Source: Myxococcaceae bacterium
GTDB lineage: Bacteria > Myxococcota > Myxococcia > Myxococcales > Myxococcaceae
Assembly (NCBI GenBank): GCA_016793095.1
Contig: JAEUJQ010000050.1
Location: 248,001-312,000, forward strand
Direction of reading: 5' to 3'
Length of the DNA stretch: 64,000 nucleotides
In this document: positions 1-64,000 of the stretch, piece by piece
Layout of the letters: the number at the start of each line of letters is the position of its first letter
Position numbering within the stretch: position 1 is the first letter of the stretch
Program-made: the position numbers and the translations under genes
Notes under the pieces: model-generated
The model's database searches: none
Told to the model about the DNA's origin: nothing
What the model saw: only the letters and a program-made list of their open reading frames with translations

Positions 1-121
1 CCCACGCGCCGACCTGCCCCGGGCAGTCCCACGAGCCGTCTGGGCGCTGGCTCTTCCACAAGACGCGCAGCGCGCGGTCGAGCGTGAACTGCACCTCGGA
101 GAGGTCCACCGTCGTCGTCAT
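1..121 (-). CDS. Prenyltransferase/squalene cyclase-like repeat protein, N-terminal fragment
   Basis: This is a partial gene cut by the left edge; only the first 40 codons are visible, read leftward from an ATG at 119-121. An AGGGGG ribosome binding site lies about 10 bases upstream. The fragment contains LWKSQRPDGSWD, which resembles the QW repeat (QxxDGSW) of squalene-hopene cyclases and related terpene cyclase or prenyltransferase repeat proteins. It starts 25 bp after the stop of the DUF2378 gene on the same strand, so the two may be co-transcribed. The catalytic part lies outside the window, so family membership rests on one motif. Confidence 0.55.
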   Translation of the reverse strand, partial: MTTTVDLSEVQFTLDRALRVLWKSQRPDGSWDCPGQVGAW

Positions 122-146
122 GTGCTGGATTCCCCCTGCTGCGTCG

Positions 147-701
147 TCACTTCTTCGACTGCGTTGACTTGAGCTCGTACAGGCAGCCCGCTCCGTCACG
201 CTGCTTGATGCGCATCTCGTTCACCCAGCCGGGCAGCACCTCGGCGCCTGCTTCCACCATGCCGGCGTAGAAGCCGGGCACTCCAGAGACGTCGCTGATC
301 CACAGCTCGTGCGTGTGAGCGTCGACTTCAGTGAAGCGCGTCTCGATGAAGTTGGAGCCGGTGCGAAGGTTGTGAGTCATTCGCATGAGCGACCGCCGGG
401 CGCCGAACACCTTGGCGGCGGTGAACATGGCCTTACCCATGACGGTGTCGGCGAACTGCATCACTGACAGGCGTCCCAGCTTGTTGTGCTGCACGTCAGG
501 CGGCTCGCCCGGGTACAGCTCGCTCGACAGGGCGCGCACGGCCTCGGCCCACTTGTCCGCCGGGTACGCGGGCTCGAGCTTCTTGTCGTAGCTGAAGCCG
601 AGCTTCGCGAGCTTCTCGACGGTGGCGGCGCTGACACGGCCTCGCGTCGCCTTGAGCAGGGACTCGACGGCGTTGCCGAAGATGAGGCGCTCCACTGCCA
701 T
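147..701 (-). CDS. DUF2378 (TIGR02265) family protein
   Basis: A 184-residue soluble protein without signal peptide or membrane segment. Its layout matches the DUF2378/TIGR02265 paralogous family, described from Myxococcales, with the typical opening MAVERLIFGNAVESLL, a central segment around YPADKWAEAVRALS and a C-terminal half rich in beta strands (ELWISDVSGVPGFYAGMVE). No biochemical function is established for this family. Residue length is normal for it. It is divergent from the kinase gene at 850 and co-directional with the cyclase-like fragment. The call is at family level only. Confidence 0.8.
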   Translation of the reverse strand: MAVERLIFGNAVESLLKATRGRVSAATVEKLAKLGFSYDKKLEPAYPADKWAEAVRALSSELYPGEPPDVQHNKLGRLSVMQFADTVMGKAMFTAAKVFGARRSLMRMTHNLRTGSNFIETRFTEVDAHTHELWISDVSGVPGFYAGMVEAGAEVLPGWVNEMRIKQRDGAGCLYELKSTQSKK

Positions 702-849
702 TCGGCGCGCGAGCGTAGGAGAAACCAGAGGCGGCGGTCACCGTGAAAGCACTCCGCTGACCGCCCGGTGACGGAGCGACACACACCGCCGCCCACTTCG
801 GCCGCGGCGCGCACGTGCGCTACGGTGCGCAGCACGAGGGGAGGCTGCG

Positions 850-1920
<1,071 letters not shown>

Positions 1921-2027
1921 GCAGTGATGACGTCCCAGCTCCAGCCCGAGTCGTCGGAGCGCCGGGACGCTGGAGCACGTCACGCCGGCACGCCTCGGCG
2001 GAGAAGCGGTGGGGTGCGGTCATGGCG

Positions 2028-2936
2028 TCACCCCGGAAACCAGGCCCGCAGCGCCTCGGCGAAGGGGCCGGCGAGGGTCGCGCACTTCTCGTCGCTGATG
2101 CGCTGCTGGGCGAACGGGTCCCACGGGTCGGCGAGGAGGTCGCGCCGCACCTCGACGCACAGCACCCGCCCGGGCCAGCGCAGCACGTGGCCATGCGCGA
2201 GGGTGGACGGGTGCATCGGGTAGCTCTCGCCGTCGGCGAGCGGCACCTTCACCGCCGCGAGCGCGCCCTTCAACCGCTCCACCACCTTCGTCGGCGCCAG
2301 CGGCTGCCCTTCGAGGGTCTTGTGAATGACGTCGACCTCGGGGCGCATGGGCCAGGTGGGCTCCTTCTCGGGGGTGTAGGCGGCGCGCAGGGACTTCACG
2401 ATGTCGAGGTCGACCTCGACGCCGACGGTGCGGGGCGCGTACGTGTGCAGGAGCAGCATCGCGCCTCCCTTCGGCATCACCTCGGCCACCGCGTCGTCCA
2501 CCGCCTGCACGTACGCCCGGTAGCGCGAGAGCAGCAGCTCGCGGTCGGCGTCGCTCGTCACCCAGGGCATGAGCCCGGGCGTCACCTTGCCGGCCTTGAA
2601 CTCCTCGGGCTTCGCGTCGATGCGGCGGTTGCAGTCGATGAAGGTGCGGGGAATGCGGCAGCGCAGAATCGCGACTGACTTCGTCGGCTCCAGCGACACG
2701 AAGCGCTGCGCGAGGGCGACCGCGAGCTCTGGCGCGCCGGAGTCGGTGTTGACGTGGAAGAAGTCCACCAGGCCCTCCGGCAGCCGGCTCGTGAGCGCTG
2801 CCTCGACGCTGGTGAAGTCGGTGGTGCGCGTGGCGCCGTGGGGAATCTCGATGAGCACGTCTGGCGTCGGACCTGACGCACTGCCGTTGATGCGCAGCAC
2901 GTCGATGACGCCTTCCTTCGTCTGGGGAGCAGGCAT
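2028..2936 (-). CDS. N-formylglutamate amidohydrolase family protein
   Basis: A 302-residue protein of the N-formylglutamate amidohydrolase (FGase) superfamily, zinc enzymes that hydrolyse N-formyl-glutamate in histidine breakdown or related amides. Family-type motifs are IEIPHGATR (about residues 29-37), VNTDSGAPELA and CRIPRTFIDCNRR. No histidine-utilisation genes are nearby, so the physiological substrate is uncertain. There is no signal peptide. Its ATG has no strong ribosome binding site, and the frame stays open upstream into the tandem repeat, so the start is not fully certain. It ends 107 bp from the convergent kinase gene. Confidence 0.75.
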   Translation of the reverse strand: MPAPQTKEGVIDVLRINGSASGPTPDVLIEIPHGATRTTDFTSVEAALTSRLPEGLVDFFHVNTDSGAPELAVALAQRFVSLEPTKSVAILRCRIPRTFIDCNRRIDAKPEEFKAGKVTPGLMPWVTSDADRELLLSRYRAYVQAVDDAVAEVMPKGGAMLLLHTYAPRTVGVEVDLDIVKSLRAAYTPEKEPTWPMRPEVDVIHKTLEGQPLAPTKVVERLKGALAAVKVPLADGESYPMHPSTLAHGHVLRWPGRVLCVEVRRDLLADPWDPFAQQRISDEKCATLAGPFAEALRAWFPG

Positions 2937-2970
2937 GCGCGCGACTCTTGCACGGGACTGATCCCGGCGG

Positions 2971-3275
2971 GCGCGGCGTCGTTCAGCGCGGCGTCGTTCA
3001 GCGCGGCGTCGTTCAGCGCGGCGTCATCCTGCGCGGCGTCGTTGGCGCGGCGTCGTTCTGCGCGGCGTCGTTCAGCGCGGCGTCGTTCTGCGCGGCGTCG
3101 TTCTGCGCGGCGTCGTTCTGCGCGGCGTCGTTCAGCGCGGCGTCGTTCAGCGCGGTGTCGTTCTGCGCGGCGTCGATCAGCGCGGCGTCGTTCAGCCCGG
3201 TGTCGTTCTGCGCGGCGTCGTTCAGCTCGGCGTCGTTCAGCCCGGCGTCGTTCAGCTCAGCGTCGTTCAGACCGG
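2971..3275. repeat. 15-bp tandem repeat (about 20 units) in intergenic space
   Basis: About 20 head-to-tail copies of GCGCGGCGTCGTTCA, with variants mainly at the last bases (TTCAG, TTCTG, TTCAGC), fill most of 2937-3367 between two divergent genes. Because the unit is a multiple of three, several frames on both strands stay open: AASFx on one strand and NDAAL/NDAAQ on the other, both of which look like pentapeptide repeats. Near 3037 a unit is one base short, which shifts the frame. No credible start or ribosome binding site precedes it, so I treat it as a minisatellite or a decayed pentapeptide-repeat gene rather than an active CDS. Confidence 0.85.
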
Positions 3276-3367
3276 CGCCCAGTCGGCCCTGCTCGGACGA
3301 GGAGCTGCTCGTTCACCCGGCCCTCTCGCTGGTGGCGTAGCGACAGTGGGCGCGATAGCCCTGCACC

Positions 3368-4402
3368 ATGGACCTGCTCAACGACCTGCTTGGCTTCACC
3401 GCGCGCAGCTTCGTCGTCTTCCTCACCGTGGCGGCATCGACGGCGGTGGTGGTGGCGCTCATCCGCCGGGCGCGGGGCGGCTTCACGACGAAGAGCGGGT
3501 GGCTCGAGGTGAAGCACCTCAACGAACGCTTCGACAACCTGCGCGACGGCCTGCAGGCCGGCATGGCGAAGGGGCGCGCGGCGTACAAGGCGCTGCGCAA
3601 GCAGCAGAAGGAGCTCGCGAAGGCCGCCCAGACGCTGTCGACGACGAAGCCGAGCGTCTACGTGGTGGACTTCGACGGCGACGTGCTGGCGACGGCGACG
3701 GCGAGCCTGCGCGAAGAGGTGACGGCCATCACCAGCGTGGCCAAGCCGGACGACGAGGTGGTGGTGCGCCTCGAGAGCGGCGGCGGCGCCGTGCCGCACT
3801 ACGGCCTGGCGGCGGCACAGCTCGGGCGCCTCAAGGACAAGAAGGTCAAGGTGACGGTGTGCATCGACCGCGTCGCGGCGAGCGGTGGTTACATGATGGC
3901 GTGCGTCGCCGACACGGTCGCGGCGGCGCCCTTCAGCGTCATCGGCTCCATCGGCGTGGTGGCGCAGGTGCCCAACGTGCACCGCTTCCTCAAGCGGCAC
4001 GACGTGGACGTGGAAGAGATGACGGCGGGCGAGTTCAAACGCACCGTGAGCCTCTTCGGCGAAGTGACCGAGAAGGGAAAAGCGAAGCTGCAGGAACAGC
4101 TCGAAGAGACGCACGCGCTCTTCAAGGCGTTCGTGAAGCAGCACCGCGGCGCGCTCGAGGTCGACAGGGTCTCGACGGGCGAGTACTGGCTCGGCACGCG
4201 CGCGAAGGAGCTCGGCCTGGTGGACGTGCTGACGACGAGCGACGACTACCTGACCGCCCGCGCGAAGACCGCGAACGTGTTCTGGGTGCACTTCCACCCG
4301 GCCAACAGTTGGCGCGAGCGCCTGATGGCCGGGGCCGCCGAGCTGTCCGAGCGGTTGGTCCTGCGACTCTGGAGTCGCGCGCAGCACCTGCGGCTGCAGT
4401 GA
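3368..4402 (+). CDS. sohB: SohB-like inner-membrane protease (peptidase family S49)
   Basis: A 344-residue S49 serine protease. A membrane anchor spans about residues 13-33, followed by a basic, coiled region and the protease fold. The nucleophile serine is S172 in AASGGYMMA and the general-base lysine is K224 in GEFKRTVSLFGE; their 52-residue spacing is that of the Ser/Lys dyad in SohB. The substrate-binding Gly-rich strand ESGGGAVPHYG is also present. Length fits SohB, not the double-domain SppA. Family members degrade signal peptides or membrane-protein fragments. It stands alone, after the 15-bp repeat block. Confidence 0.88.
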   Translation: MDLLNDLLGFTARSFVVFLTVAASTAVVVALIRRARGGFTTKSGWLEVKHLNERFDNLRDGLQAGMAKGRAAYKALRKQQKELAKAAQTLSTTKPSVYVVDFDGDVLATATASLREEVTAITSVAKPDDEVVVRLESGGGAVPHYGLAAAQLGRLKDKKVKVTVCIDRVAASGGYMMACVADTVAAAPFSVIGSIGVVAQVPNVHRFLKRHDVDVEEMTAGEFKRTVSLFGEVTEKGKAKLQEQLEETHALFKAFVKQHRGALEVDRVSTGEYWLGTRAKELGLVDVLTTSDDYLTARAKTANVFWVHFHPANSWRERLMAGAAELSERLVLRLWSRAQHLRLQ

Positions 4403-4416
4403 GCGCACGAAATGAA

Positions 4417-4446
4417 GATGCCGCCCCAGTCACCCGGGACGGCATC
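4417..4446. terminator. Possible hairpin terminator between convergent genes
   Basis: GATGCCG at 4417-4423 and CGGCATC at 4440-4446 form a perfect 7-bp stem with a 16-base loop, placed between the stop of the SohB gene and the stop of the convergent pilin gene. No T-run follows on either strand, so it could be a bidirectional weak terminator or chance. Confidence 0.35.
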
Positions 4447-4470
4447 GGTGCTCGAAGCCGAGCGTGAGGC

Positions 4471-4740
4471 TCAGTAGTTCGAGTTGTTCTTCTCGCCGAA
4501 CGTCGACAGCGTCTTCTTGGTGTCGACGCCAGCGGCCTTGAACGTCTTGGTGGCCGGGGTCACCGACTCTTCACCGGCGAGCGCGTCGGCCGAGGCGCCG
4601 AACAGTTTGCGAATGTTGTCGCCGAAGAGGGTGATGACGCCGATAGCGGCGATGGCGATGAGCGCGACGATGATGATGTACTCGGTCATGCCCTGACCGC
4701 GGGCTTTCTTCATCATCTGCTTCTTGTTCAGCTTCTTCAT
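4471..4740 (-). CDS. Flp-family type IVb pilin
   Basis: An 89-residue protein with the layout of a Flp/Fap major pilin subunit. A basic leader (MKKLNKKQMMKKARG) is followed by the prepilin-peptidase site G/QGMTEY and the hydrophobic stretch IIIVALIAIAAIGVITLF, which would form the pilus core helix after cleavage. The C-terminal 45 residues are polar. A GAGGAG ribosome binding site lies 8 bases before the ATG. No tad/cpa assembly genes occur in the window, so secretion must use machinery encoded elsewhere. The family assignment is strong; whether it builds adhesive Flp pili is inference. Confidence 0.87.
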   Translation of the reverse strand: MKKLNKKQMMKKARGQGMTEYIIIVALIAIAAIGVITLFGDNIRKLFGASADALAGEESVTPATKTFKAAGVDTKKTLSTFGEKNNSNY

Positions 4741-4939
4741 GTGGTGCTCCTCGGTCAGGCGCCGCTGGATGCGGTGCGTTCGGTTCGTGAGGAAGTATCG
4801 GCGGTGGCGCTGATCACGACCATCGGTCAGCAGGAGGATGCCTCCTCCCTGTGGGCGGCCGCACTACACCGAATGAATAGCGCTGGTTATGTGGCCGTCT
4901 GTGCGGTCGTTGCGTCGTCGTGAAAGAACCGGAGGTCCC

Positions 4940-6166
4940 ATGCGGCTTCAGCTCCTCGTCCTCTTCGCCTCGCTCTTCGGCTCGGCCTGCGTCATTCGCA
5001 ACCACTGCACACCGAACAACTGCAATGGCTGCTGCGACACGACGGGCATGTGCCTCGACGGAAACACCGCCGACGCCTGCGGGGCTCGCGGCGGCGCGTG
5101 TCAGGCGTGCATGGGCGCGACGTGTTCGGCAGGCGTGTGTCTCGGCGCCGGGACAGGCGCGGGTGGCGGGCTGGCGGGCGGAGCCAGCGGCGGTGGCACG
5201 GCGGGCGGCGCCTCAGGTGGTGGCGTGGCCGGGCCGACCTTCTCCGTCATCCTGCTGTGGAACTTCGCCGGGCAGACCTGCGCGCAGGCGGCCGTCTCGA
5301 ACGTGGTGGTGAACCTCGCGAACACCCCGGTGAGGAACCAGACGTTCCGCTGCAACACCTCGGGCACTGACGGCGTGGTGGTGCAGGGCATCGCCGCAGG
5401 CACCTACACCGCCACCCTGGAGGGACGCGACGCGACCAACACCCTGCGCTTCCGAGGCACCACCCAGGTGCGCGTCATCGACCAGGACGTCTCGGCCCAG
5501 GTCCGCCTCGAGCGCGTCTCGGCAGGGCCTGGAGAGCTGGTGGTGAAGTGGACCTTCCCGCCGCTGGCCACCTCCAACTCGCCGACGTGCACACAGGCGG
5601 GCATCTCGACGGTGTCCGTGGCAGTGAACGGTGGGACTGCGCGCGAGGTGAGCTGCTCGACTGGTGAGGGCTCGGGTGCCGGCGTGCGCTTCACCAACGT
5701 GTCGGGCGCCGTGACGCTCGATGTCGCCGCCGCCGACTCGAACGGCTTCGTCTACTTCCGCAAGCGTGAGCAGGTGATGGTGGCGGGCCCCACGCCCTTC
5801 ACCGCAGCCCTCGACTGGGACGTCGGCTCGTTGCCCGTGCGCTGGGAGTTCCGCGATGGCGTGGTGCAGACGTGCGCACAAGCGGGCGTGACGTCCATCT
5901 ACCTCAACCTGCGCACCACCGTCGGCCAGCCCACGCTGCTGTACCCGAACGCCGGCGCCGAGGTGCCGTGCACCGACGCCATGACGGGCCAGGCCACCGT
6001 CTTTCCGTACCTGCCGCAGGGCACCTTCGACGTCTTCTTCCAGGCCGTGGGCACCGGCGGGAAGCTCTACAAGACGAACCAGGCGATGCCTCCGCAGGTG
6101 ACCGTGCGCGCAGGGCAGTTCCCCGGGCTCACCGCGCAGACGCCGACGTACACGCTCACGCCGTAG
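4940..6166 (+). CDS. Cys-rich lipoprotein with Gly-rich linker
   Basis: A 408-residue exported lipoprotein. I chose the ATG at 4940 because GGAGG sits just upstream and it opens directly into the signal MRLQLLVLFASLFGSAC, where the Cys is the lipidation site. A Cys-rich stretch (about 10 cysteines in 70 residues, CNGCCDTTGMC) follows, then a Gly/Ser/Ala linker. The rest contains three related ~100-residue segments, each with a TCxQAGV/AxVxxVxxN pattern, suggesting repeated beta-sandwich domains. No known function is recognised. Its stop overlaps the stop of the convergent antiporter gene by 11 bp. Confidence 0.8.
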   Translation: MRLQLLVLFASLFGSACVIRNHCTPNNCNGCCDTTGMCLDGNTADACGARGGACQACMGATCSAGVCLGAGTGAGGGLAGGASGGGTAGGASGGGVAGPTFSVILLWNFAGQTCAQAAVSNVVVNLANTPVRNQTFRCNTSGTDGVVVQGIAAGTYTATLEGRDATNTLRFRGTTQVRVIDQDVSAQVRLERVSAGPGELVVKWTFPPLATSNSPTCTQAGISTVSVAVNGGTAREVSCSTGEGSGAGVRFTNVSGAVTLDVAAADSNGFVYFRKREQVMVAGPTPFTAALDWDVGSLPVRWEFRDGVVQTCAQAGVTSIYLNLRTTVGQPTLLYPNAGAEVPCTDAMTGQATVFPYLPQGTFDVFFQAVGTGGKLYKTNQAMPPQVTVRAGQFPGLTAQTPTYTLTP

Positions 6167-7526
6167 GCCCGACGGGCTTCCTCCGCGCGCCCCGCTCGAG
6201 GCTCCACTTCAGCACCGGCGGCGTCACCATGGTGGTGACGATGACCATCACCACGACCGCCGAGAAGACGTTCGGGTCCACCACCTTCTGGCCCTGCACC
6301 GACAGGCTGGCGCCGATGCTCGCGAAGATGAGGCCGACCTCGCCGCGCGGCACCATGCCGATGCCGATGCTCAGGCGGTCGAGGCCCTTGCCCAGCGCCC
6401 CGAGCCCCGCCACCAGCTTGCCGAGAATGGCCACCACCACGAGCGCGCCCGCGAGGCCCAGCACGCCCGGCGCCGCGAAGGCCCGCACGTCGGTGCGCAT
6501 GCCCATCAGCACGAAGAAGACGGGCACGAGGAAGTACGAGATGGGGTGGATCAGCTCCTCGAGGGTGTGCTGCTCCTTGTCCTTGAGGTCCTGGTAGTGC
6601 ACGTCCTCGAGGATGAGGCCGGCCGCGAAGGCGCCGACGATGGGCGCGAGGCCGATGAGGTCTGACAGCCAGGCGAGCAGGAAACAGAAGCCCAGCCCAA
6701 AGGCGAGCAGCACCATGCGCGCCTTGAGCTGTGAGGCCACGGTGAACATGCGCGGCGACAGCCAGCGGCCGATGAGGAGCGAGCCGACGAGGAACGCGAT
6801 GGCCTTGAGCAGCGTCAGCGCGATGTCGCTGACGGCGAGCGTGGTGCCGGCGTTCGCCGCGCCGATGACGCCCGTCACCACGGCGAGGATGACGAGGCCC
6901 ATCACGTCGTCGATGACGGCAGCGCCCAGCACGATGCGCGCCTCGGGCAGCTGGCTCTTCTCGAGGTCCTTCAAGACACGGGCGGTGATGCCGACACTGG
7001 TGGCCGTCAGTGTCGCGCCGATGAAGATGTGCACGTACACGCTGCCCGACGGCAGCAACCACGACGACACCAGCCAGCCGAGCCCGAAGGGCGTCACGAC
7101 GCCCAGCGTCGCCACCAGCAGCGCCGACAGGCCGACCTTCATCATCTGGCCCACGGTGGACTCGAGGCCGACCTCGAAGAGCAGGATGATGACGCCGATG
7201 CGCGCCAGCATGTCGAGGTGCACGTCCGTCGACAGCGCGCTGAAGTAGCGCAGCGGCCCGCCCCCGAGGGCCTCGAAGGCGAGCGACAGGTTGCCGAGGA
7301 TGACGCCGACGATGAGCTCGCCGAGGACGGCGGGCTGACCGAGGCGCTGTGCGAGGTCGCCACCCACCTTCGCCAGCACGAGGATGATGGCCATCGCCAG
7401 CACGACGGGCGCGGCCGGGTCCGAGTGGCCTCCGCCTTCGGAGGCGAGAGAGGGCATCACGGCGGCGCCCACCGCGAGGCCAGCCAGGCGAGCGAACGTC
7501 TTCGGGCGAACCGGGGCAGCGCGCAT
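6156..7526 (-). CDS. Cation:proton antiporter, CPA2 family
   Basis: A 456-residue integral membrane protein with about 12 helices, of the KefB/NapA-type monovalent cation:proton antiporter-2 family. The N-terminal helix carries LGELIVGVILGN, and the transport motif VIDDVMGLVILA has the paired aspartates typical of electrogenic Na+/H+ exchange in this family. There is no C-terminal TrkA-N domain, so it is not a full Kef potassium efflux protein. I use the ATG at 7526 because the longer frame would run into the HDOD gene. Ion selectivity is inferred from the DD motif only. Confidence 0.88.
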   Translation of the reverse strand: MRAAPVRPKTFARLAGLAVGAAVMPSLASEGGGHSDPAAPVVLAMAIILVLAKVGGDLAQRLGQPAVLGELIVGVILGNLSLAFEALGGGPLRYFSALSTDVHLDMLARIGVIILLFEVGLESTVGQMMKVGLSALLVATLGVVTPFGLGWLVSSWLLPSGSVYVHIFIGATLTATSVGITARVLKDLEKSQLPEARIVLGAAVIDDVMGLVILAVVTGVIGAANAGTTLAVSDIALTLLKAIAFLVGSLLIGRWLSPRMFTVASQLKARMVLLAFGLGFCFLLAWLSDLIGLAPIVGAFAAGLILEDVHYQDLKDKEQHTLEELIHPISYFLVPVFFVLMGMRTDVRAFAAPGVLGLAGALVVVAILGKLVAGLGALGKGLDRLSIGIGMVPRGEVGLIFASIGASLSVQGQKVVDPNVFSAVVVMVIVTTMVTPPVLKWSLERGARRKPVGPTA

Positions 7527-7573
7527 GAGCGCGTGTCTCGCGACCCCGGGGGGACGAGTCAACCGAATCCGCC

Positions 7574-8479
7574 TCAGCGAGCGAGCCCGAGGTCGGTGAA
7601 GAGCGCCTGGGCGTGGCTGAGCGCCGCCCACACGTGCGCGCCCAGGCCCGGGCGCCGCGGGTACCACGGCGGCAACACCGGGTGGAGCGCCTCGTCGCGC
7701 GCTTCCGGAGCGAACGACGAGAACCGGGCTGGCATCGAAGCTGGCGCGCGGGACGAGAACACGGCGAGGTCAGCGGCCTGCACCAGCCTGCCAACGAGCC
7801 CTGCGCTTCCCCCGAGGCGTGCCTCGATGTCCTTCGCGTGGTGTTGCTGCACGAAGGTGGTGAACGGCGCCGGCAGCCCCCAGCGGGCACAGGCCTGCGC
7901 ACCCACGTCCGCGTGGTCGAGGCCGCAGAGGGCACGCTCCCGGGCGAGCAGCTCGTCGAAGTCGGTCACCAGCGCCTCGTCGGCCTCCTCGATGACCTCG
8001 GGGACGACCTGGAACATGATGAAGCGGCCGACGTCGTGGAGCAGCCCGCACAGGTAGGCGTTCTCGGGGTCGAGCTGGCGCTCGGCGTGGGCGGACAGCA
8101 CCCTGCTCAGGGCGGCGACCTCGAAGGCGTGCATCCACAGGCCCCGCTCGGCGTCGGTGCCTGGTGTGAAGAGGTGCACCACCGACATGGTGAGGATGAG
8201 GCTCACCGATTCCTTCGCGCCGAGGCGCACCACCGCGTCCTTCAGCCTGGTGATGGGCGACACGCCGCGGGTCACCACCGAGTTGGCGGCGGCGACCACC
8301 CGCACGGCGTAGTTCGGCTCGGTCTCGAGCAGCGCCACCAGCTCGTCGAAGAAGGTGGTGGCGTTCGAGTCGAGCGCCATCACGCGGGTGACGACGTGGG
8401 GCAACACCGGCAGGGAGTTCACGCGGCGAATCAACCGCTCCCGTGCTTCGACGCTCGCGCTCTTCTGGCTGTCCGTCAC
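7574..8479 (-). CDS. HDOD domain signalling protein
   Basis: A protein of about 301 residues consisting almost entirely of an HDOD domain, a catalytically dead relative of HD phosphohydrolases used as a regulatory or scaffold module. The domain opens at LPVLPHVVTRVMAL and includes LKDAVVRLGAKES and the HD-like GLLHDVGRF. No output or input domain is attached. Two GTG starts are possible (8518 and 8479); I favour 8479 because AAGGGGG lies upstream. HDOD proteins often act in motility or cyclic-di-GMP pathways, but the partner is unknown. It lies 47 bp upstream of the antiporter gene on the same strand. Confidence 0.85.
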   Translation of the reverse strand: MTDSQKSASVEARERLIRRVNSLPVLPHVVTRVMALDSNATTFFDELVALLETEPNYAVRVVAAANSVVTRGVSPITRLKDAVVRLGAKESVSLILTMSVVHLFTPGTDAERGLWMHAFEVAALSRVLSAHAERQLDPENAYLCGLLHDVGRFIMFQVVPEVIEEADEALVTDFDELLARERALCGLDHADVGAQACARWGLPAPFTTFVQQHHAKDIEARLGGSAGLVGRLVQAADLAVFSSRAPASMPARFSSFAPEARDEALHPVLPPWYPRRPGLGAHVWAALSHAQALFTDLGLAR

Positions 8480-8548
8480 CGGTCGCCCGCCCCCTTGGAG
8501 ACTCGAATCCTCCAGCACAACGGCAGCGACGGCAAGGCTGCCGGGAGC

Positions 8549-9913
8549 TCAGCGGCCGATTGCCTCGAAGCGGCCTCCAGGTGCGCGCAGGCCGTCATGC
8601 CTCGACCAGGCCAGGCGCCCGCCCACGAACGTCTGGTGGACGACCCCGCGAAGCGTCCGCCCGGCATAGGGCGTCAGCTTGTGGCGGTGCCGCACCTCGG
8701 CGGCCTTCACCTCGAAGGTCGCGGTGTCGTCCCACACGACGAGGTCCGCGTCGAAGCCCGGCGCGAGCTGCCCCTTGCGAGACGCCAGCCCCGCGAGCGC
8801 GGCGGGCGTCTGCGTGTTCCACCGGACCATCTGCTCGAGCGGGAGGCCTCGAGCGGTCGCGAGCGTCCACAGCACCGACAGCCCGAGCTGCAGGCCCGCG
8901 ATGCCGCCCCACGCGCCGAGGAAGTCGCCTGTCTCGGGCTTCTTGAGCGCCGGCGTGCACGGCGAGTGGTCGGACACCACCATGCCGATGACGCCCTGCT
9001 CGAGGCCCTTCCAGAGCAGCTCGCGGTTCGACGCCTCACGAATCGGCGGCGCGCACTTGAAGTGGGTGGCCCCATCGCCGATCTCCTCTGCCGTGAAGGC
9101 GAGGTAGTGCAGGCAGGTCTCCGCGGTGATGGGCAGCCCTTCTGCCTGCGCCGCGGCGAGCAGCGGAATCGCCGACGCGCTCGAGAGATGCACGATGTGC
9201 GCGCGACAGCGGTGCTGGCGGACCAGCTCGATGATCATCGCCACGGCCTCGTCTTCGGCAGCCCGCGGGCGGGACCGCAGGTACGTCTCGTAGCGGCGCG
9301 GGTCGAGGCCCCGCACGTCGAGCTCAGCGCGCTCGAGCGGCCCTGGCGCCTCGGCGTGCACCAGCAGCACCCGGTCGAGGTCGCGCAGCACCGGCATGGC
9401 CGCGTCGAGGTCGGCGCGCGTCGACATGGGGAACTCATCGACGCCGGAGTGACAGGTGAAGCACTTGCACCCTGGAACGCCGAACCGCTGGAGGCCGGGC
9501 AGGTCCTTCGTGTTCCCCGGCACGACCCCACCCCAGAAGGCGACGTTCACGTGCAGTTGGTCGGCGAGCGCCTCGAGCTTGCGCTCGGCCGCGTCGGCGC
9601 TGGTGGTGGGTGGAATCGAGTTGAGGGGCATGTCCACCACGGTGGTGATGCCGCCGGCGGCCGCAGCCTCCGTCGCGGTGCGGAAGCCTTCCCACTCGGT
9701 GCGCCCGGGCTCGTTGATGTGTACGTGGGAGTCCACGAGGCCCGGCGTCACCAGCAGGTCGTTCGCGTCGATGCGCGTCGCGCTCGCGGGGGCAGCGGCG
9801 TCGAACGCGGTCACCGCGGTGATGCGGCCGTTGGCGACGTGCAGCGCCGCGGGGCCCACGCCGGTCGGCAGCAGCACGCGCCGGCCGCGGATGATCAACT
9901 CGGGGGTGGACAT
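8549..9913 (-). CDS. allB: Allantoinase (cyclic amidohydrolase)
   Basis: A 454-residue member of the dihydroorotase-like amidohydrolases, most similar to allantoinase, which opens allantoin to allantoate in purine breakdown. Metal-binding and catalytic motifs are present: PGLVDSHVHINEPGRTEWEG, the carbamylated-lysine region GCKCFTCHSGVDEF, VHAEA, HIVHLSS and SDHSPC. The segments GVDEFP and WGGIAGLQLGLSVLWT point to allantoinase rather than dihydroorotase or hydantoinase. No other purine catabolism genes are near. The start at 9913 is preferred over one nine codons upstream; neither has a strong ribosome binding site. Confidence 0.85.
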   Translation of the reverse strand: MSTPELIIRGRRVLLPTGVGPAALHVANGRITAVTAFDAAAPASATRIDANDLLVTPGLVDSHVHINEPGRTEWEGFRTATEAAAAGGITTVVDMPLNSIPPTTSADAAERKLEALADQLHVNVAFWGGVVPGNTKDLPGLQRFGVPGCKCFTCHSGVDEFPMSTRADLDAAMPVLRDLDRVLLVHAEAPGPLERAELDVRGLDPRRYETYLRSRPRAAEDEAVAMIIELVRQHRCRAHIVHLSSASAIPLLAAAQAEGLPITAETCLHYLAFTAEEIGDGATHFKCAPPIREASNRELLWKGLEQGVIGMVVSDHSPCTPALKKPETGDFLGAWGGIAGLQLGLSVLWTLATARGLPLEQMVRWNTQTPAALAGLASRKGQLAPGFDADLVVWDDTATFEVKAAEVRHRHKLTPYAGRTLRGVVHQTFVGGRLAWSRHDGLRAPGGRFEAIGR

Positions 9914-10104
9914 GCGGCCATCAAAGCCGAAGCGCGGCACGCGAGCACGGACTGCCGCGCGTCCCAGACCGCGGCGGAGAAGCCCGTCGGCCCTTCGAGC
10001 GCAGCGGCGACACGCGTTCCTGCCGCCCTGGAAGCGCGGGCTGGTGGACCGCAGCCGGCGCTCCAGATTGAGGCTGGCCTTTCCCTTCTGGTACGTGCCG
10101 CACC

Positions 10105-10953
10105 GTGGGCGTCGTCTTCCTCACGGCCGTCATGTTCACCGCTCCGGCGTCGCTCGAGCTCGAGTGGAGCGTGCCGACCGGCTGTGCCGACGTCAACGTC
10201 GCTCGCGCGCGCATCGGTCCCCTCTCCGGACGCGCCTCGGCAACCATCGTCGAACACGCGACCGGGTGGCAGCTCGTCGTCGAGGTGGCCAACACCGAGC
10301 GGCGCCTGAGCACCACGCGCTGTGAGGAGGCGGTGGACGCCGCGGTGCTGATCATCAAGCTCGCGCTCGAGCCGACGACGGTGGCTCCTGCCGCGCCCTC
10401 GGTCCCTGACCCGGCTCCTGCGCTCGTCGCGCCCACGGCTGCACCGCTCACCTTCCAGCTCGGCGCGAGCGCCAGCATCGTCCTCGGCTGGCTCCCGCAG
10501 CCGCTCGTGCGTTTCGGCGCGGCCTTCAGCGCTCGGGGAGAGCACGTCGTGGTGATGGCAGAGCTCCAGACCGGGCTTCCCCAGCGCTACCCCATCGAGG
10601 GCACGGCGGGTGGGGAAGCCATCGTCCACCCACTCGCCGACCTCAGCGCCGGCGTCTGCTGGGCGGTCCCAGTGGGGCGCGTGCGGGTGGCGCCGTGCGG
10701 GCGCGGCGGGTTCACGGCGCTCTCGGTCGCGGGTGCGCAGCTCGCCGTCTCCCGGCAGGCCGTCGTGCTCGTTCCCCACGGTGGCCCGGGCCTGCGAACG
10801 ACCGTCGAGCTCACTTCCTGGTTGGAGGCGTCGCTGACGGGCTGGGCCCGCTTCAGCTCGTTCCCCGTCGTGTCGCTCGAGGGATCACGCGAGGTTCTGC
10901 GAGGCAATCTCCTCAGCGGCGACCTCGCGCTCGGAATCGGCGGTGTCTGGTGA
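10105..10953 (+). CDS. Exported protein of unknown function, first gene of the sigma operon
   Basis: A 282-residue protein starting with a GTG and a short hydrophobic leader (GVVFLTAVMFTAPAS). The first ~110 residues form a small mixed domain with two cysteines (TGCADV, TRCEEA), followed by a Pro/Ala linker and a C-terminal half rich in alternating beta strands and aromatic residues ending in a Trp, in the manner of a small outer-membrane barrel. I do not recognise the family. Its stop overlaps the GTG start of the sigma factor gene, so the two are translationally coupled; it may report envelope state or be co-regulated with the operon. Confidence 0.7.
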   Translation: MGVVFLTAVMFTAPASLELEWSVPTGCADVNVARARIGPLSGRASATIVEHATGWQLVVEVANTERRLSTTRCEEAVDAAVLIIKLALEPTTVAPAAPSVPDPAPALVAPTAAPLTFQLGASASIVLGWLPQPLVRFGAAFSARGEHVVVMAELQTGLPQRYPIEGTAGGEAIVHPLADLSAGVCWAVPVGRVRVAPCGRGGFTALSVAGAQLAVSRQAVVLVPHGGPGLRTTVELTSWLEASLTGWARFSSFPVVSLEGSREVLRGNLLSGDLALGIGGVW

Positions 10954-11540
10954 CGGATTCCAGCCGGCCCGGCCATTCACCGCGCGTGCAGCTCACTGAG
11001 GCTCTCGGCTCGATGCCAGTGGACGCAGCGGTCGTCGATTTCGACGCGCTCTACGAGTCCACCGTCGACTTCGCCTTCCGGGTGTTGAGCCGCATGGGGG
11101 TTGGCGAGGCCGACCTCGATGATGCCCTTCAAGACGTCTTCCTCGTCGCCCATCGTCGGCTCGGGTCGCTGCGCCCTGGCGTGCGCCCGTCGAGCTGGGT
11201 CGCTGGCATCGCCGTCAAGGTGGCGCACGACTACCGCCGTCGGGCCGCGCGCAAGCCAGGTGAAGCTCTGGACCCGCTCTCCAACACGCTCGAGACCAGA
11301 GACGGCCAACCCGAGCGTTCAGCGATGGTGAGCGAGGGTGTGCGGGCGGTGAACCAGTTCCTCACCACCCTGAGCCCGGTCCTGCTCGAGGTCTTCGTGC
11401 TCGCCGAGCTCGAGCAGCAATCGGCCCCGGAGATCGCCGAGGCGCTCGCCGTTCCCGTCAACACCGTCTACTCCCGGGTGCGGCTCGCGAGAGGACACTT
11501 CGAGCGCTTCGTCGAGCAGCTGACTGGAGGTGGCGCATGA
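10950..11540 (+). CDS. ECF-type RNA polymerase sigma factor
   Basis: A 196-residue sigma-70 family protein with only regions 2 and 4. Region 2 contains DLDDALQDVFLVAHRRL and the DNA-binding SWVAGIAVKVAHDYRRR; region 4 contains EIAEALAVPVNTVYSRVRLAR as helix-turn-helix. It likely directs transcription of its own operon and other envelope genes. The GTG at 10950 is used because of overlap coupling; an internal ATG at 11013 is an alternative start. The next gene starts inside its stop codon (ATGA) and encodes a membrane protein in the position usual for an anti-sigma factor. Confidence 0.9.
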   Translation: MTDSSRPGHSPRVQLTEALGSMPVDAAVVDFDALYESTVDFAFRVLSRMGVGEADLDDALQDVFLVAHRRLGSLRPGVRPSSWVAGIAVKVAHDYRRRAARKPGEALDPLSNTLETRDGQPERSAMVSEGVRAVNQFLTTLSPVLLEVFVLAELEQQSAPEIAEALAVPVNTVYSRVRLARGHFERFVEQLTGGGA

Positions 11541-12430
11541 CGTCGCAACGCGATCGCGCGACGCAGTACCTGGAGGAGGCGCGGGCGCACCAGCCCAGCC
11601 TCGACCCTCGGCGTCGCGAGCACCTCAAGCAGGCGGTCCTCGCGGGCGTGGCAGGCGCGACCGTGGCGGCGTCGAGCGCGAGCGCGGCCGGTGGGTGGTT
11701 CGCGGGCGTCGGCGTCAAGGTGGTGCTCGGCGTGACCGCAGCCGCGGTGGGCTCAGGCCTCACCTATGGAGTGATGAGGTTGGCGCCGGTGGTCGCGGCC
11801 GAACCTCCGAGCGTTGCGGGACAGGGAGCGACTGCTCAGGCGGCCGAGCCAGTGGTGCCTGCGCCCGTCGCCGAGCCAATGGTGCCTCTCGCCCTCGCCG
11901 AGCCAGTGGTGCCTCTCGCCCTCGTCGAGCCGGCGGTGGCTGAGCCCGTCGCCGAGCAGGGCCCTCGAGCGGCGCAGCGCCCGATGCGGGTCATCGAAGC
12001 AGAAGCACGGCCGAGCCTGGCCCCAATCCGCGCCGCCGCCGAGGAGACGCCGCCCATCATGCCGTCGTCGAGAGAGCCGGCGACGAAGCCTGTTGGCGAC
12101 CGGCCAGCAGAGGTCGCCACCTCGCCAGGCACCCGCCACCCGTCAGCCTCGGCGGCGACAACGGCGCTCGACGAAGAACTCGCCCAGCTGCGCAAGGCCA
12201 TGGCGCTGCATGAAGCCGAGGACGAGACCGGCGCGGCGGCGGTGCTCGCCGCATACGAAGACCGGTTTCCACGGGGCCTCCTCCGCGTCGAGGCGCTCAC
12301 CCTGCGCGTCCTCGTCGCCTGCGCACGTGGCCGCACCGACGAAGCTGACGATGTCTGGCGCCTCCTCGAGCGCGAAGCGCCTCACGTGTTGTCCACGCCA
12401 CGCCTGCAGCAGTCCTGCGCGCATCACTGA
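11537..12430 (+). CDS. Membrane protein, candidate anti-sigma partner
   Basis: A 297-residue protein coupled by ATGA to the sigma factor gene. About 45 cytoplasmic residues (with HLKQAVLAGVAG) lead to a membrane segment near residues 55-80, then a Pro/Ala/Val-rich extracytoplasmic stretch with a repeated EPVVPLALAEPVVP unit, and a C-terminal helical domain (AVLAAYEDRFPRG) that resembles a tetratricopeptide unit. The topology and position suit a sigma regulator, but no zinc anti-sigma (HxxxCxxC) motif is present, so the anti-sigma role is inference. The C-terminal domain may bind an envelope partner. Confidence 0.72.
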   Translation: MTSQRDRATQYLEEARAHQPSLDPRRREHLKQAVLAGVAGATVAASSASAAGGWFAGVGVKVVLGVTAAAVGSGLTYGVMRLAPVVAAEPPSVAGQGATAQAAEPVVPAPVAEPMVPLALAEPVVPLALVEPAVAEPVAEQGPRAAQRPMRVIEAEARPSLAPIRAAAEETPPIMPSSREPATKPVGDRPAEVATSPGTRHPSASAATTALDEELAQLRKAMALHEAEDETGAAAVLAAYEDRFPRGLLRVEALTLRVLVACARGRTDEADDVWRLLEREAPHVLSTPRLQQSCAHH

Positions 12431-12448
12431 CCTCTCTCAGGAGCCACG

Positions 12449-13138
12449 ATGAAACCAACCGTCTTTCCGACGTTGTGCACCCTTCTGTTGCTCAGCGTCC
12501 TCGCTGCGGCCTGCGGCATTCCCATCGACATCGGGTCTGGTGACGGAGGCGGACCCGGCGCGACGTCCGGCGGCGCGGCGGCTGGCGGTGTCCCCACGGG
12601 CGGAGGCACGGCAGGCGGGACGGTCACTGGTGGCGGATCGGGCGGCGGCGGTGGAGGAACGGCCGGCGGTGGTGCGAGTGCTGGCGGCGCGGCCGGTGGA
12701 GGGACGGCTGGCGGGCTCACCGGAGGCGGTGCGAGCGCGGGCGGCTCCGCGGGCGGAGGGACGGCGGGCGACGGGGGCGTGATGACGGCCTTCGCTCAGG
12801 TGGACCGGACGATGCTCGAGTTCGGTGAGCAGTTTGGAGAAGGCGTCGCGGTGGGCACGCGCGTCACCGAGACGCTCCTGGTTCGCAACAGCGGTGCGCT
12901 CCCCTTCACCTTCGCCACCAGCTTCACCGGCTCGCCGCTCTTCGTCATCGACTCGGCGCCCGATGGAGGGTCGGTGCCAGCCCGGGGCATGGGCTACGTG
13001 CGTGTCCGCTTCGGGCCCGCAGACGGAGGCTGGAGCGGCACGACGGCGAGCTTCACCGGCGCCCTGGTGGTGACGACCTCGGCGCCCAATCTCCCCTCCA
13101 TCTCCATTCCGGTCAGCGCCAGGGCGGTGAAGCCATGA
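12449..13138 (+). CDS. Lipoprotein with HYDIN/choice-of-anchor-D-like domain
   Basis: A 229-residue lipoprotein. The signal ends in LSVLAAAC with the lipidated Cys. A ~75-residue Gly-rich linker (GGGTAGG-type) follows, then one Ig-like domain with the pattern of ASPM/SPD-2/Hydin or choice-of-anchor D domains: LEFGEQFGEGVAVG, TETLLVRNSGALPFTF, PARGMGYVRVRFGP. Such domains are common on secreted bacterial proteins and bind other proteins or the envelope. A CAGGAG ribosome binding site precedes the ATG, and its stop overlaps the next gene's ATG. Confidence 0.82.
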   Translation: MKPTVFPTLCTLLLLSVLAAACGIPIDIGSGDGGGPGATSGGAAAGGVPTGGGTAGGTVTGGGSGGGGGGTAGGGASAGGAAGGGTAGGLTGGGASAGGSAGGGTAGDGGVMTAFAQVDRTMLEFGEQFGEGVAVGTRVTETLLVRNSGALPFTFATSFTGSPLFVIDSAPDGGSVPARGMGYVRVRFGPADGGWSGTTASFTGALVVTTSAPNLPSISIPVSARAVKP

Positions 13139-14295
13139 TGACGATGCTCGTTTCTCTCTACCTCACCCAGGCCTCGGCGAACCCCGAGTGCACGTCGAGT
13201 CAGAGCTGCAGCCGGCCCAGCGTCTCGCGCTCGGGCAACCTCGCCTCGTGGGCGAGCTACGTGGGTGAGCTCGGCACCCTCTCGTACGAGGATGACGCTG
13301 ACGCTGACGGCCGGCCCGACTCCGCCGACAACTGCCGCTTCGTCTCGAACCGAGACCAGCTCGACGGCGACGGCGATGGCGTGGGGGACAGCTGCGACAA
13401 CTGCGCGGCCAACTCGAACGTCGGCCAGCTCGACCAGGACGGTGACGCCATCGGAGACGTCTGCGACAGCGATCTCGACGGCGACGGCGTGCTGAACGCG
13501 CTGGACAACTGCGCGGCGCTCCCGAACCCGACGGTGGGTGGCGTCCAGCCGAACCTCGATGGCGACGTGTTGGGCGACCGCTGTGACGACGACCTCGATG
13601 GCGATGGCTTCTCGAACGCGCTCGACCTCTGTCCGCGGTTCCCCTCGGCGAACAACGTGGCCCAGCCGGGCCAGACCTGCAGCCTCGACGGCGACCTCGA
13701 CGGGGTCCCCGACCACGCCGACAACTGCCCTGGGACTCAGAACACGAACCTCACCGACACGGACCTCGACGGGCTCGGAGACGTGTGCGACGCCGACGCC
13801 GACGCCGACGGAGTCCGGGACCCGGTCGACAACTGTGCGCGCGTCGCCAATCGCGCGCAGACCGACGCTGATTCCGACGGCGTCGGTGACGCCTGTGACG
13901 CGGTCTTCTGTCTCGTCATCGACCCGAGCAACAGAGCTGACTGCCTCGACCCGCAGGGGCCGTTCCGCGTGCACTCCGGCGGGTCGGTGCAGTTGCTGGT
14001 CGGAGAGCGGTTTCGGCTCCCGTTGTTCGCCAACCGCAACGGCGTGGCGATCCGGTATCAGTGGGTGGTGACTCAACGGCCGGCCGGCAGCTTCGCCCAG
14101 CCGCTCCTGGCCTCGGGCACTGCCTCGGCTTCGCGGGCGTTCGCGTACGCGTACCCGTTCGGCGAGGTGCCCTCATTCGCGGCAGATCGGATGGGCCTCT
14201 ATCAGCTCCAACTGCTCGCCGAGCTGGTCTTCCCAGACGCCGTCTACCCAGCGGTCACGCAGTCCGTCCACACGCTGAACTTCGACGCGCGTTGA
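13135..14295 (+). CDS. Thrombospondin type 3 repeat protein
   Basis: A 386-residue protein beginning with a short hydrophobic leader (MMTMLVSLYLTQASA), so probably exported. Residues ~55-265 hold about eight calcium-binding thrombospondin type 3 repeats with DxDxDG signatures and paired cysteines (DGDGDGVGDSCDNC, DTDLDGLGDVCDAD). The C-terminal ~120 residues form a separate beta-rich domain (SGGSVQLLVGERFRLPL). No MYXO-CTERM or other sorting tail is visible. It is the last gene of the sigma operon and the likely surface product, perhaps an adhesin or matrix protein; that role is inference. Confidence 0.87.
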   Translation: MMTMLVSLYLTQASANPECTSSQSCSRPSVSRSGNLASWASYVGELGTLSYEDDADADGRPDSADNCRFVSNRDQLDGDGDGVGDSCDNCAANSNVGQLDQDGDAIGDVCDSDLDGDGVLNALDNCAALPNPTVGGVQPNLDGDVLGDRCDDDLDGDGFSNALDLCPRFPSANNVAQPGQTCSLDGDLDGVPDHADNCPGTQNTNLTDTDLDGLGDVCDADADADGVRDPVDNCARVANRAQTDADSDGVGDACDAVFCLVIDPSNRADCLDPQGPFRVHSGGSVQLLVGERFRLPLFANRNGVAIRYQWVVTQRPAGSFAQPLLASGTASASRAFAYAYPFGEVPSFAADRMGLYQLQLLAELVFPDAVYPAVTQSVHTLNFDAR

Positions 14296-14449
14296 CAGGC
14301 CAGCCCTCGACCCGCACGCGCCGGCGTCGATGGGCTCATGGCCGAGGTGACGCGCACTCGCCTGCGGCGGCATGCCGATCGACCTGTCCTTCTTCGTCGA
14401 GCTCGTACCTCGATCACCTTCGCGCAGCGCGGAGCGAGCCGCCGACCTT

Positions 14450-14640
14450 CCTGGGCCCGAGCTGGTTCTGGGAGAGGTCGAGCACCTCGAAGTGCCGAAA
14501 GGCGTCGGCGTGCTCGAGGAGTCAGCGTCGGTGAGCACGCCCCTGGAGAGGTCGAGGTGGCGCAGCCGCTTCAGAAGCGCTCGGCACGCAAGAGCGCAAG
14601 CAGCGAACGAAGCGGGCGAGGGTGAGGTCGAAGAACTGAC
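14450..14640 (-). pseudogene. Decayed leucine-rich-repeat gene fragment
   Basis: The stretch 14296-14672 has no intact gene. On the minus strand it holds an LRR remnant: one frame reads LLKRLRHLDLSRGVLTDAD (from about 14580 to 14524) and, after a one-base shift, another reads LLEHADAFRHFEVLDLSQNQ (about 14520 to 14460). Put together they give two consecutive LRR units in the style of myxobacterial LRR proteins (LxxLDLSxxxLTDxxAxxLL). A stop follows soon after. The frameshift and lack of start or stop at proper places indicate a relic. Confidence 0.6.
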
Positions 14641-14672
14641 GCCTCGCCGAAGGAAGCTGTCCGCGTCTCACG

Positions 14673-15449
14673 TCACTTGCAGCTCACGGCCGGGTCGCGG
14701 CGACAGCCAGACGGGTCAGGCGGCGCTTCCTTCATGCACGTCGACCCGCTCTTTCCGCCCATCAGACACCGCATGAACGCGCCGCTGCAGCGGTCGGCGG
14801 CAGCCGGTGATGGGCAGGTGTAGCCCGCGCCATTCACGCAGCACGTCGCCGACGCACTCACGCCCGAGGACGGTGAGGCAGCGGGAGCTGGCTGATTCGT
14901 GCCACTGACGACGTCGAGGCCGCGGTCGACCACGTCGAGCGCTTTTCCGAACGTCTCGAGAGGCGACGGCCCGGGCGGGGGTGGCGCAGGTGGTGGAGCC
15001 GGGGTGGCCCGTTCGGGAAGCGGCGGCGCGTTCATCGGAGCGGCCGCTGGCGAAGGCGCGACTACCCGAACCGGCTCGGGAGCCTTCGGCGTACAACCCG
15101 TCGTGCAGATGGCGAGCGTCTTCGCGCAACGCTGTTTGCACGGCGCTCCCGCGATGGGCCCACACTGCGTCTTGAGACAGTACGTGTTCTGCGTGGCGCA
15201 CGAGGCTTTGCACTGTGCGAGCTCTTCGGGTGACTTCTGCACCACCCCCGGCACGCCCGCGTCGACGACGGCGTCGCTCAGCTCGTACGGCGACCACTGC
15301 TGGCCGTCGCACTTGAGCAGCCGCGGCTTCTGGCCCGGCCCCAGGTCGAACAACAACGACGCGCGCTCGGTGTTGCAGACGGGCGCCTGGGCAGCGGCGG
15401 TGACGGCCGTGAAGGAAGACAACGCGACGACCTTCAGGAGCGCTCGCAT
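14673..15449 (-). CDS. Secreted Cys-rich protein of unknown function
   Basis: A 258-residue exported protein. The ATG at 15449 gives a clean signal peptide (MRALLKVVALSSFTAVTAAAQA). The N-terminal part has a short beta domain (SLLFDLGPGQKPRLLKCDG), then a Cys-rich helical hairpin with regular CxxxC pairs (QCKASCATQ, CKQRCAKTLAICTTGC), a Pro-rich spacer and a second Cys-rich domain (TCCVNGAGYTCPSP, CSGAFMRC) ending in Cys-Lys. The even cysteine content suggests disulfides. I do not recognise the family. It is divergent from the channel gene. Confidence 0.75.
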   Translation of the reverse strand: MRALLKVVALSSFTAVTAAAQAPVCNTERASLLFDLGPGQKPRLLKCDGQQWSPYELSDAVVDAGVPGVVQKSPEELAQCKASCATQNTYCLKTQCGPIAGAPCKQRCAKTLAICTTGCTPKAPEPVRVVAPSPAAAPMNAPPLPERATPAPPPAPPPPGPSPLETFGKALDVVDRGLDVVSGTNQPAPAASPSSGVSASATCCVNGAGYTCPSPAAADRCSGAFMRCLMGGKSGSTCMKEAPPDPSGCRRDPAVSCK

Positions 15450-15666
15450 TCCTGCTCGACCCTCGGGCGATGGCATGTGCGCAAGGACGAACGAACGCGG
15501 GCGCGATTCAGAGGTGGTCGTCGGGGGTCTCGCCGGCCCGTCGAACTCACTGGGCCGCCAGCTCCTCCGTGGCTGGTCCACGCCGCCGACCGGCTGTCGC
15601 CGAGCCAGCGCGAAGGTGCCCGATGACTGAGGCGCGCCGGTGAGGCGGTGCTACGGTGCCGCCGCC

Positions 15667-17832
15667 ATGGCTGACGATACGCCGTCTCTCGGGGACAAAG
15701 TCCGGTACCAGGTCGACCGCTTCCTCTCGTGGAGCCCGATGGCCCGCTTCGTCGGGCTCTTCGGGCTGTCCTTCATCCTCGTGCTGGCCTGTGCCGTGCT
15801 GGCGAAGCTGGTGATGCCGCCGCCCGAAGAGGCTGGCGAGACCTTCGACCTGCTCGAGGCGATGTGGTGGGCGATGACGCGCGTCGCCGACGCCGGCACC
15901 ATGGGCGACGACAAGGGCACGCTGGTGCGCTTCATCGCGACGCTCGCCACGCTCTCGGGCGTCGGCGTGGTGGCGCTGCTCATCGGCCTCGTGTCGAGCA
16001 CCATCGGCGACAAGATCGAGGATCTACGCAAGGGCCGCAGCCCCGTCATCGACGAGCAGCACACGCTCATCCTCGGGTACAACGAGAAGGTCTTCGCCAT
16101 TCTGCGCGAGCTGCGCGAAGCGAACTCGAACCTGTCGAGCGCGAGCATCGTCATCCTCTCCGAGACCGACAAGGAAGAGGTCGAGACGGCGGTGAAGGAG
16201 CGCATGGGCGACATGGGCCCGACCCGCGTGGTGGTGCGTCAGGGCAGCTGCTTCTCGGTGCACGACCTGCGCAAGGTGGGCGCGGGCCGGGCGAAGAGCA
16301 TCATCGTCCTCGCGGACGAAGAGGCTGAGGGCGCCGATGACGCGCAGGACATGGCGGCCATCAAGACGCTGCTCGCGCTGCGCCGCATCCCCGGGGCGCT
16401 CACGAAGAACCACGCCGTCGTCGAGCTGCTCGACTCGTCCCGTCGCACGGTGGTGGAGCAGCTCGGCGCGGGCGGCGTCGAGGTGGTCGCGATGGCCGAG
16501 ACGCTCTCGCGCATGATGGTGCAGACGGCGCGGCAGAACGGGCTCGCCGCGGTGTACCGCGACCTGCTCACCTACGAGGGCAGCGAGTTCTACTTCACGC
16601 CCGCCGGACCGCTGGCGGGCAAGGAGTACCGCGAGGCGCAGTGGGCGACGAAGGACGCGGTGGTGTGCGGAGTGCGCCGCGCCGAGCAGGGCAAGGCGCC
16701 CGTGTGCACGTTGAACCCGCCCGAGGACTTCCTGCTGCAGGACGGCGATGAGCTGCTCGTCATCGCCGAAGACGACGACAGCTTCTCGCTCACCGCACAA
16801 CACCAGCCCACGGTGCCTGAGGGCTTCGCCGGCGCGCAGCCGACGACGCGCAAGCCCGAGCGGCTGCTCATCTGCGGCATGAGCCCCCGGCTCGGAGACA
16901 TGCTGCGCGAGTTCGACAACTACGTGCTGCCGGGCTCCGAGGGGTGGCTGATGCCCGGTCAGGACAAGGACGGCTTCACCACCTTCATCAAGGAGCAGGT
17001 GGGCGGCCTCAAGAACCTGAAGCTCAAGTTCGTCGAGGGCGACCCGACCTCCCCCGAGTCGCTGCGCCGCGTCGTGTCTCCAGACTTCATGGTGGCGATG
17101 GTGGTGGCCGACACCACGCGCGCCACCGACGAGGCCGACGCACGAACCGTCATCACGGTGCTGCTGCTGCGCGACCTGTTCCGCGCCTTCAAGGACAAGA
17201 AGCCCCGCATCATCTCCGAGATCCTCGACCCGCGAACGAAGGACCTGCTCGAGCAGGACTACGGCGCAGACTTCGTGGTGTCGGCCGAGATGACGTCGAT
17301 GCTGCTCGCGCAGGTGTCCGAGCGCCGAGAGCTCAACGCCGTGTTCGCCGACCTGTTCGACTCGGACGGCAACGAGATCTACCTCAAGCGCGCGGCCTGC
17401 TACGCGCTGCTCGGCTACACCACGCCGTGGCTCACGGTGCAGAAGGTCGCGCGCATGCGGGGCGAGGTCGCGCTCGGGTACCTGAAGCTGGGCGGCACGC
17501 CCCTCATCAACCCGCCGCAGGGCGAGGCCGTCATCTTCGCCGAAGAGGACCGCGTCATCGTCATCTCCGAAGATGACAGTGAGGCGATGGGTGATGAGCG
17601 TGGTGGCACGTTGGCAGAGCCTCCCTCGGCGCCCCTGGCCGCCCCAGTCGCTGCGGCCACCCCCCAGCCGAGCGTCGCGCACGAGACCAAGACGCCCGGC
17701 CCTGCCCGCTCGGCGTTGCTGCCGCCCGAGCACCAGAAGGCGCCAGACACGAAGCCCGTCTCCGCCGGCCCGCGGGTCGAAGGGCCCAGCACCATGCCGC
17801 GCCCGCCTCTGCCCCAGAAGCCGAAGAGCTGA
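15667..17832 (+). CDS. CASTOR/POLLUX-type ion channel with RCK/TrkA-N domains
   Basis: A 721-residue protein of the CASTOR/POLLUX/SYM8 channel family. Two membrane helices (about residues 28-50 and 86-112) flank a pore loop with RVADAGTMGD, the counterpart of the ADSGN filter of plant CASTOR/POLLUX. A long cytoplasmic region follows with two Rossmann-like nucleotide-binding RCK units (first: HTLILGYNEKVFAILREL; second: RLLICGMSPRLGDMLREF) and associated C-domains. The last ~80 residues are Pro/Ala-rich and disordered. Start chosen at the ATG at 15667. It probably conducts monovalent or divalent cations under ligand control; ion selectivity is not determined by the sequence. Confidence 0.85.
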   Translation: MADDTPSLGDKVRYQVDRFLSWSPMARFVGLFGLSFILVLACAVLAKLVMPPPEEAGETFDLLEAMWWAMTRVADAGTMGDDKGTLVRFIATLATLSGVGVVALLIGLVSSTIGDKIEDLRKGRSPVIDEQHTLILGYNEKVFAILRELREANSNLSSASIVILSETDKEEVETAVKERMGDMGPTRVVVRQGSCFSVHDLRKVGAGRAKSIIVLADEEAEGADDAQDMAAIKTLLALRRIPGALTKNHAVVELLDSSRRTVVEQLGAGGVEVVAMAETLSRMMVQTARQNGLAAVYRDLLTYEGSEFYFTPAGPLAGKEYREAQWATKDAVVCGVRRAEQGKAPVCTLNPPEDFLLQDGDELLVIAEDDDSFSLTAQHQPTVPEGFAGAQPTTRKPERLLICGMSPRLGDMLREFDNYVLPGSEGWLMPGQDKDGFTTFIKEQVGGLKNLKLKFVEGDPTSPESLRRVVSPDFMVAMVVADTTRATDEADARTVITVLLLRDLFRAFKDKKPRIISEILDPRTKDLLEQDYGADFVVSAEMTSMLLAQVSERRELNAVFADLFDSDGNEIYLKRAACYALLGYTTPWLTVQKVARMRGEVALGYLKLGGTPLINPPQGEAVIFAEEDRVIVISEDDSEAMGDERGGTLAEPPSAPLAAPVAAATPQPSVAHETKTPGPARSALLPPEHQKAPDTKPVSAGPRVEGPSTMPRPPLPQKPKS

Positions 17833-17915
17833 CCGGCGCGAGCTGCGTACCTCACCGGCCGCGCCCGGTATCCGCGTTGTTCAGCCGATTGGACACCCGA
17901 CGGCGACGGTCCGCG

Positions 17916-19841
17916 TCACTTCAGGTTGTACTTGAAGGGGTACGCCCCCTCGCGGGCGGGGCCGGTGTTCACCGGGAAGCGCAGCTGCATCACCTTCTTC
18001 GTCACGCAGGCCTCCACGGCGGGAGAGGACGCCGGCAGCGTCACCTTCACCCCGCGCGGCACTCCGTCGGGTGGAATGGTGAGCCCGATGGAGACCTGCC
18101 CGCTGGGGGGGATGGTCGCGGCCCCCTTCTCGAGGCACGCGGTGATGGCTGGACGGGCCCTGGTGAAGACCTTGTTCACCATCTCGGGCGTGAGGGTGAC
18201 CGGCTTCACCTTCGGAGTCACTCGCACAGACGTCCCCGCGCCCGCATCAACCACCGGCGCATCGACGACGACAGCCCCCGCGTCAGCCGGCTCGTCCTCG
18301 ACGAGCAGGCCAGCGTCCTCAGGCAGCACACCAGCGTCCACCTCCACGAGCGCGAGGGGCGGGAGCGCCGGCACGTCGGGCGTCGGCAGCACCACCGGAG
18401 GCTGCTCGTCCGGCACCTTCGTCACCCGCCAGATGCCTCCACCGACGAGCGCGACCGCCACCACTCCGGCGGCGAGCAGAGGCGCCTTCGACGACCGCTT
18501 CGGCTCATCTCCCTTGAGCACCGCGCGCAGCTCGTCGCGCACCACGTCCATCGTCGGTGGGCGCAGGTCGCGGCGCTTCTGCAGGCAGCTCTCCACCAGC
18601 CTGGCCAGCCGCTCTGGAATGGCTTCGCCCGCCGGCGTGCGCGATGGCAGCGGGGCGTAGGGCTTCGTGATGATCTGCACGGCGATGTTCACGAACGTGG
18701 GCGCGTCGAACGGGAAGTGTCCCGTCAACAACCGGTAGAGGATGACGCCCACCGCCCACACGTCGCTGCGCGCATCGACCTCTTCGCCCTGCGCCTGCTC
18801 AGGCGACATGCAGATGGGCGTGCCGATGATGGCGCCCTCGGTCGTCGACACCATCGCCTTGCCATCGGTGTCGGTGAGCTTCGCGACGCCGAAGTCGAGC
18901 ACCTTCACGTAGTCGCGGTTCCCACCACGCTCGATGAGCATGATGTTGTCGGGCTTCACGTCGCGGTGGACGACGCCCACGCGGTGGGCCGCCGCCAGCG
19001 CGTCGGCGACCTGCTCCACCGCGCCCAGGCCTCGCGCCAGCGGCACCGGCCCCGCCTCCATCAGGTCGCCGAGCGTGCGGCCGTGCAGGAACTCCATCAC
19101 GCAGTAGACGACCGACGGCCCCCTGGGCCCGGGCTCCTGCACGAAGTCGCTGATCTCCACGATGTGCTCGTGGTTGATCTGATTCACGGTGCGCGCTTCC
19201 TGGAAGAAGCGCTGCACGAGCTCGGGGTTCTGGTACTGCTCGGGGCGCAGGACCTTGATGGCCGCGAGCCGCCCCAGCGCCTGGTGCTTCGCGCGGTAGA
19301 CGGTGCCCATCGAGCCCTGGCCCAGCACCGCCTCGAGCGTCCACGGGCCCAGCGACGTACGCGTGAAGGCCTGCTCGGCGACCAGCTTCGGGCCCGACAT
19401 GAGCGTCTTGTCGAGGCGCACGAGGGCCCGCTTGAGCTCCGAGAGGTTGGCGAAGCGCTTCGCAGGGTCTGGCTGCAGGCAGCGCTCGACGACGGCCTGC
19501 AGGTGCGCAGCGGAGGCAGGCAGCGGGCCCCCGTCGAACTGGCGGCCCAGAATCGCGCGGGCCAGCAGCGCTCCCATGGCGAACACGTCAGAACGCGGCG
19601 TCGGCGCGCTCCCCGTGCGCTCGGGCGCCGAGAACCCCAGCACCGGCAACGCGTCGGGCACCACCGCTTCGACCTGCCGTCCGAACAGCGTCACCCGGTT
19701 CGGCGCGACGTCGCCCAGCGTCTCCTGCTTGCCCTTCTCGAAGCGGTCACAGAGCGCCCAGACGACGCGCACGGCCTCGTCTGGCGGCAGCGGCCCTTCG
19801 CGGAGGCGCTCCTCGAGCGTGATGCGTCCGTCACCAGACAT
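17916..19841 (-). CDS. Ser/Thr kinase with degenerate extra C-lobe and AgmX/PglI-like C-terminus
   Basis: A 641-residue kinase. Residues ~20-142 look like a kinase C-lobe without an N-lobe: GDVAPNRVTLF stands where HRDLKPxNxxL is expected, APERTG where SPEQ is, and PRSDVFAMGALLARAILG matches helix F; HRD and DFG are lost. The active kinase follows (165-445): GQGSMGTV (174-181), K196, HRDVKPDN with D294, DFG 316-318. A membrane helix spans ~454-472, then a Pro/Asp linker and a C-terminal ~90-residue domain (VNKVFTRARPAITACLEKG) of the TonB-like AgmX/PglI C-terminal type. It lies 49 bp downstream of the FecR gene, same strand, so likely one operon. Confidence 0.9.
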   Translation of the reverse strand: MSGDGRITLEERLREGPLPPDEAVRVVWALCDRFEKGKQETLGDVAPNRVTLFGRQVEAVVPDALPVLGFSAPERTGSAPTPRSDVFAMGALLARAILGRQFDGGPLPASAAHLQAVVERCLQPDPAKRFANLSELKRALVRLDKTLMSGPKLVAEQAFTRTSLGPWTLEAVLGQGSMGTVYRAKHQALGRLAAIKVLRPEQYQNPELVQRFFQEARTVNQINHEHIVEISDFVQEPGPRGPSVVYCVMEFLHGRTLGDLMEAGPVPLARGLGAVEQVADALAAAHRVGVVHRDVKPDNIMLIERGGNRDYVKVLDFGVAKLTDTDGKAMVSTTEGAIIGTPICMSPEQAQGEEVDARSDVWAVGVILYRLLTGHFPFDAPTFVNIAVQIITKPYAPLPSRTPAGEAIPERLARLVESCLQKRRDLRPPTMDVVRDELRAVLKGDEPKRSSKAPLLAAGVVAVALVGGGIWRVTKVPDEQPPVVLPTPDVPALPPLALVEVDAGVLPEDAGLLVEDEPADAGAVVVDAPVVDAGAGTSVRVTPKVKPVTLTPEMVNKVFTRARPAITACLEKGAATIPPSGQVSIGLTIPPDGVPRGVKVTLPASSPAVEACVTKKVMQLRFPVNTGPAREGAYPFKYNLK

Positions 19842-19890
19842 GTCGCGCGGTGACTGTAGCCCGAAGCGCCGGGGAGCGAAGGTTTCAGCG

Positions 19891-21783
19891 TCAGCGCTTG
19901 AGGCGCCGCAACCAGTAGGCCTCGGTCTCGCCGGTGACGACCCGGAAGAGCACCGTGTCCACCGCGCCGACCTTCACGGAGAAGCGGCCCGCGTCATCGG
20001 GGCGCACCAGCTTCCCGTTGATGAAGAGCTGTGACTGCCGCGGCGCCACGCCCGAGGCCTTCGTCTCGGCGGTCGCGCGCTCCCCGTTGGCGGGGTGGTC
20101 GATGAGCAGGGAGGTGCGCGCGTTGTCGTACTGCACGGCCAGCTTGTTGTAGCGGGCGCCCGCCTTCTCGACCCCGTTCGCGTCGAGCGCCGAGGCGGAC
20201 CAGAGGTACTCGCCTTCCTCCAGCGCGCCTGACTCGAGCACGAGCCTGGGCTCCTGCACCCGGCGATCGACGAGCGGGGCCTTGTCGATCTCCGCCGCGC
20301 GAGAGAGCCGGAAGCGCCACGCCTTCACGTCGGGCTGCGGCGTGAAGACGAAGGTGAGGGCCGGCACCTTCGACTGGTAGACGACGGTGGCCTTCTTGCC
20401 GGTCTCGGCCACCGTGTCCGAGCGGGTGGCGGTGTCCCTGGCCGAGGAGAGGTCCGCGGGGAAGTCGATGCGACCCTGCCTGCCGGCCTGCCCCTGTCCG
20501 TCGAAGAGGCGGTAGTAGAGCGGTGTCCGGCCCTGCACGGGCACCACCACCTGCTTGCCGACGGGCCCCGCGATGAGGGGAGTGGCGAACTCGGGGTCAC
20601 GCGCGAGCTGCAGGCGGTTCACCTCGTCGGGAAAGACGATGCCCAGGTCCTTCACCTCTGCGTGGACCCGCACGCGCGAGCCAGCGGTCACCACCAGGCC
20701 CGGCTTCACCGCCGGCGCCGGCGTCACCACGTCGCCTTCCACCAACACGGCCTCACCGGCCTTCACGGTGGTGGCCTTCCCCTTCACGGTCAGCGCGACC
20801 TCGCCCGAGCGTGCCTCGAGCCGCCGCTTCTTGCCCTGCCTGGTGACGACCACGGTCGCTTCGTTGCCGCCGGCCACCGTCACCTCGTCGAGCTCGACGC
20901 CGCCAGCGCCTTTGCCGTCGAACTGCAGCGTGAGCGGGCCGATGACCTTCGTGAGCGCCACCACCGGCTGTGCCCCGGCGGTGCGGCTCCCCTCGGAGAC
21001 GCCGCTCGTGCCCGCTCCCAGGCTGACCCGGACGTGCGGGCCTTCGAGGTGCGCGGAGGAGCCGGCGGGAACCTGAAAGGCGGTGCCGGCGGCCAGGGCT
21101 TCCTGCGGCTGCGCCGGCGAGTAGCGCTTCTCGCCGGGCCGCTTGAGCTGCGGGCGCCCGCGCTCCACCACCAGCGCGACGGAAGCCGGCGCGTCCACAG
21201 GCGGCTTCGGCGGCGCCTCGACGAAGCGGAACTCGCCTCCGAGCACCTCGACCTTCTGACCCGCCGCGACGCTCTGCGCGCCGGCGTCAGGCTCGAAGAA
21301 GGTGAACTCGCCGAGCGTCACCTCGGCCGACAACCCGCCGTCGATGACGCGCAGCCGCCCCGCCTGGCCGGGCACGACGTCGCCGAAGGGCGTGCGCACG
21401 CGCCCCCAGCCTGCCCCGCCCTCGTCAGAGAAGCTGAACTCTCCCTCCGACAGCTCGACGTTGGTGAGCTTCGGGCCGACGCGGAAGCGGGTCTCTTCTC
21501 CCAGCTCGAGCTCGCGCTTCTGGCTGTCGCGCAGCACCGCCCGGCTCGCCGGCCCCGTCGTCACCACGTCGCCCTCGAAGACCGGCCCCGCGCCAGCTCT
21601 CGTCACCCCTCCGTCGCGCTCGAGGTCCACCGCGCCCTCGATGGTGATGAGGGTCGCGACGGGGGCGGCGGGCACCGCGGCGAGCGGCGTCAGGTCTGGC
21701 TTCGGCGCCTCTGGGGGCGGACCGCCTTCGGGGCACCCCGCGAGCGACGCCGCCAGCACCGCCGCCCACCAGAACCGGCTCAT
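19891..21783 (-). CDS. FecR domain lipoprotein
   Basis: A 630-residue lipoprotein with lipobox LAASLAGC (Cys17). Residues ~40-165 form a FecR domain (PVFEGDVVTTGPASRAVLRD, RVRTPFGDVVPGQ), and a second FecR-like beta segment follows near 240-350 (GTAFQVPAGSSAHLEG). The C-terminal half has FecR-adjacent beta domains and ends with an Ig-like unit (DHPANGERATAETKASG). FecR periplasmic domains usually sense or relay envelope signals; in myxobacteria they are common in lipoproteins without a TonB receptor. Its ATG overlaps the stop of the upstream barrel gene, and the kinase gene follows at 49 bp. Confidence 0.87.
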   Translation of the reverse strand: MSRFWWAAVLAASLAGCPEGGPPPEAPKPDLTPLAAVPAAPVATLITIEGAVDLERDGGVTRAGAGPVFEGDVVTTGPASRAVLRDSQKRELELGEETRFRVGPKLTNVELSEGEFSFSDEGGAGWGRVRTPFGDVVPGQAGRLRVIDGGLSAEVTLGEFTFFEPDAGAQSVAAGQKVEVLGGEFRFVEAPPKPPVDAPASVALVVERGRPQLKRPGEKRYSPAQPQEALAAGTAFQVPAGSSAHLEGPHVRVSLGAGTSGVSEGSRTAGAQPVVALTKVIGPLTLQFDGKGAGGVELDEVTVAGGNEATVVVTRQGKKRRLEARSGEVALTVKGKATTVKAGEAVLVEGDVVTPAPAVKPGLVVTAGSRVRVHAEVKDLGIVFPDEVNRLQLARDPEFATPLIAGPVGKQVVVPVQGRTPLYYRLFDGQGQAGRQGRIDFPADLSSARDTATRSDTVAETGKKATVVYQSKVPALTFVFTPQPDVKAWRFRLSRAAEIDKAPLVDRRVQEPRLVLESGALEEGEYLWSASALDANGVEKAGARYNKLAVQYDNARTSLLIDHPANGERATAETKASGVAPRQSQLFINGKLVRPDDAGRFSVKVGAVDTVLFRVVTGETEAYWLRRLKR

Positions 21784-23291
21784 CGCGTCTTCTCGAGCTC
21801 GATCTGGAAGATGGCCTGGTCTCCGTCGGCCACCTCGACGGCGCGTGTCTGCGTCACGTGCTTCGGCGCCTCGATGACGAGGGTGTACTTCCCGCCGGCG
21901 ACGTCGAGCTCGAAGCGGCCATCGGCCTTCACGGCCTGTTTGAGCTTGAGCTCGACGATGCGCACGGTGGCCTTCGCGACCGGTCCGGACGCGCTCGAGA
22001 TGATGCCGCGGACCTTCGCCCTGGCGCGCTGGGCGACCGGCTCGAGCGTGACGTCCAGGGTCGCGGTGGCCTCGGGCGCGACCTGCACCACCTCGTCGGC
22101 AGGCGCGTAGCCGTCGAGCGTCACCTTCACCTTCACCGGGCCCGGTCCCGCGCTCTCGATGGTGAAGGCGCCGGTCGCCGAGGTGCTGACGGACTCCTTC
22201 CCTGCCGGCGTCACCTTCGCGCCCGCGAGGGGCTTGTCGGGACCAGCGCGCACGGTGCCGGTGATGCGACCGGGCCCGGTGGGGCGGGTGAGGACGAGCG
22301 CCACCTCGACGGGGACACCGGGCGTCACCACCACGTCCTTCCTTGCTTCCTTGAAGCCTCCCGCCGCGGCGGCGACCGTCGCTGGCCCCGGCGCCAGGCC
22401 CTCGAGCGCAAAGGCCCCGGCGTCGTCCGTCGTCGTCGAGTGACCCTGGCTCGTCACCGAGGCCCCCACGACGGCCGTTCCGTCAGCGCTGGTGACGCGG
22501 CCCACCACCGAGGGCGCGCCTGCGGGCTTCCCTGCGTCCACCGGGGGGCTGCGGCGGCCCACGAGCGATGGCCCCAGGCCAGCGCGCCAGAGGGTCTCGG
22601 TGCCCTGGGTGAGGATCGGCCCGCGGTGCGAGCCGTACTGCACCTCAGCGGAGAGCGCGACGCCGAGGTCGAACGGGCCCAGCTCGAGCAGGCCGTAGCG
22701 CACCTGGACGAAGCCATTCACGGTGAAGCCGGTGAGCTCGATGAGGCTGTACTCGGCGCGGGCCGACAGGAGCAGCGACAGGCGCCTCATCGGGTCCAGC
22801 GTGACGGTGGCGCCCACCACGGGCCCGGTGGTCGCGGCGAAGATCGGGTTCGCGAGGCCGTCGGCCGTCGGGCGGATCAACGCGACGCGGCCAGCGCTCC
22901 AGCCCAGGTGTGCCTCGAGGCCGACGACGGCGCTGGGGTTCCACCGCAACGCCACGGTCGGCGCCGCCCGGACCGTCTGCTGTGGAAACACCCGCCGGTC
23001 GGTGGCGTCGGAGCGGGTCACCCCGACCAGGTCCGATCGCAGCTCGAGGCCGAAGCCGAGGAACTGGCGGGGGAAGTGGGCTGCCGAGAGGTGCAGAGAG
23101 AAGAACGCCGGCCGTCCAGCGCCCGCCACCTGCGCCACGTCGCTGTCGAAGCGCTGCGTCGTGTTCCGGCCATTGGCGCCGATGGTCGCGAAGGCGCGGG
23201 TGTGCACCCACTCATCGGGGTGGAGGGCACTCGTCTGCTGTGCAGCGGCGCTGCCCCCGAAGAGCAGCGCGAGAGTGACGAACAGTCGCAC
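21780..23291 (-). CDS. Outer-membrane barrel-like protein with carboxypeptidase regulatory-like domains
   Basis: A protein of about 503 residues. I chose the GTG at 23291 because it gives the signal peptide MRLFVTLALLFGGSAAAQ; longer upstream GTG starts exist. Residues ~20-250 have alternating strands, aromatic girdles and length of a ~12-strand outer-membrane barrel. The C-terminal half carries three carboxypeptidase-regulatory-like (CarboxypepD_reg) beta-sandwich domains: VVGRVTSADGTAVVGA, ITGTVRAGPDKPLAGA and VRGIISSASGPVAKA. The order barrel then periplasmic or surface sandwich is unusual. It heads the operon with FecR lipoprotein and kinase. Confidence 0.75.
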   Translation of the reverse strand: MRLFVTLALLFGGSAAAQQTSALHPDEWVHTRAFATIGANGRNTTQRFDSDVAQVAGAGRPAFFSLHLSAAHFPRQFLGFGLELRSDLVGVTRSDATDRRVFPQQTVRAAPTVALRWNPSAVVGLEAHLGWSAGRVALIRPTADGLANPIFAATTGPVVGATVTLDPMRRLSLLLSARAEYSLIELTGFTVNGFVQVRYGLLELGPFDLGVALSAEVQYGSHRGPILTQGTETLWRAGLGPSLVGRRSPPVDAGKPAGAPSVVGRVTSADGTAVVGASVTSQGHSTTTDDAGAFALEGLAPGPATVAAAAGGFKEARKDVVVTPGVPVEVALVLTRPTGPGRITGTVRAGPDKPLAGAKVTPAGKESVSTSATGAFTIESAGPGPVKVKVTLDGYAPADEVVQVAPEATATLDVTLEPVAQRARAKVRGIISSASGPVAKATVRIVELKLKQAVKADGRFELDVAGGKYTLVIEAPKHVTQTRAVEVADGDQAIFQIELEKTR

Positions 23292-23368
23292 GGACGAGGG
23301 AACGGTAGCACGGGCTCTGTCGGGCACATCGCCCGGAAAGCGCTGGCCTGCTATCTGTGTGCTTCCGA

Positions 23369-24508
23369 ATGTCACTCGCGCTGCTCCTCTCGGTGGTGGT
23401 GGCGCAGGGTCGCGTCGGCGCTGCCGGCACGCTGGGAACGGCCCGGTCCCACCACACCGCGACGGTGCTGCCCGACGGTCGGGTGCTGGTCGCCGGAGGC
23501 CGCGGCCAGTCGGCCACCGAGACGCTGGCCAGCACCGAGCTCTACGAGCCGTCGTCCAACACGTGGAGCCCCGGGCCACCCATGACGACGGCGCGCGCGG
23601 GCCACACCGCCACCGCCCTGCTCGACGGACGGGTGCTGGTGGTCGGCGGCACGGCTCCCGCGGCGGACGGCGCGAGCCGCTTCGAAGCCCTGGCGTCGGC
23701 CGAGGTGTTCGACCCGAAGAAGCGCTCGTGGACGGTGGTGGGCTCCCTCTCCGAGGCCCGCAACGGCCACTCCGCGACGCGCCTGGCTGATGGCAGCGTG
23801 CTCGTCATCGGCGGCGCCCGGCCCGTCCACGTGCACCTGGACTCCGCCGAGCGCTTCGACCCGAAGACGAACGCCTTCTCCTCACGCCGGCCGCTCGCGC
23901 AGGGCCGCTGGCTGCACGAATCGGTCGCGCTCAAGGACGGCAGCGTGGTGGTGCTGGGCGGGCGCTCGAACCAGGTGCCTGGTGACGCGGGAACACCCGT
24001 GCCGAGGCCCGGCGTCGCAGTGGCGACCGTCGAGCGGTACGACGTCACAGGCGGCGTCTGGCACCCGGTCCCCGAGATGACGGAGCCACGCCAGCGGACA
24101 GCCGTCGTGAGTGACGGAGACCGCGTCATCGTCTTCGGGGGCCAGACGACGACGATGTCCACCAACTACGTCGAGTGGTGGGAGCCGGGAGGCGAGGGGT
24201 GGCGCCAGTCGAAGAGCCACCTGTCGGTGCCCATCGCTGGCCACACTGCCACGCTGCTGCCGGCGGGTGACGTGCTGGTCGCTGGCGGCGAACCCCCGAC
24301 GGCGGTGGACACGGCGCGGGTGCAGCGCTGGGAACACGACGCGCAGCGCTGGTGCCTCGCCGGTCAGCTGAAGACGTCGCGGAAGGCCCACACCGCCACG
24401 CTGCTCAAAGACGGCTCGGTGCTGTTCGCGGGCGGAACCTCTGCGGGCATGCCCGAGGCGACGGCGGAGCGGTGGTTCCCGACGAAGGGCGCCTGCGTCG
24501 AGCCGTAG
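23369..24508 (+). CDS. Exported Kelch-repeat protein
   Basis: A 379-residue protein with signal MSLALLLSVVVAQGRVGA from the ATG at 23369. The rest is six to seven Kelch repeats with the LPDGRVLVAGG type motif (LLDGRVLVVGG, LADGSVLVIGG, LKDGSVVVLGG, LPAGDVLVAGG, LKDGSVLFAGG), each with HTAT or HSAT in the preceding strand. It should fold as a beta-propeller related to galactose oxidase. No catalytic Cys-Tyr copper site can be identified, so it is likely a binding scaffold. It is divergent from the barrel operon. Confidence 0.87.
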   Translation: MSLALLLSVVVAQGRVGAAGTLGTARSHHTATVLPDGRVLVAGGRGQSATETLASTELYEPSSNTWSPGPPMTTARAGHTATALLDGRVLVVGGTAPAADGASRFEALASAEVFDPKKRSWTVVGSLSEARNGHSATRLADGSVLVIGGARPVHVHLDSAERFDPKTNAFSSRRPLAQGRWLHESVALKDGSVVVLGGRSNQVPGDAGTPVPRPGVAVATVERYDVTGGVWHPVPEMTEPRQRTAVVSDGDRVIVFGGQTTTMSTNYVEWWEPGGEGWRQSKSHLSVPIAGHTATLLPAGDVLVAGGEPPTAVDTARVQRWEHDAQRWCLAGQLKTSRKAHTATLLKDGSVLFAGGTSAGMPEATAERWFPTKGACVEP

Positions 24509-24519
24509 CGCCGGCCGGC

Positions 24520-25566
24520 TCAGAACGTGAGCGCGAGGGCTCCCATCGCGCCGCCGGGCACGGGGGCGAGGGAGAGCCGCGGCCGCCCCGCCTCCTCGGA
24601 GCGCTCCAGCAGCGCAGCGCCGTGCGACACCTCGAGGAAGAGCGGGACCCCGAAGACGGTCGCGAAGACGCCGGCAGCTCCAGCGAAGAGCACGGTGGCG
24701 TCGGCGCGTGGGTCGCGAAACGGGCCGAACGCGCCTGCGAACGCCCCGGCGACGGCGCCAGCGCCTGCCGCCCCCGCGATGGCGAGGGAGGCGAGCCAGC
24801 CGAGCCAGGCCCAGCCGGCGGTGCCGCGGCCACCGAGGCCCCGGTGCACGGCGAGCGGCACCAGCGGCGCGAGGGAGGCCGTGACGACGCCGAGGCCGAG
24901 CGCGAGCGCCGAGGAGTACGTGAGCGCGCCGAGACCGATGGAGAGCAGCGCGCCGACACTGAGGGTGCCGAGCATGCTGAGCGTCGTCGCGACGAAGCGC
25001 CCGGTGCGGACCGAGAGGAAAGGAGCCTCCTCGAGCGCTTCGTGTCGGGCCTCGAGCGCCAGCACCGTGACGCCCACTGCCACAGCCGAGGCCGCGAGGA
25101 CGACGGGCCACGCCGGCCGGAGCGGGTCCGAGGGCGGAGCGAGCGCCAACGAGACGAACAGCAGCAAAGTACCGAGCGCGAGGCCCCCGATGGCGCCGCC
25201 GACCGCAGCGCCCGGGCTCAGCTCTCCGCCCAGCAAGGCCCACCCGGCGGTCGCCCCCGCGATGGACGTGATGGACGCCAGCAGCCCGAGGACGAGGGAG
25301 GGAGCCGGGGAGCAGAAGCCCACGCATGACTGCGTCGCCATCACCAGCACGGGCAGTGCCGCACCGATGGCCCCGCCGACCAGCGCTCCGGTGAAGCGCG
25401 CCACCGCGCCATCGGACCAGAAGTCATGCGCTCCGGCCCTGCGGACGAAGCGCTCGGGCTCTGGCACCCGCTGCAGTGGGTACCGCGGCAGCTCGAGGTC
25501 GCCGGCCTCTCCGACGGTGCCGCCAGGGTGTCCGAGCGTGACGAGGGCGAGGGCGAGCGCGAGCAT
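24520..25566 (-). CDS. Multi-spanning membrane protein of unknown function
   Basis: A 348-residue protein with about nine hydrophobic Gly/Ala/Leu-rich segments after a short leader (MLALALALVTLG). The segment GALVGGAIGAALPVLV resembles the glycine-zipper helices of small membrane proteins, and the middle region has repeated GLALG/AGATAG helices. No motif for transport or catalysis is visible. I took the ATG at 25566 because it starts 4 bp after the hydrolase stop, which suggests an operon. Function unknown. Confidence 0.72.
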   Translation of the reverse strand: MLALALALVTLGHPGGTVGEAGDLELPRYPLQRVPEPERFVRRAGAHDFWSDGAVARFTGALVGGAIGAALPVLVMATQSCVGFCSPAPSLVLGLLASITSIAGATAGWALLGGELSPGAAVGGAIGGLALGTLLLFVSLALAPPSDPLRPAWPVVLAASAVAVGVTVLALEARHEALEEAPFLSVRTGRFVATTLSMLGTLSVGALLSIGLGALTYSSALALGLGVVTASLAPLVPLAVHRGLGGRGTAGWAWLGWLASLAIAGAAGAGAVAGAFAGAFGPFRDPRADATVLFAGAAGVFATVFGVPLFLEVSHGAALLERSEEAGRPRLSLAPVPGGAMGALALTF

Positions 25567-25570
25567 CGGT

Positions 25571-26554
25571 TCATCCAACCACGACGTGGGAGCCGTCGCC
25601 TTCGAGCCGGGGAGGCGGGCCCGCGAGCTGTTCGACGCGCGCGATGAGCGCGAGCCACTGCTTCGGGGCCGCGAGGTGCACCACGTGCGGCTTCGGCCAC
25701 GACTCGACGACGAGGTCAGGCTTGAGCGCCTTCGCGCGCGCGAGGTCGTCATCATCCATCGCGCCGACGAGGCCCAGCTCGGGGTCGCGGAAGGAGGAGG
25801 CCTGCAGCAGCACCATCGGGCAGCGCGCCCTCGCCAGCGCGTCGCCCTGGTCCATGTCCGAGATGGAGCCGTCCACGCAGGCCTGCGTGAAGCCGATGTC
25901 GTACTCGGACAGGCCCCGCACGAAGAGGCGGACGTGCATGGGCAGCCACCAGAGGTCGACGGGCTGGCCGGGCCTGGCGCGTTGGTGTCGGCGAATGGCG
26001 CCACCCAGCACCCATGCCAGCGGCCGGGGGAAGTTCATGAGCGCCTTGCCGGGGCGGGTCGGCAGCTTCAGCGTCGAGAAGAAGCCCGCGAGGTCGGGCA
26101 GCGTGGCGACGACGTGCGTGAAGAAGTCGTGCACCCAGGTGTCGTCGCGCATGCGCGGCCACTCGGTGGAGAAGAGCGGCGGGTCTTCGAGCAGCACGCC
26201 GCGCACCAGCGCTGGCGCGTTCGCGGCCGCCCACAGACAGATGAGCCCGCCCGACGAGTTACCCGACAGCAGCGCCGGCGCGCGGACGACCTCCCGCAGG
26301 AACGCGACGAGGTCCTTCCCGCAGCGGGAGAACGTGTACTGCCCGGGCGTGTGCTCGCTCTTCCCGTGACCGCGCACGTCCATCGCGTAGACGCGGTGCT
26401 TCACCGCGAGGGCGGGCATCACCTTCTGGTAGCTCATCCACGGGAAGGACTGGCCAGGCACCAGCACGATGGGCGGCCCGTCTCCGGCGACCGCGTAGTG
26501 GAGCCGGACTCCATCTACCGTGACGTCGTGCTCGGAGATCATCTCGGGCAGCAT
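25571..26554 (-). CDS. Alpha/beta hydrolase
   Basis: A 327-residue cytoplasmic alpha/beta-hydrolase. The oxyanion region is VLVPGQSFPW, the nucleophile elbow is GNSSGG with S100, the strand before it is YAMDVRGHGKS. The catalytic Asp and His are expected in the C-terminal cap region (KPHVVHLAAPKQW). The family includes esterases, haloalkane dehalogenases and epoxide hydrolases, and the substrate cannot be read from the sequence. Starts at 26554 or at the in-frame ATG at 26542. It is followed by the membrane protein gene with a 4-bp gap. Confidence 0.85.
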   Translation of the reverse strand: MLPEMISEHDVTVDGVRLHYAVAGDGPPIVLVPGQSFPWMSYQKVMPALAVKHRVYAMDVRGHGKSEHTPGQYTFSRCGKDLVAFLREVVRAPALLSGNSSGGLICLWAAANAPALVRGVLLEDPPLFSTEWPRMRDDTWVHDFFTHVVATLPDLAGFFSTLKLPTRPGKALMNFPRPLAWVLGGAIRRHQRARPGQPVDLWWLPMHVRLFVRGLSEYDIGFTQACVDGSISDMDQGDALARARCPMVLLQASSFRDPELGLVGAMDDDDLARAKALKPDLVVESWPKPHVVHLAAPKQWLALIARVEQLAGPPPRLEGDGSHVVVG

Positions 26555-26621
26555 CCCGGCCGGCCCGTGCCATGTCCAGCCACACGTTGACTCGCTGACG
26601 GCGCGCCCTCAGGCTGCCCAC

Positions 26622-27002
26622 ATGCGGCTCGCGCACTGCACGGTCCTGCTCCTCACCTCGGGCTTCGCCATGGCCACGCCTCCCGTCGAACGAAAGACCG
26701 GCTTCGAGCCGTACCCCGGCGCGCGCAACCTCTGCTCCGAGCACGTCACCGCCAACGCCATGCACCTCCGCTGGACATCCTGGGCGACGAAGGACGACGT
26801 CAAGGCCGTGGTCGCCCACTACGAGAAGGCCACGGGCCAGAAGGCCGGTACCGGCGAGCGGGGCGAGCGCACGTTCACGGACGGCAAGGACCTGCGCCTG
26901 TCGGTGTACCCGGCCAGCAAGCACGACGAGTTTCCGAAGTGCGACCAGAGGCCCACTGCGGACGAGAAGGTCGTCGTGCTCATCTCGCAGGCCATCCGGT
27001 GA
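26622..27002 (+). CDS. Small secreted protein of unknown function
   Basis: A 126-residue protein with signal peptide MRLAHCTVLLLTSGFAMA, then a compact alpha/beta region with two cysteines (NLCSEHV, KCDQRP) and the pattern TKDDVKAVVAHYEKATG. That pattern is like a small periplasmic domain found in short myxobacterial exported proteins. No known family is recognised. It is divergent from the hydrolase gene at 26554 and 50 bp before the second hydrolase gene on the same strand, so a loose operon is possible. Confidence 0.72.
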   Translation: MRLAHCTVLLLTSGFAMATPPVERKTGFEPYPGARNLCSEHVTANAMHLRWTSWATKDDVKAVVAHYEKATGQKAGTGERGERTFTDGKDLRLSVYPASKHDEFPKCDQRPTADEKVVVLISQAIR

Positions 27003-27052
27003 CTGGCGTGGCGCCGTGAAGACCTGAAGGCACTGCCTGGTCCGGCCCGCCC

Positions 27053-27946
27053 GTGGGAGCGATTGGGCTACGCTGCACCCGCTTGGGAAGAAGGAGCTCC
27101 GTACTGACGCTGGTCGCGCTGGGGGCCTGGGCCGCGCCTGATGGCGGTGGAGAGCCCGCGTGGCGGACCACGCCGATGCCACCACCCATGACGGCGGTGA
27201 CCGCTTCAGGCCTGGTGAAGGCCAACGGTGTCACGCTGTACTGGGCGAGCTGGGGTGAAGGCGAGCCGGTGGTGCTGTTCCACGGCGGCGCAGGGCACTC
27301 GGACCATTGGTCGAACCAGGTGCCGGCGCTGATGGCGAAGTTCCGCGTCATCGTCATCGACGCGCGCGGCCACGGGCGCAGCACCCGCGACACCAGGCCC
27401 TTCACCTACGCGCAGATGGCGGACGACGCGCTCGCGGTGCTCGACGAGCTGAAGGTGGACACCTTCTCGGCAGCCGGCTGGAGCGACGGCGGCGTCATCG
27501 CCCTCGACCTCGCCATCCGTCACCCAGAGCGGGTCAAACGGCTGTTCGTCCTCGGGACGAACTTCACGGTGAGCGGTGGGAAGCGCGGGAGCAGCCCCGC
27601 GCTGACGGCCTACTTCGCGCGGTGCGCCGCCGACTACGCGAAGCTGTCGCCGACACCGAAGGGCTACGAGGCGCTCCTCGCGGCGCTGCGCCCGATGTGG
27701 AAGAGCCAGCCGGACTACGCGCCGGACCAGCTCAGTGGCCTCACCGCCGCCACGGTCGTGGCCGACGGCGCGCACGACGAGCTCATCCGCCAGGCGCACC
27801 TCGAGGAGATGGTGAAGCTCATCCCGAAGTCCAGGCTGCTGCTGATCCCCCACTCGAGCCACCTGGCGCTGTGGCAGCAGCCCGCGGCGGTCAACGAGGC
27901 CCTGCTCGGGTGGCTGGCGATGGAGCCTGCGCCGGGTCACCGCTGA
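27053..27946 (+). CDS. Alpha/beta hydrolase, probably exported
   Basis: A 297-residue alpha/beta-hydrolase with a basic, hydrophobic N-terminus (RRSSVLTLVALGAWAAP) that suggests export. Motifs: VVLFHGGAGHSDHW oxyanion strand, IDARGHGRS, nucleophile elbow GWSDGG with S144, acid VADGAHDE and base PHSSHLALW. All three triad residues are present. Substrate unknown. The start is a GTG at 27053 with no strong ribosome binding site, so the exact N-terminus is uncertain. Confidence 0.83.
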   Translation: MGAIGLRCTRLGRRSSVLTLVALGAWAAPDGGGEPAWRTTPMPPPMTAVTASGLVKANGVTLYWASWGEGEPVVLFHGGAGHSDHWSNQVPALMAKFRVIVIDARGHGRSTRDTRPFTYAQMADDALAVLDELKVDTFSAAGWSDGGVIALDLAIRHPERVKRLFVLGTNFTVSGGKRGSSPALTAYFARCAADYAKLSPTPKGYEALLAALRPMWKSQPDYAPDQLSGLTAATVVADGAHDELIRQAHLEEMVKLIPKSRLLLIPHSSHLALWQQPAAVNEALLGWLAMEPAPGHR

Positions 27947-28013
27947 GCGTCGAGCCGAGGTCGGCGAAGAAGGCCCAGCGCCTTCAGGACGCCATCCGCC
28001 TCTCGACGCCTCG

Positions 28014-29537
28014 TCACCGCGACGGGTTGCGCACCTCGGCGTGTGACGGCGCGAGCGGCCGCTTCGGGCTCGGCTTGTGGCCCTGCGTCGAGACGAAGGG
28101 ACCCGAGAGGGACACGGCGCCGTCGGTCGGCCCGCCCGCCCGCTGGTGCTCGCTCTTCCAGAAGTTGGTGCGCCTCAGCGCGTCGCGCACGTAGAGGTGC
28201 TTGTTCACGCTCAGGAGCCGCGAGTACAGCCACTGCAGCGACGGCACCATGCGGTAGCGCCACTGCCACATCTGGTACGCCTGCAGGCCGTAGAGCGCGG
28301 GGAGGCGGGCTCTGCCGATGGGCGCGAGCTTCGGGTTCTTCACCGCCAGCGCCGCGCGCCTGGCCGAGCGCCCCACCGAGTAGTAGCTGGTCGCGAGCCA
28401 GCGAATGCCGTCGCGCAGCTGCGCGGGCGTCATCTTCGCCGGGCGCACCAGCACGTGGTCCTTCCCGACGTACTCGTCGTAGTCCTCCGTCATCAGGCGA
28501 CCGTCGGCGCGGTAGCTCTTCCAGGCCTGCGTGCCGGGGAAGGGAATCTCGGTGGTGAAGCTGCAGTGCAGCATGCGGGTGGAGTCGAGGAAGTCGAGGG
28601 TGCGCGCGAAGATGTCGGGCTCGTCCCAGTCGAAGCCGAACATCCAGTTCCCCGAGGGGATGAGGCCCGCCGCGTACTGCGCCGCTGCCGTCTCGCGGTA
28701 CACCTCGGCGGCCGCGCGCTTGCCCGTGCCGTCGAGCGTGTGCTGGTTGACCGACTCATAGCCGCACGAGACGAGGATGCAGCCGGCCCGCCGGGCGCGG
28801 TCGAGGTCCTCTCCCGAGCGCGAGAACTCGTGCCGCGATTGCATGCCGAAGGTGAGCCCGAACTTCTCGAGCGCCCGGAACAGCTCGCGCGCGTAGTCCA
28901 CGTCAGCGGTGAGGTTGTCGTCGACGAAGTAGCAGCCCTTCACCCACGCCGGCCGCCGACGCACCTGCTCGAGCACGTGCGAGATGGGGTAGGTGCGGTA
29001 GCCGAGCGTCATGCGCTTGGCGAAGCAGAAGCTGCACGCCTCGGGGCAGCCGCGGCTCGCGATGAGGGGGTAGTACCAGCTGCCGTAGCGCTCGAGGTGC
29101 ATCAGGTCGACGCGCGGCTGCGGCAGCGTCGAGAGGTCGGGCGCCGGGTCCCTGTACAGACCGTGCACCTTCGACGGCGAGACCAGGAAGTCCTCACACA
29201 GCCGCCGCCACGAGGTCTCCCCTTCGCCCACCACCACCGCGTCGGCGTGCTCGAGCGCCTCGTCGGGCATCGAGGTGGCGTGGTGCCCTCCGATGACGAC
29301 GGTGACGCCGCGGCGCCGGTAGAGGTCGGCCAGCGCGTAGGCTGCGTTGATGCGCGGGGTCGACGCCGAGATGCCCACGAGGTCGGTCGGCTCGTCGAGG
29401 TGCAGCCGCTCGCGCAGCAGGTCGATGATGGCCACGTCGAACTGCCGCGGAGTCACCGCTGCGAGCGACGCGAGGCCCAGCGTCGGCACCTCGAGCTCCC
29501 ACGGCAGCGTGATGAGCTTCAACCGCTTACGCGTCAT
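28014..29537 (-). CDS. B12-binding-domain radical SAM enzyme
   Basis: A 507-residue radical SAM protein. The N-terminal ~130 residues have the cobalamin-binding-like fold of BchE-type enzymes (PTDLVGISASTPRINAAYAL, VVIGGHHATSMPDEAL). The cluster motif is CPEACSFC (C164, C168, C171), which would bind a [4Fe-4S] and S-adenosylmethionine. Strand VVGEGE and the SAM-binding GYESVNQ segment follow. The C-terminal ~130 residues have no known domain (YYSVGRSARRAAL). The substrate is not evident. Its ATG at 29537 is divergent from the FNR-like regulator gene, 59 bp apart. Confidence 0.88.
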   Translation of the reverse strand: MTRKRLKLITLPWELEVPTLGLASLAAVTPRQFDVAIIDLLRERLHLDEPTDLVGISASTPRINAAYALADLYRRRGVTVVIGGHHATSMPDEALEHADAVVVGEGETSWRRLCEDFLVSPSKVHGLYRDPAPDLSTLPQPRVDLMHLERYGSWYYPLIASRGCPEACSFCFAKRMTLGYRTYPISHVLEQVRRRPAWVKGCYFVDDNLTADVDYARELFRALEKFGLTFGMQSRHEFSRSGEDLDRARRAGCILVSCGYESVNQHTLDGTGKRAAAEVYRETAAAQYAAGLIPSGNWMFGFDWDEPDIFARTLDFLDSTRMLHCSFTTEIPFPGTQAWKSYRADGRLMTEDYDEYVGKDHVLVRPAKMTPAQLRDGIRWLATSYYSVGRSARRAALAVKNPKLAPIGRARLPALYGLQAYQMWQWRYRMVPSLQWLYSRLLSVNKHLYVRDALRRTNFWKSEHQRAGGPTDGAVSLSGPFVSTQGHKPSPKRPLAPSHAEVRNPSR

Positions 29538-29596
29538 CGCGAGTCTCCCCGGCAACCGGCGCCCGCGCGCGGGGCTGCCCGTGATAAACGACCACC

Positions 29597-30244
29597 ATGC
29601 TCGGCAAGCCCGTCGAGTCCTGCGACCGCTGTGAGCTCGGCAAGAACGGGCCGTGTCTCTTTCGCCCGAAGAAGGTGGCGGCCGGCACCATGGTCGCGCA
29701 CCAGGGCGAGGTGAGCCGCGAGGTGCTCTTCGTGAAGGAGGGCGTGCTCGGGCTGGCGGCCACCGACGCTGCGGGCGACGAGGTGCTCACCAGCGTGCGC
29801 GGCCCCCGGTCGGTCATCGGCCTCGAGGGGCTCTCGGGCAAGCCCTCGCCCTTCACCGTCACCGCCCTCGACGACGCGACCGTCTGCACGCTCAACACCA
29901 GCCGGCTTTCGCGCGAGACGGGGCTCGACACCCAGAAGACCCTCTCGAGCGCCTTCCTCGGCCTGGTGCTCGAGGAGCACGCCACCGCCCTGCGCGACGC
30001 CGACCTGCGCGCCGGCCTCTCGCGCACGCGGGTCGCCCGCTTCCTCGTCGCGTACTCGAAGCTGGTGAAGCCCGGGCGCAAGGCCGCCTTCTCGAAGAGC
30101 CACGTGGCCGCGTTGCTCGGCATCAGGCCCGAGACGTTGTCGCGCAGCCTCCGGCAGCTCGCGGAAGAGGGCCTCATCGGCAGTGACCGGCTCGAGGTGC
30201 TCGACGAGGCGGGCCTCGCCGAGGTGGGCCGCGGCGCGCGCTGA
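29597..30244 (+). CDS. Crp/Fnr-family regulator with four FNR-type cysteines
   Basis: A 215-residue Crp/Fnr regulator: cyclic-nucleotide-binding-like fold (about 25-120) and a C-terminal winged helix-turn-helix (SKSHVAALLGIRPETLSR). Cysteines at 9, 12, 20 and 97 (CDRCELGKNGPC and DATVC) match in order the four ligands of FNR's [4Fe-4S] cluster, with the fourth in the equivalent strand. This suggests oxygen or redox sensing. It lies between two radical SAM genes: divergent from one, and ending one base before the other's convergent stop. No TTGATN4ATCAA box was seen in the 59-bp divergent region. Confidence 0.85.
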   Translation: MLGKPVESCDRCELGKNGPCLFRPKKVAAGTMVAHQGEVSREVLFVKEGVLGLAATDAAGDEVLTSVRGPRSVIGLEGLSGKPSPFTVTALDDATVCTLNTSRLSRETGLDTQKTLSSAFLGLVLEEHATALRDADLRAGLSRTRVARFLVAYSKLVKPGRKAAFSKSHVAALLGIRPETLSRSLRQLAEEGLIGSDRLEVLDEAGLAEVGRGAR

Positions 30245-31576
30245 TCAGCTGACCTGCTTCGGCGAGGTCGACGCCGCCGACATCGGCGCGGGCATGGGCA
30301 CCTTCGAGGGGCAGTCGGCGGTGGCGCACGCGGCGTTCGGGGCGCACTTGTGCTTGGGCATGCTGGTCACGAGGCCGCCGTACGTGCGGTACTCCTCGAG
30401 GCGGCAGCTCCAGACGATCTTCCCGTCGTGCGCGGTGACGTCGGGGCAGCCGTCGCACATGTTCTGCCGGCCGTCGGCCAGCAGGTCGATGGGCTGAATC
30501 ATCATCACCGACTGGAAGTGCAGCTTCTTGCGGGCGTCGAGCGGGCGCCGCGCGAGGTGCTTGAGCCAGTTCTTCGCGATGCCGCGCACGCCCGGCTCGA
30601 TGAGGCCCATGGCCATGGCCGAGCGGCCGGCCTCGAGCGTCCACTGCGGCAGGTAGGCGACGTAGGTGCCCTTCGCGAAGTGGTGGGCGTTCTGGATGAG
30701 CTCCATGAACTTCGGGCCCACATAGCCCATCACCTTGCTGGGCTTCCCGTTGGCCGGGTAGCCGAAGCGGCCGGTGAAGAGCCACTTGAAGCTGTCGGGC
30801 TTCTCGGTGCCGCCGAGGTAGGCCGAGGGCGAGAACTCGGGGAAGCGCGACTGGATGAGCTTCACCATCTCGGGCGCGTTGATGTCGGTGCGCTGCTTCG
30901 CCTCGTCGACGGCGTACACGAGCGGGGTCGCCTCGACCTTCTTGCCGCCGCGGAAGAACTCGAAGTCACCCTCGGTGATGGCGGCCCGGTACATGATGAA
31001 GATGACCGAGTTGATGATGTCGATGTGGTCGGCCGCGAACTGCACGAGGTCGGGCACGAACTGCAGCGTGTCTTCGTAGATGGTGGCGTTGAAGGCGCAC
31101 GACAGCCCACCGACGCTGGCGACGAGCTGCGCGTACTCGAGGCGCAGCTCGTTCAGCTCGAGCTCGCTCTTCTTGCGCCACTTGCCGGCGCGGCCCTGGT
31201 GCGAGTCGACGTGGAAGGTGAGGCCCACGAGCCCCGCCTTCTTGAGGTCCTCGAGCAGGCCCCGCGTCAGCGCGACGCCGTTGGTGTTGAGGATGGGCTT
31301 GTGGCCGTCCTTCACCACCATGCGCACAATCTCGAGGATGTCGGGGTGCAGCAGCGGATCGCCCCCGGCGATGGAGACGCTGTCGTAGGTGCGCCACTTG
31401 CTGAAGACGTCGAGGTCGGCCTGCACCTCTGCGAGCGTCTTGTGGGTGCCGTCGTTCTCCCGGTAGCAGCCCTCGCAGGCGAGGTTGCACTTGTTGGTGG
31501 GCTCCAGCCACGAGAGCACGTTGTCCGAGTTGTTCCACGGCAGGCGGTAGAGTTGACGGTGGTCGAGCGTCGTCAT
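30245..31576 (-). CDS. Radical SAM enzyme with C-terminal Cys-rich region
   Basis: A 443-residue radical SAM protein. The cluster motif is CNLACEGC (C30, C34, C37) after the NVLSWLEPTNK strand, with SIAGGDPLLHPDI as the SAM-binding GGE-like strand. After the barrel, the C-terminal 60 residues carry at least five cysteines (NMCDGCPD, VWSCRLEE, KHKCAPNAACATADC), likely auxiliary iron-sulfur cluster ligands of SPASM/twitch type. The reaction is unknown; such enzymes often modify peptides or small molecules. Stop codon abuts that of the FNR-like gene, forming TGATCA across the junction. Confidence 0.88.
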   Translation of the reverse strand: MTTLDHRQLYRLPWNNSDNVLSWLEPTNKCNLACEGCYRENDGTHKTLAEVQADLDVFSKWRTYDSVSIAGGDPLLHPDILEIVRMVVKDGHKPILNTNGVALTRGLLEDLKKAGLVGLTFHVDSHQGRAGKWRKKSELELNELRLEYAQLVASVGGLSCAFNATIYEDTLQFVPDLVQFAADHIDIINSVIFIMYRAAITEGDFEFFRGGKKVEATPLVYAVDEAKQRTDINAPEMVKLIQSRFPEFSPSAYLGGTEKPDSFKWLFTGRFGYPANGKPSKVMGYVGPKFMELIQNAHHFAKGTYVAYLPQWTLEAGRSAMAMGLIEPGVRGIAKNWLKHLARRPLDARKKLHFQSVMMIQPIDLLADGRQNMCDGCPDVTAHDGKIVWSCRLEEYRTYGGLVTSMPKHKCAPNAACATADCPSKVPMPAPMSAASTSPKQVS

Positions 31577-31767
31577 GGAGATGGATTCCGGGGTGAGAGG
31601 AAAGAGGCGGCACCCTGCGCGAGCCGCTCACCGCGTGCCTTGACATTTCTCAGCCCGGCGCTTGACACGACCCAGCAGTCGTCCAGCGGCATGGGAGCAG
31701 CGCCGGCGCCCGGCTCCCACGCAGCCCTGTCGTTGCCACGGCCGGGGGCCCGGACTACGTGCCGCGC

Positions 31768-33444
<1,677 letters not shown>

Positions 33445-33453
33445 GGTGAGCGT

Positions 33454-34650
33454 GTGATCAGCGGCCGGAGGTTCCCGAGATTTCCCCTCAACCTGCGGCT
33501 CAGGCTGCAGCTGGCGACGGGCGAGCTCGAGACCACCACCGACGACGTGTCGCTGGCCGGCTTCAGCGCGCCGGCGGCAGAGCTGCCCGAGGTCGGGACG
33601 AGCTTCGGCTTCGTGCTGCACCTGCCGGACGGGACGCTGGTGAACGGGACCGCGTGCGCCATGCGGCTGGGGGCAGGCGGCTCGGCCGGCTTCTCGTGCG
33701 AGTTCGCGCCGGACCAGCTCGCGACCTGGCAGGCGTTCCTCGAGCAGGAGCAGTCGAGCGGCGGCGTGTGGCGGATGATCGGCCGCTACGCGACGAGCTC
33801 GGGTGAAGACCAGGAGGCCGCGCGGTCGGTGCTCGAGAAGGGGCCCCTGGGCATCCTCTTCCGGCGACTGGGCGGCGAGAAGCCGGCGCCCGAGGCGACC
33901 GAACCACCCGGCGTCATGCGCCTGCACATGGTGGGTGAGAACGGCGAGGCCTGGCGCATCGCCTTCGAGAAGCACCCCAGTGAAGCGCCTGAGGTGTCGG
34001 CGTTCGCGGGCGCGACGCCCAACGTGCTCGAGTTCGCGCGCCGCACGGTGCTGCGGGTGCTGACGCAAGACGTGTTCATCAAGCGCTCCCCTCGCGCGGT
34101 GGTCGAGCCCGTGCGCCTGGTCGAGCTCACCCGCGGCGGGTTCGGCACGGTCGCGCCGCAGCCGGGCGGCAAGGTGAGCCTCCTGGGGCTGCACGGCAGC
34201 GAGCTCATCGTCATCGAGGTCGATGGCAAGCCGGTCTTCCCGTTCTTCGCGCCCGACGAGCTCGACCGCATCGCCTGCGACACCCTGCGCCGCGAGCCTG
34301 ACGAGCGGCCGGCGGCGGCTCCAGCGCCGCTGCGCGAGGAGCGCTTCTCGGCGAGCTACGAGCACAAGGTCGTCGACAGCCAGCGGCGCGTGGAGTGCAC
34401 GCCCAGGCAGTTGAGCGAAGCGATGGACGCGAGCCAGCGGGTGCAGCGGCGCACCTACGGCACGCGCACCGTCCGCCTCTTCCCCGACGTCTGGCTCGAG
34501 GTCGTGCGGCCTTCGTGGCCAGGGCCCGCGCGCGGCTTCGCGATGGAGGACGGCAGCGCGTTGTGCGTGTTCGTGATGGTGGGTCCGCACGCGCCGCGCG
34601 TCATCCGCCTCGAGAGCGACGACGCCGTCTTCTTCATCCGCGAGCGCTGA
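33454..34650 (+). CDS. PilZ domain protein
   Basis: A 398-residue protein whose N-terminal ~105 residues form a PilZ domain, the cyclic-di-GMP receptor fold: the arginine motif RRFPRFPLN and the DDVSLAGFS loop (DxSxxG) are both present, so ligand binding is plausible. The rest has no recognised domain; the middle (GVMRLHMVGENGEAWRIAFE) and C-terminal (YGTRTVRLFPDVWLEVV) parts are beta-rich. It starts 9 bp after the ettA stop and may be read through from it. GTG start. Confidence 0.8.
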   Translation: MISGRRFPRFPLNLRLRLQLATGELETTTDDVSLAGFSAPAAELPEVGTSFGFVLHLPDGTLVNGTACAMRLGAGGSAGFSCEFAPDQLATWQAFLEQEQSSGGVWRMIGRYATSSGEDQEAARSVLEKGPLGILFRRLGGEKPAPEATEPPGVMRLHMVGENGEAWRIAFEKHPSEAPEVSAFAGATPNVLEFARRTVLRVLTQDVFIKRSPRAVVEPVRLVELTRGGFGTVAPQPGGKVSLLGLHGSELIVIEVDGKPVFPFFAPDELDRIACDTLRREPDERPAAAPAPLREERFSASYEHKVVDSQRRVECTPRQLSEAMDASQRVQRRTYGTRTVRLFPDVWLEVVRPSWPGPARGFAMEDGSALCVFVMVGPHAPRVIRLESDDAVFFIRER

Positions 34651-34655
34651 GTCGC

Positions 34656-35501
34656 TCAGCGCAGCGTGCCGCTGAGGTGCGTGCGCTCACCGCGCGCGTC
34701 GACGACGGTGAAGTCCTCTCCCCCTGCGACGGTGACGCGCTCGAGGCGCACCGAGCAAGGGATGAAGACGGGCTGCTTGAACTGCACGTCGAGGGCGCAG
34801 CGGGGTGGCGGTTGGAGCTCCGCCACGCAGCGCGCGAGCGTCCACATGCCGTGGATGATGGCGCGCGGAAAGCCGAACAGCCTCGCGGTGACGTCGAAGA
34901 GGTGAATCGGGTTGATGTCTCCGCCGAGCGCGCTGTAGCGGCGGCCGAGCCCGGCAGGCACCTCGAAGGTCGCGGTCGAGGTGGGCGCTGGCCGGCTCGG
35001 GGGCGCCGGCTTCACGCCGTCCCGCCGGCCGACGGGCTTCTTCGCGAGGAAGGTGCTCGTCTCACGCCAGCGCACCGCCCCGCCGTCGCGCCACTCGGTG
35101 TGCAGCTCGAACGTCTGCATGCGCTCGCTGTCCTGGTGGCCCTCGAGCCAGGCGTGCATCGAGCCTCCGCCTGACTCGGGCAAGGGGCCCAGCGCCTCGA
35201 TGCGGTTCTTCAGGTGCACGAGGCCCAGCAGGCGCACGGGGAACGGGGGCGCCACCAGCATGGCGAGGTGCAGGGCGCTCACCATCACGTGAGGGAAGGT
35301 GACGGGCAGGCCACCTTCGTCGCGAAACCCGCAGAGCGCGCGATAGGCCCGCAGGCGCTCGGCATCGACGTGGACGCGGGTCCAGGTGGCCTCGAGCCGC
35401 GGCACCGTCGCACCGGGAGGGACGAGCCGGGGCTTCTGAGAAACCGCCGCCCGCCAGTACAGCGGGCCGTTTGCGGGCAGGGCGGAGAAGGTGAGCATCA
35501 C
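34656..35501 (-). CDS. MaoC-like (R)-specific enoyl-CoA hydratase family protein
   Basis: A 281-residue double-hotdog protein of the MaoC/hydratase-2 family. The C-terminal hotdog carries the hydratase-2 signature GGDINPIHL (D195, H200) followed by FGFPRAIIHGMWT. The N-terminal hotdog lacks the motif, as usual in the eukaryote-type two-domain form. The family hydrates trans-2-enoyl-CoA in fatty-acid breakdown or polyketide and polyhydroxyalkanoate supply. No beta-oxidation genes are adjacent, so the pathway is uncertain. It ends just inside the PilZ gene's convergent end. Confidence 0.85.
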   Translation of the reverse strand: MMLTFSALPANGPLYWRAAVSQKPRLVPPGATVPRLEATWTRVHVDAERLRAYRALCGFRDEGGLPVTFPHVMVSALHLAMLVAPPFPVRLLGLVHLKNRIEALGPLPESGGGSMHAWLEGHQDSERMQTFELHTEWRDGGAVRWRETSTFLAKKPVGRRDGVKPAPPSRPAPTSTATFEVPAGLGRRYSALGGDINPIHLFDVTARLFGFPRAIIHGMWTLARCVAELQPPPRCALDVQFKQPVFIPCSVRLERVTVAGGEDFTVVDARGERTHLSGTLR

Positions 35502-35599
35502 TCTCTGGTTGAAATGACTTCGTTCGGCCTGCGCTCCTCGGCCGCAGGTGACGAGGGGACACTGGCCTCGTCGACTCCGCCCTCACTTCCGGCTTCGTC

Positions 35600-36640
35600 T
35601 CACGGTGTCGCTGCTCCGGCAACGCCGCAGGGCAGGTCGCCGACGATGGCCGTCACCGCCCGTCCCCCGGAGCCACGGGGGCAGAGGCCGAAGAGGCGCT
35701 CGATGGTCGGCCGCACGTCGGCCTGCGTGGCCAGCTCGTCCCCTCCGCGCACGAGGTCACCCGCGGCCAGCAGGAAGATGTTCCGGCTCGCGTCAAAGGC
35801 GCCATGGGCGTGCCAGAGCGACCCGGGTCCACGTCCGTGGTCAGTGGTGACGAGCAGCGTGGTGAGGCGGCGCTCGTCCTCAGGCCAGGTGCGAACGACT
35901 TCGAGCAGCGCGGCGATAGCGTCGTCGGCCGCCCTGAGCGCCTGCACCGTGCGCTGTGCGTCACGCTGGTGCGCCCACTCGTCGGTGTCGAGCAGCGCGA
36001 GCTGCAGGAAGCGGGGCCGGTGGGTGGTGAGGTGGCTGAGCGCTCGCGCCGTCGTCTCCACGTCCCACCGGGCGTCCTCCCACGGCGGACCGCCCGGCCC
36101 AGGGAGGCCTCTCGGCGGGGCGTCGAGCGTGACGGCTCCCTCAGCCCCTGCGGCCGCAAACGAGAGCCGGGCCCAGGAAGCGAACACCGCGACCTGCTCC
36201 ATCGGCAGCCCGAGGCCACGGGCGAGGCCTTCCGCGACCGTCTCACCCTCGAGGCGGGCGCAGTCGTTGTCCTCACACGACGTCATGCGGCCAGCGGCGA
36301 GCGCCTGGTAGCCCGGGAGGCTCAGCGGCACCTTCGACGAGGTCGTGGCGCGCAGCGCGACGCCGTTTCGCGCGACCAGCTCGAGCAGCTTCGGCATCGC
36401 GGGCGATGAGGAGAGCGCGCCCGGCTGGGCGAGCACGTCCTGCCAGCGCGCGCCATCGAGCGTGACGAGCACCACGTGCGCCTTCTGCTGGAGCGTCGAG
36501 GCCGGCACCACGAGCTGACCACCCGCGGTCCCGAGCGCTCGAGACGGCAGCCCGCGCGGCGAAGGCTCACTGGAGCCCGTGACGAGCACAGCCGTCGTCA
36601 GGGTGAGCGTCACCGCGCCGAGAATCCAGAGGGCTCGCAC
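35600..36640 (-). CDS. Exported phosphodiesterase/alkaline-phosphatase superfamily protein
   Basis: A 346-residue protein with an N-terminal signal or anchor (ALWILGAVTLTLTTAVLV). The fold is that of type I phosphodiesterases and nucleotide pyrophosphatases: metal-binding strand VLVTLDGARWQDV, a Ser/Thr-rich nucleophile region (ATTSSKVPLSLPGYQ), DTDEWAHQRD and TTDHGRG metal sites. The layout suggests hydrolysis of phosphate or sulfate esters in the periplasm. The exact nucleophile residue is not clear by eye. It stands alone between the hydratase and the rhodanese fusion gene. Confidence 0.72.
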   Translation of the reverse strand: MRALWILGAVTLTLTTAVLVTGSSEPSPRGLPSRALGTAGGQLVVPASTLQQKAHVVLVTLDGARWQDVLAQPGALSSSPAMPKLLELVARNGVALRATTSSKVPLSLPGYQALAAGRMTSCEDNDCARLEGETVAEGLARGLGLPMEQVAVFASWARLSFAAAGAEGAVTLDAPPRGLPGPGGPPWEDARWDVETTARALSHLTTHRPRFLQLALLDTDEWAHQRDAQRTVQALRAADDAIAALLEVVRTWPEDERRLTTLLVTTDHGRGPGSLWHAHGAFDASRNIFLLAAGDLVRGGDELATQADVRPTIERLFGLCPRGSGGRAVTAIVGDLPCGVAGAATP

Positions 36641-36713
36641 GCCGCTTCAACTTCACAGAGCGCGTGAGCTTCCCGTCTCGCGCATGGCCGATGACCGAGC
36701 CATGACGCTGCCC

Positions 36714-38114
36714 TCAGTGCGCCTTCCGCTTCGTCGGGTCAGCAGCCTGAACCTCTGTCACGGTGAACTCCTCGCCCTCGTGGAAGCACACCTCGAAGAC
36801 CGGCAGACCGGCCGCGAGCACGCTGAGCGTCGCGGTGAGGTGCTGCTGCCCGAGCCGCCCCACCGTCTCGATGAGCGCGCCCCGGTCTCGCGGCACCACC
36901 GGCAACAGCCCCTCGACGCGCAGCAGGAACTCGGCCACGTGCGCGCGCAGCTGCTGCGCCACCTGCGGGTGGTTGACGAACATCTGCAGCCCATCGACGT
37001 TCGGCGACAGCAACGGCACCTTGCTGAAGGTCCACAACGACTCGTCGAGGGTGACGTTGACGACGGCGCCTTCGGCGTGGCCTCCGCCGAGGACCACGTA
37101 CTCCGGCTCGGGAGCGCCCTTCCACCGCGTCGTCCAGAAGCCGTGCATCACCTGCTGCACCAGCCCCGGACGCACGCCGTACCGCTCGGGGTAGAGCGTC
37201 ATCAGCCTGAGGTGCCCGCAGCCCATCGCCTCGGGCTTGAGGTACCACTCGAGCACGGCTTCCTGCACCTCGCGCGGCGGACCGCGCATGAAGTTGCGCC
37301 AGTGCATCGGCTGGGAGAGCGGCTCGAGCGCCTTCGTCAGCCGCGGGTCGGCGCGCAGCTTCGGGATGAGCGTGTTGATGGTGCCCGTGTCGCTGTGCAG
37401 GTAGAGGCGGCCGAAGGTGTCGACCCACTCCTGCACCAGCGCGTCGATGTGCGCCTGCTCGAGCGTGGCACCGGTCGCGGTCTCCCAGGCCGCGAGCGCG
37501 AGGCACAGCTCGCCCATGTCTCCACCGGGCGTCCCGATGACCCCCGAGTCGTCGCGGCCGTCCACGCAGCTGCGCCGGCCGCGCGTGAGGAACGCCGCGA
37601 GCGTCATCCACTTCACGTTGCCGCGCCGCCCCACGTGCGCGTCGATGAGCTCCTTCGTCAGGAACCCATCGGGCGGAGGTGGCGGCGGCGGTGGCACCCT
37701 CTCGAGCTTCCGGCCCCGGAAGAGCGTGAGCCGCGAGGTGGACAGCCCCATCGCCTTCCACTGGTGCATGCCGCCCTCCATCGCGGCGACGTACTGCATG
37801 CCGAGCGCCTCGAGGTAGAGCGCCGCGCGGCCAGCCCGCTCCGTGTAGTTGGACACGACGACCGTCACCTGCTCGACCCCCAACACCGACGGAATGCGCG
37901 CGAGCTCTGCCATCGGCACCCGCACCGCGCCGGGGATGTGCCCGAGCGGGCCGGTGAGCTCCGCGTCCTCGCGCACGTCGATGATGGCGACGCGTTTGCC
38001 GACGTCAGCGGCGTACTCGGGAGGCACGGTGGGAACTCCCGCGGCGTTTCGCACACGGCGCTCGACGAAGTTCACGCGCACCAGGCGCTCGGCGAGGGTG
38101 GCTTCGGGGGTCAT
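36714..38114 (-). CDS. Rhodanese-like domain fused to zeta-carbonic-anhydrase-like domain
   Basis: A 466-residue two-domain protein. Residues ~35-125 are a rhodanese fold (VAIIDVRED, GHIPGAVRVPMAEL, MEGGMHQWKAMG); the catalytic-loop Cys is absent (VVVSNYTERAGRAA), so it is probably non-enzymatic. A Pro-rich hinge (141-148) leads to a ~310-residue domain with C183 in SCVDGRDDSG, GTPGGDMGEL, H240 in YLHSDTGT and C299 in GCGHLRLM. In zeta-class (cadmium) carbonic anhydrase the metal ligands are Cys/His/Cys spaced 52 and 58; here 57 and 59. I therefore propose a CDCA-like domain, from recall of the family, not a search. Translationally close (12 bp, AAAAGGAG site) behind the bestrophin gene. Confidence 0.65.
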   Translation of the reverse strand: MTPEATLAERLVRVNFVERRVRNAAGVPTVPPEYAADVGKRVAIIDVREDAELTGPLGHIPGAVRVPMAELARIPSVLGVEQVTVVVSNYTERAGRAALYLEALGMQYVAAMEGGMHQWKAMGLSTSRLTLFRGRKLERVPPPPPPPPDGFLTKELIDAHVGRRGNVKWMTLAAFLTRGRRSCVDGRDDSGVIGTPGGDMGELCLALAAWETATGATLEQAHIDALVQEWVDTFGRLYLHSDTGTINTLIPKLRADPRLTKALEPLSQPMHWRNFMRGPPREVQEAVLEWYLKPEAMGCGHLRLMTLYPERYGVRPGLVQQVMHGFWTTRWKGAPEPEYVVLGGGHAEGAVVNVTLDESLWTFSKVPLLSPNVDGLQMFVNHPQVAQQLRAHVAEFLLRVEGLLPVVPRDRGALIETVGRLGQQHLTATLSVLAAGLPVFEVCFHEGEEFTVTEVQAADPTKRKAH

Positions 38115-38126
38115 CTGCGCTCCTTT

Positions 38127-39020
38127 TCAGAAGAGGTAGCCGTCGACGGGCTGCAACGGCGCCGGCAGGTTCGCCTCGCCGTTCAGCTCGCGCAGGTTGA
38201 TCTCGATGGTGCGGCACAGCGCCGTCATCGGGGTGTCTTGAACGCGGTTCTCGAACGGGTCCTCGTTGACCGACGCGACCCCCTCGAGCGCGAAGAACAG
38301 GAAGCTCGTCGGCACGGTGAAGAACGGCGTCCGCCACCCGAGCGACTCGAGCATCGTCGCCGGGAGGATGAGGACGAAGAAGTACATGAAGAGCCGCGTG
38401 TAGAACTCGTACTGCCGCGGCAGCGGCGTGTTCTTGATGCGCTCGCAGGCGCCCTGCACGTTGGCGAAGTCGCTCAGGGTCTGATCGAGCTGCACCGCGC
38501 GGAAGTCCGTCACCCGGCCCTGCTCCCGGAGCGCCTTCAGCCGCTCGGCCTGCACCTGCAACAGCGCCAGCGGCACGTTGCTCGTCTTGCGCACCGCTTC
38601 GAGCTCACCGCGCTGCAGGAAGGGCTCGAGCTCGCCGAGCAGGTCGGGCTGCTTGCGCAGGTGCAGGCGGAGCGCGTTCACGAAGGCGATGTGCCGATGG
38701 AGCAGCTCGGTGCGCACCTCGGGGGTCGTGTCGAGGAACGTCAGCACCTGTCGCGCGAACGAGCGGCTCGAGTTGACGAGCTGGCCCCACTGCTTCCGCG
38801 CTTCCCACCAGCGGTCGTAGGAGCCGTTGTTGTGGAACGCGAGGAAGATGGCGAGCGCGGTCGCCATCGGGCCGACCGCGGTGTTCGGCACGGCGAGCCA
38901 GGGCGCGGGCACCAGCTCGTAGAGCGCCACCACGAGCAGCGACCACGCGAGCGCGATGGACACCCTGGGACCCTGAACCCGGATGACGACGGACGGCTTG
39001 AGAATCCGGCGGACGATCAC
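38127..39020 (-). CDS. Bestrophin-like anion channel (RFP-TM/UPF0187 family)
   Basis: A 297-residue membrane protein of the bestrophin family, which forms pentameric Cl-/HCO3- channels. Typical motifs: early helices (ALAWSLLVVALYELVP, GPMATALAIFLAFHNN), the NGSYDRWWEARKQWGQLVN segment characteristic of bestrophins, and C-terminal helices with LPATMLESLGWRTPFF and EGVASVNEDPFENR (Ca-clasp-like acidic stretch). The GTG start at 39020 is chosen for its GGGAGGGG ribosome binding site. It is the first gene of a two-gene operon with the rhodanese/carbonic-anhydrase-like fusion; a bicarbonate role is inferred from that pairing. Confidence 0.88.
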   Translation of the reverse strand: MIVRRILKPSVVIRVQGPRVSIALAWSLLVVALYELVPAPWLAVPNTAVGPMATALAIFLAFHNNGSYDRWWEARKQWGQLVNSSRSFARQVLTFLDTTPEVRTELLHRHIAFVNALRLHLRKQPDLLGELEPFLQRGELEAVRKTSNVPLALLQVQAERLKALREQGRVTDFRAVQLDQTLSDFANVQGACERIKNTPLPRQYEFYTRLFMYFFVLILPATMLESLGWRTPFFTVPTSFLFFALEGVASVNEDPFENRVQDTPMTALCRTIEINLRELNGEANLPAPLQPVDGYLF

Positions 39021-39119
39021 GAGGCCCCTCCCTGGCGGCGGGACCCTACCCCGGACCGCTCTCGAGTCGCGTCTCCAGCAGCGCGGTTGTGCTACGGAGA
39101 ATGGCTGGGAGAGTCCTTC

Positions 39120-40235
39120 ATGCACAAGTCGCGAGCTCTGGCTCTGGCGTACGCCGTCGTCTTCTTCTCGTGTGGGCCGCAGCCTACGGCCACTGACGCA
39201 GGCGCTGGCGGAGGCTCGGCCGGTGGCTCTGCAGCTGGTGGCTCTGCGGCTGGTGGTTCGGCGGCTGGTGGTTCGGCGGCTGGTGGTTCGGCGGCTGGTG
39301 GTTCGGCGGCTGGTGGTTCGGCGGCGGGTGGTTCGGCGGCTGGTGGCTCCGCGGCTGGTGGTGCGGCGGCCGGTGGTTCGGCGGCTGGTGGTTCGGCGGC
39401 TGGTGGCTCGGCGGCTGGTGGTTCGGCGGCTGGTGGTTCGGCGGCTGGTGGCTCCGCGGCTGGTGGCTCCGCAGCGGGTGGCTCCGCAGCGGGTGGCTCC
39501 GCAGCGGGTGGCTCGGCGGGTGGTGGCTCCGCAGCGGGTGGCTCCGCGGCTGGTGGCTCCGCGGCCGGTGGCTCGGCGGCCGGTGGTTCGGCGGCTGGTG
39601 GCTCCGCGGCTGGTGGCTCCGCGGCTGGTGGCTCCGCGGCTGGCGGCTCTGCGGGTGGTGGCTCCGCGACATGCACGCCGCAGGTCCGGAACATCACCTT
39701 CGACGGCGGCTGCTCGAACGCGCTGCCGGCTCCTGGCGCCTGCGGTGGCAACGTCGTCGGCACCTGGTGCTACACGGGCTACTGCGCTGACGGGAACGTC
39801 ATCTTCGACGCGGTGACCGCGGCGTGCCCGACGGCGACGTTCAGCAACATCGCTGGCACCGTACGCGGCACGCTGGGCTTCACCGGCTCCGCGGGCGCTG
39901 GCGCCATCAACCGCAACGTGACGTGGACGCTCGGTGGCACCATCGACTTTCCGCAGCTCTGCCGTCAGAACCTCGGGAGCTGTGCGCTGATTGAACAGGC
40001 GCTGGCGGCGGCGTTCCTCACCGCCACCTGCTCGAACTCAGCCGGTGGTGGCTGCTCGTGCGCGTTGAACAACAACGACACCGATACCGGCGCCGGGTCG
40101 TACACCACCGACGGAGGCCTGCTCTCCAACGGGACGCGCACGTTCGAGTACTGCGTGCAGTCGAACACCCTCCGCTACCGCGAGCTCGGGAACATGGCCC
40201 CCGAGCGGGGCGTCGTCGGCACCGTGCAGCGCTGA
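39120..40235 (+). CDS. Lipoprotein with long GSAAGG repeat stalk
   Basis: A 371-residue lipoprotein: signal AYAVVFFSC with lipidation Cys18, a short spacer, about 24 GSAAGG hexapeptide repeats (residues ~32-180) and a C-terminal globular domain of ~190 residues. That domain has six or more cysteines (FDGGCSNALPAPGACGG, CYTGYCADG, CSNSAGGGCSCALNN) and strands with an NxTFDG pattern; I do not recognise it. The repeat is encoded by near-identical 18-bp units, so copy number may vary between strains. The stalk would hold the domain away from the membrane. ATG at 39120. Confidence 0.82.
   Translation: MHKSRALALAYAVVFFSCGPQPTATDAGAGGGSAGGSAAGGSAAGGSAAGGSAAGGSAAGGSAAGGSAAGGSAAGGSAAGGAAAGGSAAGGSAAGGSAAGGSAAGGSAAGGSAAGGSAAGGSAAGGSAAGGSAGGGSAAGGSAAGGSAAGGSAAGGSAAGGSAAGGSAAGGSAAGGSAGGGSATCTPQVRNITFDGGCSNALPAPGACGGNVVGTWCYTGYCADGNVIFDAVTAACPTATFSNIAGTVRGTLGFTGSAGAGAINRNVTWTLGGTIDFPQLCRQNLGSCALIEQALAAAFLTATCSNSAGGGCSCALNNNDTDTGAGSYTTDGGLLSNGTRTFEYCVQSNTLRYRELGNMAPERGVVGTVQR
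39211..39663. repeat. 18-bp coding tandem repeat (GSAAGG), about 24 units
   Basis: Head-to-tail copies of GGTGGCTCCGCGGCTGGT with synonymous changes at third positions (GGTTCGGCGGCTGGTG, GGCTCCGCAGCGGGTG). One unit reads GSAGGG. The array is in frame inside the lipoprotein gene. The opposite strand also stays open (EPPAAEP repeats), which is an artefact of the repeat. Confidence 0.9.
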
Positions 40236-40358
40236 CGCCGGCTGCCGTCTCGAGCGTCACGTCCACGGCCGCGCGCGACCGAGCGCGTCACCGCGAGAGC
40301 TCATCGTCATCGAGGCAGCACCGAGCACCGGGAGAGGCTCACCAGCTCTGTGAGTCGA

Positions 40359-41687
40359 TCATCGCTCGACAGCGAGCTTCAACACGCCGGCCCGCGCTGA
40401 CGCGTCAGCGGTCAAAGGCACACGGTACGCGATGACGCGCTTGCCGCTGGGCAGCACGCCCAGCTTCGGGGCCCAGCCGCCCTCCTCGTCCACCGTCACG
40501 GGCGACTGCCACCGGCCTCCGCTCTTCCTGGCCACACGCAAGGCGTCCTGGTCTGATGAGCAGTTGGTCACCGCGACGTTCGAGCTGCGGCTGCAGTCGT
40601 AGAACGCCAGCGACGGCTCGTGCGTCGTGGGGTCGATGGCGAGCGACGGGTACCAGCCGCCGGAGCCCTGCGCGACGACGGTCTCCTCCGCGTCCCACGT
40701 GACCGCGTCGGGCGAGCGGCGGTAGCTGAGAATGCTGCCGCGCACGACGGCCACCGCGTAGCCCTCGTCGCTGTCCCAGGCGACCTGCGGCCCCGTCATG
40801 GTGTCGGGCGTCGAGAGCACCGTGACGGGCGCGGACCAGCCGGTGGCCGTGCGACGCTGCAGCACCGCGTCTTCGCCGACGCCGTCGCCCGTCTTCACGT
40901 TCTGGTCGTAGACGAGCACGGTCTCGTCACCCGGACCTGCGGCCATCATCAGCCGCGCCCCCCGGCCCGGCTTGGTGTCGAAGCCGGCAAAGACGCAGCG
41001 GGGTGTCAGCGCGCCCAGCGGGCCTTCCACGGACTCGAGGTCGCTGCCGGTGTAGTCGGTGGTGTTCTGCGCGAAGTGGAGGTCACGCCAGACATAGACG
41101 AGCCGACCGCTCGCCTCGAAGCGCAGGGCCGGCCACAGCCCGACGATGGAGGCTCCCATCGGAGACCCTGGTGGCGCGCAGACGTCTCCCATCGTGCGCG
41201 CCGCCGTCTCGGTCCAGGTCGAGCCGCTCCGGGTCGCGAGCGACGCGTCGTGCTGAAACCAGAACACCGATGGCGCGTTGGGCAGCAGCCGGTCAGGCCC
41301 TCCGAGGAAGCCGACGGTCGGCTCCCTGGTCGTCGGGTGCAGCGCGAGGGCGAGGCCGGGCGTACGCTGCACGAAGCGAATCGTCTGCGGGGCCTGCGCG
41401 ACGCCGTCTCGCCACTCGACGACGTTCAGGTTCAGGTCCTCGACGCCCGCCACCGTCTGGCTGTTTCGGGGCGTGAAGTAGGCGACGACGACGCGGGCGG
41501 CGCTGGAGTCCACCGCCATCGCCAGGGGGTACAGGCCCCGCGCGTTCGCGTCGAGCTCGAGGACGCTGAAGGCGGCGCTCCCACCGCCTGCGCCGCCGCC
41601 CGCCCGTCCGCCTGCCGTTCCGCCATCGGCGCCTGATGGTGGAGGACTGCATCCCAGCAGGACCGCGAACACGGGGAGCGCTCTCAT
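40359..41687 (-). CDS. Lipoprotein of unknown function, beta-propeller-like
   Basis: A 442-residue lipoprotein from the ATG at 41687: MRALPVFAVLLGC with Cys13, then a Gly/Ala linker (GGTAGGRAGGGAGG). The globular part shows repeated four-strand units with Asp-box-like and SLAIDPTTHEP-type motifs (LALHPTTREPTVGF, PSLAIDPTTHEPSLAF), which suggests a six- to seven-bladed propeller of the sialidase/BNR class. No active-site residues of sialidases are evident. Function unknown; exported to the envelope. Confidence 0.75.
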   Translation of the reverse strand: MRALPVFAVLLGCSPPPSGADGGTAGGRAGGGAGGGSAAFSVLELDANARGLYPLAMAVDSSAARVVVAYFTPRNSQTVAGVEDLNLNVVEWRDGVAQAPQTIRFVQRTPGLALALHPTTREPTVGFLGGPDRLLPNAPSVFWFQHDASLATRSGSTWTETAARTMGDVCAPPGSPMGASIVGLWPALRFEASGRLVYVWRDLHFAQNTTDYTGSDLESVEGPLGALTPRCVFAGFDTKPGRGARLMMAAGPGDETVLVYDQNVKTGDGVGEDAVLQRRTATGWSAPVTVLSTPDTMTGPQVAWDSDEGYAVAVVRGSILSYRRSPDAVTWDAEETVVAQGSGGWYPSLAIDPTTHEPSLAFYDCSRSSNVAVTNCSSDQDALRVARKSGGRWQSPVTVDEEGGWAPKLGVLPSGKRVIAYRVPLTADASARAGVLKLAVER

Positions 41688-41758
41688 TCGCGGGAGCCTG
41701 CCGAAACGAGCGAGGAAAGTCGAAAGCGGCGGCGGGCCTGCGTACACTGCGAGCCCCC

Positions 41759-42037
41759 GTGAGCACCCTGTCCGAGGTCAGCTACACCATTCCCAACGCC
41801 CTGGGCCTGCACGCGCGCGCGGCCGCGCAGCTCGTGAAGGCGGCGAACAAGTACCCCTGCGAAGTGGACGTCGAGTGTGAGGGCCAGTCCGTGAATGGGA
41901 AGTCCATCATGGGCGTGCTCATGCTGGCCGCCGCGCAGGGCATGGTGGTGAAGGTGTCGTGCCGGGGCGACGGGGCCGAGGACTGCCAGCGTGAGATCGG
42001 CGCCCTCATCGACGGCAAGTTCGGTGAGCCGCGCTGA
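41759..42037 (+). CDS. HPr phosphocarrier protein
   Basis: A 92-residue HPr, the small phosphorelay protein that accepts phosphate from PTS enzyme I. The phospho-histidine is H18 in ALGLHARAA, and the regulatory serine region is NGKSIMG with S49, so both phosphorylation sites are kept. GTG start at 41759. Enzyme I is encoded 3 kb further on the same strand; the helicase and zinc-ribbon genes between them are on the other strand. No sugar-specific EII proteins are in the window, so it may serve a regulatory PTS. Confidence 0.93.
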   Translation: MSTLSEVSYTIPNALGLHARAAAQLVKAANKYPCEVDVECEGQSVNGKSIMGVLMLAAAQGMVVKVSCRGDGAEDCQREIGALIDGKFGEPR

Positions 42038-42055
42038 GCGTCGCGGGTCAGAGAC

Positions 42056-44035
42056 TCACCTCGCAGCCCACCAGCGCTTGACGTCGTCGAGCCGGGTGAA
42101 GCGGCGCGCCGGCGGCAAGCTGGAGAGGAGCTGCCTGCCGTAGCGTTTGCTCAGCACCCGGGTATCACCCAGCACCACCACGCCGCGGTCCGTGCGCGTG
42201 CGGATCAACCGACCGAAGCCCTGTCGGAGCGCGAGGGCCGCCTGGGGCACCTGGTAGTCGTCGAAGGGGCGATGCCCTTCCTTGCGCAGCGCCTCGATCC
42301 GCGCGGCCTGCAGCGGCTCTCCCGGCGGCGCGAACGGCACCCGGTCCATCACCACCAACGACAGCGCCTCGCCGGGCACGTCCACGCCTTCCCAGAAGCT
42401 GTGCGAGGCGAAGAGCACCGACGGGCGCTCCTTGAACTGCTCGAGGAGGAGCGCCCGCGGAGCGTCCCCCTGCTTCAGCACCGGCACCGTGATGTGCGGC
42501 CCCACCAACGCGTGCACGTCCTCGAGGTGCCGCAGGCTGGTGCACAACACGAACGCCCGCCCCTGCGTGAGGCGCACCAGTCGCAGCACCTCGCGCGAGA
42601 ACTGCAACGTGAAGTCGGGCGAGTTCGGCTCGGGCAGGTGCTCAGGCACGTAGAAGGCCGCCTGCGCCGGGAAGTCGAAGGGCGAGTCCACCGACACCGT
42701 CGCGGTGGCCTTCGCGTCGAGGCCGAAGCGCCGCGCCGCGAACTCGAACGAGCGCTGCTGCCGGCCCGTCGCGGAGGTCAACGTCGCCGAGGTGAAGACG
42801 ACGGCGCCCACGTGCTCGTAGAGGAAGCGGGCCAGGCTCTCGCCGACGTCGATGGGCGCCGCGCGCAGGGCGAGCGACCGACCGCGCGTCTCGGCCCAGT
42901 ACACCTGATGGGCGTCGTCTGCCTGCACGACGTGCTCGAGGGCGGCGGCGGTCTCCACGGCCCGGCGGTGGAGCGCTCCGAGGTCGGGGTCGTCGTCACC
43001 GGTGAGGGCGGCGATGCCGGCCAGCGTCTCGAGCACCGCGGCCGCCTGGGGGCGCAGCGCCTCGGCGAGGTCGGGCGTCAGGGTGAAGTCGAGCGAGCGC
43101 AGGCTGGCCTCGAGCGGCTGCACGGGCACCCCGTGGGACAGCTCACGGAAGAGCGCCTCGCCCCGGCTGCGCAGCGTGACGGACAACGCCGCGAGGTGGC
43201 TCGCGCGGGCGTCAGAGGGCGGCAGCACGCCCACGAGGTCCTGCGCGAGGCTCGTCAGCCGGCCCGACGACACCGAGACGCCGAAGTGCTCGGTGGCGAC
43301 GTCTTCGAGCGCGTGCGCCTCGTCGAACACCACCGCGTCGTACGGCGGCAAGATGCCCAGCTTCTCCTCGCCTCCCCGCGACCGCAGCGCGAGGTCCGAG
43401 AAGAAGAGCGCGTGGTTGACGACGATGACGTCGGCCTCGGCGGCCGCTCGCCGCCCCCGGGTCACGAAGCACGACTCGTAGAACCGGCACTTCCCGCCCA
43501 GGCAGGCCTCGCTGGTGGTGGACACCATCGGCCACCCGCTCCAGGCCTCGGGCACGCTCGTCTCGCCCCGGTCGCCCGTCTGCGTCGTCAGCGCCCACTC
43601 CCGGAACGAGGGCCAGTGCACCGCGTCTTCGGGTCTCGCGAACGTCGGCGCCTGGTCGAACGCCTCGAAGCGCGCCGCGCAGAGGTAGTTGACGCGCCCC
43701 TTGAGGAGCACCGCCTCGAAGGGCAGCCCCACCACGTCCCGCAGCAGGGGAATGTCCTTCGAGAAGACCTGGTCCTGCAGGGTGCGCGTGGCCGTCGAGA
43801 CGACGACGCGCTTGCCCGAGAGCACCGCCGGTACGAGGTAGCCGAGGGTCTTGCCGATGCCGGTGCCCGCCTCGGCGAGCAGCGGCGCGCCCTGCTCGAG
43901 CGCGGTCGCGACCGCATGGGCCACCTGCAGCTGGCCGGGGCGGTGCTCGTAGCCGGCGAACACGCCCGAGAGCGCGCCCGAGGGGCCGAGCACCCCGTCG
44001 ATGGTCGCCTGGTGGAGCTCCCGCGTCTTCTTCAC
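42056..44035 (-). CDS. dinG: DinG-type ATP-dependent DNA helicase with Fe-S cluster
   Basis: A 659-residue superfamily-2 XPD/DinG helicase. Walker A is AEAGTGIGKT (54-63), DEAH box at 238-241, and four iron-sulfur cysteines at C119 (VNYLCAARFEAF), C178, C183 and C189 (CLGGKCRFYESC). The C-terminal motor domain has ATPase motif VFTSATL and GFGRLIRTRTDRG. It unwinds 5' to 3' DNA or R-loops in repair. There is no exonuclease domain, so it is the E. coli-type DinG or YoaA form. The zinc-ribbon gene lies 8 bp upstream, same strand, so the pair is likely one operon. Confidence 0.9.
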   Translation of the reverse strand: MKKTRELHQATIDGVLGPSGALSGVFAGYEHRPGQLQVAHAVATALEQGAPLLAEAGTGIGKTLGYLVPAVLSGKRVVVSTATRTLQDQVFSKDIPLLRDVVGLPFEAVLLKGRVNYLCAARFEAFDQAPTFARPEDAVHWPSFREWALTTQTGDRGETSVPEAWSGWPMVSTTSEACLGGKCRFYESCFVTRGRRAAAEADVIVVNHALFFSDLALRSRGGEEKLGILPPYDAVVFDEAHALEDVATEHFGVSVSSGRLTSLAQDLVGVLPPSDARASHLAALSVTLRSRGEALFRELSHGVPVQPLEASLRSLDFTLTPDLAEALRPQAAAVLETLAGIAALTGDDDPDLGALHRRAVETAAALEHVVQADDAHQVYWAETRGRSLALRAAPIDVGESLARFLYEHVGAVVFTSATLTSATGRQQRSFEFAARRFGLDAKATATVSVDSPFDFPAQAAFYVPEHLPEPNSPDFTLQFSREVLRLVRLTQGRAFVLCTSLRHLEDVHALVGPHITVPVLKQGDAPRALLLEQFKERPSVLFASHSFWEGVDVPGEALSLVVMDRVPFAPPGEPLQAARIEALRKEGHRPFDDYQVPQAALALRQGFGRLIRTRTDRGVVVLGDTRVLSKRYGRQLLSSLPPARRFTRLDDVKRWWAAR

Positions 44036-44043
44036 GGCAGCCC

Positions 44044-44859
44044 CTACGACAACATGCGCACCATCATCGTGACGGCGACGACGATGACGGTGAGCGCGAG
44101 GCCGCCGACGAGCACCTTCACGACGAGGGGGCTCTTCGCCGGCTCTCGCGGGCCCCTCGGCAACAACACCACGGCCGATGCGGCGGCGAGCACCTCGTCG
44201 CGCCCACGCTGGGCGATGGGGTCTTCGGGCATCGCGGCCAGCCGCAGCCGGTAGAGGCGGGCCATGTCAGGCAGCTGGTTGCGCTCCATCGCGAGCCGGC
44301 GAACCGCCGCGTGCCGCCCTTCATCGCCCCACTCGCGCAGCAGCTCCTTCCACATCGCCGCGAGGTCTGCGGGCGGGCTGAGCTGGCCGACGTCGACGTT
44401 CGCGAACACCAGGCCGCAGATGGGGCACGCCGCGTCCTGCGCGCGCTCGCCCTGCCTCGACGGGCTGGCCCCCGCCCGAGAGGCGCTCGCCAACGCCTGG
44501 CCGTCGCGCCGCGAGATGCACTTCGGACAGAAGCCCTCGGGCACGGCGAACGGGTCGGCGTCGGCGAAGGCGCGGGCCGAGTCCACCGCTGCGGCCGTGG
44601 GCGCGCGGAGCATCACCACGTTGCTGGCCTCGGACGACGACGCGAGCACCAGGGCGCGCGGGCCTGGCGTCTTGCGCGACGACAGGGGGAGCGGCGGCGC
44701 CGCCTTCGGCGTCTCGGGGAAGCTGGGCAGCGCCTCGGTGGTGACGGGCAGGGCGGACTCGACGCCGCACTTCGCGCACCCGAAGAACGCGCTGTCGCCC
44801 ACCACCCTCACCGTCGTCACCTCGATGAGACGCTCGCAGCTGGGGCAGATGACTTTCAT
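44044..44859 (-). CDS. Zinc-ribbon membrane protein of unknown function
   Basis: A 271-residue protein with an N-terminal MJ0042-like zinc ribbon (CPSCERLIEV, CAKCGVESAL), a second Cys set (FCPKC, CPICGLVFANV), a helical middle (AAMWKELLREWGDEG, AVRRLAMERNQLPDMARLYRL) and a C-terminal membrane anchor (VVKVLVGGLALTVIVVAVTMMV). The architecture is common in myxobacterial proteins that may be regulators, but none is characterised to my knowledge. It is likely co-transcribed with the DinG gene. Confidence 0.75.
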   Translation of the reverse strand: MKVICPSCERLIEVTTVRVVGDSAFFGCAKCGVESALPVTTEALPSFPETPKAAPPLPLSSRKTPGPRALVLASSSEASNVVMLRAPTAAAVDSARAFADADPFAVPEGFCPKCISRRDGQALASASRAGASPSRQGERAQDAACPICGLVFANVDVGQLSPPADLAAMWKELLREWGDEGRHAAVRRLAMERNQLPDMARLYRLRLAAMPEDPIAQRGRDEVLAAASAVVLLPRGPREPAKSPLVVKVLVGGLALTVIVVAVTMMVRMLS

Positions 44860-45068
44860 CGACGACGCCGAGCCTACCCTACGCGCGGGTGAGGTGCTGC
44901 TCCGTCACAAGAGCGCGCTGCTGGGCGCGGGTCGCGGTCGGCCTGCAGCGTGTTTGGAGCGCCGCCTTCACCGGAGTACGGTCGGCTCGTGGCCGAACAC
45001 GCGCAGGTCCCGGTCGACGACGCACCTCCTCGACGACGCCACGCGACCCTCGTGAGGCGACGGCTGGC

Positions 45069-46820
45069 ATGAGCGTGACGGTGTCATTCCAGGGCATCGG
45101 CGCGAGCCCGGGGGTCGCGGTCGGCCATGCGTTCGTCATCGACGCGCGCAAGGTGCGCACGCCGAAGGTGAAGCTGAAGCCGGCCGACTCCGAAGCCGAG
45201 GTGATGCGCTTCAAGACGGCCATCACCCTCTCGGACAAGCAGCTCGAGGAGCTGAAGGTGAAGCTCTCGACGGGCGCCGAGAACGAGCACGCCCTCATCC
45301 TCGAAGCGCACCGCATGATGCTGCACGACCCCATGTTCCTCGTGGAGGTCACCCGGCTCATCAAGGAAGAGACCATCAACGCCGAGTGGGCGGTGCGGCG
45401 GGTGTGCCGGCGGCTGCGGCACCAGTTCGACAACCTCGATGACGAGTACTTCCGCGAGCGCAAGAGCGACATCGAGTTCGTCGCGGATCGGCTCGTCCGC
45501 AACCTGATGGGCGAGGTGGTGGATCAGGAGCTCGAGGTGCCGGTGGGCGCCATCGTCGTCGCCCACGACATCAGCCCCGCCGACGCCGCGATGCTGGTGA
45601 AGACGAACCGCGTGGGCGCCTTCGTCACCGACCTCGGCGGCCACACCAGCCACACGGCCATCGTCGCGCGCGCGCGTGACGTGCCGGCCGTGCTCGGCCT
45701 CGGCAAGGCCTCGGAGGGCATCCGCTCTGGCGACACCATCGCGGTGGACGGCCGGCGCGGGCTCGTGCTGGTCAACCCGTCTGAGGAGCAGCTCTCGCTG
45801 TTCCGCGAGACGATGCGCCGGCAGCTCGCGACCGAGGCGCTCGCGCTCAAGACGGCCGAGCTCACCTCGGTCACCATCGACGGCGTCCGGGTGCGCCTCA
45901 ACGGCAACATCGAGTTCGCCGACGAGATTCCGTCGCTGCTCGCCCATGGCGCCGAGGGCATCGGCCTGTACCGCACCGAGTTCCTCTTCCTCGACCGCCC
46001 GGCCCCGCCGACCGAAGAGGAGCACTACCAGGCGTACAAGGCCGTGCTCGAGGCGATGGGCGAGCGACCCGTCACCATCCGCACGCTCGACCTCGGCGCC
46101 GACAAGGTGCCGACGAACGTGAAGCGCGAGAAGGAGATCAACCCCGCGCTCGGGCTGCGCGCGATTCGGTATTGCCTGCAGCACCGCGAGGTGTTCCGGG
46201 CCCAGCTGCGGGCGCTCTTGCGCGCGAGCGTGCACGGGAACTTGAAGATCATGTTCCCCATGGTGTCCGGCATCTCCGAGCTGCGGGAGGCGCGCAGCGA
46301 GCTGGAGCTGTGCCGGTCGGAGCTCTCGCGTCAGGGAGTGCCGATCGGCCGCCGCGTGCCCGTCGGCATCATGGTCGAGACCCCCAGCGCCGCGTGGATC
46401 GCCGACCGCCTCGCGCAGGAAGCCGAGTTCTTCAGCATCGGCACCAACGACCTCATCCAGTACTCGCTGGCCATCGACCGCCAGAACCGCGACGTCGCCT
46501 ACCTCTACCGCCCGCTGCACCTGTCCATCATCCGCATGGTGCAGCACATCGTCGACGCCGGGAAACGCGCAGGCATTCCGGTCGCGATGTGCGGCGAGAT
46601 GGCGGGCGACTCGGCGCTCACCCTCGTGCTGCTCGCGCTGGGCCTCGACGAGTTCTCGATGACGAGCGGGCAGATTCCGACCGTGAAGCGCATCATCCGC
46701 AGCGTGTCGCTGAACGAAGCGAAGGAGCTGCTCGGCAAGGCGATGCAGCTCTCGACGGCCGAGGAGATCGAGCGCTACGTCAAGAGCGAGATGGACAAGC
46801 GCTTCGCCGCGGAGAGCTGA
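45069..46820 (+). CDS. ptsI: Phosphoenolpyruvate-protein phosphotransferase (PTS enzyme I)
   Basis: A 583-residue enzyme I that transfers phosphate from PEP to HPr. N-terminal HPr-binding helices (QLEELKVKLSTGAENEHALI) surround the phospho-histidine site GGHTSHTAIVAR (H195). The C-terminal PEP-binding barrel has RTEFLF, KIMFPMVSG, GIMVETPSA, FFSIGTNDLIQY, and the catalytic Cys in CGEMAGD. No GAF domain precedes it, so this is not the nitrogen PTS variant PtsP. The ATG at 45069 is used; further upstream in-frame start codons lack support. HPr is encoded at 41759 on the same strand. Confidence 0.92.
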   Translation: MSVTVSFQGIGASPGVAVGHAFVIDARKVRTPKVKLKPADSEAEVMRFKTAITLSDKQLEELKVKLSTGAENEHALILEAHRMMLHDPMFLVEVTRLIKEETINAEWAVRRVCRRLRHQFDNLDDEYFRERKSDIEFVADRLVRNLMGEVVDQELEVPVGAIVVAHDISPADAAMLVKTNRVGAFVTDLGGHTSHTAIVARARDVPAVLGLGKASEGIRSGDTIAVDGRRGLVLVNPSEEQLSLFRETMRRQLATEALALKTAELTSVTIDGVRVRLNGNIEFADEIPSLLAHGAEGIGLYRTEFLFLDRPAPPTEEEHYQAYKAVLEAMGERPVTIRTLDLGADKVPTNVKREKEINPALGLRAIRYCLQHREVFRAQLRALLRASVHGNLKIMFPMVSGISELREARSELELCRSELSRQGVPIGRRVPVGIMVETPSAAWIADRLAQEAEFFSIGTNDLIQYSLAIDRQNRDVAYLYRPLHLSIIRMVQHIVDAGKRAGIPVAMCGEMAGDSALTLVLLALGLDEFSMTSGQIPTVKRIIRSVSLNEAKELLGKAMQLSTAEEIERYVKSEMDKRFAAES

Positions 46821-46833
46821 GCGGCTGGCGCGC

Positions 46834-47619
46834 TCACCAGGTGAGCATGGCGCCGACCCCGAGGCCCGCCGCGACCACGCCGCTCGCGATGGCCGCGCCC
46901 GTCAGCGCGTTCGAGGTGCCCGCGAGCGCCTGGGCCTGGGACGTGCTGTGGGGCGAGAGCCGGAGCCCCTCTGGGGTCGTCTGGGCCACCTGGTTGAGCG
47001 TGCCGGTGTTGACGCCGCTGGCGATGGCCAGGCCCACTGCCGCAGCGCCTGCCACTGCCGCGGCCACCAGCAGCACCTTCGGTAGCGGCCTCGACGCCGG
47101 CTCCACCGCCGCTTCGACGAGCACCGGCTTCTCGATTGGAGGTGGAGGCGGCGGCTCGAGCACCGCGACGACCGGCGCGTCCTTCGGCTTGATCAACGGC
47201 GCCAGCCGGTTGGCGAAGGCGGTGACGGGGCCGGTGACGTCGGCGTTGGTCTCGTCGAGCCACTCCTCACGCGCGAGCTGCGCCCCGGACTCGACGACGA
47301 AGGCGGCGAGCGCCCAGGCCCGGTCGCGGCCCACCTTCGAGGCCGAGATGGTCACCACCCACTTCGCCTGAACCCGCTTGCCGGCGTCCAGCAGGCACTG
47401 GAGCTTCCCGCCACAGGTGGTCGCGTCGGGCACCCCGGCAGCCTTGAGGCGCCTGGCGGTCTCGTCAATCGTCCACACGTCTCCAGCGCGGATGAGCTCG
47501 GTGTCGAGGGTGGTGAGCGCCCGCTTGAGCTCCTCACCGCCGACGCCGGTCCGGGCCTGGACGAAGAGCGCAGTGGGCTCAGCCGCAATGGCCACCGCCA
47601 GCGCCGTCTGAAGGAGCAT
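46834..47619 (-). CDS. Exported protein with C-terminal membrane region, unknown function
   Basis: A 261-residue protein with signal MLLQTALAVAIAAEP. A ~130-residue domain follows with the pattern ELKRALTTLDTELIRAG, CGGKLQCLLDAGKRVQAKWVV, like periplasmic domains that occur in myxobacterial proteins near kinases. A Pro-rich linker (VLEPPPPPPIEKPV) leads to two hydrophobic segments (VLLVAAAVAGAAAVGLAI, AAIASGVVAAGLGVGAML). No known function. It lies 27 bp downstream of the stop of the upstream kinase gene on the same strand, so it may be co-transcribed with that kinase. Confidence 0.72.
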   Translation of the reverse strand: MLLQTALAVAIAAEPTALFVQARTGVGGEELKRALTTLDTELIRAGDVWTIDETARRLKAAGVPDATTCGGKLQCLLDAGKRVQAKWVVTISASKVGRDRAWALAAFVVESGAQLAREEWLDETNADVTGPVTAFANRLAPLIKPKDAPVVAVLEPPPPPPIEKPVLVEAAVEPASRPLPKVLLVAAAVAGAAAVGLAIASGVNTGTLNQVAQTTPEGLRLSPHSTSQAQALAGTSNALTGAAIASGVVAAGLGVGAMLTW

Positions 47620-47646
47620 GGCAACAGCTTGCCACGGACTGCCGGT

Positions 47647-49467
47647 TCACTTCAGCTGCGTTCGTTTGAACTCGGCGAGGTCGTCCGCGAGCTGCTGACG
47701 CTGCTCATCCGTCAGCGCCTCCGAGAGCCGCTTGCGGTACCTGCCGAGCAGCAGCCGCGGCGTGGCGGTCTCGAGCTTCTGCGCCGCGGCGTCGAGCTCG
47801 TTGAGGCGCCTGGCGAGCTCCTCGGTCGATGGGGCCTTCTTCGGCGCCTTCGGTCGCTCGACGGGCTTCCTGACATCGACGCGTTGGCCTTCGTCCGGCC
47901 TCTTCGCGTTGTCAGGCTTCTTCGTGTCGTCAGGCTTCTTCGTGTCGTCGGGCTTCTTCGTGTCGTCGGGCTTCTTCGCGGTGGCGGGCACGACCGGCGT
48001 CGGAGCGGGGACAACCTCGAGGGGCGCGAGGGGCGCGGGTCCAGGCTCGGGCGGGGGCGGCTCTTTCACGACCTCGGCGGGGACGACCGCGACCGGGGCC
48101 GAGCCGCCGGAGAACACGACCCCCAGCGCGATGAGGATGACGACGACGAGCGCCGCGCCGACGAGGAGTGGGGTGCGTGAGGTGCGCGCTCGCCGAACAG
48201 ACTCCTCCGAGGGTCTGCTGGCGTCGGGCGACGAGTCCTCGACGCTCACGACCGCCAAGGCGGGCTTGATGTCGGTGCCCCGTGCCTCGTCGGCCTGCTC
48301 GACGCTGGGCGCTCGCTTCTCGTCGTGCAGCTTGCGGCGCACGGTCGGGCGGGGCTTGTCGCCGACGGTCCGGAGCGACGTCGCGGTGTCTGCGGTGCCG
48401 TCGTCCGTGGGGACCTCGGTGATGACGGTGCGGTCGGCCTTCGGCACCTCGAGCGGCGCCTCGGCCGCGTCGCCGGGCGGCGTCTCGGGTCCGTTCGATG
48501 GGATGGGCTTGAGGAACGCAGGCGTCGCGAGCGCTGGCGCGGCGAGCGCGGCCCGCGGTGGCGAGGAGGACAGCCCCTTCGCCAGCAGCTCCTTGAGCGT
48601 CGCCCGCACCGGCTCGAGCGTCTGAGGACGCTTCGCGGGCTCCTTCGCCATCATCTGCTCGACGACCTGCGACAGCTTCTCGGGCACCTCGGGGTACAGG
48701 TCGGCCAACCGCGGGATGGGCGCCGTGAGGTGCTGCATGACGAGGTCAACGGAGGACGGCGCGCTGTACGGCAGGCGGCCGCTGATGAGCTCCCAGGCCA
48801 TCACTCCCAGCGAGTAGATGTCGGTGCGGTTGTCGGTCGGCTGGGCGCGCGCCTGCTCGGGCGCCATGTAGTCGGGCGTGCCGACGATGAGCGACGCGGA
48901 CGTCATGGTGGACGAGGTGACGCCGGGCGCCGACCGCTTCGCCAGCCCGAAGTCGAGCAGCTTGAGAAAGCGCTCTCCGTCGTCGTCCACGCACAGGAAG
49001 AGGTTCGACGGCTTGAGGTCGCGATGAACGATGCCGGCCTTGTGGGCCGCGAAGAGCGGGCCCGTCGCGTCGAAGACGATCTGCACGGCCTCGGCGAGCG
49101 AGAGGCGCCTCTTGCGGTCGAGCAGGTCGTGCACCGTCTCGCCGTGCAGCTTCTCCATCACCAGGTAGGGGCGCCCGTCTGGCGTCATGCCGTGGGCGTG
49201 GATGTCCACGATGCCGCGGTGACGGACGGCGTTGACGGCCTGGGCCTCGGCGAGCACCCGCCGCGACAGCACCTGATCAGCCGCGAACTCGGGCTTGATG
49301 ACCTTGATGGCGACGCGCTTGTTGATGACGGTGTGCAGGCCCTCGTACACCATGCCCATGCCGCCCTCTCCGAGGGCGCCGACGACCTGGTAGTCGCCGA
49401 GCTTCGTCCCGATGAGGGGGTCGCGCACCGACGTGGCGTCGTCCCCGACTGGTGAGCCGCTGGCCAT
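47647..49467 (-). CDS. Transmembrane serine/threonine protein kinase
   Basis: A 606-residue kinase. Glycine loop GEGGMGMV (33-40), K55 in VAIK, HRDLKPSN catalytic loop, DFGLAK and APEQ are all present, so it should be active. A ~130-residue Pro/Ser-rich cytoplasmic linker follows, then one membrane helix (LLVGAALVVVILIALGVVF, about 435-455). The extracytoplasmic tail is Pro-rich with a KKPDDT tandem repeat and ends in a helical region (LDAAAQKLETATPRLLLGRY). Signals sensed outside cannot be read. It is encoded just upstream of the exported protein gene at 46834. Confidence 0.93.
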   Translation of the reverse strand: MASGSPVGDDATSVRDPLIGTKLGDYQVVGALGEGGMGMVYEGLHTVINKRVAIKVIKPEFAADQVLSRRVLAEAQAVNAVRHRGIVDIHAHGMTPDGRPYLVMEKLHGETVHDLLDRKRRLSLAEAVQIVFDATGPLFAAHKAGIVHRDLKPSNLFLCVDDDGERFLKLLDFGLAKRSAPGVTSSTMTSASLIVGTPDYMAPEQARAQPTDNRTDIYSLGVMAWELISGRLPYSAPSSVDLVMQHLTAPIPRLADLYPEVPEKLSQVVEQMMAKEPAKRPQTLEPVRATLKELLAKGLSSSPPRAALAAPALATPAFLKPIPSNGPETPPGDAAEAPLEVPKADRTVITEVPTDDGTADTATSLRTVGDKPRPTVRRKLHDEKRAPSVEQADEARGTDIKPALAVVSVEDSSPDASRPSEESVRRARTSRTPLLVGAALVVVILIALGVVFSGGSAPVAVVPAEVVKEPPPPEPGPAPLAPLEVVPAPTPVVPATAKKPDDTKKPDDTKKPDDTKKPDNAKRPDEGQRVDVRKPVERPKAPKKAPSTEELARRLNELDAAAQKLETATPRLLLGRYRKRLSEALTDEQRQQLADDLAEFKRTQLK

Positions 49468-49594
49468 GCAGGTGGAGAAGGCTAGCGCGTTCGCGAGGCG
49501 GCGGCGAAACGACTGTCAGCCGGCCGGGCAGGCACCGCCGCGTCCGACAAACCGCTTGCAGCGCGCGCTGGAACGCCGCTAGTGCCCGGCCACC

Positions 49595-50929
49595 ATGAGC
49601 CGCATCTACCGTCAGCTTCCATCTGCAGGGACCCGCATCGGCCTCGCCTTCTCGGGCGGCCTCGACACCCGCGCCGCCGTCGCGTGGATGACGAAGAAGG
49701 GCCTCGACGTCTACGCGTACACCGCCGACCTCGCGCAGCCCGACGAGAAGAACGCCGCCGACATTCCGCCCATCGCGACGAAGCACGGGGCAAAGGCCGC
49801 GCGCCTCATCGACTGCCGGGCGTCGCTCGCGCACGAGGGGCTGCTCGCCGTTCAGTGCGGAGCGTTCCATCTCTCGGTCGGCGGCCGGAAGTACTTCAAC
49901 ACCACGCCGCTGGGTCGCGCCGTCACCGCCACGGCCATCGTGCGCGCGATGAAGCACGACGGCGTGCACGTCTTTGGCGACGGCAGCACGCACCGCGGCA
50001 ACGACATTCAGCGCTTCTACCGCTACGGCATCCTCGTCGACCCCGACCTGCGCATCTACAAGCCGTGGCTCGACCAGCAGTTCGTCACCGAGCTGGGCGG
50101 CCGCACCGAGATGTCGCAGTTCCTCGAGTCCATCGGGCTGCCGCACTCGATGAGCACCGAGAAGGCGTACTCGACCGACTCGAACATGCTCGGCGCGACG
50201 CACGAGGCGAAGTCCCTCGAGCACCTGGACACCTCGATGCACGTCGTCTCGCCCATCATGGGCGTGGCGCACTGGAAGGCTGACACCCGCATCGAGACCG
50301 AGACCATCACCGTGACGTGGGAGGCCGGCGTGCCGGTGGCCCTCAACGGGAAGCGGCAGCCCGACCTGGTGAAGCTGTTCCTCGAGGCGAACGCCATCGG
50401 CGGGCGGCACGGGCTCGGCATGTCGGATCAGATCGAGAACCGCGTCATCGACGCCAAGAGCCGCGGCATCTACGAGGCCCCCGGCATGGCGCTGCTGCAC
50501 CTGACGTACGAGCGCATCCTCTCGGCGGTGCACAACGAGAACACGACGGACCTCTACCTGTCGCTCGGGCGCCGCCTCGGCAGGCTGCTCTACGAGGGCA
50601 AGTGGTTCGACCCCGAGGCGATGCTGCTGAAGGAGTCGCTCTCGCGCTGGGTCGCCACCGCCGTCACCGGCGAGGTGAAGCTCGAGCTGCGGCGCGGCGA
50701 CGACTACACGATTCTGTCCACCCAGGCAGCCCAGTCGGCCTACGCCCCCGAGAAGCTGTCGATGGAGAAGACGGTCGGCGCCTTCACGCCAGAGGACCGC
50801 ATCGGCGCGCTCGAGCTGCAGAACCTGTCGGTGGGCGACAACCGGGCGCTGCTGCTGCACTACGCGCAGGCGCTCGCGCTGCCGACCGGCTCGAAGGACG
50901 AGCTCCAGCAGCTCGTCGGCGGCGACTGA
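49595..50929 (+). CDS. argG: Argininosuccinate synthase
   Basis: A 444-residue argininosuccinate synthase, which condenses citrulline and aspartate with ATP in arginine synthesis. The PP-loop ATP site is AFSGGLDT, followed by [14 protein letters not shown], the citrulline/aspartate-binding [13 protein letters not shown] and [11 protein letters not shown]. Length and the sequence around YNTTPLGRA-like [13 protein letters not shown] place it in the long type 2 form, as in E. coli. No other arginine gene is near. ATG start with an upstream divergent kinase gene. Confidence 0.94.
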
Positions 50930-50959
50930 ACCCGGGTCACCTCTGCGAGGTGGACGGAA

Positions 50960-51084
50960 TGGCCGCCGACGCGAAGCGCCCCGATGGCAACGGCGAACTG
51001 CGTCTTGAGGATTAGGCCCAGCTCGCGCAGCGCGCGCACCGTCACCGGGTCGTCGAGGTGCCGATGGAGGTCCTTCGGCAGCAC
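50960..51084 (-). pseudogene. Possible remnant of an adenosine-deaminase-type gene 5' end
   Basis: On the minus strand from an ATG at 51084 the frame reads MLPKDLHRHLDDPVTVRALR, which resembles the start of adenosine or aminofutalosine deaminases (LPKxELHxHLxGS) with the two His metal ligands, but the GS after HLD is missing. The following ~25 residues do not match the family and the frame runs into the end of argG. Probably a truncated relic, though chance similarity over 20 residues cannot be excluded. Confidence 0.35.
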
Positions 51085-51155
51085 CAGCGCCGGTGAACGG
51101 CCATCTCTCGTTCACGACGCTCGCTGCCGGGCGCGGCTCGGGTACCTTCGGCGAG

Positions 51156-52199
51156 ATGGCAACCAGGCGAGAGAATGGAAGGCCGGCGCTGCCGGCGTGG
51201 GCGAAGAAGCCGCCCGTGGACGGCGTGCTCATCGTCCCCACGGCGCTGGCGGGGACGCTCAAGAAGGCGCTCGGACCGCTTGGCCGCCTCCTCGTCCCCT
51301 CCACGCGCTTCGTCGCCTTCGAGAGCGAGGGCGTCTGGGGCCTGAGCCGGCAGCTCGGCCTCACGATGGACAATGCGAAGGACCTCCGCCACGCGCTCGA
51401 GGTGCTCGCCTCGCACGACCTGCCGGTGCTGCACCTCGACCTCCACGTCGAGAAGGGGGCGGCGGGCGCGCTCGTCGAGGTCCTCGCCTCACCTGCTGCC
51501 GCGCGCCTCTCGGCGTTGATCATCGGACTCGCGGAGCCGTTCGAGGTCGCCGGTGCGGTCGCCTCTGCCGTGCAACGGACGCCCGGGCTTCGCCGCCTCG
51601 AGTTGGTCGCACGTGGGGGTGGGTCGGACGTGGTGTCGGTGGTCGAGGCCGCGAAGGACCTTCGTCTGCTGAGCCTCGTGAGCGTGGGGCTGCGCGGGCC
51701 GGACCTGAAGCGCCTCGCGAAGACGAAGGCGCTCACTCAGCTCGAGTCCTTGAAGCTGTTGCACGTGCAGGCCAGCGACCGCGAGCTCGCCGCGCTCTTC
51801 GCATCGCCGTGGGCGAAGACGTCGCTCAGGAGCCTGCAGCTCAGCCGCGCGGAGAAGGTGCCCTCTGACTACCCAGGGCTCGGGAGCCTCACGGCGCTGG
51901 CGACGCTCGACCTCGGCTTCGTCTCCTCGAAGGGGCTCGCGGCCGTCGCGGGGGCGCCCTTCGTCCAGAGGCTGAAGCGTCTCGCGCTCCACGGCTCGAC
52001 GCTCGACGAGGCGGTCGCGCGCACGCTGGCGGCCGGGGGACTCCCTGCGCTCGAGGTGCTGCACCTGAAGTGGGCCACGACGACGGTGAAGGCCGTCGAC
52101 GCGCTCGTGAAGGTCGCTCCGCGGCTCCAGCTGCTCGAGCTGCCGGCCGGTCTCGAGGCGCAGAAGTCGTGGGTGAAGCGGGGCCGGCAGATCCTCTGA
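51156..52199 (+). CDS. Leucine-rich-repeat protein
   Basis: A 347-residue soluble protein. The N-terminal ~100 residues (PPVDGVLIVPTALAGTLKK, LGLTMDNAKDLRHALEVL) are not assigned. From about 100 on, leucine-rich units of 24-28 residues repeat (LRRLELVARG, LRLLSLVSVGLRGPDLKRL, LESLKLLHVQASDRELAAL, LRSLQLSRAEKV, LATLDLGFVSSKGLAAV, LKRLALHGSTLDEAV, LEVLHLKWATT). It should form a curved protein-binding solenoid. Function unknown. Relics of similar genes occur at 14450-14640 and probably 52480-52880. ATG at 51156. Confidence 0.8.
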   Translation: MATRRENGRPALPAWAKKPPVDGVLIVPTALAGTLKKALGPLGRLLVPSTRFVAFESEGVWGLSRQLGLTMDNAKDLRHALEVLASHDLPVLHLDLHVEKGAAGALVEVLASPAAARLSALIIGLAEPFEVAGAVASAVQRTPGLRRLELVARGGGSDVVSVVEAAKDLRLLSLVSVGLRGPDLKRLAKTKALTQLESLKLLHVQASDRELAALFASPWAKTSLRSLQLSRAEKVPSDYPGLGSLTALATLDLGFVSSKGLAAVAGAPFVQRLKRLALHGSTLDEAVARTLAAGGLPALEVLHLKWATTTVKAVDALVKVAPRLQLLELPAGLEAQKSWVKRGRQIL

Positions 52200-52479
52200 G
52201 CGTGGTGATGGACGAGCCGACGACGGTCACCTGAACGCCAACTCATCAGCGGGCAACGGCATGAAGTTCATCACCTGCGACGCGTCTCCCCGCCACGCGA
52301 AGAGCGCCGCCCACGACGGCTTCATGCTCCGCGGGACCTCTGGACGCCAGCGCGCTCGACCGGCCACGGCGGCGCCTCGGCTCCCGGCGCAGGGCTGCGC
52401 GCATCAGGCGCTGCGGAGCGCTCCTTCGTGCGCAGGGCTTCGCCCTGGCCGCAACGACGCGCGCGGGTCAGCCGCGCCG

Positions 52480-52880
52480 AACCCTTCATTGCCGCTGGAG
52501 CGCTCGCGGTTCAGCAGCGCAGGGTTGTGGTGCATCGCCGTTCAACGCGAGGAGCCGAAGGCCCGGCTCAGCGTTCGGGAAGCGCCCCGCGCGCCAGCTG
52601 CCCACGACCGGGCTTCATCGGCACCGCGAGGGCGCGGCCCCTCGACAAGCGCGAGCGCTCTGCGGCCACGGGAGCAAGCACCGCCGTTCAGAAGGAGGCT
52701 GCATCGCCGAGGTGCGGGAGGAGTCGAGACAGCTCCCGGATCGACTGGGGGAGCGCCGCGCTGCGCAGCTGACCAGCATCGCCGTTCAGCAGGAGTCGAG
52801 ACGCTCCGAGGAACCTCGCGGCTGCGTGCCCACCTGCACTGCCGTGCGCGCGACGCTGGACGCGGAGGACAGAATCGAGG
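52480..52880 (-). pseudogene. Degenerate region, probable decayed LRR or repeat gene
   Basis: The 693-bp gap 52200-52892 has no credible gene. Within it the 15-base string GCCGTTCAGCAGGAG or close variants recurs near 52507, 52535, 52683 and 52781. On the minus strand these read LLLNGDAG, FLLNGGAC and RLNGDAP in shifting frames, with LRSAALPQSIRELSRLLPHL between two copies. This looks like a frameshifted repeat protein, possibly another LRR relic. The 5' part (52200-52480) shows nothing recognisable. Confidence 0.4.
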
Positions 52881-52892
52881 CGAGATGCACCC

Positions 52893-53207
52893 ATGACAGA
52901 GCGCACCGTGTTGTCGCAGGCCGAGCTCGACGCGTTCCTCGCGAAGCACCCCGCCTGGAAGGTGGACGGCGGCATGCTCGCGCGCACCTACGAGGCGCCA
53001 GCGTTCCTCGAAGGCGTCGGCTTCGTCGACCGCGTGGCGAAGCTGTCCGAAGCGGCTGACCACCACCCTGACATCGACATCCGCTGGAGGAAGGTGACGC
53101 TGCGCTTCGTCACCCACGACGCAGGGAACCGCATCACCACGCTCGACGCGCGGCTGGCCGCCGAGTGCGACGCCCTCTTCTCGGCGCACTTCTCCTCCCT
53201 CGGATGA
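52893..53207 (+). CDS. phhB: Pterin-4a-carbinolamine dehydratase
   Basis: A 104-residue pterin-4-alpha-carbinolamine dehydratase, which recycles the pterin cofactor after aromatic amino acid hydroxylation. The signature EAADHHPDIDIRW contains the catalytic HH pair and is followed by KVTLRFVTHDAGNRITTLD. Length is typical. No phenylalanine hydroxylase gene is in the window. Its stop overlaps the ATG of the next gene (ATGA), so the two are coupled. Confidence 0.92.
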   Translation: MTERTVLSQAELDAFLAKHPAWKVDGGMLARTYEAPAFLEGVGFVDRVAKLSEAADHHPDIDIRWRKVTLRFVTHDAGNRITTLDARLAAECDALFSAHFSSLG

Positions 53208-53638
53208 AGGGCGTGGGAGACGAGCTGCCGGCCGTTCAGCAGGTCGCCGTGTTCCGACTCCAGGTGCCGCCCGCGCTCTCGTGGGAGCGCGTGGCGCAGC
53301 TCGCGCGCCTGCTCGCCCCGCAGCTCGAGGTGCAGGCGCGTGGTGCCGGCTGGTCCGAGGCTGTTCCGCTGGTGCTCCTCGACTTCGACGGCACCGGGCT
53401 CGCGTTGACGATGCGGCGGCGCATCGAAGGCGACGACCTGGTCGTCGATGGAATCGCCGTCCGGGTGGACCTCGTCGGTGATGAAGCCGCCGCCGAGCTG
53501 CTCTGCGTGAAGCTCCTGACGGTCCTCTGTGAGGAGGGCGGGGCGCGCGTCCTCTCTTCGCGCTTCGCGTCGGGCGCCGCGACCGCCGGGGCCTCGCGAG
53601 GGCTCACGAGAGCAACACCCACGACGCCGCGAGGATGA
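53204..53638 (+). CDS. Hypothetical protein coupled to phhB
   Basis: A 144-residue protein starting in the ATGA overlap with the dehydratase gene. It has a mixed alpha/beta pattern (FRLQVPPALSWERVAQLARL, RRRIEGDDLVVDGIAVRVDL, EAAAELLCVKLLTVLCEEGG) without membrane segments or cysteine motifs. No family recognised. Its 3' end overlaps the convergent kinase gene by 35 bp, so the last residues may be unusual. The coupling suggests it is a real gene. Confidence 0.6.
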   Translation: MKGVGDELPAVQQVAVFRLQVPPALSWERVAQLARLLAPQLEVQARGAGWSEAVPLVLLDFDGTGLALTMRRRIEGDDLVVDGIAVRVDLVGDEAAAELLCVKLLTVLCEEGGARVLSSRFASGAATAGASRGLTRATPTTPRG

Positions 53639-55001
53639 CGAGGAGCAGCGCCGCGACCCCGAGGATGAGGGGCGCCGAGGTGGAGCTGCCCGGCACCTGC
53701 ACCTCGTCAGTGCGATGCACGGCTGGTCGCCGGTCGGTGCGCGCGCCCTCGGCCTCGGCTGGCTCGTCGTCGCTCCAGGCCGGCATCGGCACCGTCTTGT
53801 CCGGCCAGGCGGTGACCTGCTCGGTCTTGAGGTCGGCGGCGGGCCTCGCGTCAGGTGGCGCTCGAGCGCCCTTCACCTTCCGCACCGGCGTCGAGAGCGA
53901 GGCCGTCTCGGGCGAGATGACCTCGGCCACCTCCGCCTGGTGCGACGGGTTGGGCAGCGACAGCGACGCCAGCATCGCCTCGGCGGTCTCCCGGCGCGGC
54001 AGCGGCACCGTCGTCACCTTCGCGGCGGCCAGCAGCTCCTGCACGAAGTCTTCGACGGAGGCGAAGCGCTCCTGTGGTTTCTTGGCCATCGCCCTCAGCA
54101 GCACCTTCGACACCGCCTCCGGCACCCGCGGGTTGCCCACGTGCGCCGGCTCGGGGGCCTCATGCAGGTGCTGCGTGAGGCTCACCTTCGTCTGTTCGTC
54201 CTTGTACGGGCGCCGCCCCACCAGCAGCTCGGAGGTGAGGAGCGCCAACGTGTAGAGGTCGCTTCGCCCGTCGAGCGCGCCCGTCATCACCTGCTCCGGC
54301 GACATGTACTGCGGGCTGCCCAGCGCGACGCCTGGCCGAGTGAGGTTGGTGTCCTGGTCGCGGGTGAGGCCGAAGTCGAGCACCGTCACGTGCCCCTCCT
54401 CGGACACCATGACGTTCCCGGGCTTCAGGTCGCGGTGCACGTAGCCCTTCGCGTGGAGCGCCGAGAGCGCCGCCGCGATCTGCACCACCAGCGGCAGCGT
54501 CTCGTCCAGGGTGAAGACCTTGCGCTCCTTCATGAGGCGCGAGAGCGGTTGGCCGGGCACGTACCGCATCACCAGAAAGGGCACGGCGCCGTCGCGTTCG
54601 ACGCCCAGCAGGCCCACGAGGTTGGGGTGCTCGACGCGCCCCATCACCCGCGCCTCGAGCTCGAAGCGCGACCGGTACTCTTCACGGTCGGCGAGCTGCG
54701 GGTGCAGGAACTTGAGGGCCACCTGCCGGTCCACGGCGGTCTCGACCGCGAGGTAGACGGTGCCCATGCCGCCCTGCCCCAGCCGGCGCTCGAGCTTCCA
54801 CTTGCCCTGCACCGTGCGCCCGACGTTCGGGTCATCGACGACTAGCAGCCGGCCGCACGCGCCGCAGGGCTTCACGGTGGGCTGGGCCGGACCGTCCTGG
54901 TCGGTGTCGGTGGGCGGCGCCTGCGCGGGCAGCTCGACCGTGACGGGGGCTCCGCACGGGCACACCAGCCGCTTCGTTCCTGGACGTCGAGGCGCCGTCA
55001 C
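53604..55001 (-). CDS. Ser/Thr kinase with N-terminal zinc ribbon and C-terminal anchor
   Basis: A 465-residue kinase. The N-terminal 55 residues form a zinc-ribbon-like unit with C14, C16, C46 and C49 (LVCPCGAP, PCGACGRLL) split by a Pro/Asp linker. The kinase follows: GQGGMGTV (75-82), ALK with K97, HRDLKPGN, DFGLTR, SPEQ; all catalytic residues present. A ~110-residue disordered linker leads to a C-terminal membrane helix (PLILGVAALLLVILAASWVLL). GTG start. A redox- or zinc-responsive role for the ribbon is inference only. Confidence 0.9.
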   Translation of the reverse strand: MTAPRRPGTKRLVCPCGAPVTVELPAQAPPTDTDQDGPAQPTVKPCGACGRLLVVDDPNVGRTVQGKWKLERRLGQGGMGTVYLAVETAVDRQVALKFLHPQLADREEYRSRFELEARVMGRVEHPNLVGLLGVERDGAVPFLVMRYVPGQPLSRLMKERKVFTLDETLPLVVQIAAALSALHAKGYVHRDLKPGNVMVSEEGHVTVLDFGLTRDQDTNLTRPGVALGSPQYMSPEQVMTGALDGRSDLYTLALLTSELLVGRRPYKDEQTKVSLTQHLHEAPEPAHVGNPRVPEAVSKVLLRAMAKKPQERFASVEDFVQELLAAAKVTTVPLPRRETAEAMLASLSLPNPSHQAEVAEVISPETASLSTPVRKVKGARAPPDARPAADLKTEQVTAWPDKTVPMPAWSDDEPAEAEGARTDRRPAVHRTDEVQVPGSSTSAPLILGVAALLLVILAASWVLLS

Positions 55002-55062
55002 GCGCGGGCAGTGTGTCGCAGCCGCCCGCTGACCGGAAGTCTCCGTCGGGTGACAGCCGACC

Positions 55063-55599
55063 TCAGAGCTCGCGGCTCATCAACAGCCGCAGCTTGCCGC
55101 TCTTCTTCGAGACGACGGTGGCCACCGTGGTGAAGCCGTTCTTCCGGTAGAAGCTGACGGCGGTCGAGTTCGCCGGGTCCACCCGCAGCGCCAGCGTCTT
55201 CCGATTCATGTCGCGGGCCACCGACAGGCCCTTGTCGAGCAGCACGCCGCCCACGCCCTTGTGGCGCAGGCCGGTGGAGACGACGATGTTCCGCAGGTAG
55301 GCCGCGCCAGGCACCGGCCCGTCGCGCTCGATGGTGACGTAGCCCAGCATCGCCCCGTTCACCTTGCCGACGTGGATGAAGGGCCGCAGCTTGGTGAGCG
55401 CCTCGAGGCTCTCGGTCGTCGTCTCGCCGCGCGACTTCCACGGGTCGGACGTGGAGCGCAACGTCGCCAGGGTCTGCATGTCCTCGTCGCTCGGCGCCGC
55501 GAACTTCGCCTGCTTCAGGTCGGCGAGGATGGCGTTGGCGTCGGGCACTGGAGGCGGTGTCGTCGTCGTCGCGTTCGTCTCCACCTGTTTGCTGGTCAT
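55063..55599 (-). CDS. GNAT-family N-acetyltransferase
   Basis: A 178-residue acetyltransferase of the GNAT fold. After a ~50-residue N-terminal extension come the beta4 strand GYVTIERDG, the acetyl-CoA-binding P-loop region RNIVVSTGLRHKGVGGVLLD (V-x-x-x-x-R/Q-x-x-G-x-G/A), and C-terminal AVSFYRKNGFTTV. The acceptor is unknown. A good AAGGAG ribosome binding site precedes the ATG at 55599, which I prefer to the GTG three bases upstream. Divergent from the MglA-like GTPase gene. Confidence 0.87.
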   Translation of the reverse strand: MTSKQVETNATTTTPPPVPDANAILADLKQAKFAAPSDEDMQTLATLRSTSDPWKSRGETTTESLEALTKLRPFIHVGKVNGAMLGYVTIERDGPVPGAAYLRNIVVSTGLRHKGVGGVLLDKGLSVARDMNRKTLALRVDPANSTAVSFYRKNGFTTVATVVSKKSGKLRLLMSREL

Positions 55600-55602
55600 C
55601 AC

Positions 55603-55791
55603 CGCTCCTTCGTACCACGGGGGTTGCCGCTCGGCCCGGGCTTGATCCTAACCACCTCGTTGAACGGACTGCACATCATCAAATTTCGAACCTGCACGAT
55701 CGGTCGTACCTTTCCCTCCAACAGCGCCACCCTCGCTTCGCGACGCGCGCTTCGACGGAGCCAGACGCAGATCGGTTTCGGGTTGATTTGA
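55603..55791. promoter_or_regulatory. Divergent intergenic region between GNAT and GTPase genes
   Basis: This 189-bp gap holds the only clearly AT-rich patch in the area (around 55670-55690, TCATCAAATTTCG). A TTGAAC hexamer at 55660 lies 17 bases before ATTTCG on the plus strand and could be a weak promoter for the GTPase operon. No convincing -10 or operator palindrome was found. The region must contain the start signals for both genes unless one is transcribed from inside the other. Confidence 0.35.
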
Positions 55792-56529
55792 GTGACGGCG
55801 GTGCTGTTCGACGGCACACTCCCAGACGTGCAACTGAACCACGCCCAGCGCGAGTTGACGGTCAAGATCGTCTACTACGGCCCCGGGTTGTCGGGGAAGA
55901 CGACCAACCTGCAGATGATCCACCAGCGCACGCAGCCGGACGTGCGCGGGAGGCTGCTGACGGTCGAGACTCACGACGACCGCACGCTCTTCTTCGACCT
56001 GCTGCCGGTGTTCTTCAGCACGGCGGCAGGCTTCAAGGTGAAGGTGAAGCTCTTCACGGTGCCCGGGCAGGTGATTCACAACGCGACGCGCCGCATCGTG
56101 CTGCAGGGCGCCGACGCGGTGGCCTTCATCGCCGACAGCCGGCGCAGCGCCTCGGCCGAGAACAACAGCTACTGGAAGAACCTGAACGAGAACATGCGGG
56201 AGAACGGGCTCGACCCGGCGCAGGTGCCCATCGTCATTCAGTTCAACAAGCGAGACCTGCCGGACACCCGCAGCGACGCCGAGATTGAAGAGGCGAGGAA
56301 GAAGGGGAAGGAGCCCGTCGTCGGCGCCATCGCGATCCGCGGCATCGGCGTGCTCGAGACGCTCTTCGCCGTGCTGCAGTCCGCCTTCCGGAGCCTCGAC
56401 GCGCGCGCGGGCCTGACGAAGAACATCCAGCTCACCGAGAAGGAGTTCCTCACCCAGGTCTTCCAGAACATCGACACGTCGGGCACCGAGCTCGAGCGGC
56501 TCTTTCCGCCCAGGGTGAAGCCCCTGTGA
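55792..56529 (+). CDS. MglA-like Ras-family GTPase
   Basis: A 245-residue small GTPase of the MglA group, the polarity and gliding switch of myxobacteria. P-loop is GPGLSGKT (30-37), the switch II strand KLFTVPGQVIHNATRR has the PGQ of MglA in place of DxxGQ, and NKRD is the G4 motif. Against the ~195 residues of MglA it carries a longer C-terminus (LTEKEFLTQVFQNIDTSG). The GTG start has a weak site. Its stop overlaps the start of the PocR histidine kinase gene, so the two are translationally coupled; the GTPase may gate or be gated by the kinase. Confidence 0.9.
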   Translation: MTAVLFDGTLPDVQLNHAQRELTVKIVYYGPGLSGKTTNLQMIHQRTQPDVRGRLLTVETHDDRTLFFDLLPVFFSTAAGFKVKVKLFTVPGQVIHNATRRIVLQGADAVAFIADSRRSASAENNSYWKNLNENMRENGLDPAQVPIVIQFNKRDLPDTRSDAEIEEARKKGKEPVVGAIAIRGIGVLETLFAVLQSAFRSLDARAGLTKNIQLTEKEFLTQVFQNIDTSGTELERLFPPRVKPL

Positions 56530-58004
56530 GGCAGGGCGAGTCGGTCCTCCAGCGCCGCATCTCGCTGGGTGAGCTGCTCGACGGCGAGTCCTTCACCGAC
56601 GTGGTGAAGGGCTTCGTCGAGCTCTACAAGGTCGGCATCAAGGTGTTCGACGACAAGGGCGCGAAGCTGGCCGACATCAAGGTCGGCAACGGCGACTTCT
56701 GCGGCTACGTCTTCAGCTTCCCCGAAGGGCGTCGGCGCTGCACGGCGACGGTGAGCCGCGTGAAGGACGGCCCGCTCGGGCTCAGCCACGGCGCCCGGCT
56801 GCCGGTCATCGACAGCGACGACCAGGCGCGCGCGAAGGGCATGGTGACGGTGCCGTGCTTCACCGGCCTGCGCTACATCCTGCTGCCCATCCTCTGGGAG
56901 GGCGACACCCTGGGCCGGGTCGTGTTCGGGCCCTTCCAGCCCGAAGACCTGAAGGACTTCCCACCGCCGTCGCTCAAGGAGATCTCGGAGGGGTTCGACA
57001 CGGCCAACGCGACCCGCTTCGTCGAGAAGGTGCGGCGCGCGCCAGAGACGACCATCGCGCGCGTGCTGCTGCACTTCGCCCGGCTGATGCAGACGATGAT
57101 CTTCGCCGGGCAGAAGATGTTCCTCACCACGCAGCTGCACATCGAGGCGACCCTCGAGCAGAACCGCGACCTCGAGGAGCGGAACAAGAAGCTCGAGGAG
57201 ATGAACCAGAAGCTGAAGGACCTCGACCGGCTCAAGAGCGCCTTCCTCGCGACCGTGAGCCACGAGCTGCGCACGCCGCTCACCAGCATCATCGGGTACT
57301 CCGAGATGCTCGCCGAGGGGCTGGCCGGCCCGCTCAACGGCGAGCAGGTGGACTACGTGCGCACCATCATGGACAAGGGGGAGACGCTGCTGAAGCTGAT
57401 CAGCAGCATCCTCGACATCTCGCAGATCGAAGCCGGCAAGGTGCGTCTGTCCTTCGAGCCGATGGACCCGTTCGAGCTGGTGAACTCGTCAGTGTCGAGC
57501 CTCAAGCCCCAGGCCCAGAAGAAGGGTGTGACGCTCGAGACGAAGCTGCCGCCGCGCCCGTTTCAATCGACGGGGGACCGGGACCGCCTGCGGCAGGTGG
57601 TGACGAACCTGCTGACGAACGCGGTGAAGTTCACCCCGAAGGGCGGTACCGTGCGCGTGCTGCTCTCGGAGCTGACGCACCAGCCAGACCTCAACACGCA
57701 GGGCTTCCGCGTCATCGTCGAGGACTCCGGAGTCGGCATTCCGGCGGACCAGTTCGACAAGATCTTCCAGAGCTTCTACCAGGTCGACTCGTCGTCCACG
57801 CGCGAGTACGGCGGCGCGGGCATCGGCCTCGCCATCGTGAAGAGCTTCGTCGAGGGTCACGGCGGCGTGGTGCGGGTGGCGAGCGAGGTGGGCCGCGGCA
57901 GCCGCTTCACCCTGATTCTGCCGGCGCTGCCCTCGACGCAGGCGCAGGTGAACATCACCCCGCCGGTGACGGCGATTCAGGCGCCGGCCGACGACCGGTT
58001 CTGA
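56526..58004 (+). CDS. PocR-domain sensor histidine kinase
   Basis: A 492-residue soluble kinase. The N-terminal ~200 residues form a PocR sensory domain (ligand-binding, related to PAS) with C59 and C72 near its start (FCGYVFSFPEGRRRC) and C111. A coiled-coil (about 205-237) connects to the transmitter: H-box SHELRTPL with H246, N-box LLTNAVKF, G1 DSGVGI, G2 GGAGIGLAI. No membrane segment, so it senses a cytoplasmic signal, perhaps a small hydrocarbon-like ligand or metabolite. No response regulator gene is adjacent; it is coupled (GTGA) to the GTPase gene. Confidence 0.9.
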   Translation: MRQGESVLQRRISLGELLDGESFTDVVKGFVELYKVGIKVFDDKGAKLADIKVGNGDFCGYVFSFPEGRRRCTATVSRVKDGPLGLSHGARLPVIDSDDQARAKGMVTVPCFTGLRYILLPILWEGDTLGRVVFGPFQPEDLKDFPPPSLKEISEGFDTANATRFVEKVRRAPETTIARVLLHFARLMQTMIFAGQKMFLTTQLHIEATLEQNRDLEERNKKLEEMNQKLKDLDRLKSAFLATVSHELRTPLTSIIGYSEMLAEGLAGPLNGEQVDYVRTIMDKGETLLKLISSILDISQIEAGKVRLSFEPMDPFELVNSSVSSLKPQAQKKGVTLETKLPPRPFQSTGDRDRLRQVVTNLLTNAVKFTPKGGTVRVLLSELTHQPDLNTQGFRVIVEDSGVGIPADQFDKIFQSFYQVDSSSTREYGGAGIGLAIVKSFVEGHGGVVRVASEVGRGSRFTLILPALPSTQAQVNITPPVTAIQAPADDRF

Positions 58005-58014
58005 GACGGCTGAA

Positions 58015-58494
58015 TCAGAATCGCCAACCAGCGAAGAGGCGCGGGCCCAGGCCGATGCCAGGCCCGCCGACCAGCATCAGGTCGAGAGACACCATGAGCC
58101 CGAACGAGAGCCGGGGCGTCACGCTGAAGCCGACGCCGCCCTCCACGTAGACCCCGAACTGGCGCACCGCCGCGAGGTCGCTCACCAGCCGATGCTGAAG
58201 CTCGAGGCCCGCTCCCACGGCTGGCTGCACGAGGCGCCCCTGGCGGAACACTGCGCGATAGCCCACGGAGAGCGGCAGGAAGACCTGGTCTTTCCCGGCG
58301 AAGACACCGACGGCGACCCGCACGCGGCTCACGGTGCCGGCCTCTCCCGGGCGGATGAGCAGCTCAGGGCGCACGCCCCAGGTGAGCCCCACGAGCGTCA
58401 CCTCGAAGGGCACCTGCAGCTCGAGTCGGGTGGACGGCTCCTCGGCGAGGGCAACGGAGGCGACGAGGGCGAGCCCCAGCGCGCTAGTACGCAT
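58015..58494 (-). CDS. Small exported beta-barrel-like protein
   Basis: A 159-residue protein with signal MRTSALGLALVASVALAEE and then alternating strands (LQVPFEVTLVGLTWGVRP, VAVGVFAGKDQVFLPLSVG, FGVYVEGGVGFSVTPRLS) ending in aromatic GWRF, typical of a small outer-membrane barrel. Family not recognised. Its start overlaps the stop of the preceding gene (58484..59044), so it is the third gene of a tightly packed operon. Confidence 0.7.
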   Translation of the reverse strand: MRTSALGLALVASVALAEEPSTRLELQVPFEVTLVGLTWGVRPELLIRPGEAGTVSRVRVAVGVFAGKDQVFLPLSVGYRAVFRQGRLVQPAVGAGLELQHRLVSDLAAVRQFGVYVEGGVGFSVTPRLSFGLMVSLDLMLVGGPGIGLGPRLFAGWRF

Positions 58495-59044
58495 AGAAGC
58501 TCCAGTCGGAGAAGGCCTCCATGTACCCGCCGCCCTCTTCGATGCCGTACCCGATGCCGAACTTCCCGCGCGTCTTCGCCGGGCACCAGACCCACAGCTC
58601 GCTCTTCCCTTCAGGGAAGACGACCGCGAGGGGCTCGCTCGTCCAGAAGAAGCGCCGCATCACGCTCTCGAACAGCGCCGGCCGGGGCGTCACGTCGTTG
58701 AGATCGACGATGGCGCCCATGCCGGGAGGGAGCGGCGCTGGCAAGGCGGCCAGCTCGGCGGCGGACGGCGCCGGGAGCCCTGCGGCGACGACCGCCCACG
58801 CCGGGCGATGGTCGCGCAGGTCCTGTTGGTGGGGGACCAGCAGCTCCACGGGCGTCGCGAAGCGGGTGGCGTGCTCGAGCGACATGACGAAGTGCTCGCT
58901 CCCCGTGACGAACTCCCCGAAGAGGGCGTAGCTCACCTCGGGGCGCGCGATGACGAAGGGCTTGTCGGCGAAGAGCCGGCCCGGCGCGTGGGCGAGGCCC
59001 GGGAACGCACAGAGCACCAGCAGGAGGAGAAGGCGGCGGCTCAT
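58484..59044 (-). CDS. Exported protein of unknown function
   Basis: A 186-residue protein with signal MSRRLLLLLVLCAFPGLAHA. The mature part starts FADKPFVIARPEVSYALFGEF and has a Pro-rich centre, then WVWCPAKTRGKFGIGYGIEE near the end. It has the pattern of a beta-rich periplasmic or surface protein. Starts in an ATGA overlap with the small lipoprotein gene upstream and overlaps the next gene by 11 bp. No function recognised. Confidence 0.72.
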   Translation of the reverse strand: MSRRLLLLLVLCAFPGLAHAPGRLFADKPFVIARPEVSYALFGEFVTGSEHFVMSLEHATRFATPVELLVPHQQDLRDHRPAWAVVAAGLPAPSAAELAALPAPLPPGMGAIVDLNDVTPRPALFESVMRRFFWTSEPLAVVFPEGKSELWVWCPAKTRGKFGIGYGIEEGGGYMEAFSDWSFYAY

Positions 59045-59304
59045 GGCATACACTCCGCGGGCAGCGAGGGCGTGCGTTCTCTCAGCCGGGTCAACGCGCG
59101 GGTGCAGGCTGTTCGGCACGCCTGGCCGAGCGTGTCGTTGTTCCAGCAGAAGCCACGCTCGTCGAAGCGGGTCAGGTTCGTCGTCTGGCCGCTGACGGCG
59201 TCGAGCGCGCGGATGCAGGCCGCGAAGGACCGGCACTCCGGCGCCTGCTCGACCGGCGTCCCGAAGCACCCCTGGAGAAGAACCACGGCGACGAGCCAGC
59301 GCAT
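59041..59304 (-). CDS. Small Cys-rich lipoprotein
   Basis: An 87-residue lipoprotein: MRWLVAVVLLQGC with Cys13, then five more cysteines (PECRSFAACIRAL, FCWNNDT, ACRTACTRAL, ECMP) that likely form disulfides in a helical mini-domain. The C-x6-C and CxxxC spacing resembles small cysteine-hairpin proteins in myxobacterial envelopes. It is the first gene of the three-gene overlapping operon running to 58015. Confidence 0.72.
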   Translation of the reverse strand: MRWLVAVVLLQGCFGTPVEQAPECRSFAACIRALDAVSGQTTNLTRFDERGFCWNNDTLGQACRTACTRALTRLRERTPSLPAECMP

Positions 59305-59467
59305 CGGGCGTCAGGTTGCACCGCATGTGCCCACCTTCGGGGAAGGCACTGGCGCGATCTTGCGAGGGCAGACCCGCACGGCAGCCGCACGAACTGCGCG
59401 TGCGGACGGAGACGAACGCTCGAAGGCCCGGCCCCACAGGCGTCAGCCAGCGACGCGGCGCCTCCCG

Positions 59468-60502
59468 TCACGCAGGAGCGGGGCGGCGCTGGGCGCGCCA
59501 CAACGCCCACGTGCCGAGCGCGAGGCCACCGAAGAAGAGCAGGACGGTCGCGGGCTCGAGCAGCAGCCAGGGCTCCCTGAAGGCGCCCCACTTGCCCAGC
59601 ACCTCGAGGGGTGTCCACGCCACCACCATCGCGCCAATGGCGTAGCGGATGGCCGGACCCCAGCCGGTGTGCTGGTGCAGCCTCCACGACGTGTAGACCG
59701 CTCCTGCGATGGACAGCGCGAGCACCGACGTCGTGAAGGCGCCTCGCACGCCGAAGAGGCGCTCGTCGTAGGCCCACAGCAGCAGCAGGTAGAAGCCCCA
59801 CACCGTCGTGGCGTACTGGAAGGCCGTGCGGGGGCCATAGTTGTCGATGCGGCCGCTCACGAGGCCGTTTCGCATGAGCGGCGCCCGCTCGCGGAAGAAG
59901 AGGAACAGCGGGCAGCGCGACGACTCGAGGAACAGCAGGTACGCCATCACCAGCGCGAGCGCGCCCCACGAGTGCTTGAGCAGCGTGTACTCGCCGAAGA
60001 CCGCCATCACCTGGCCGTTGACGACGCCGACCGTCTTCCCGACGCCCAGCCCTCGCGCGGCGATGGTGAGGCCGTACTCGACGCCGCCGGTCCAGAGCAG
60101 GTTCCCGGCGAAGACGCCGACGATGGTCTGCGCCGCGTCGCTCTGCAGCCGCGAGGTGAGCCAGACGAGCGCCAGCCCGAGGGCCACGAGGCCGAGCGCC
60201 GCCATCACCAGGAACCGGGTCACCGGCATCGCCCGGAGCGTCACTGACTCGCCGCCCTTCACGCGCGAGAGGGTGTGCTCGAGCGCGGCGCGGTGGTCCG
60301 GTCGGCGGGTGCGCCCGATGGCCGACTCGAGCTCGTGGGCGAGCGGCGAATCGGAGAAGAAGCGCGCCTCGAGGCCCTCCTCCAGCCCCGGCCGGGCGAC
60401 CCGGAGCTCGAGCGCGTTGATGGCCACCATCAGGAGATGACCCGAGGCCAGCATGAACAAGACGAACACACTCGACAGCACGGTCCTCGACCAGCGGCGC
60501 AT
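59468..60502 (-). CDS. Polytopic membrane protein, possibly iron-regulated
   Basis: A 344-residue protein with about eight membrane helices. The first (SSVFVLFMLASGHLLMVA) is followed by a ~60-residue extracytoplasmic loop, then a helix bundle (RFLVMAALGLVALGLALVWL, and so on). A motif RIDNYGPRTAFQYATT sits in a loop of the second half. No transporter family recognised. The start codon is preceded at 13 bases by a Fur-like palindrome set between TTGACG and CTAAGA promoter-like boxes, which is why iron or metal control is suggested. ATG at 60502 with AAGAGGG behind it. Confidence 0.68.
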   Translation of the reverse strand: MRRWSRTVLSSVFVLFMLASGHLLMVAINALELRVARPGLEEGLEARFFSDSPLAHELESAIGRTRRPDHRAALEHTLSRVKGGESVTLRAMPVTRFLVMAALGLVALGLALVWLTSRLQSDAAQTIVGVFAGNLLWTGGVEYGLTIAARGLGVGKTVGVVNGQVMAVFGEYTLLKHSWGALALVMAYLLFLESSRCPLFLFFRERAPLMRNGLVSGRIDNYGPRTAFQYATTVWGFYLLLLWAYDERLFGVRGAFTTSVLALSIAGAVYTSWRLHQHTGWGPAIRYAIGAMVVAWTPLEVLGKWGAFREPWLLLEPATVLLFFGGLALGTWALWRAQRRPAPA

Positions 60503-60514
60503 GAGGCCCTCTTA

Positions 60515-60533
60515 GTTGCAAGTGATTCGCAAC
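60515..60533 (-). promoter_or_regulatory. Fur-like operator in promoter spacer
   Basis: The 19-base imperfect palindrome GTTGCGAATCACTTGCAAC (minus strand; 7 of 9 positions per arm match) is like Fur boxes of the TTGCAAxTGATTCxCAA type. It occupies the spacer between TTGACG (-35-like, 17-base spacing) and CTAAGA (-10-like) and ends 12 bases before the ATG at 60502. This arrangement would let a repressor block RNA polymerase. Operator identity is inferred from pattern, not tested. Confidence 0.5.
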
Positions 60534-60696
60534 GTCAACAAGAGAGCTGCGCGCCCGTCGTGTCATGGCAGGCGTGTCATGGGCGGGGTGGTTCCGCGGG
60601 CGGAGCTCTTGATCATCCGGGGGCCTTGCGTTGGCGCGCGCCTTGCCAGTGGCGGAGGCGCACGCCGGCGAGGGGCTGCGGACGAGGGAGCACGAC

Positions 60697-61443
60697 ATGA
60701 CGTGGAGAGTGACGCTGGCGCTGGGGACGCTCACGCTGCTGCTGGGGTGCGCGGACGGCGCGAACGGCGACAAGGGCCTCGTGCGGTTCTCGCAGGTGGT
60801 GAACTTCGTCGAGACGAACGACTTCACGCCGCCGCTGGTGCTGGGGCGCACGGTGCTCATCAAGCTCGAGCACGCGCCGCTCGGCGAGCAGTCGTTCCCC
60901 GAGCTCTCGCTCGAGGTGACGGGCGGCGCGGCGCAGGTGCTGCCGCTTGGCTTCGCGCAGTACGCGGTGCGCCTCGACGAAGAGAAGGCCTACCGGTTCC
61001 GGGCGAAGGAGGGCACGCGCGAGCTCGACGCCATCAGCGTGGTCGCGAAGAAGGGCGCGCGGCTCCGGCTCCACGCGAAGGCGCAGGTGGTGACGAGCGG
61101 CGAGTCGGGCGGCCGGCGCTGCGTTCGCGCCGCGGCGGTGAACCTCGCCGACCTGACGCTCGCGCCCAACCAGGAGGCCGCGGTGACGGTGGTGCCGGTG
61201 GACGACGCCGGGGCGCCGATGCTGGGCATGCTGCAGCTCACCGCGAAGAGCAGCCGACCGGACCTGGAGCTCGACACGCCGTTCTTCTTCGAAGGCGGCA
61301 GCCCGAACACCCTCACCCTCCGGCCCACCGTCGTCACCGGGCGGCTCGGCGACGTCTCGGTGGACATCGTGGACCCGGCCTTCGCGACGTTGACGCAGAC
61401 CGTGCGCGTCACCGCCGAGACCGCAGCCATCACCTGCAACTGA
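60697..61443 (+). CDS. Lipoprotein of unknown function
   Basis: A 248-residue lipoprotein: signal ...LGTLTLLLGC with Cys17, then an all-beta mature part with two or three Ig-like segments (LVLGRTVLIKLEHAPL, TTLTLRPTVVTGRLGDVSV-type strands) and three cysteines. It ends in TCN. The architecture suggests an adhesion or binding protein of the outer membrane. It is followed 12 bp on by a second lipoprotein gene on the same strand. Confidence 0.72.
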   Translation: MTWRVTLALGTLTLLLGCADGANGDKGLVRFSQVVNFVETNDFTPPLVLGRTVLIKLEHAPLGEQSFPELSLEVTGGAAQVLPLGFAQYAVRLDEEKAYRFRAKEGTRELDAISVVAKKGARLRLHAKAQVVTSGESGGRRCVRAAAVNLADLTLAPNQEAAVTVVPVDDAGAPMLGMLQLTAKSSRPDLELDTPFFFEGGSPNTLTLRPTVVTGRLGDVSVDIVDPAFATLTQTVRVTAETAAITCN

Positions 61444-61455
61444 CGAGGTGGAGCC

Positions 61456-61980
61456 ATGGCACGAGACCTCTTGAACTCCCTTGCGCGGCGCAGCTCCCTG
61501 ACTCGCACCGGGCTCGCAGTCGGCGCGGTGCTGCTCGCGGTGGGCTGTCTGCCGAACGCGGGTGAGTGCATCGGCAACGCGATTGGACAGTCCCTCGGCA
61601 TCGCGCTGGGCACCGCCATCGGCGATGGGTTCGGCGGACCGGTCGGCCTGACGCGGCCCGACGAGGCGCGCGTCACCGACGCCGGCACCTTCGTCTCGGT
61701 GGCGCATCAAGGAGGGCGGCTCGAGCTCCGCTTCGCCGACCAGGTGCTGACGGGGGAGCTCCCCAGGCGCGACCCGTCGTGCGTGATGACCGACTACGCC
61801 ATCTTCCGGGACGCCGACGCCGGCGTGGCGCTGGTGACGCTGAACGTCGTCTCGGCCTCGCAGGCGCCCGCCGATGGAGGCACGCGCGTTCGCCTCGACT
61901 GCAAGGCGCTGAAGCGCAAGCTACCCGACGCCGGAATGGAGGCGCTCGGCGAGCGCGTCATCGACGTCCTCGCGCCTTGA
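61456..61980 (+). CDS. Lipoprotein of unknown function
   Basis: A 174-residue lipoprotein: LAVGAVLLAVGC lipobox after a basic leader (MARDLLNSLARRSSLTRTG), then a glycine-zipper-like stretch (GNAIGQSLGIALGTAIGDGF) and a beta domain (RLELRFADQVLTGELPRRDP). Four cysteines in the mature part. The glycine-zipper may insert in the membrane. Family not known. It probably forms an operon with the lipoprotein gene upstream. Confidence 0.7.
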   Translation: MARDLLNSLARRSSLTRTGLAVGAVLLAVGCLPNAGECIGNAIGQSLGIALGTAIGDGFGGPVGLTRPDEARVTDAGTFVSVAHQGGRLELRFADQVLTGELPRRDPSCVMTDYAIFRDADAGVALVTLNVVSASQAPADGGTRVRLDCKALKRKLPDAGMEALGERVIDVLAP

Positions 61981-61992
61981 GTCGTGGGCTCG

Positions 61993-63126
61993 TCAGTTCG
62001 CGCCGCCGTCGCGGTACAGCTTGAGCCAGTCGGACGTCGCGGTCGAGGCGAGGACGGCGCCGATGACAGGCCGAACGAAGGGAAGGTGAATGATGAAGTC
62101 TGGCGTGTCGCAGAGCGCGGCGCCGCTCGAGCCGGTCACCCTGCAGTAGACGTCGCCGCTCAACGGCACCTCACCCTCACCCGTCGTCGCCCAGGCTGCC
62201 CGGAGCCGCCCCAGGCGGCAGTCACTCTCTTTCAGCATCGTCGTGAAGGTGGCGTATCGGGACGGCAGCACAGGGCCCGCGAACGGGCGGATGAAGAGCG
62301 GCGCGGCGAGCTCTGCGAGGGCGGCGCAGCGGCCCACCAGCGGGAACGCGGGGTCGAGGGGTTCGTCCGGCGCGAGGAGGGAGGTCGCGTGCGGCACGGC
62401 CCACAACGCGCGCTTGAGCGAGCGGGTGTCTTCTTCCGACGGCACCGGGAAGCCGCCGAGGTCGAGGCCGCGCGAGCCAGCCTCCGCGGCGGCCTTCCGC
62501 TCGAGCTCGAGGAGCCCCACCGCCACCATGCTCCCGACGAGGGACTCGGTCGTCAGGCACAGCCTCGCCAGCTCGTGCACCTCGTCGAGCGCAGGGCGAA
62601 CCTCCCCAGACGCGAGCCCGCGAAGCAGCCGCAGCTTCGCCAGCACCAGGACGTCACGGAACGAGAGCGCCGGGTCCGCTGGGCCACCGTATGGGGTGCC
62701 GTGGAGCGGCGAGCCGGGCCCCTCGAGGTCCCAGAAGCCGGCATCACCCAGCGTCGAGAAGAACGACAGGTCCACCCCGGTGGTGTCGAGCGCTGCGCGC
62801 GGCCAGTCGGCGCCGGCGTCGGCGAGCCCGGCGGTGAGCGAGGCTGGGAGCGCAGCCAGTGCCGGTCGGTCGCTCCAGCCCACCCGCTCTCTCAGCAGGG
62901 GCCACGCGTCACCACCGTCGCGGCGCGCGAAGAGCGCGTCGTGCTGCCAGCGCTGGTGGTCGGCCATCACCTGGGCAGAGCAGGCCCGCTGCGCTGCCGA
63001 CGCCTGCGCCTGCCCCTCGCGCAGCGCGGCGTTCGCCTTCGTGAGGGCGTACCCGGCGGCCACGCCATAGACGACGAGCGTGAAGGCGATGACGACGCCG
63101 AGCACAGTGAGCAGCCGTCGAACCAT
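61993..63126 (-). CDS. Membrane-anchored protein of unknown function
   Basis: A 377-residue protein with an N-terminal anchor (LLTVLGVVIAFTLVVYGVAA) and a long helical extracytoplasmic part (NAALREGQAQASAAQRAC, VLAKLRLLRGLASGEVRPAL, EVHELARLCLTTESLVG), with a few cysteines. No catalytic motif seen. Helical organisation is like TPR or all-alpha periplasmic domains. It is convergent with the lipoprotein gene at 61456 and stands alone otherwise. Confidence 0.7.
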   Translation of the reverse strand: MVRRLLTVLGVVIAFTLVVYGVAAGYALTKANAALREGQAQASAAQRACSAQVMADHQRWQHDALFARRDGGDAWPLLRERVGWSDRPALAALPASLTAGLADAGADWPRAALDTTGVDLSFFSTLGDAGFWDLEGPGSPLHGTPYGGPADPALSFRDVLVLAKLRLLRGLASGEVRPALDEVHELARLCLTTESLVGSMVAVGLLELERKAAAEAGSRGLDLGGFPVPSEEDTRSLKRALWAVPHATSLLAPDEPLDPAFPLVGRCAALAELAAPLFIRPFAGPVLPSRYATFTTMLKESDCRLGRLRAAWATTGEGEVPLSGDVYCRVTGSSGAALCDTPDFIIHLPFVRPVIGAVLASTATSDWLKLYRDGGAN

Positions 63127-63176
63127 CTGCGCCAGCCTCGCATGGCCCGATGGTCGCGCGACAGCGGGTCGGTCCG

Positions 63177-63650
63177 TCAGCAGGGCCCCAGCTTCACGCG
63201 CAGCCGGGCCAGCGCGGCGTCGAGGTCAGGCAGCAGGGGAATGCCGAAGCGCGCGCAGACGACCTCGACGTTGCCCTTGCGCCAGTAGCCATCGGGGCAC
63301 GAGACGATGAGCTTCCCGCTCGACGCCAGGAGCCCGAGCTCGAGCAACGTCACCGGCGCGCGGGTCGTGGGGACGAAGTGCATCAGCACCAGGTCGGCCC
63401 GCGCGAGCGCGTCGAGCTCCCACTCCACCTGCTCGCGAAACGGCGCGAAGCGAAGGCGCTGCTCCCAGCTCGCGTCCCACGCTTCCCGGCGCGGGTTCAA
63501 CACGACGACGCCCAGCGGCGCCAGGACCGCCGCGACGCGCGCCTGCCAGTCCTCGGCCTCGCCGAGCTCGATGCTGCCCGCGAGGAACACCGTCGGTCGG
63601 TCGAAGGCAGTCGGGAGCGGTGTCGGGGGGCGCAGCTGCACTGACGTCAC
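63177..63650 (-). CDS. Nucleoside 2-deoxyribosyltransferase-like protein
   Basis: A 157-residue protein of the nucleoside 2-deoxyribosyltransferase-like fold (Nuc_deoxyri_tr2 type). Motifs: PTVFLAGSIEL strand, LNPRREAWD, FREQVEWELDALARADLVL and the catalytic-Glu region TLLELGLLASSGK. The family includes transferases and hydrolases acting on N-glycosidic bonds of nucleotides. I chose the GTG at 63650, whose GTGA overlaps the stop of the upstream gene. The substrate is not evident. Confidence 0.78.
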   Translation of the reverse strand: MTSVQLRPPTPLPTAFDRPTVFLAGSIELGEAEDWQARVAAVLAPLGVVVLNPRREAWDASWEQRLRFAPFREQVEWELDALARADLVLMHFVPTTRAPVTLLELGLLASSGKLIVSCPDGYWRKGNVEVVCARFGIPLLPDLDAALARLRVKLGPC

Positions 63651-64000
63651 CGGCACACGCCGTTGCCGGCGTACGGACACCTCAGGTCGAACGCGCCCGT
63701 GTAGCGCTTGCCGGTGTTCGTCTTGAACGAGAACGTTCCGGCGACGTGCGCCGTGTCCCACGCAGAGATGACGAGCTCGCCCTCAGCCGAGAAGAAGCCG
63801 CTGCCCCGCACACCGAAGGCGCCCTTCTTCGGCTTCTTCGTGTCGATGGCATAGCGACCGGGCGCCATCTTCACGTCGTCGACGGACGACCTGCCGACGG
63901 TGTCGATGTTGAGCTGAGCGCCAGCGCCGCAGTTGATGAGGAGCGGCGTGGCGATCGAGCGCCCGACCTGGGTCGGACCCATCCAGTGCAGCGACATGAC
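63647..64000 (-). CDS. Partial gene at right edge, beta-rich protein of unknown function
   Basis: The reading frame is open to the window edge; the ATG at 63997 may be internal. The visible 117 residues have beta strands with VDDVKMAPGRYAID, GELVISAWDTAHVAGTFSF and GAFDLRCPYAGNGVCR (two terminal Cys). Such small domains occur at the C-terminus of myxobacterial exported proteins. Its stop overlaps the deoxyribosyltransferase-like start. The start and signal peptide are outside the window. Confidence 0.6.
   Translation of the reverse strand, partial: VMSLHWMGPTQVGRSIATPLLINCGAGAQLNIDTVGRSSVDDVKMAPGRYAIDTKKPKKGAFGVRGSGFFSAEGELVISAWDTAHVAGTFSFKTNTGKRYTGAFDLRCPYAGNGVCR

Follow-up and report, generated by a model that had tools for sequence, protein, structure and literature searches.

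We describe here a previously unrecognised bacterial protein family that has, judging from structure prediction and conserved motifs, the fold and the metal-site residues of the zeta-class carbonic anhydrases (CAs), fused to an N-terminal rhodanese domain and often encoded directly beside a channel gene of the bestrophin family. We consider it rather probable that the bestrophin and the zeta-CA-like gene form a two-part CO2/bicarbonate module, normally working outward and serving pH and anion homeostasis.

The Gene Pair

In the window, that is, the whole stretch of 64,000 nucleotides of the Myxococcaceae contig JAEUJQ010000050.1 that was analysed, the two genes are arranged just as originally predicted from the DNA letters, with the bestrophin stop codon (TGA) followed on the minus strand by AAAGGAGCGCAG and then by the ATG of a 466-residue open reading frame (ORF), and the region first delimited, 36714-39020, correctly covers both genes. 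The features are the following:

38127..39020, minus strand: bestrophin-family channel gene, 297 aa (PF25539, E 4.5e-75; solved bacterial bestrophins)
38115..38126, minus strand: intergenic gap of 12 nt, AAAGGAGCGCAG, with the ribosome-binding site (direct reading)
36714..38114, minus strand: rhodanese/zeta-CA-like fusion protein, 466 aa (ORF; relatives; full-length model, pLDDT 90.8)
37731..38042, minus strand: rhodanese domain, about residues 25-128 (PF00581; Z 16.7 to 5ve3)
36717..37667, minus strand: zeta-CA-like domain, residues 150-466 (model pLDDT 91.2; Z 9.6-10.8 to CDCA1 chains)
37551..37568, minus strand: C183-V-D-G-R-D, predicted first metal ligand and Asp-Arg dyad (invariant; CVDGR of CDCA1)
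37389..37397, minus strand: H240-S-D242, predicted second metal ligand (H240 and D242 invariant; HGD of CDCA1)
37224..37388, minus strand: helical insert of about 50 residues between HxD and GCG (spacing 59 vs. 10; helices in the model)
37212..37223, minus strand: G298-C299-G-H301, predicted third metal ligand (C299 in 48/49; aligned to GCG of CDCA1)
37071..37079, minus strand: H346-x-E348, counterpart of the CDCA1 GSHxE motif (H346 in 50/50, E348 in 49/50)

By sequence, the channel belongs to Bestrophin_2 (PF25539), and its best solved match is the bacterial bestrophin 4wd7 (E 6e-38), the likeness to 4wd7/4wd8 extending over residues 48-291. Divergent from the bestrophin gene lies a lipoprotein-like ORF (39123-40235, plus strand) with a long GGSAA repeat and then a cysteine-containing domain, and the gene that follows the pair on its own strand (35600-36640, minus strand) appears by eye to encode a sulfatase/phosphodiesterase-type hydrolase, whose recurrence was not seen at the other loci.

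Predicted Fold and Metal Site of the C-Terminal Domain

Because rhodanese hits dominated the fold searches made with the full-length model, residues 150-466 were modelled alone with AlphaFold2 from 49 homologues, giving a mean pLDDT of 91.2. With VIA-align, this predicted model matched five entries of CDCA1, the zeta-class CA of the diatom Thalassiosira weissflogii, with Z scores of 10.8, 10.6, 10.5, 10.5 and 9.6 and rmsd values of 3.2-3.9 over 174-183 residues, the next-best chain being a beta-CA with a Z of 3.4, and Foldseek against the PDB also placed four CDCA1 chains on top (E 0.015-0.027, prob 0.96-0.99). Two other CA classes tried as candidates, LCIB/theta-CA (5b60, Foldseek prob 0.02) and CsoSCA (Z 2.8-3.3), fell far below CDCA.

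The search of residues 160-466 against the CDCA profile PF18484, which had been proposed as a check, gave a different result, with no match found by profile scans in the 466-residue protein, in eight relatives or in 193 genomes, and for this reason we name the domain zeta-CA-like and regard it as a sister family rather than as a PF18484 member. Profile scans of residues 150-466 gave no Pfam or NCBIfam match at all, the whole protein did not match the beta-CA profile PF00484 (Pro_CA), and PDB sequence profiles gave no link from the C-terminal domain to any CA, so that the CA link is one of fold and motifs. In hhalign, the whole domain compared with the three CDCA1 repeats gave a weak signal (E 0.006 as a single comparison), its score of 25.1 falling below the highest value among 150 column shuffles (30.0). 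Cutting out the insert brought this to E 5e-4 and a score of 31.2, higher than that of any of the 150 column shuffles made for this comparison (24.1 at most), a result that serves as support and not as independent proof because the cut was made after the motifs had been seen. The insert-cut alignment to CDCA1, for which the PDB letters were used, places CVDGR on CVDGR, HSD on HGD and GCGHLRL on GCGFFKL. Taken with the fold match and the metal-site residues, this weak profile-profile signal agrees with the zeta-CA-like character first proposed for the domain.

The candidate ligands named in the original prediction, Cys183, His240 and Cys299 (in GCGH) with spacings of 57 and 59, are indeed present in the window protein and kept in its orthologues. 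C183, D185, R187 and H240 are conserved in all 49 aligned homologues and C299 in 48, and further invariant positions of the family include D242, G298, G300, H301, H346, P367 and H382, a conservation that in the CVDGR and PGGD regions arises partly by selection, since both were among the locus scan patterns, and that for H240, C299, H346 and H382 is free of bias from those patterns. The single member without C299 (L085) has a reading frame that looks broken. The order C183, D185, R187, H240, C299 parallels C263, D265, R267, H315, C325 of CDCA1, and at the level of sequence conservation the family thus has the Cys/His/Cys set together with the C-x-D-x-R motif of the zeta class; in addition, the CDCA1 stretch corresponding to H346-x-E348 reads GSHEEKVV in the PDB sequence.

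The ligand spacing, on the other hand, is not that of the zeta class. The published ligands of CDCA1, C263, H315 and C325, stand at x, x+52 and x+62, with the Asp-Arg dyad starting from D265 (PMC6158936), and the PDB sequences agree with a spacing of 52/10; the value of 52/58 originally ascribed to the cadmium enzyme was therefore wrong, and the near match of the second spacing is coincidental. In the window's family, C183-H240 is 57 in 48 of the 49 members and H240-C299 is 57-61 in an equal number, owing to the extra helices between HxD and GCG. The correspondence to CDCA1 that we propose is therefore one of motifs (CVDGR, HxD, GCG) and predicted fold, not of spacing, and since the third predicted ligand sits beyond the insert, the geometry of the site may differ from that of CDCA1.

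The Rhodanese Half

The N-terminal rhodanese domain expected in the 466-residue protein was confirmed by a PF00581 match over residues 40-121 (E 6.5e-10), together with the rhodanese fold of the predicted model, and this fusion is present in nearly all family members. The top rhodanese match of the window protein is a persulfide dioxygenase fusion. Its own catalytic loop reads SNYTERA, with Ser88 in the position of the catalytic cysteine, and of 46 family members, 37 have Ser here and 8 have Cys. Since the catalytic Cys is missing from most members, the rhodanese half is probably a non-catalytic docking or regulatory domain, comparable to that of RBMP2 in the Chlamydomonas pyrenoid, which likewise combines a link to CO2 handling with a rhodanese domain that is not catalytic, and differs in lacking a CA domain and in having a membrane-shaping role (PMC13345187).

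Distribution and Recurrent Pairing with Bestrophin

Whole-genome searches found full-length orthologues of the 466-residue protein in the window's family, and a pattern scan of genome contigs found the C-terminal domain encoded at 50 loci, with almost all of these lying in Myxococcota, where the distribution is patchy (20 of 195 genomes in the phylum search). Searches of plasmids and viral contigs for CDCA or relatives of the family found none. One member is encoded in an ocean metagenome-assembled genome labelled as an uncultured proteobacterium (L052, CALATR010000842.1), which may reflect either a family reaching beyond Myxococcota or a binning error. Another genome (G007) carries two copies of the rhodanese-zeta-CA gene (L041 and L042), one with an adjoining bestrophin and the other on a contig with a beta-CA about 7 kb away.

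Counting the window and the 50 loci from public genomes, a bestrophin gene directly adjoins the rhodanese-zeta-CA gene in 18 of 51, being co-directional and upstream in 13 (window included), co-directional and downstream in 1 and tail-to-tail in 4; in the 11 upstream pairs examined besides the window, frames either overlap or leave a gap of at most about 50 bases. The pair is adjacent in 11 of the 20 carrier genomes, none of which contains more than 6 bestrophin matches in all, and clustering of the flanking ORFs revealed no other recurring neighbour beyond local Nannocystis synteny. At about two-thirds of the loci, the stretch covered contains no bestrophin, and the members from Nannocystis, Labilithrix and most Archangium are unpaired. 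Traced on the domain tree, the paired state requires 8 changes, so the association is recurrent and not obligatory; the expectation that the pair would be conserved across Myxococcota thus holds as regards its recurrence, in three arrangements, and fails as regards its extent, which is about a third of the loci. In one genome (G105), the bestrophin and the CA-like gene are on separate contigs. In another (G004), a bestrophin 75% identical to that of the window (L127, G004:C428) is on a contig other than that of the CA-like gene, and the pair therefore seems to be split there.

None of the 20 carrier genomes contains RuBisCO, in line with the heterotrophic setting assumed from the beginning, and a role in carbon concentration of the photosynthetic type is thus not indicated. 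Beta-CAs are present in 19 of the 20, which means that the zeta-CA-like protein is not the only carbonic anhydrase of these cells. As far as sequence comparison goes, the pairing across Myxococcota points to heterotrophs having a built-in module for handling CO2 and bicarbonate.

Proposed Mechanism and Alternative Explanations

Building on the modelled fold, the conserved metal site, the pairing and the absence of RuBisCO, we propose that the C-terminal half would be a divergent bacterial zeta-type carbonic anhydrase in which C183, H240 and C299 would hold the metal (Zn, possibly Cd) and the D185/R187 dyad would activate the metal-bound water, with the rhodanese half docking or regulating. Close to where the bestrophin pentamer opens into the cytoplasm, metabolic CO2 would be converted to bicarbonate plus a proton, and the channel would let bicarbonate (and chloride) run down the electrochemical gradient, which as a rule points outward. 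In sum, the cell would dispose of CO2 and load its cytoplasm with acid, that is, achieve a pH/anion homeostasis plausibly offsetting the alkalinity of amino-acid catabolism in heterotrophs. For a passive anion channel in a membrane that is negative inside, the favoured direction of bicarbonate movement is outward, and hence we prefer an efflux and pH-homeostasis module; efflux, with a direction and a permeability that we infer, is likelier than import. KpBest, a characterised bacterial bestrophin, is reportedly cation-selective, and bicarbonate permeation by the window bestrophin is accordingly an assumption. We advance more tentatively, as a less probable extension, that there may be a whole class of channel-coupled zeta-type CAs, in which a dead rhodanese tethers the enzyme to the bestrophin pentamer for CO2-to-bicarbonate export; the zeta class, whose known structures are all from diatoms, would then appear to have a bacterial branch.

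Import of bicarbonate by the pair for anaplerotic carboxylation, as first put forward, appears very improbable to us, given that a passive channel in an inside-negative cell would export bicarbonate unless its outside concentration were very much higher, that no carrier genome has RuBisCO and that beta-CAs are already there in nearly all of them; in its favour, algal bestrophins have been proposed, as part of the CO2-concentrating mechanism, to feed bicarbonate to a carbonic anhydrase (PMC6708349). It is unlikely, too, that the fold and the metal are kept for a sulfur analogue as substrate (hydrolysis of COS or CS2), with the sulfide or persulfide dealt with by the rhodanese and the anions conducted by the channel. 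COS and CS2 hydrolases with the beta-CA fold are known, and both the nearly universal rhodanese fusion and its top match to a persulfide dioxygenase fusion would fit such a substrate. Against it, the catalytic Cys has become Ser in the large majority of members, the window's included, no sulfur-metabolism neighbour recurs, and the recurring partner is instead a bestrophin.

The protein could also be a catalytically weak or silent CO2/bicarbonate sensor that binds and gates the bestrophin, an explanation with a pseudo-rhodanese as docking domain, a helical insert reshaping the surroundings of the active site in the model, and the recurring pairing on its side. Pure sensors often lose ligand and dyad residues, all of which are kept here, and many members have no adjoining bestrophin, so we give this sensor only a small chance, even with the precedent of DabA2, whose CA-like site does not readily hydrate CO2 on its own (PMC13144422). 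Least credible of all would be an incidental neighbourhood, with the bestrophin and an unrelated metalloprotein linked merely by descent; the limited share of paired loci and the unpaired Nannocystis, Labilithrix and most Archangium members speak for it, and the three gene arrangements in several separate clades, the lack of any other recurring neighbour and the few bestrophins per genome speak against it.

Comparison with Known Systems

Compared with CDCA1 (PDB 3bob, 3boh, 3uk8 and 7bez), the window's family shares, in the predicted model, the fold (Z 9.6-10.8), besides the C-x-D-x-R dyad motif, the His and Cys ligands and the GxHxE motif, and differs in being only 16-21% identical in structural alignment and outside the Pfam CDCA profile, in having the 50-residue helical insert before the third ligand, in its single domain with an N-terminal rhodanese instead of three repeats, and in belonging to bacterial heterotrophs with a bestrophin partner. 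The DabA/DabB (DAC) system resembles it in its beta-CA-like Cys2His site, Asp-Arg dyad and membrane-protein partner (PMC13144422), but in DAC hydration is energised by the partner, a proton-translocating NADH:quinone-oxidoreductase/Mrp-like subunit, in contrast to the passive bestrophin channel; the 466-residue protein has no match to the DabA profile PF10070, and its neighbour is a bestrophin and not DabB. In algae, the bestrophins BST1-3 are thought to supply bicarbonate to the carbonic anhydrase CAH3 (PMC6708349), in that case in a photosynthetic eukaryote, with a different CA class located in the thylakoid lumen and no operon.

Only one diatom enzyme accounts for the solved zeta-CA structures (PMC6158936), and a Myxococcota family that shares its fold and metal-site residues but is invisible to the Pfam model would extend the zeta class into heterotrophic bacteria and would bear on the origin of the diatom enzyme. 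Bacterial bestrophins, in turn, would gain from this recurrent neighbour a concrete and testable partner, and bestrophin and carbonic anhydrase would be linked by genetics outside photosynthesis. The literature searched, which covered few subscription journals and is hence weak evidence on this point, held no specific report of a bacterial bestrophin-CA operon or a bacterial zeta-CA and, for bestrophins of bacteria (4wd7/4wd8, for example), named no carbonic anhydrase partner; a count of zeta-CA Pfam hits across prokaryotic genomes, not broken down further, appears in one review (PMC10880623). A separate bestrophin-CA partnership with a different CA class is found in an Archangium-type genome (L142, G097:C55:32500-39000), where an ordinary beta-CA gene (PF00484; 2376-2849, minus strand) adjoins, in divergent orientation, another bestrophin gene (3100-3930, plus strand).
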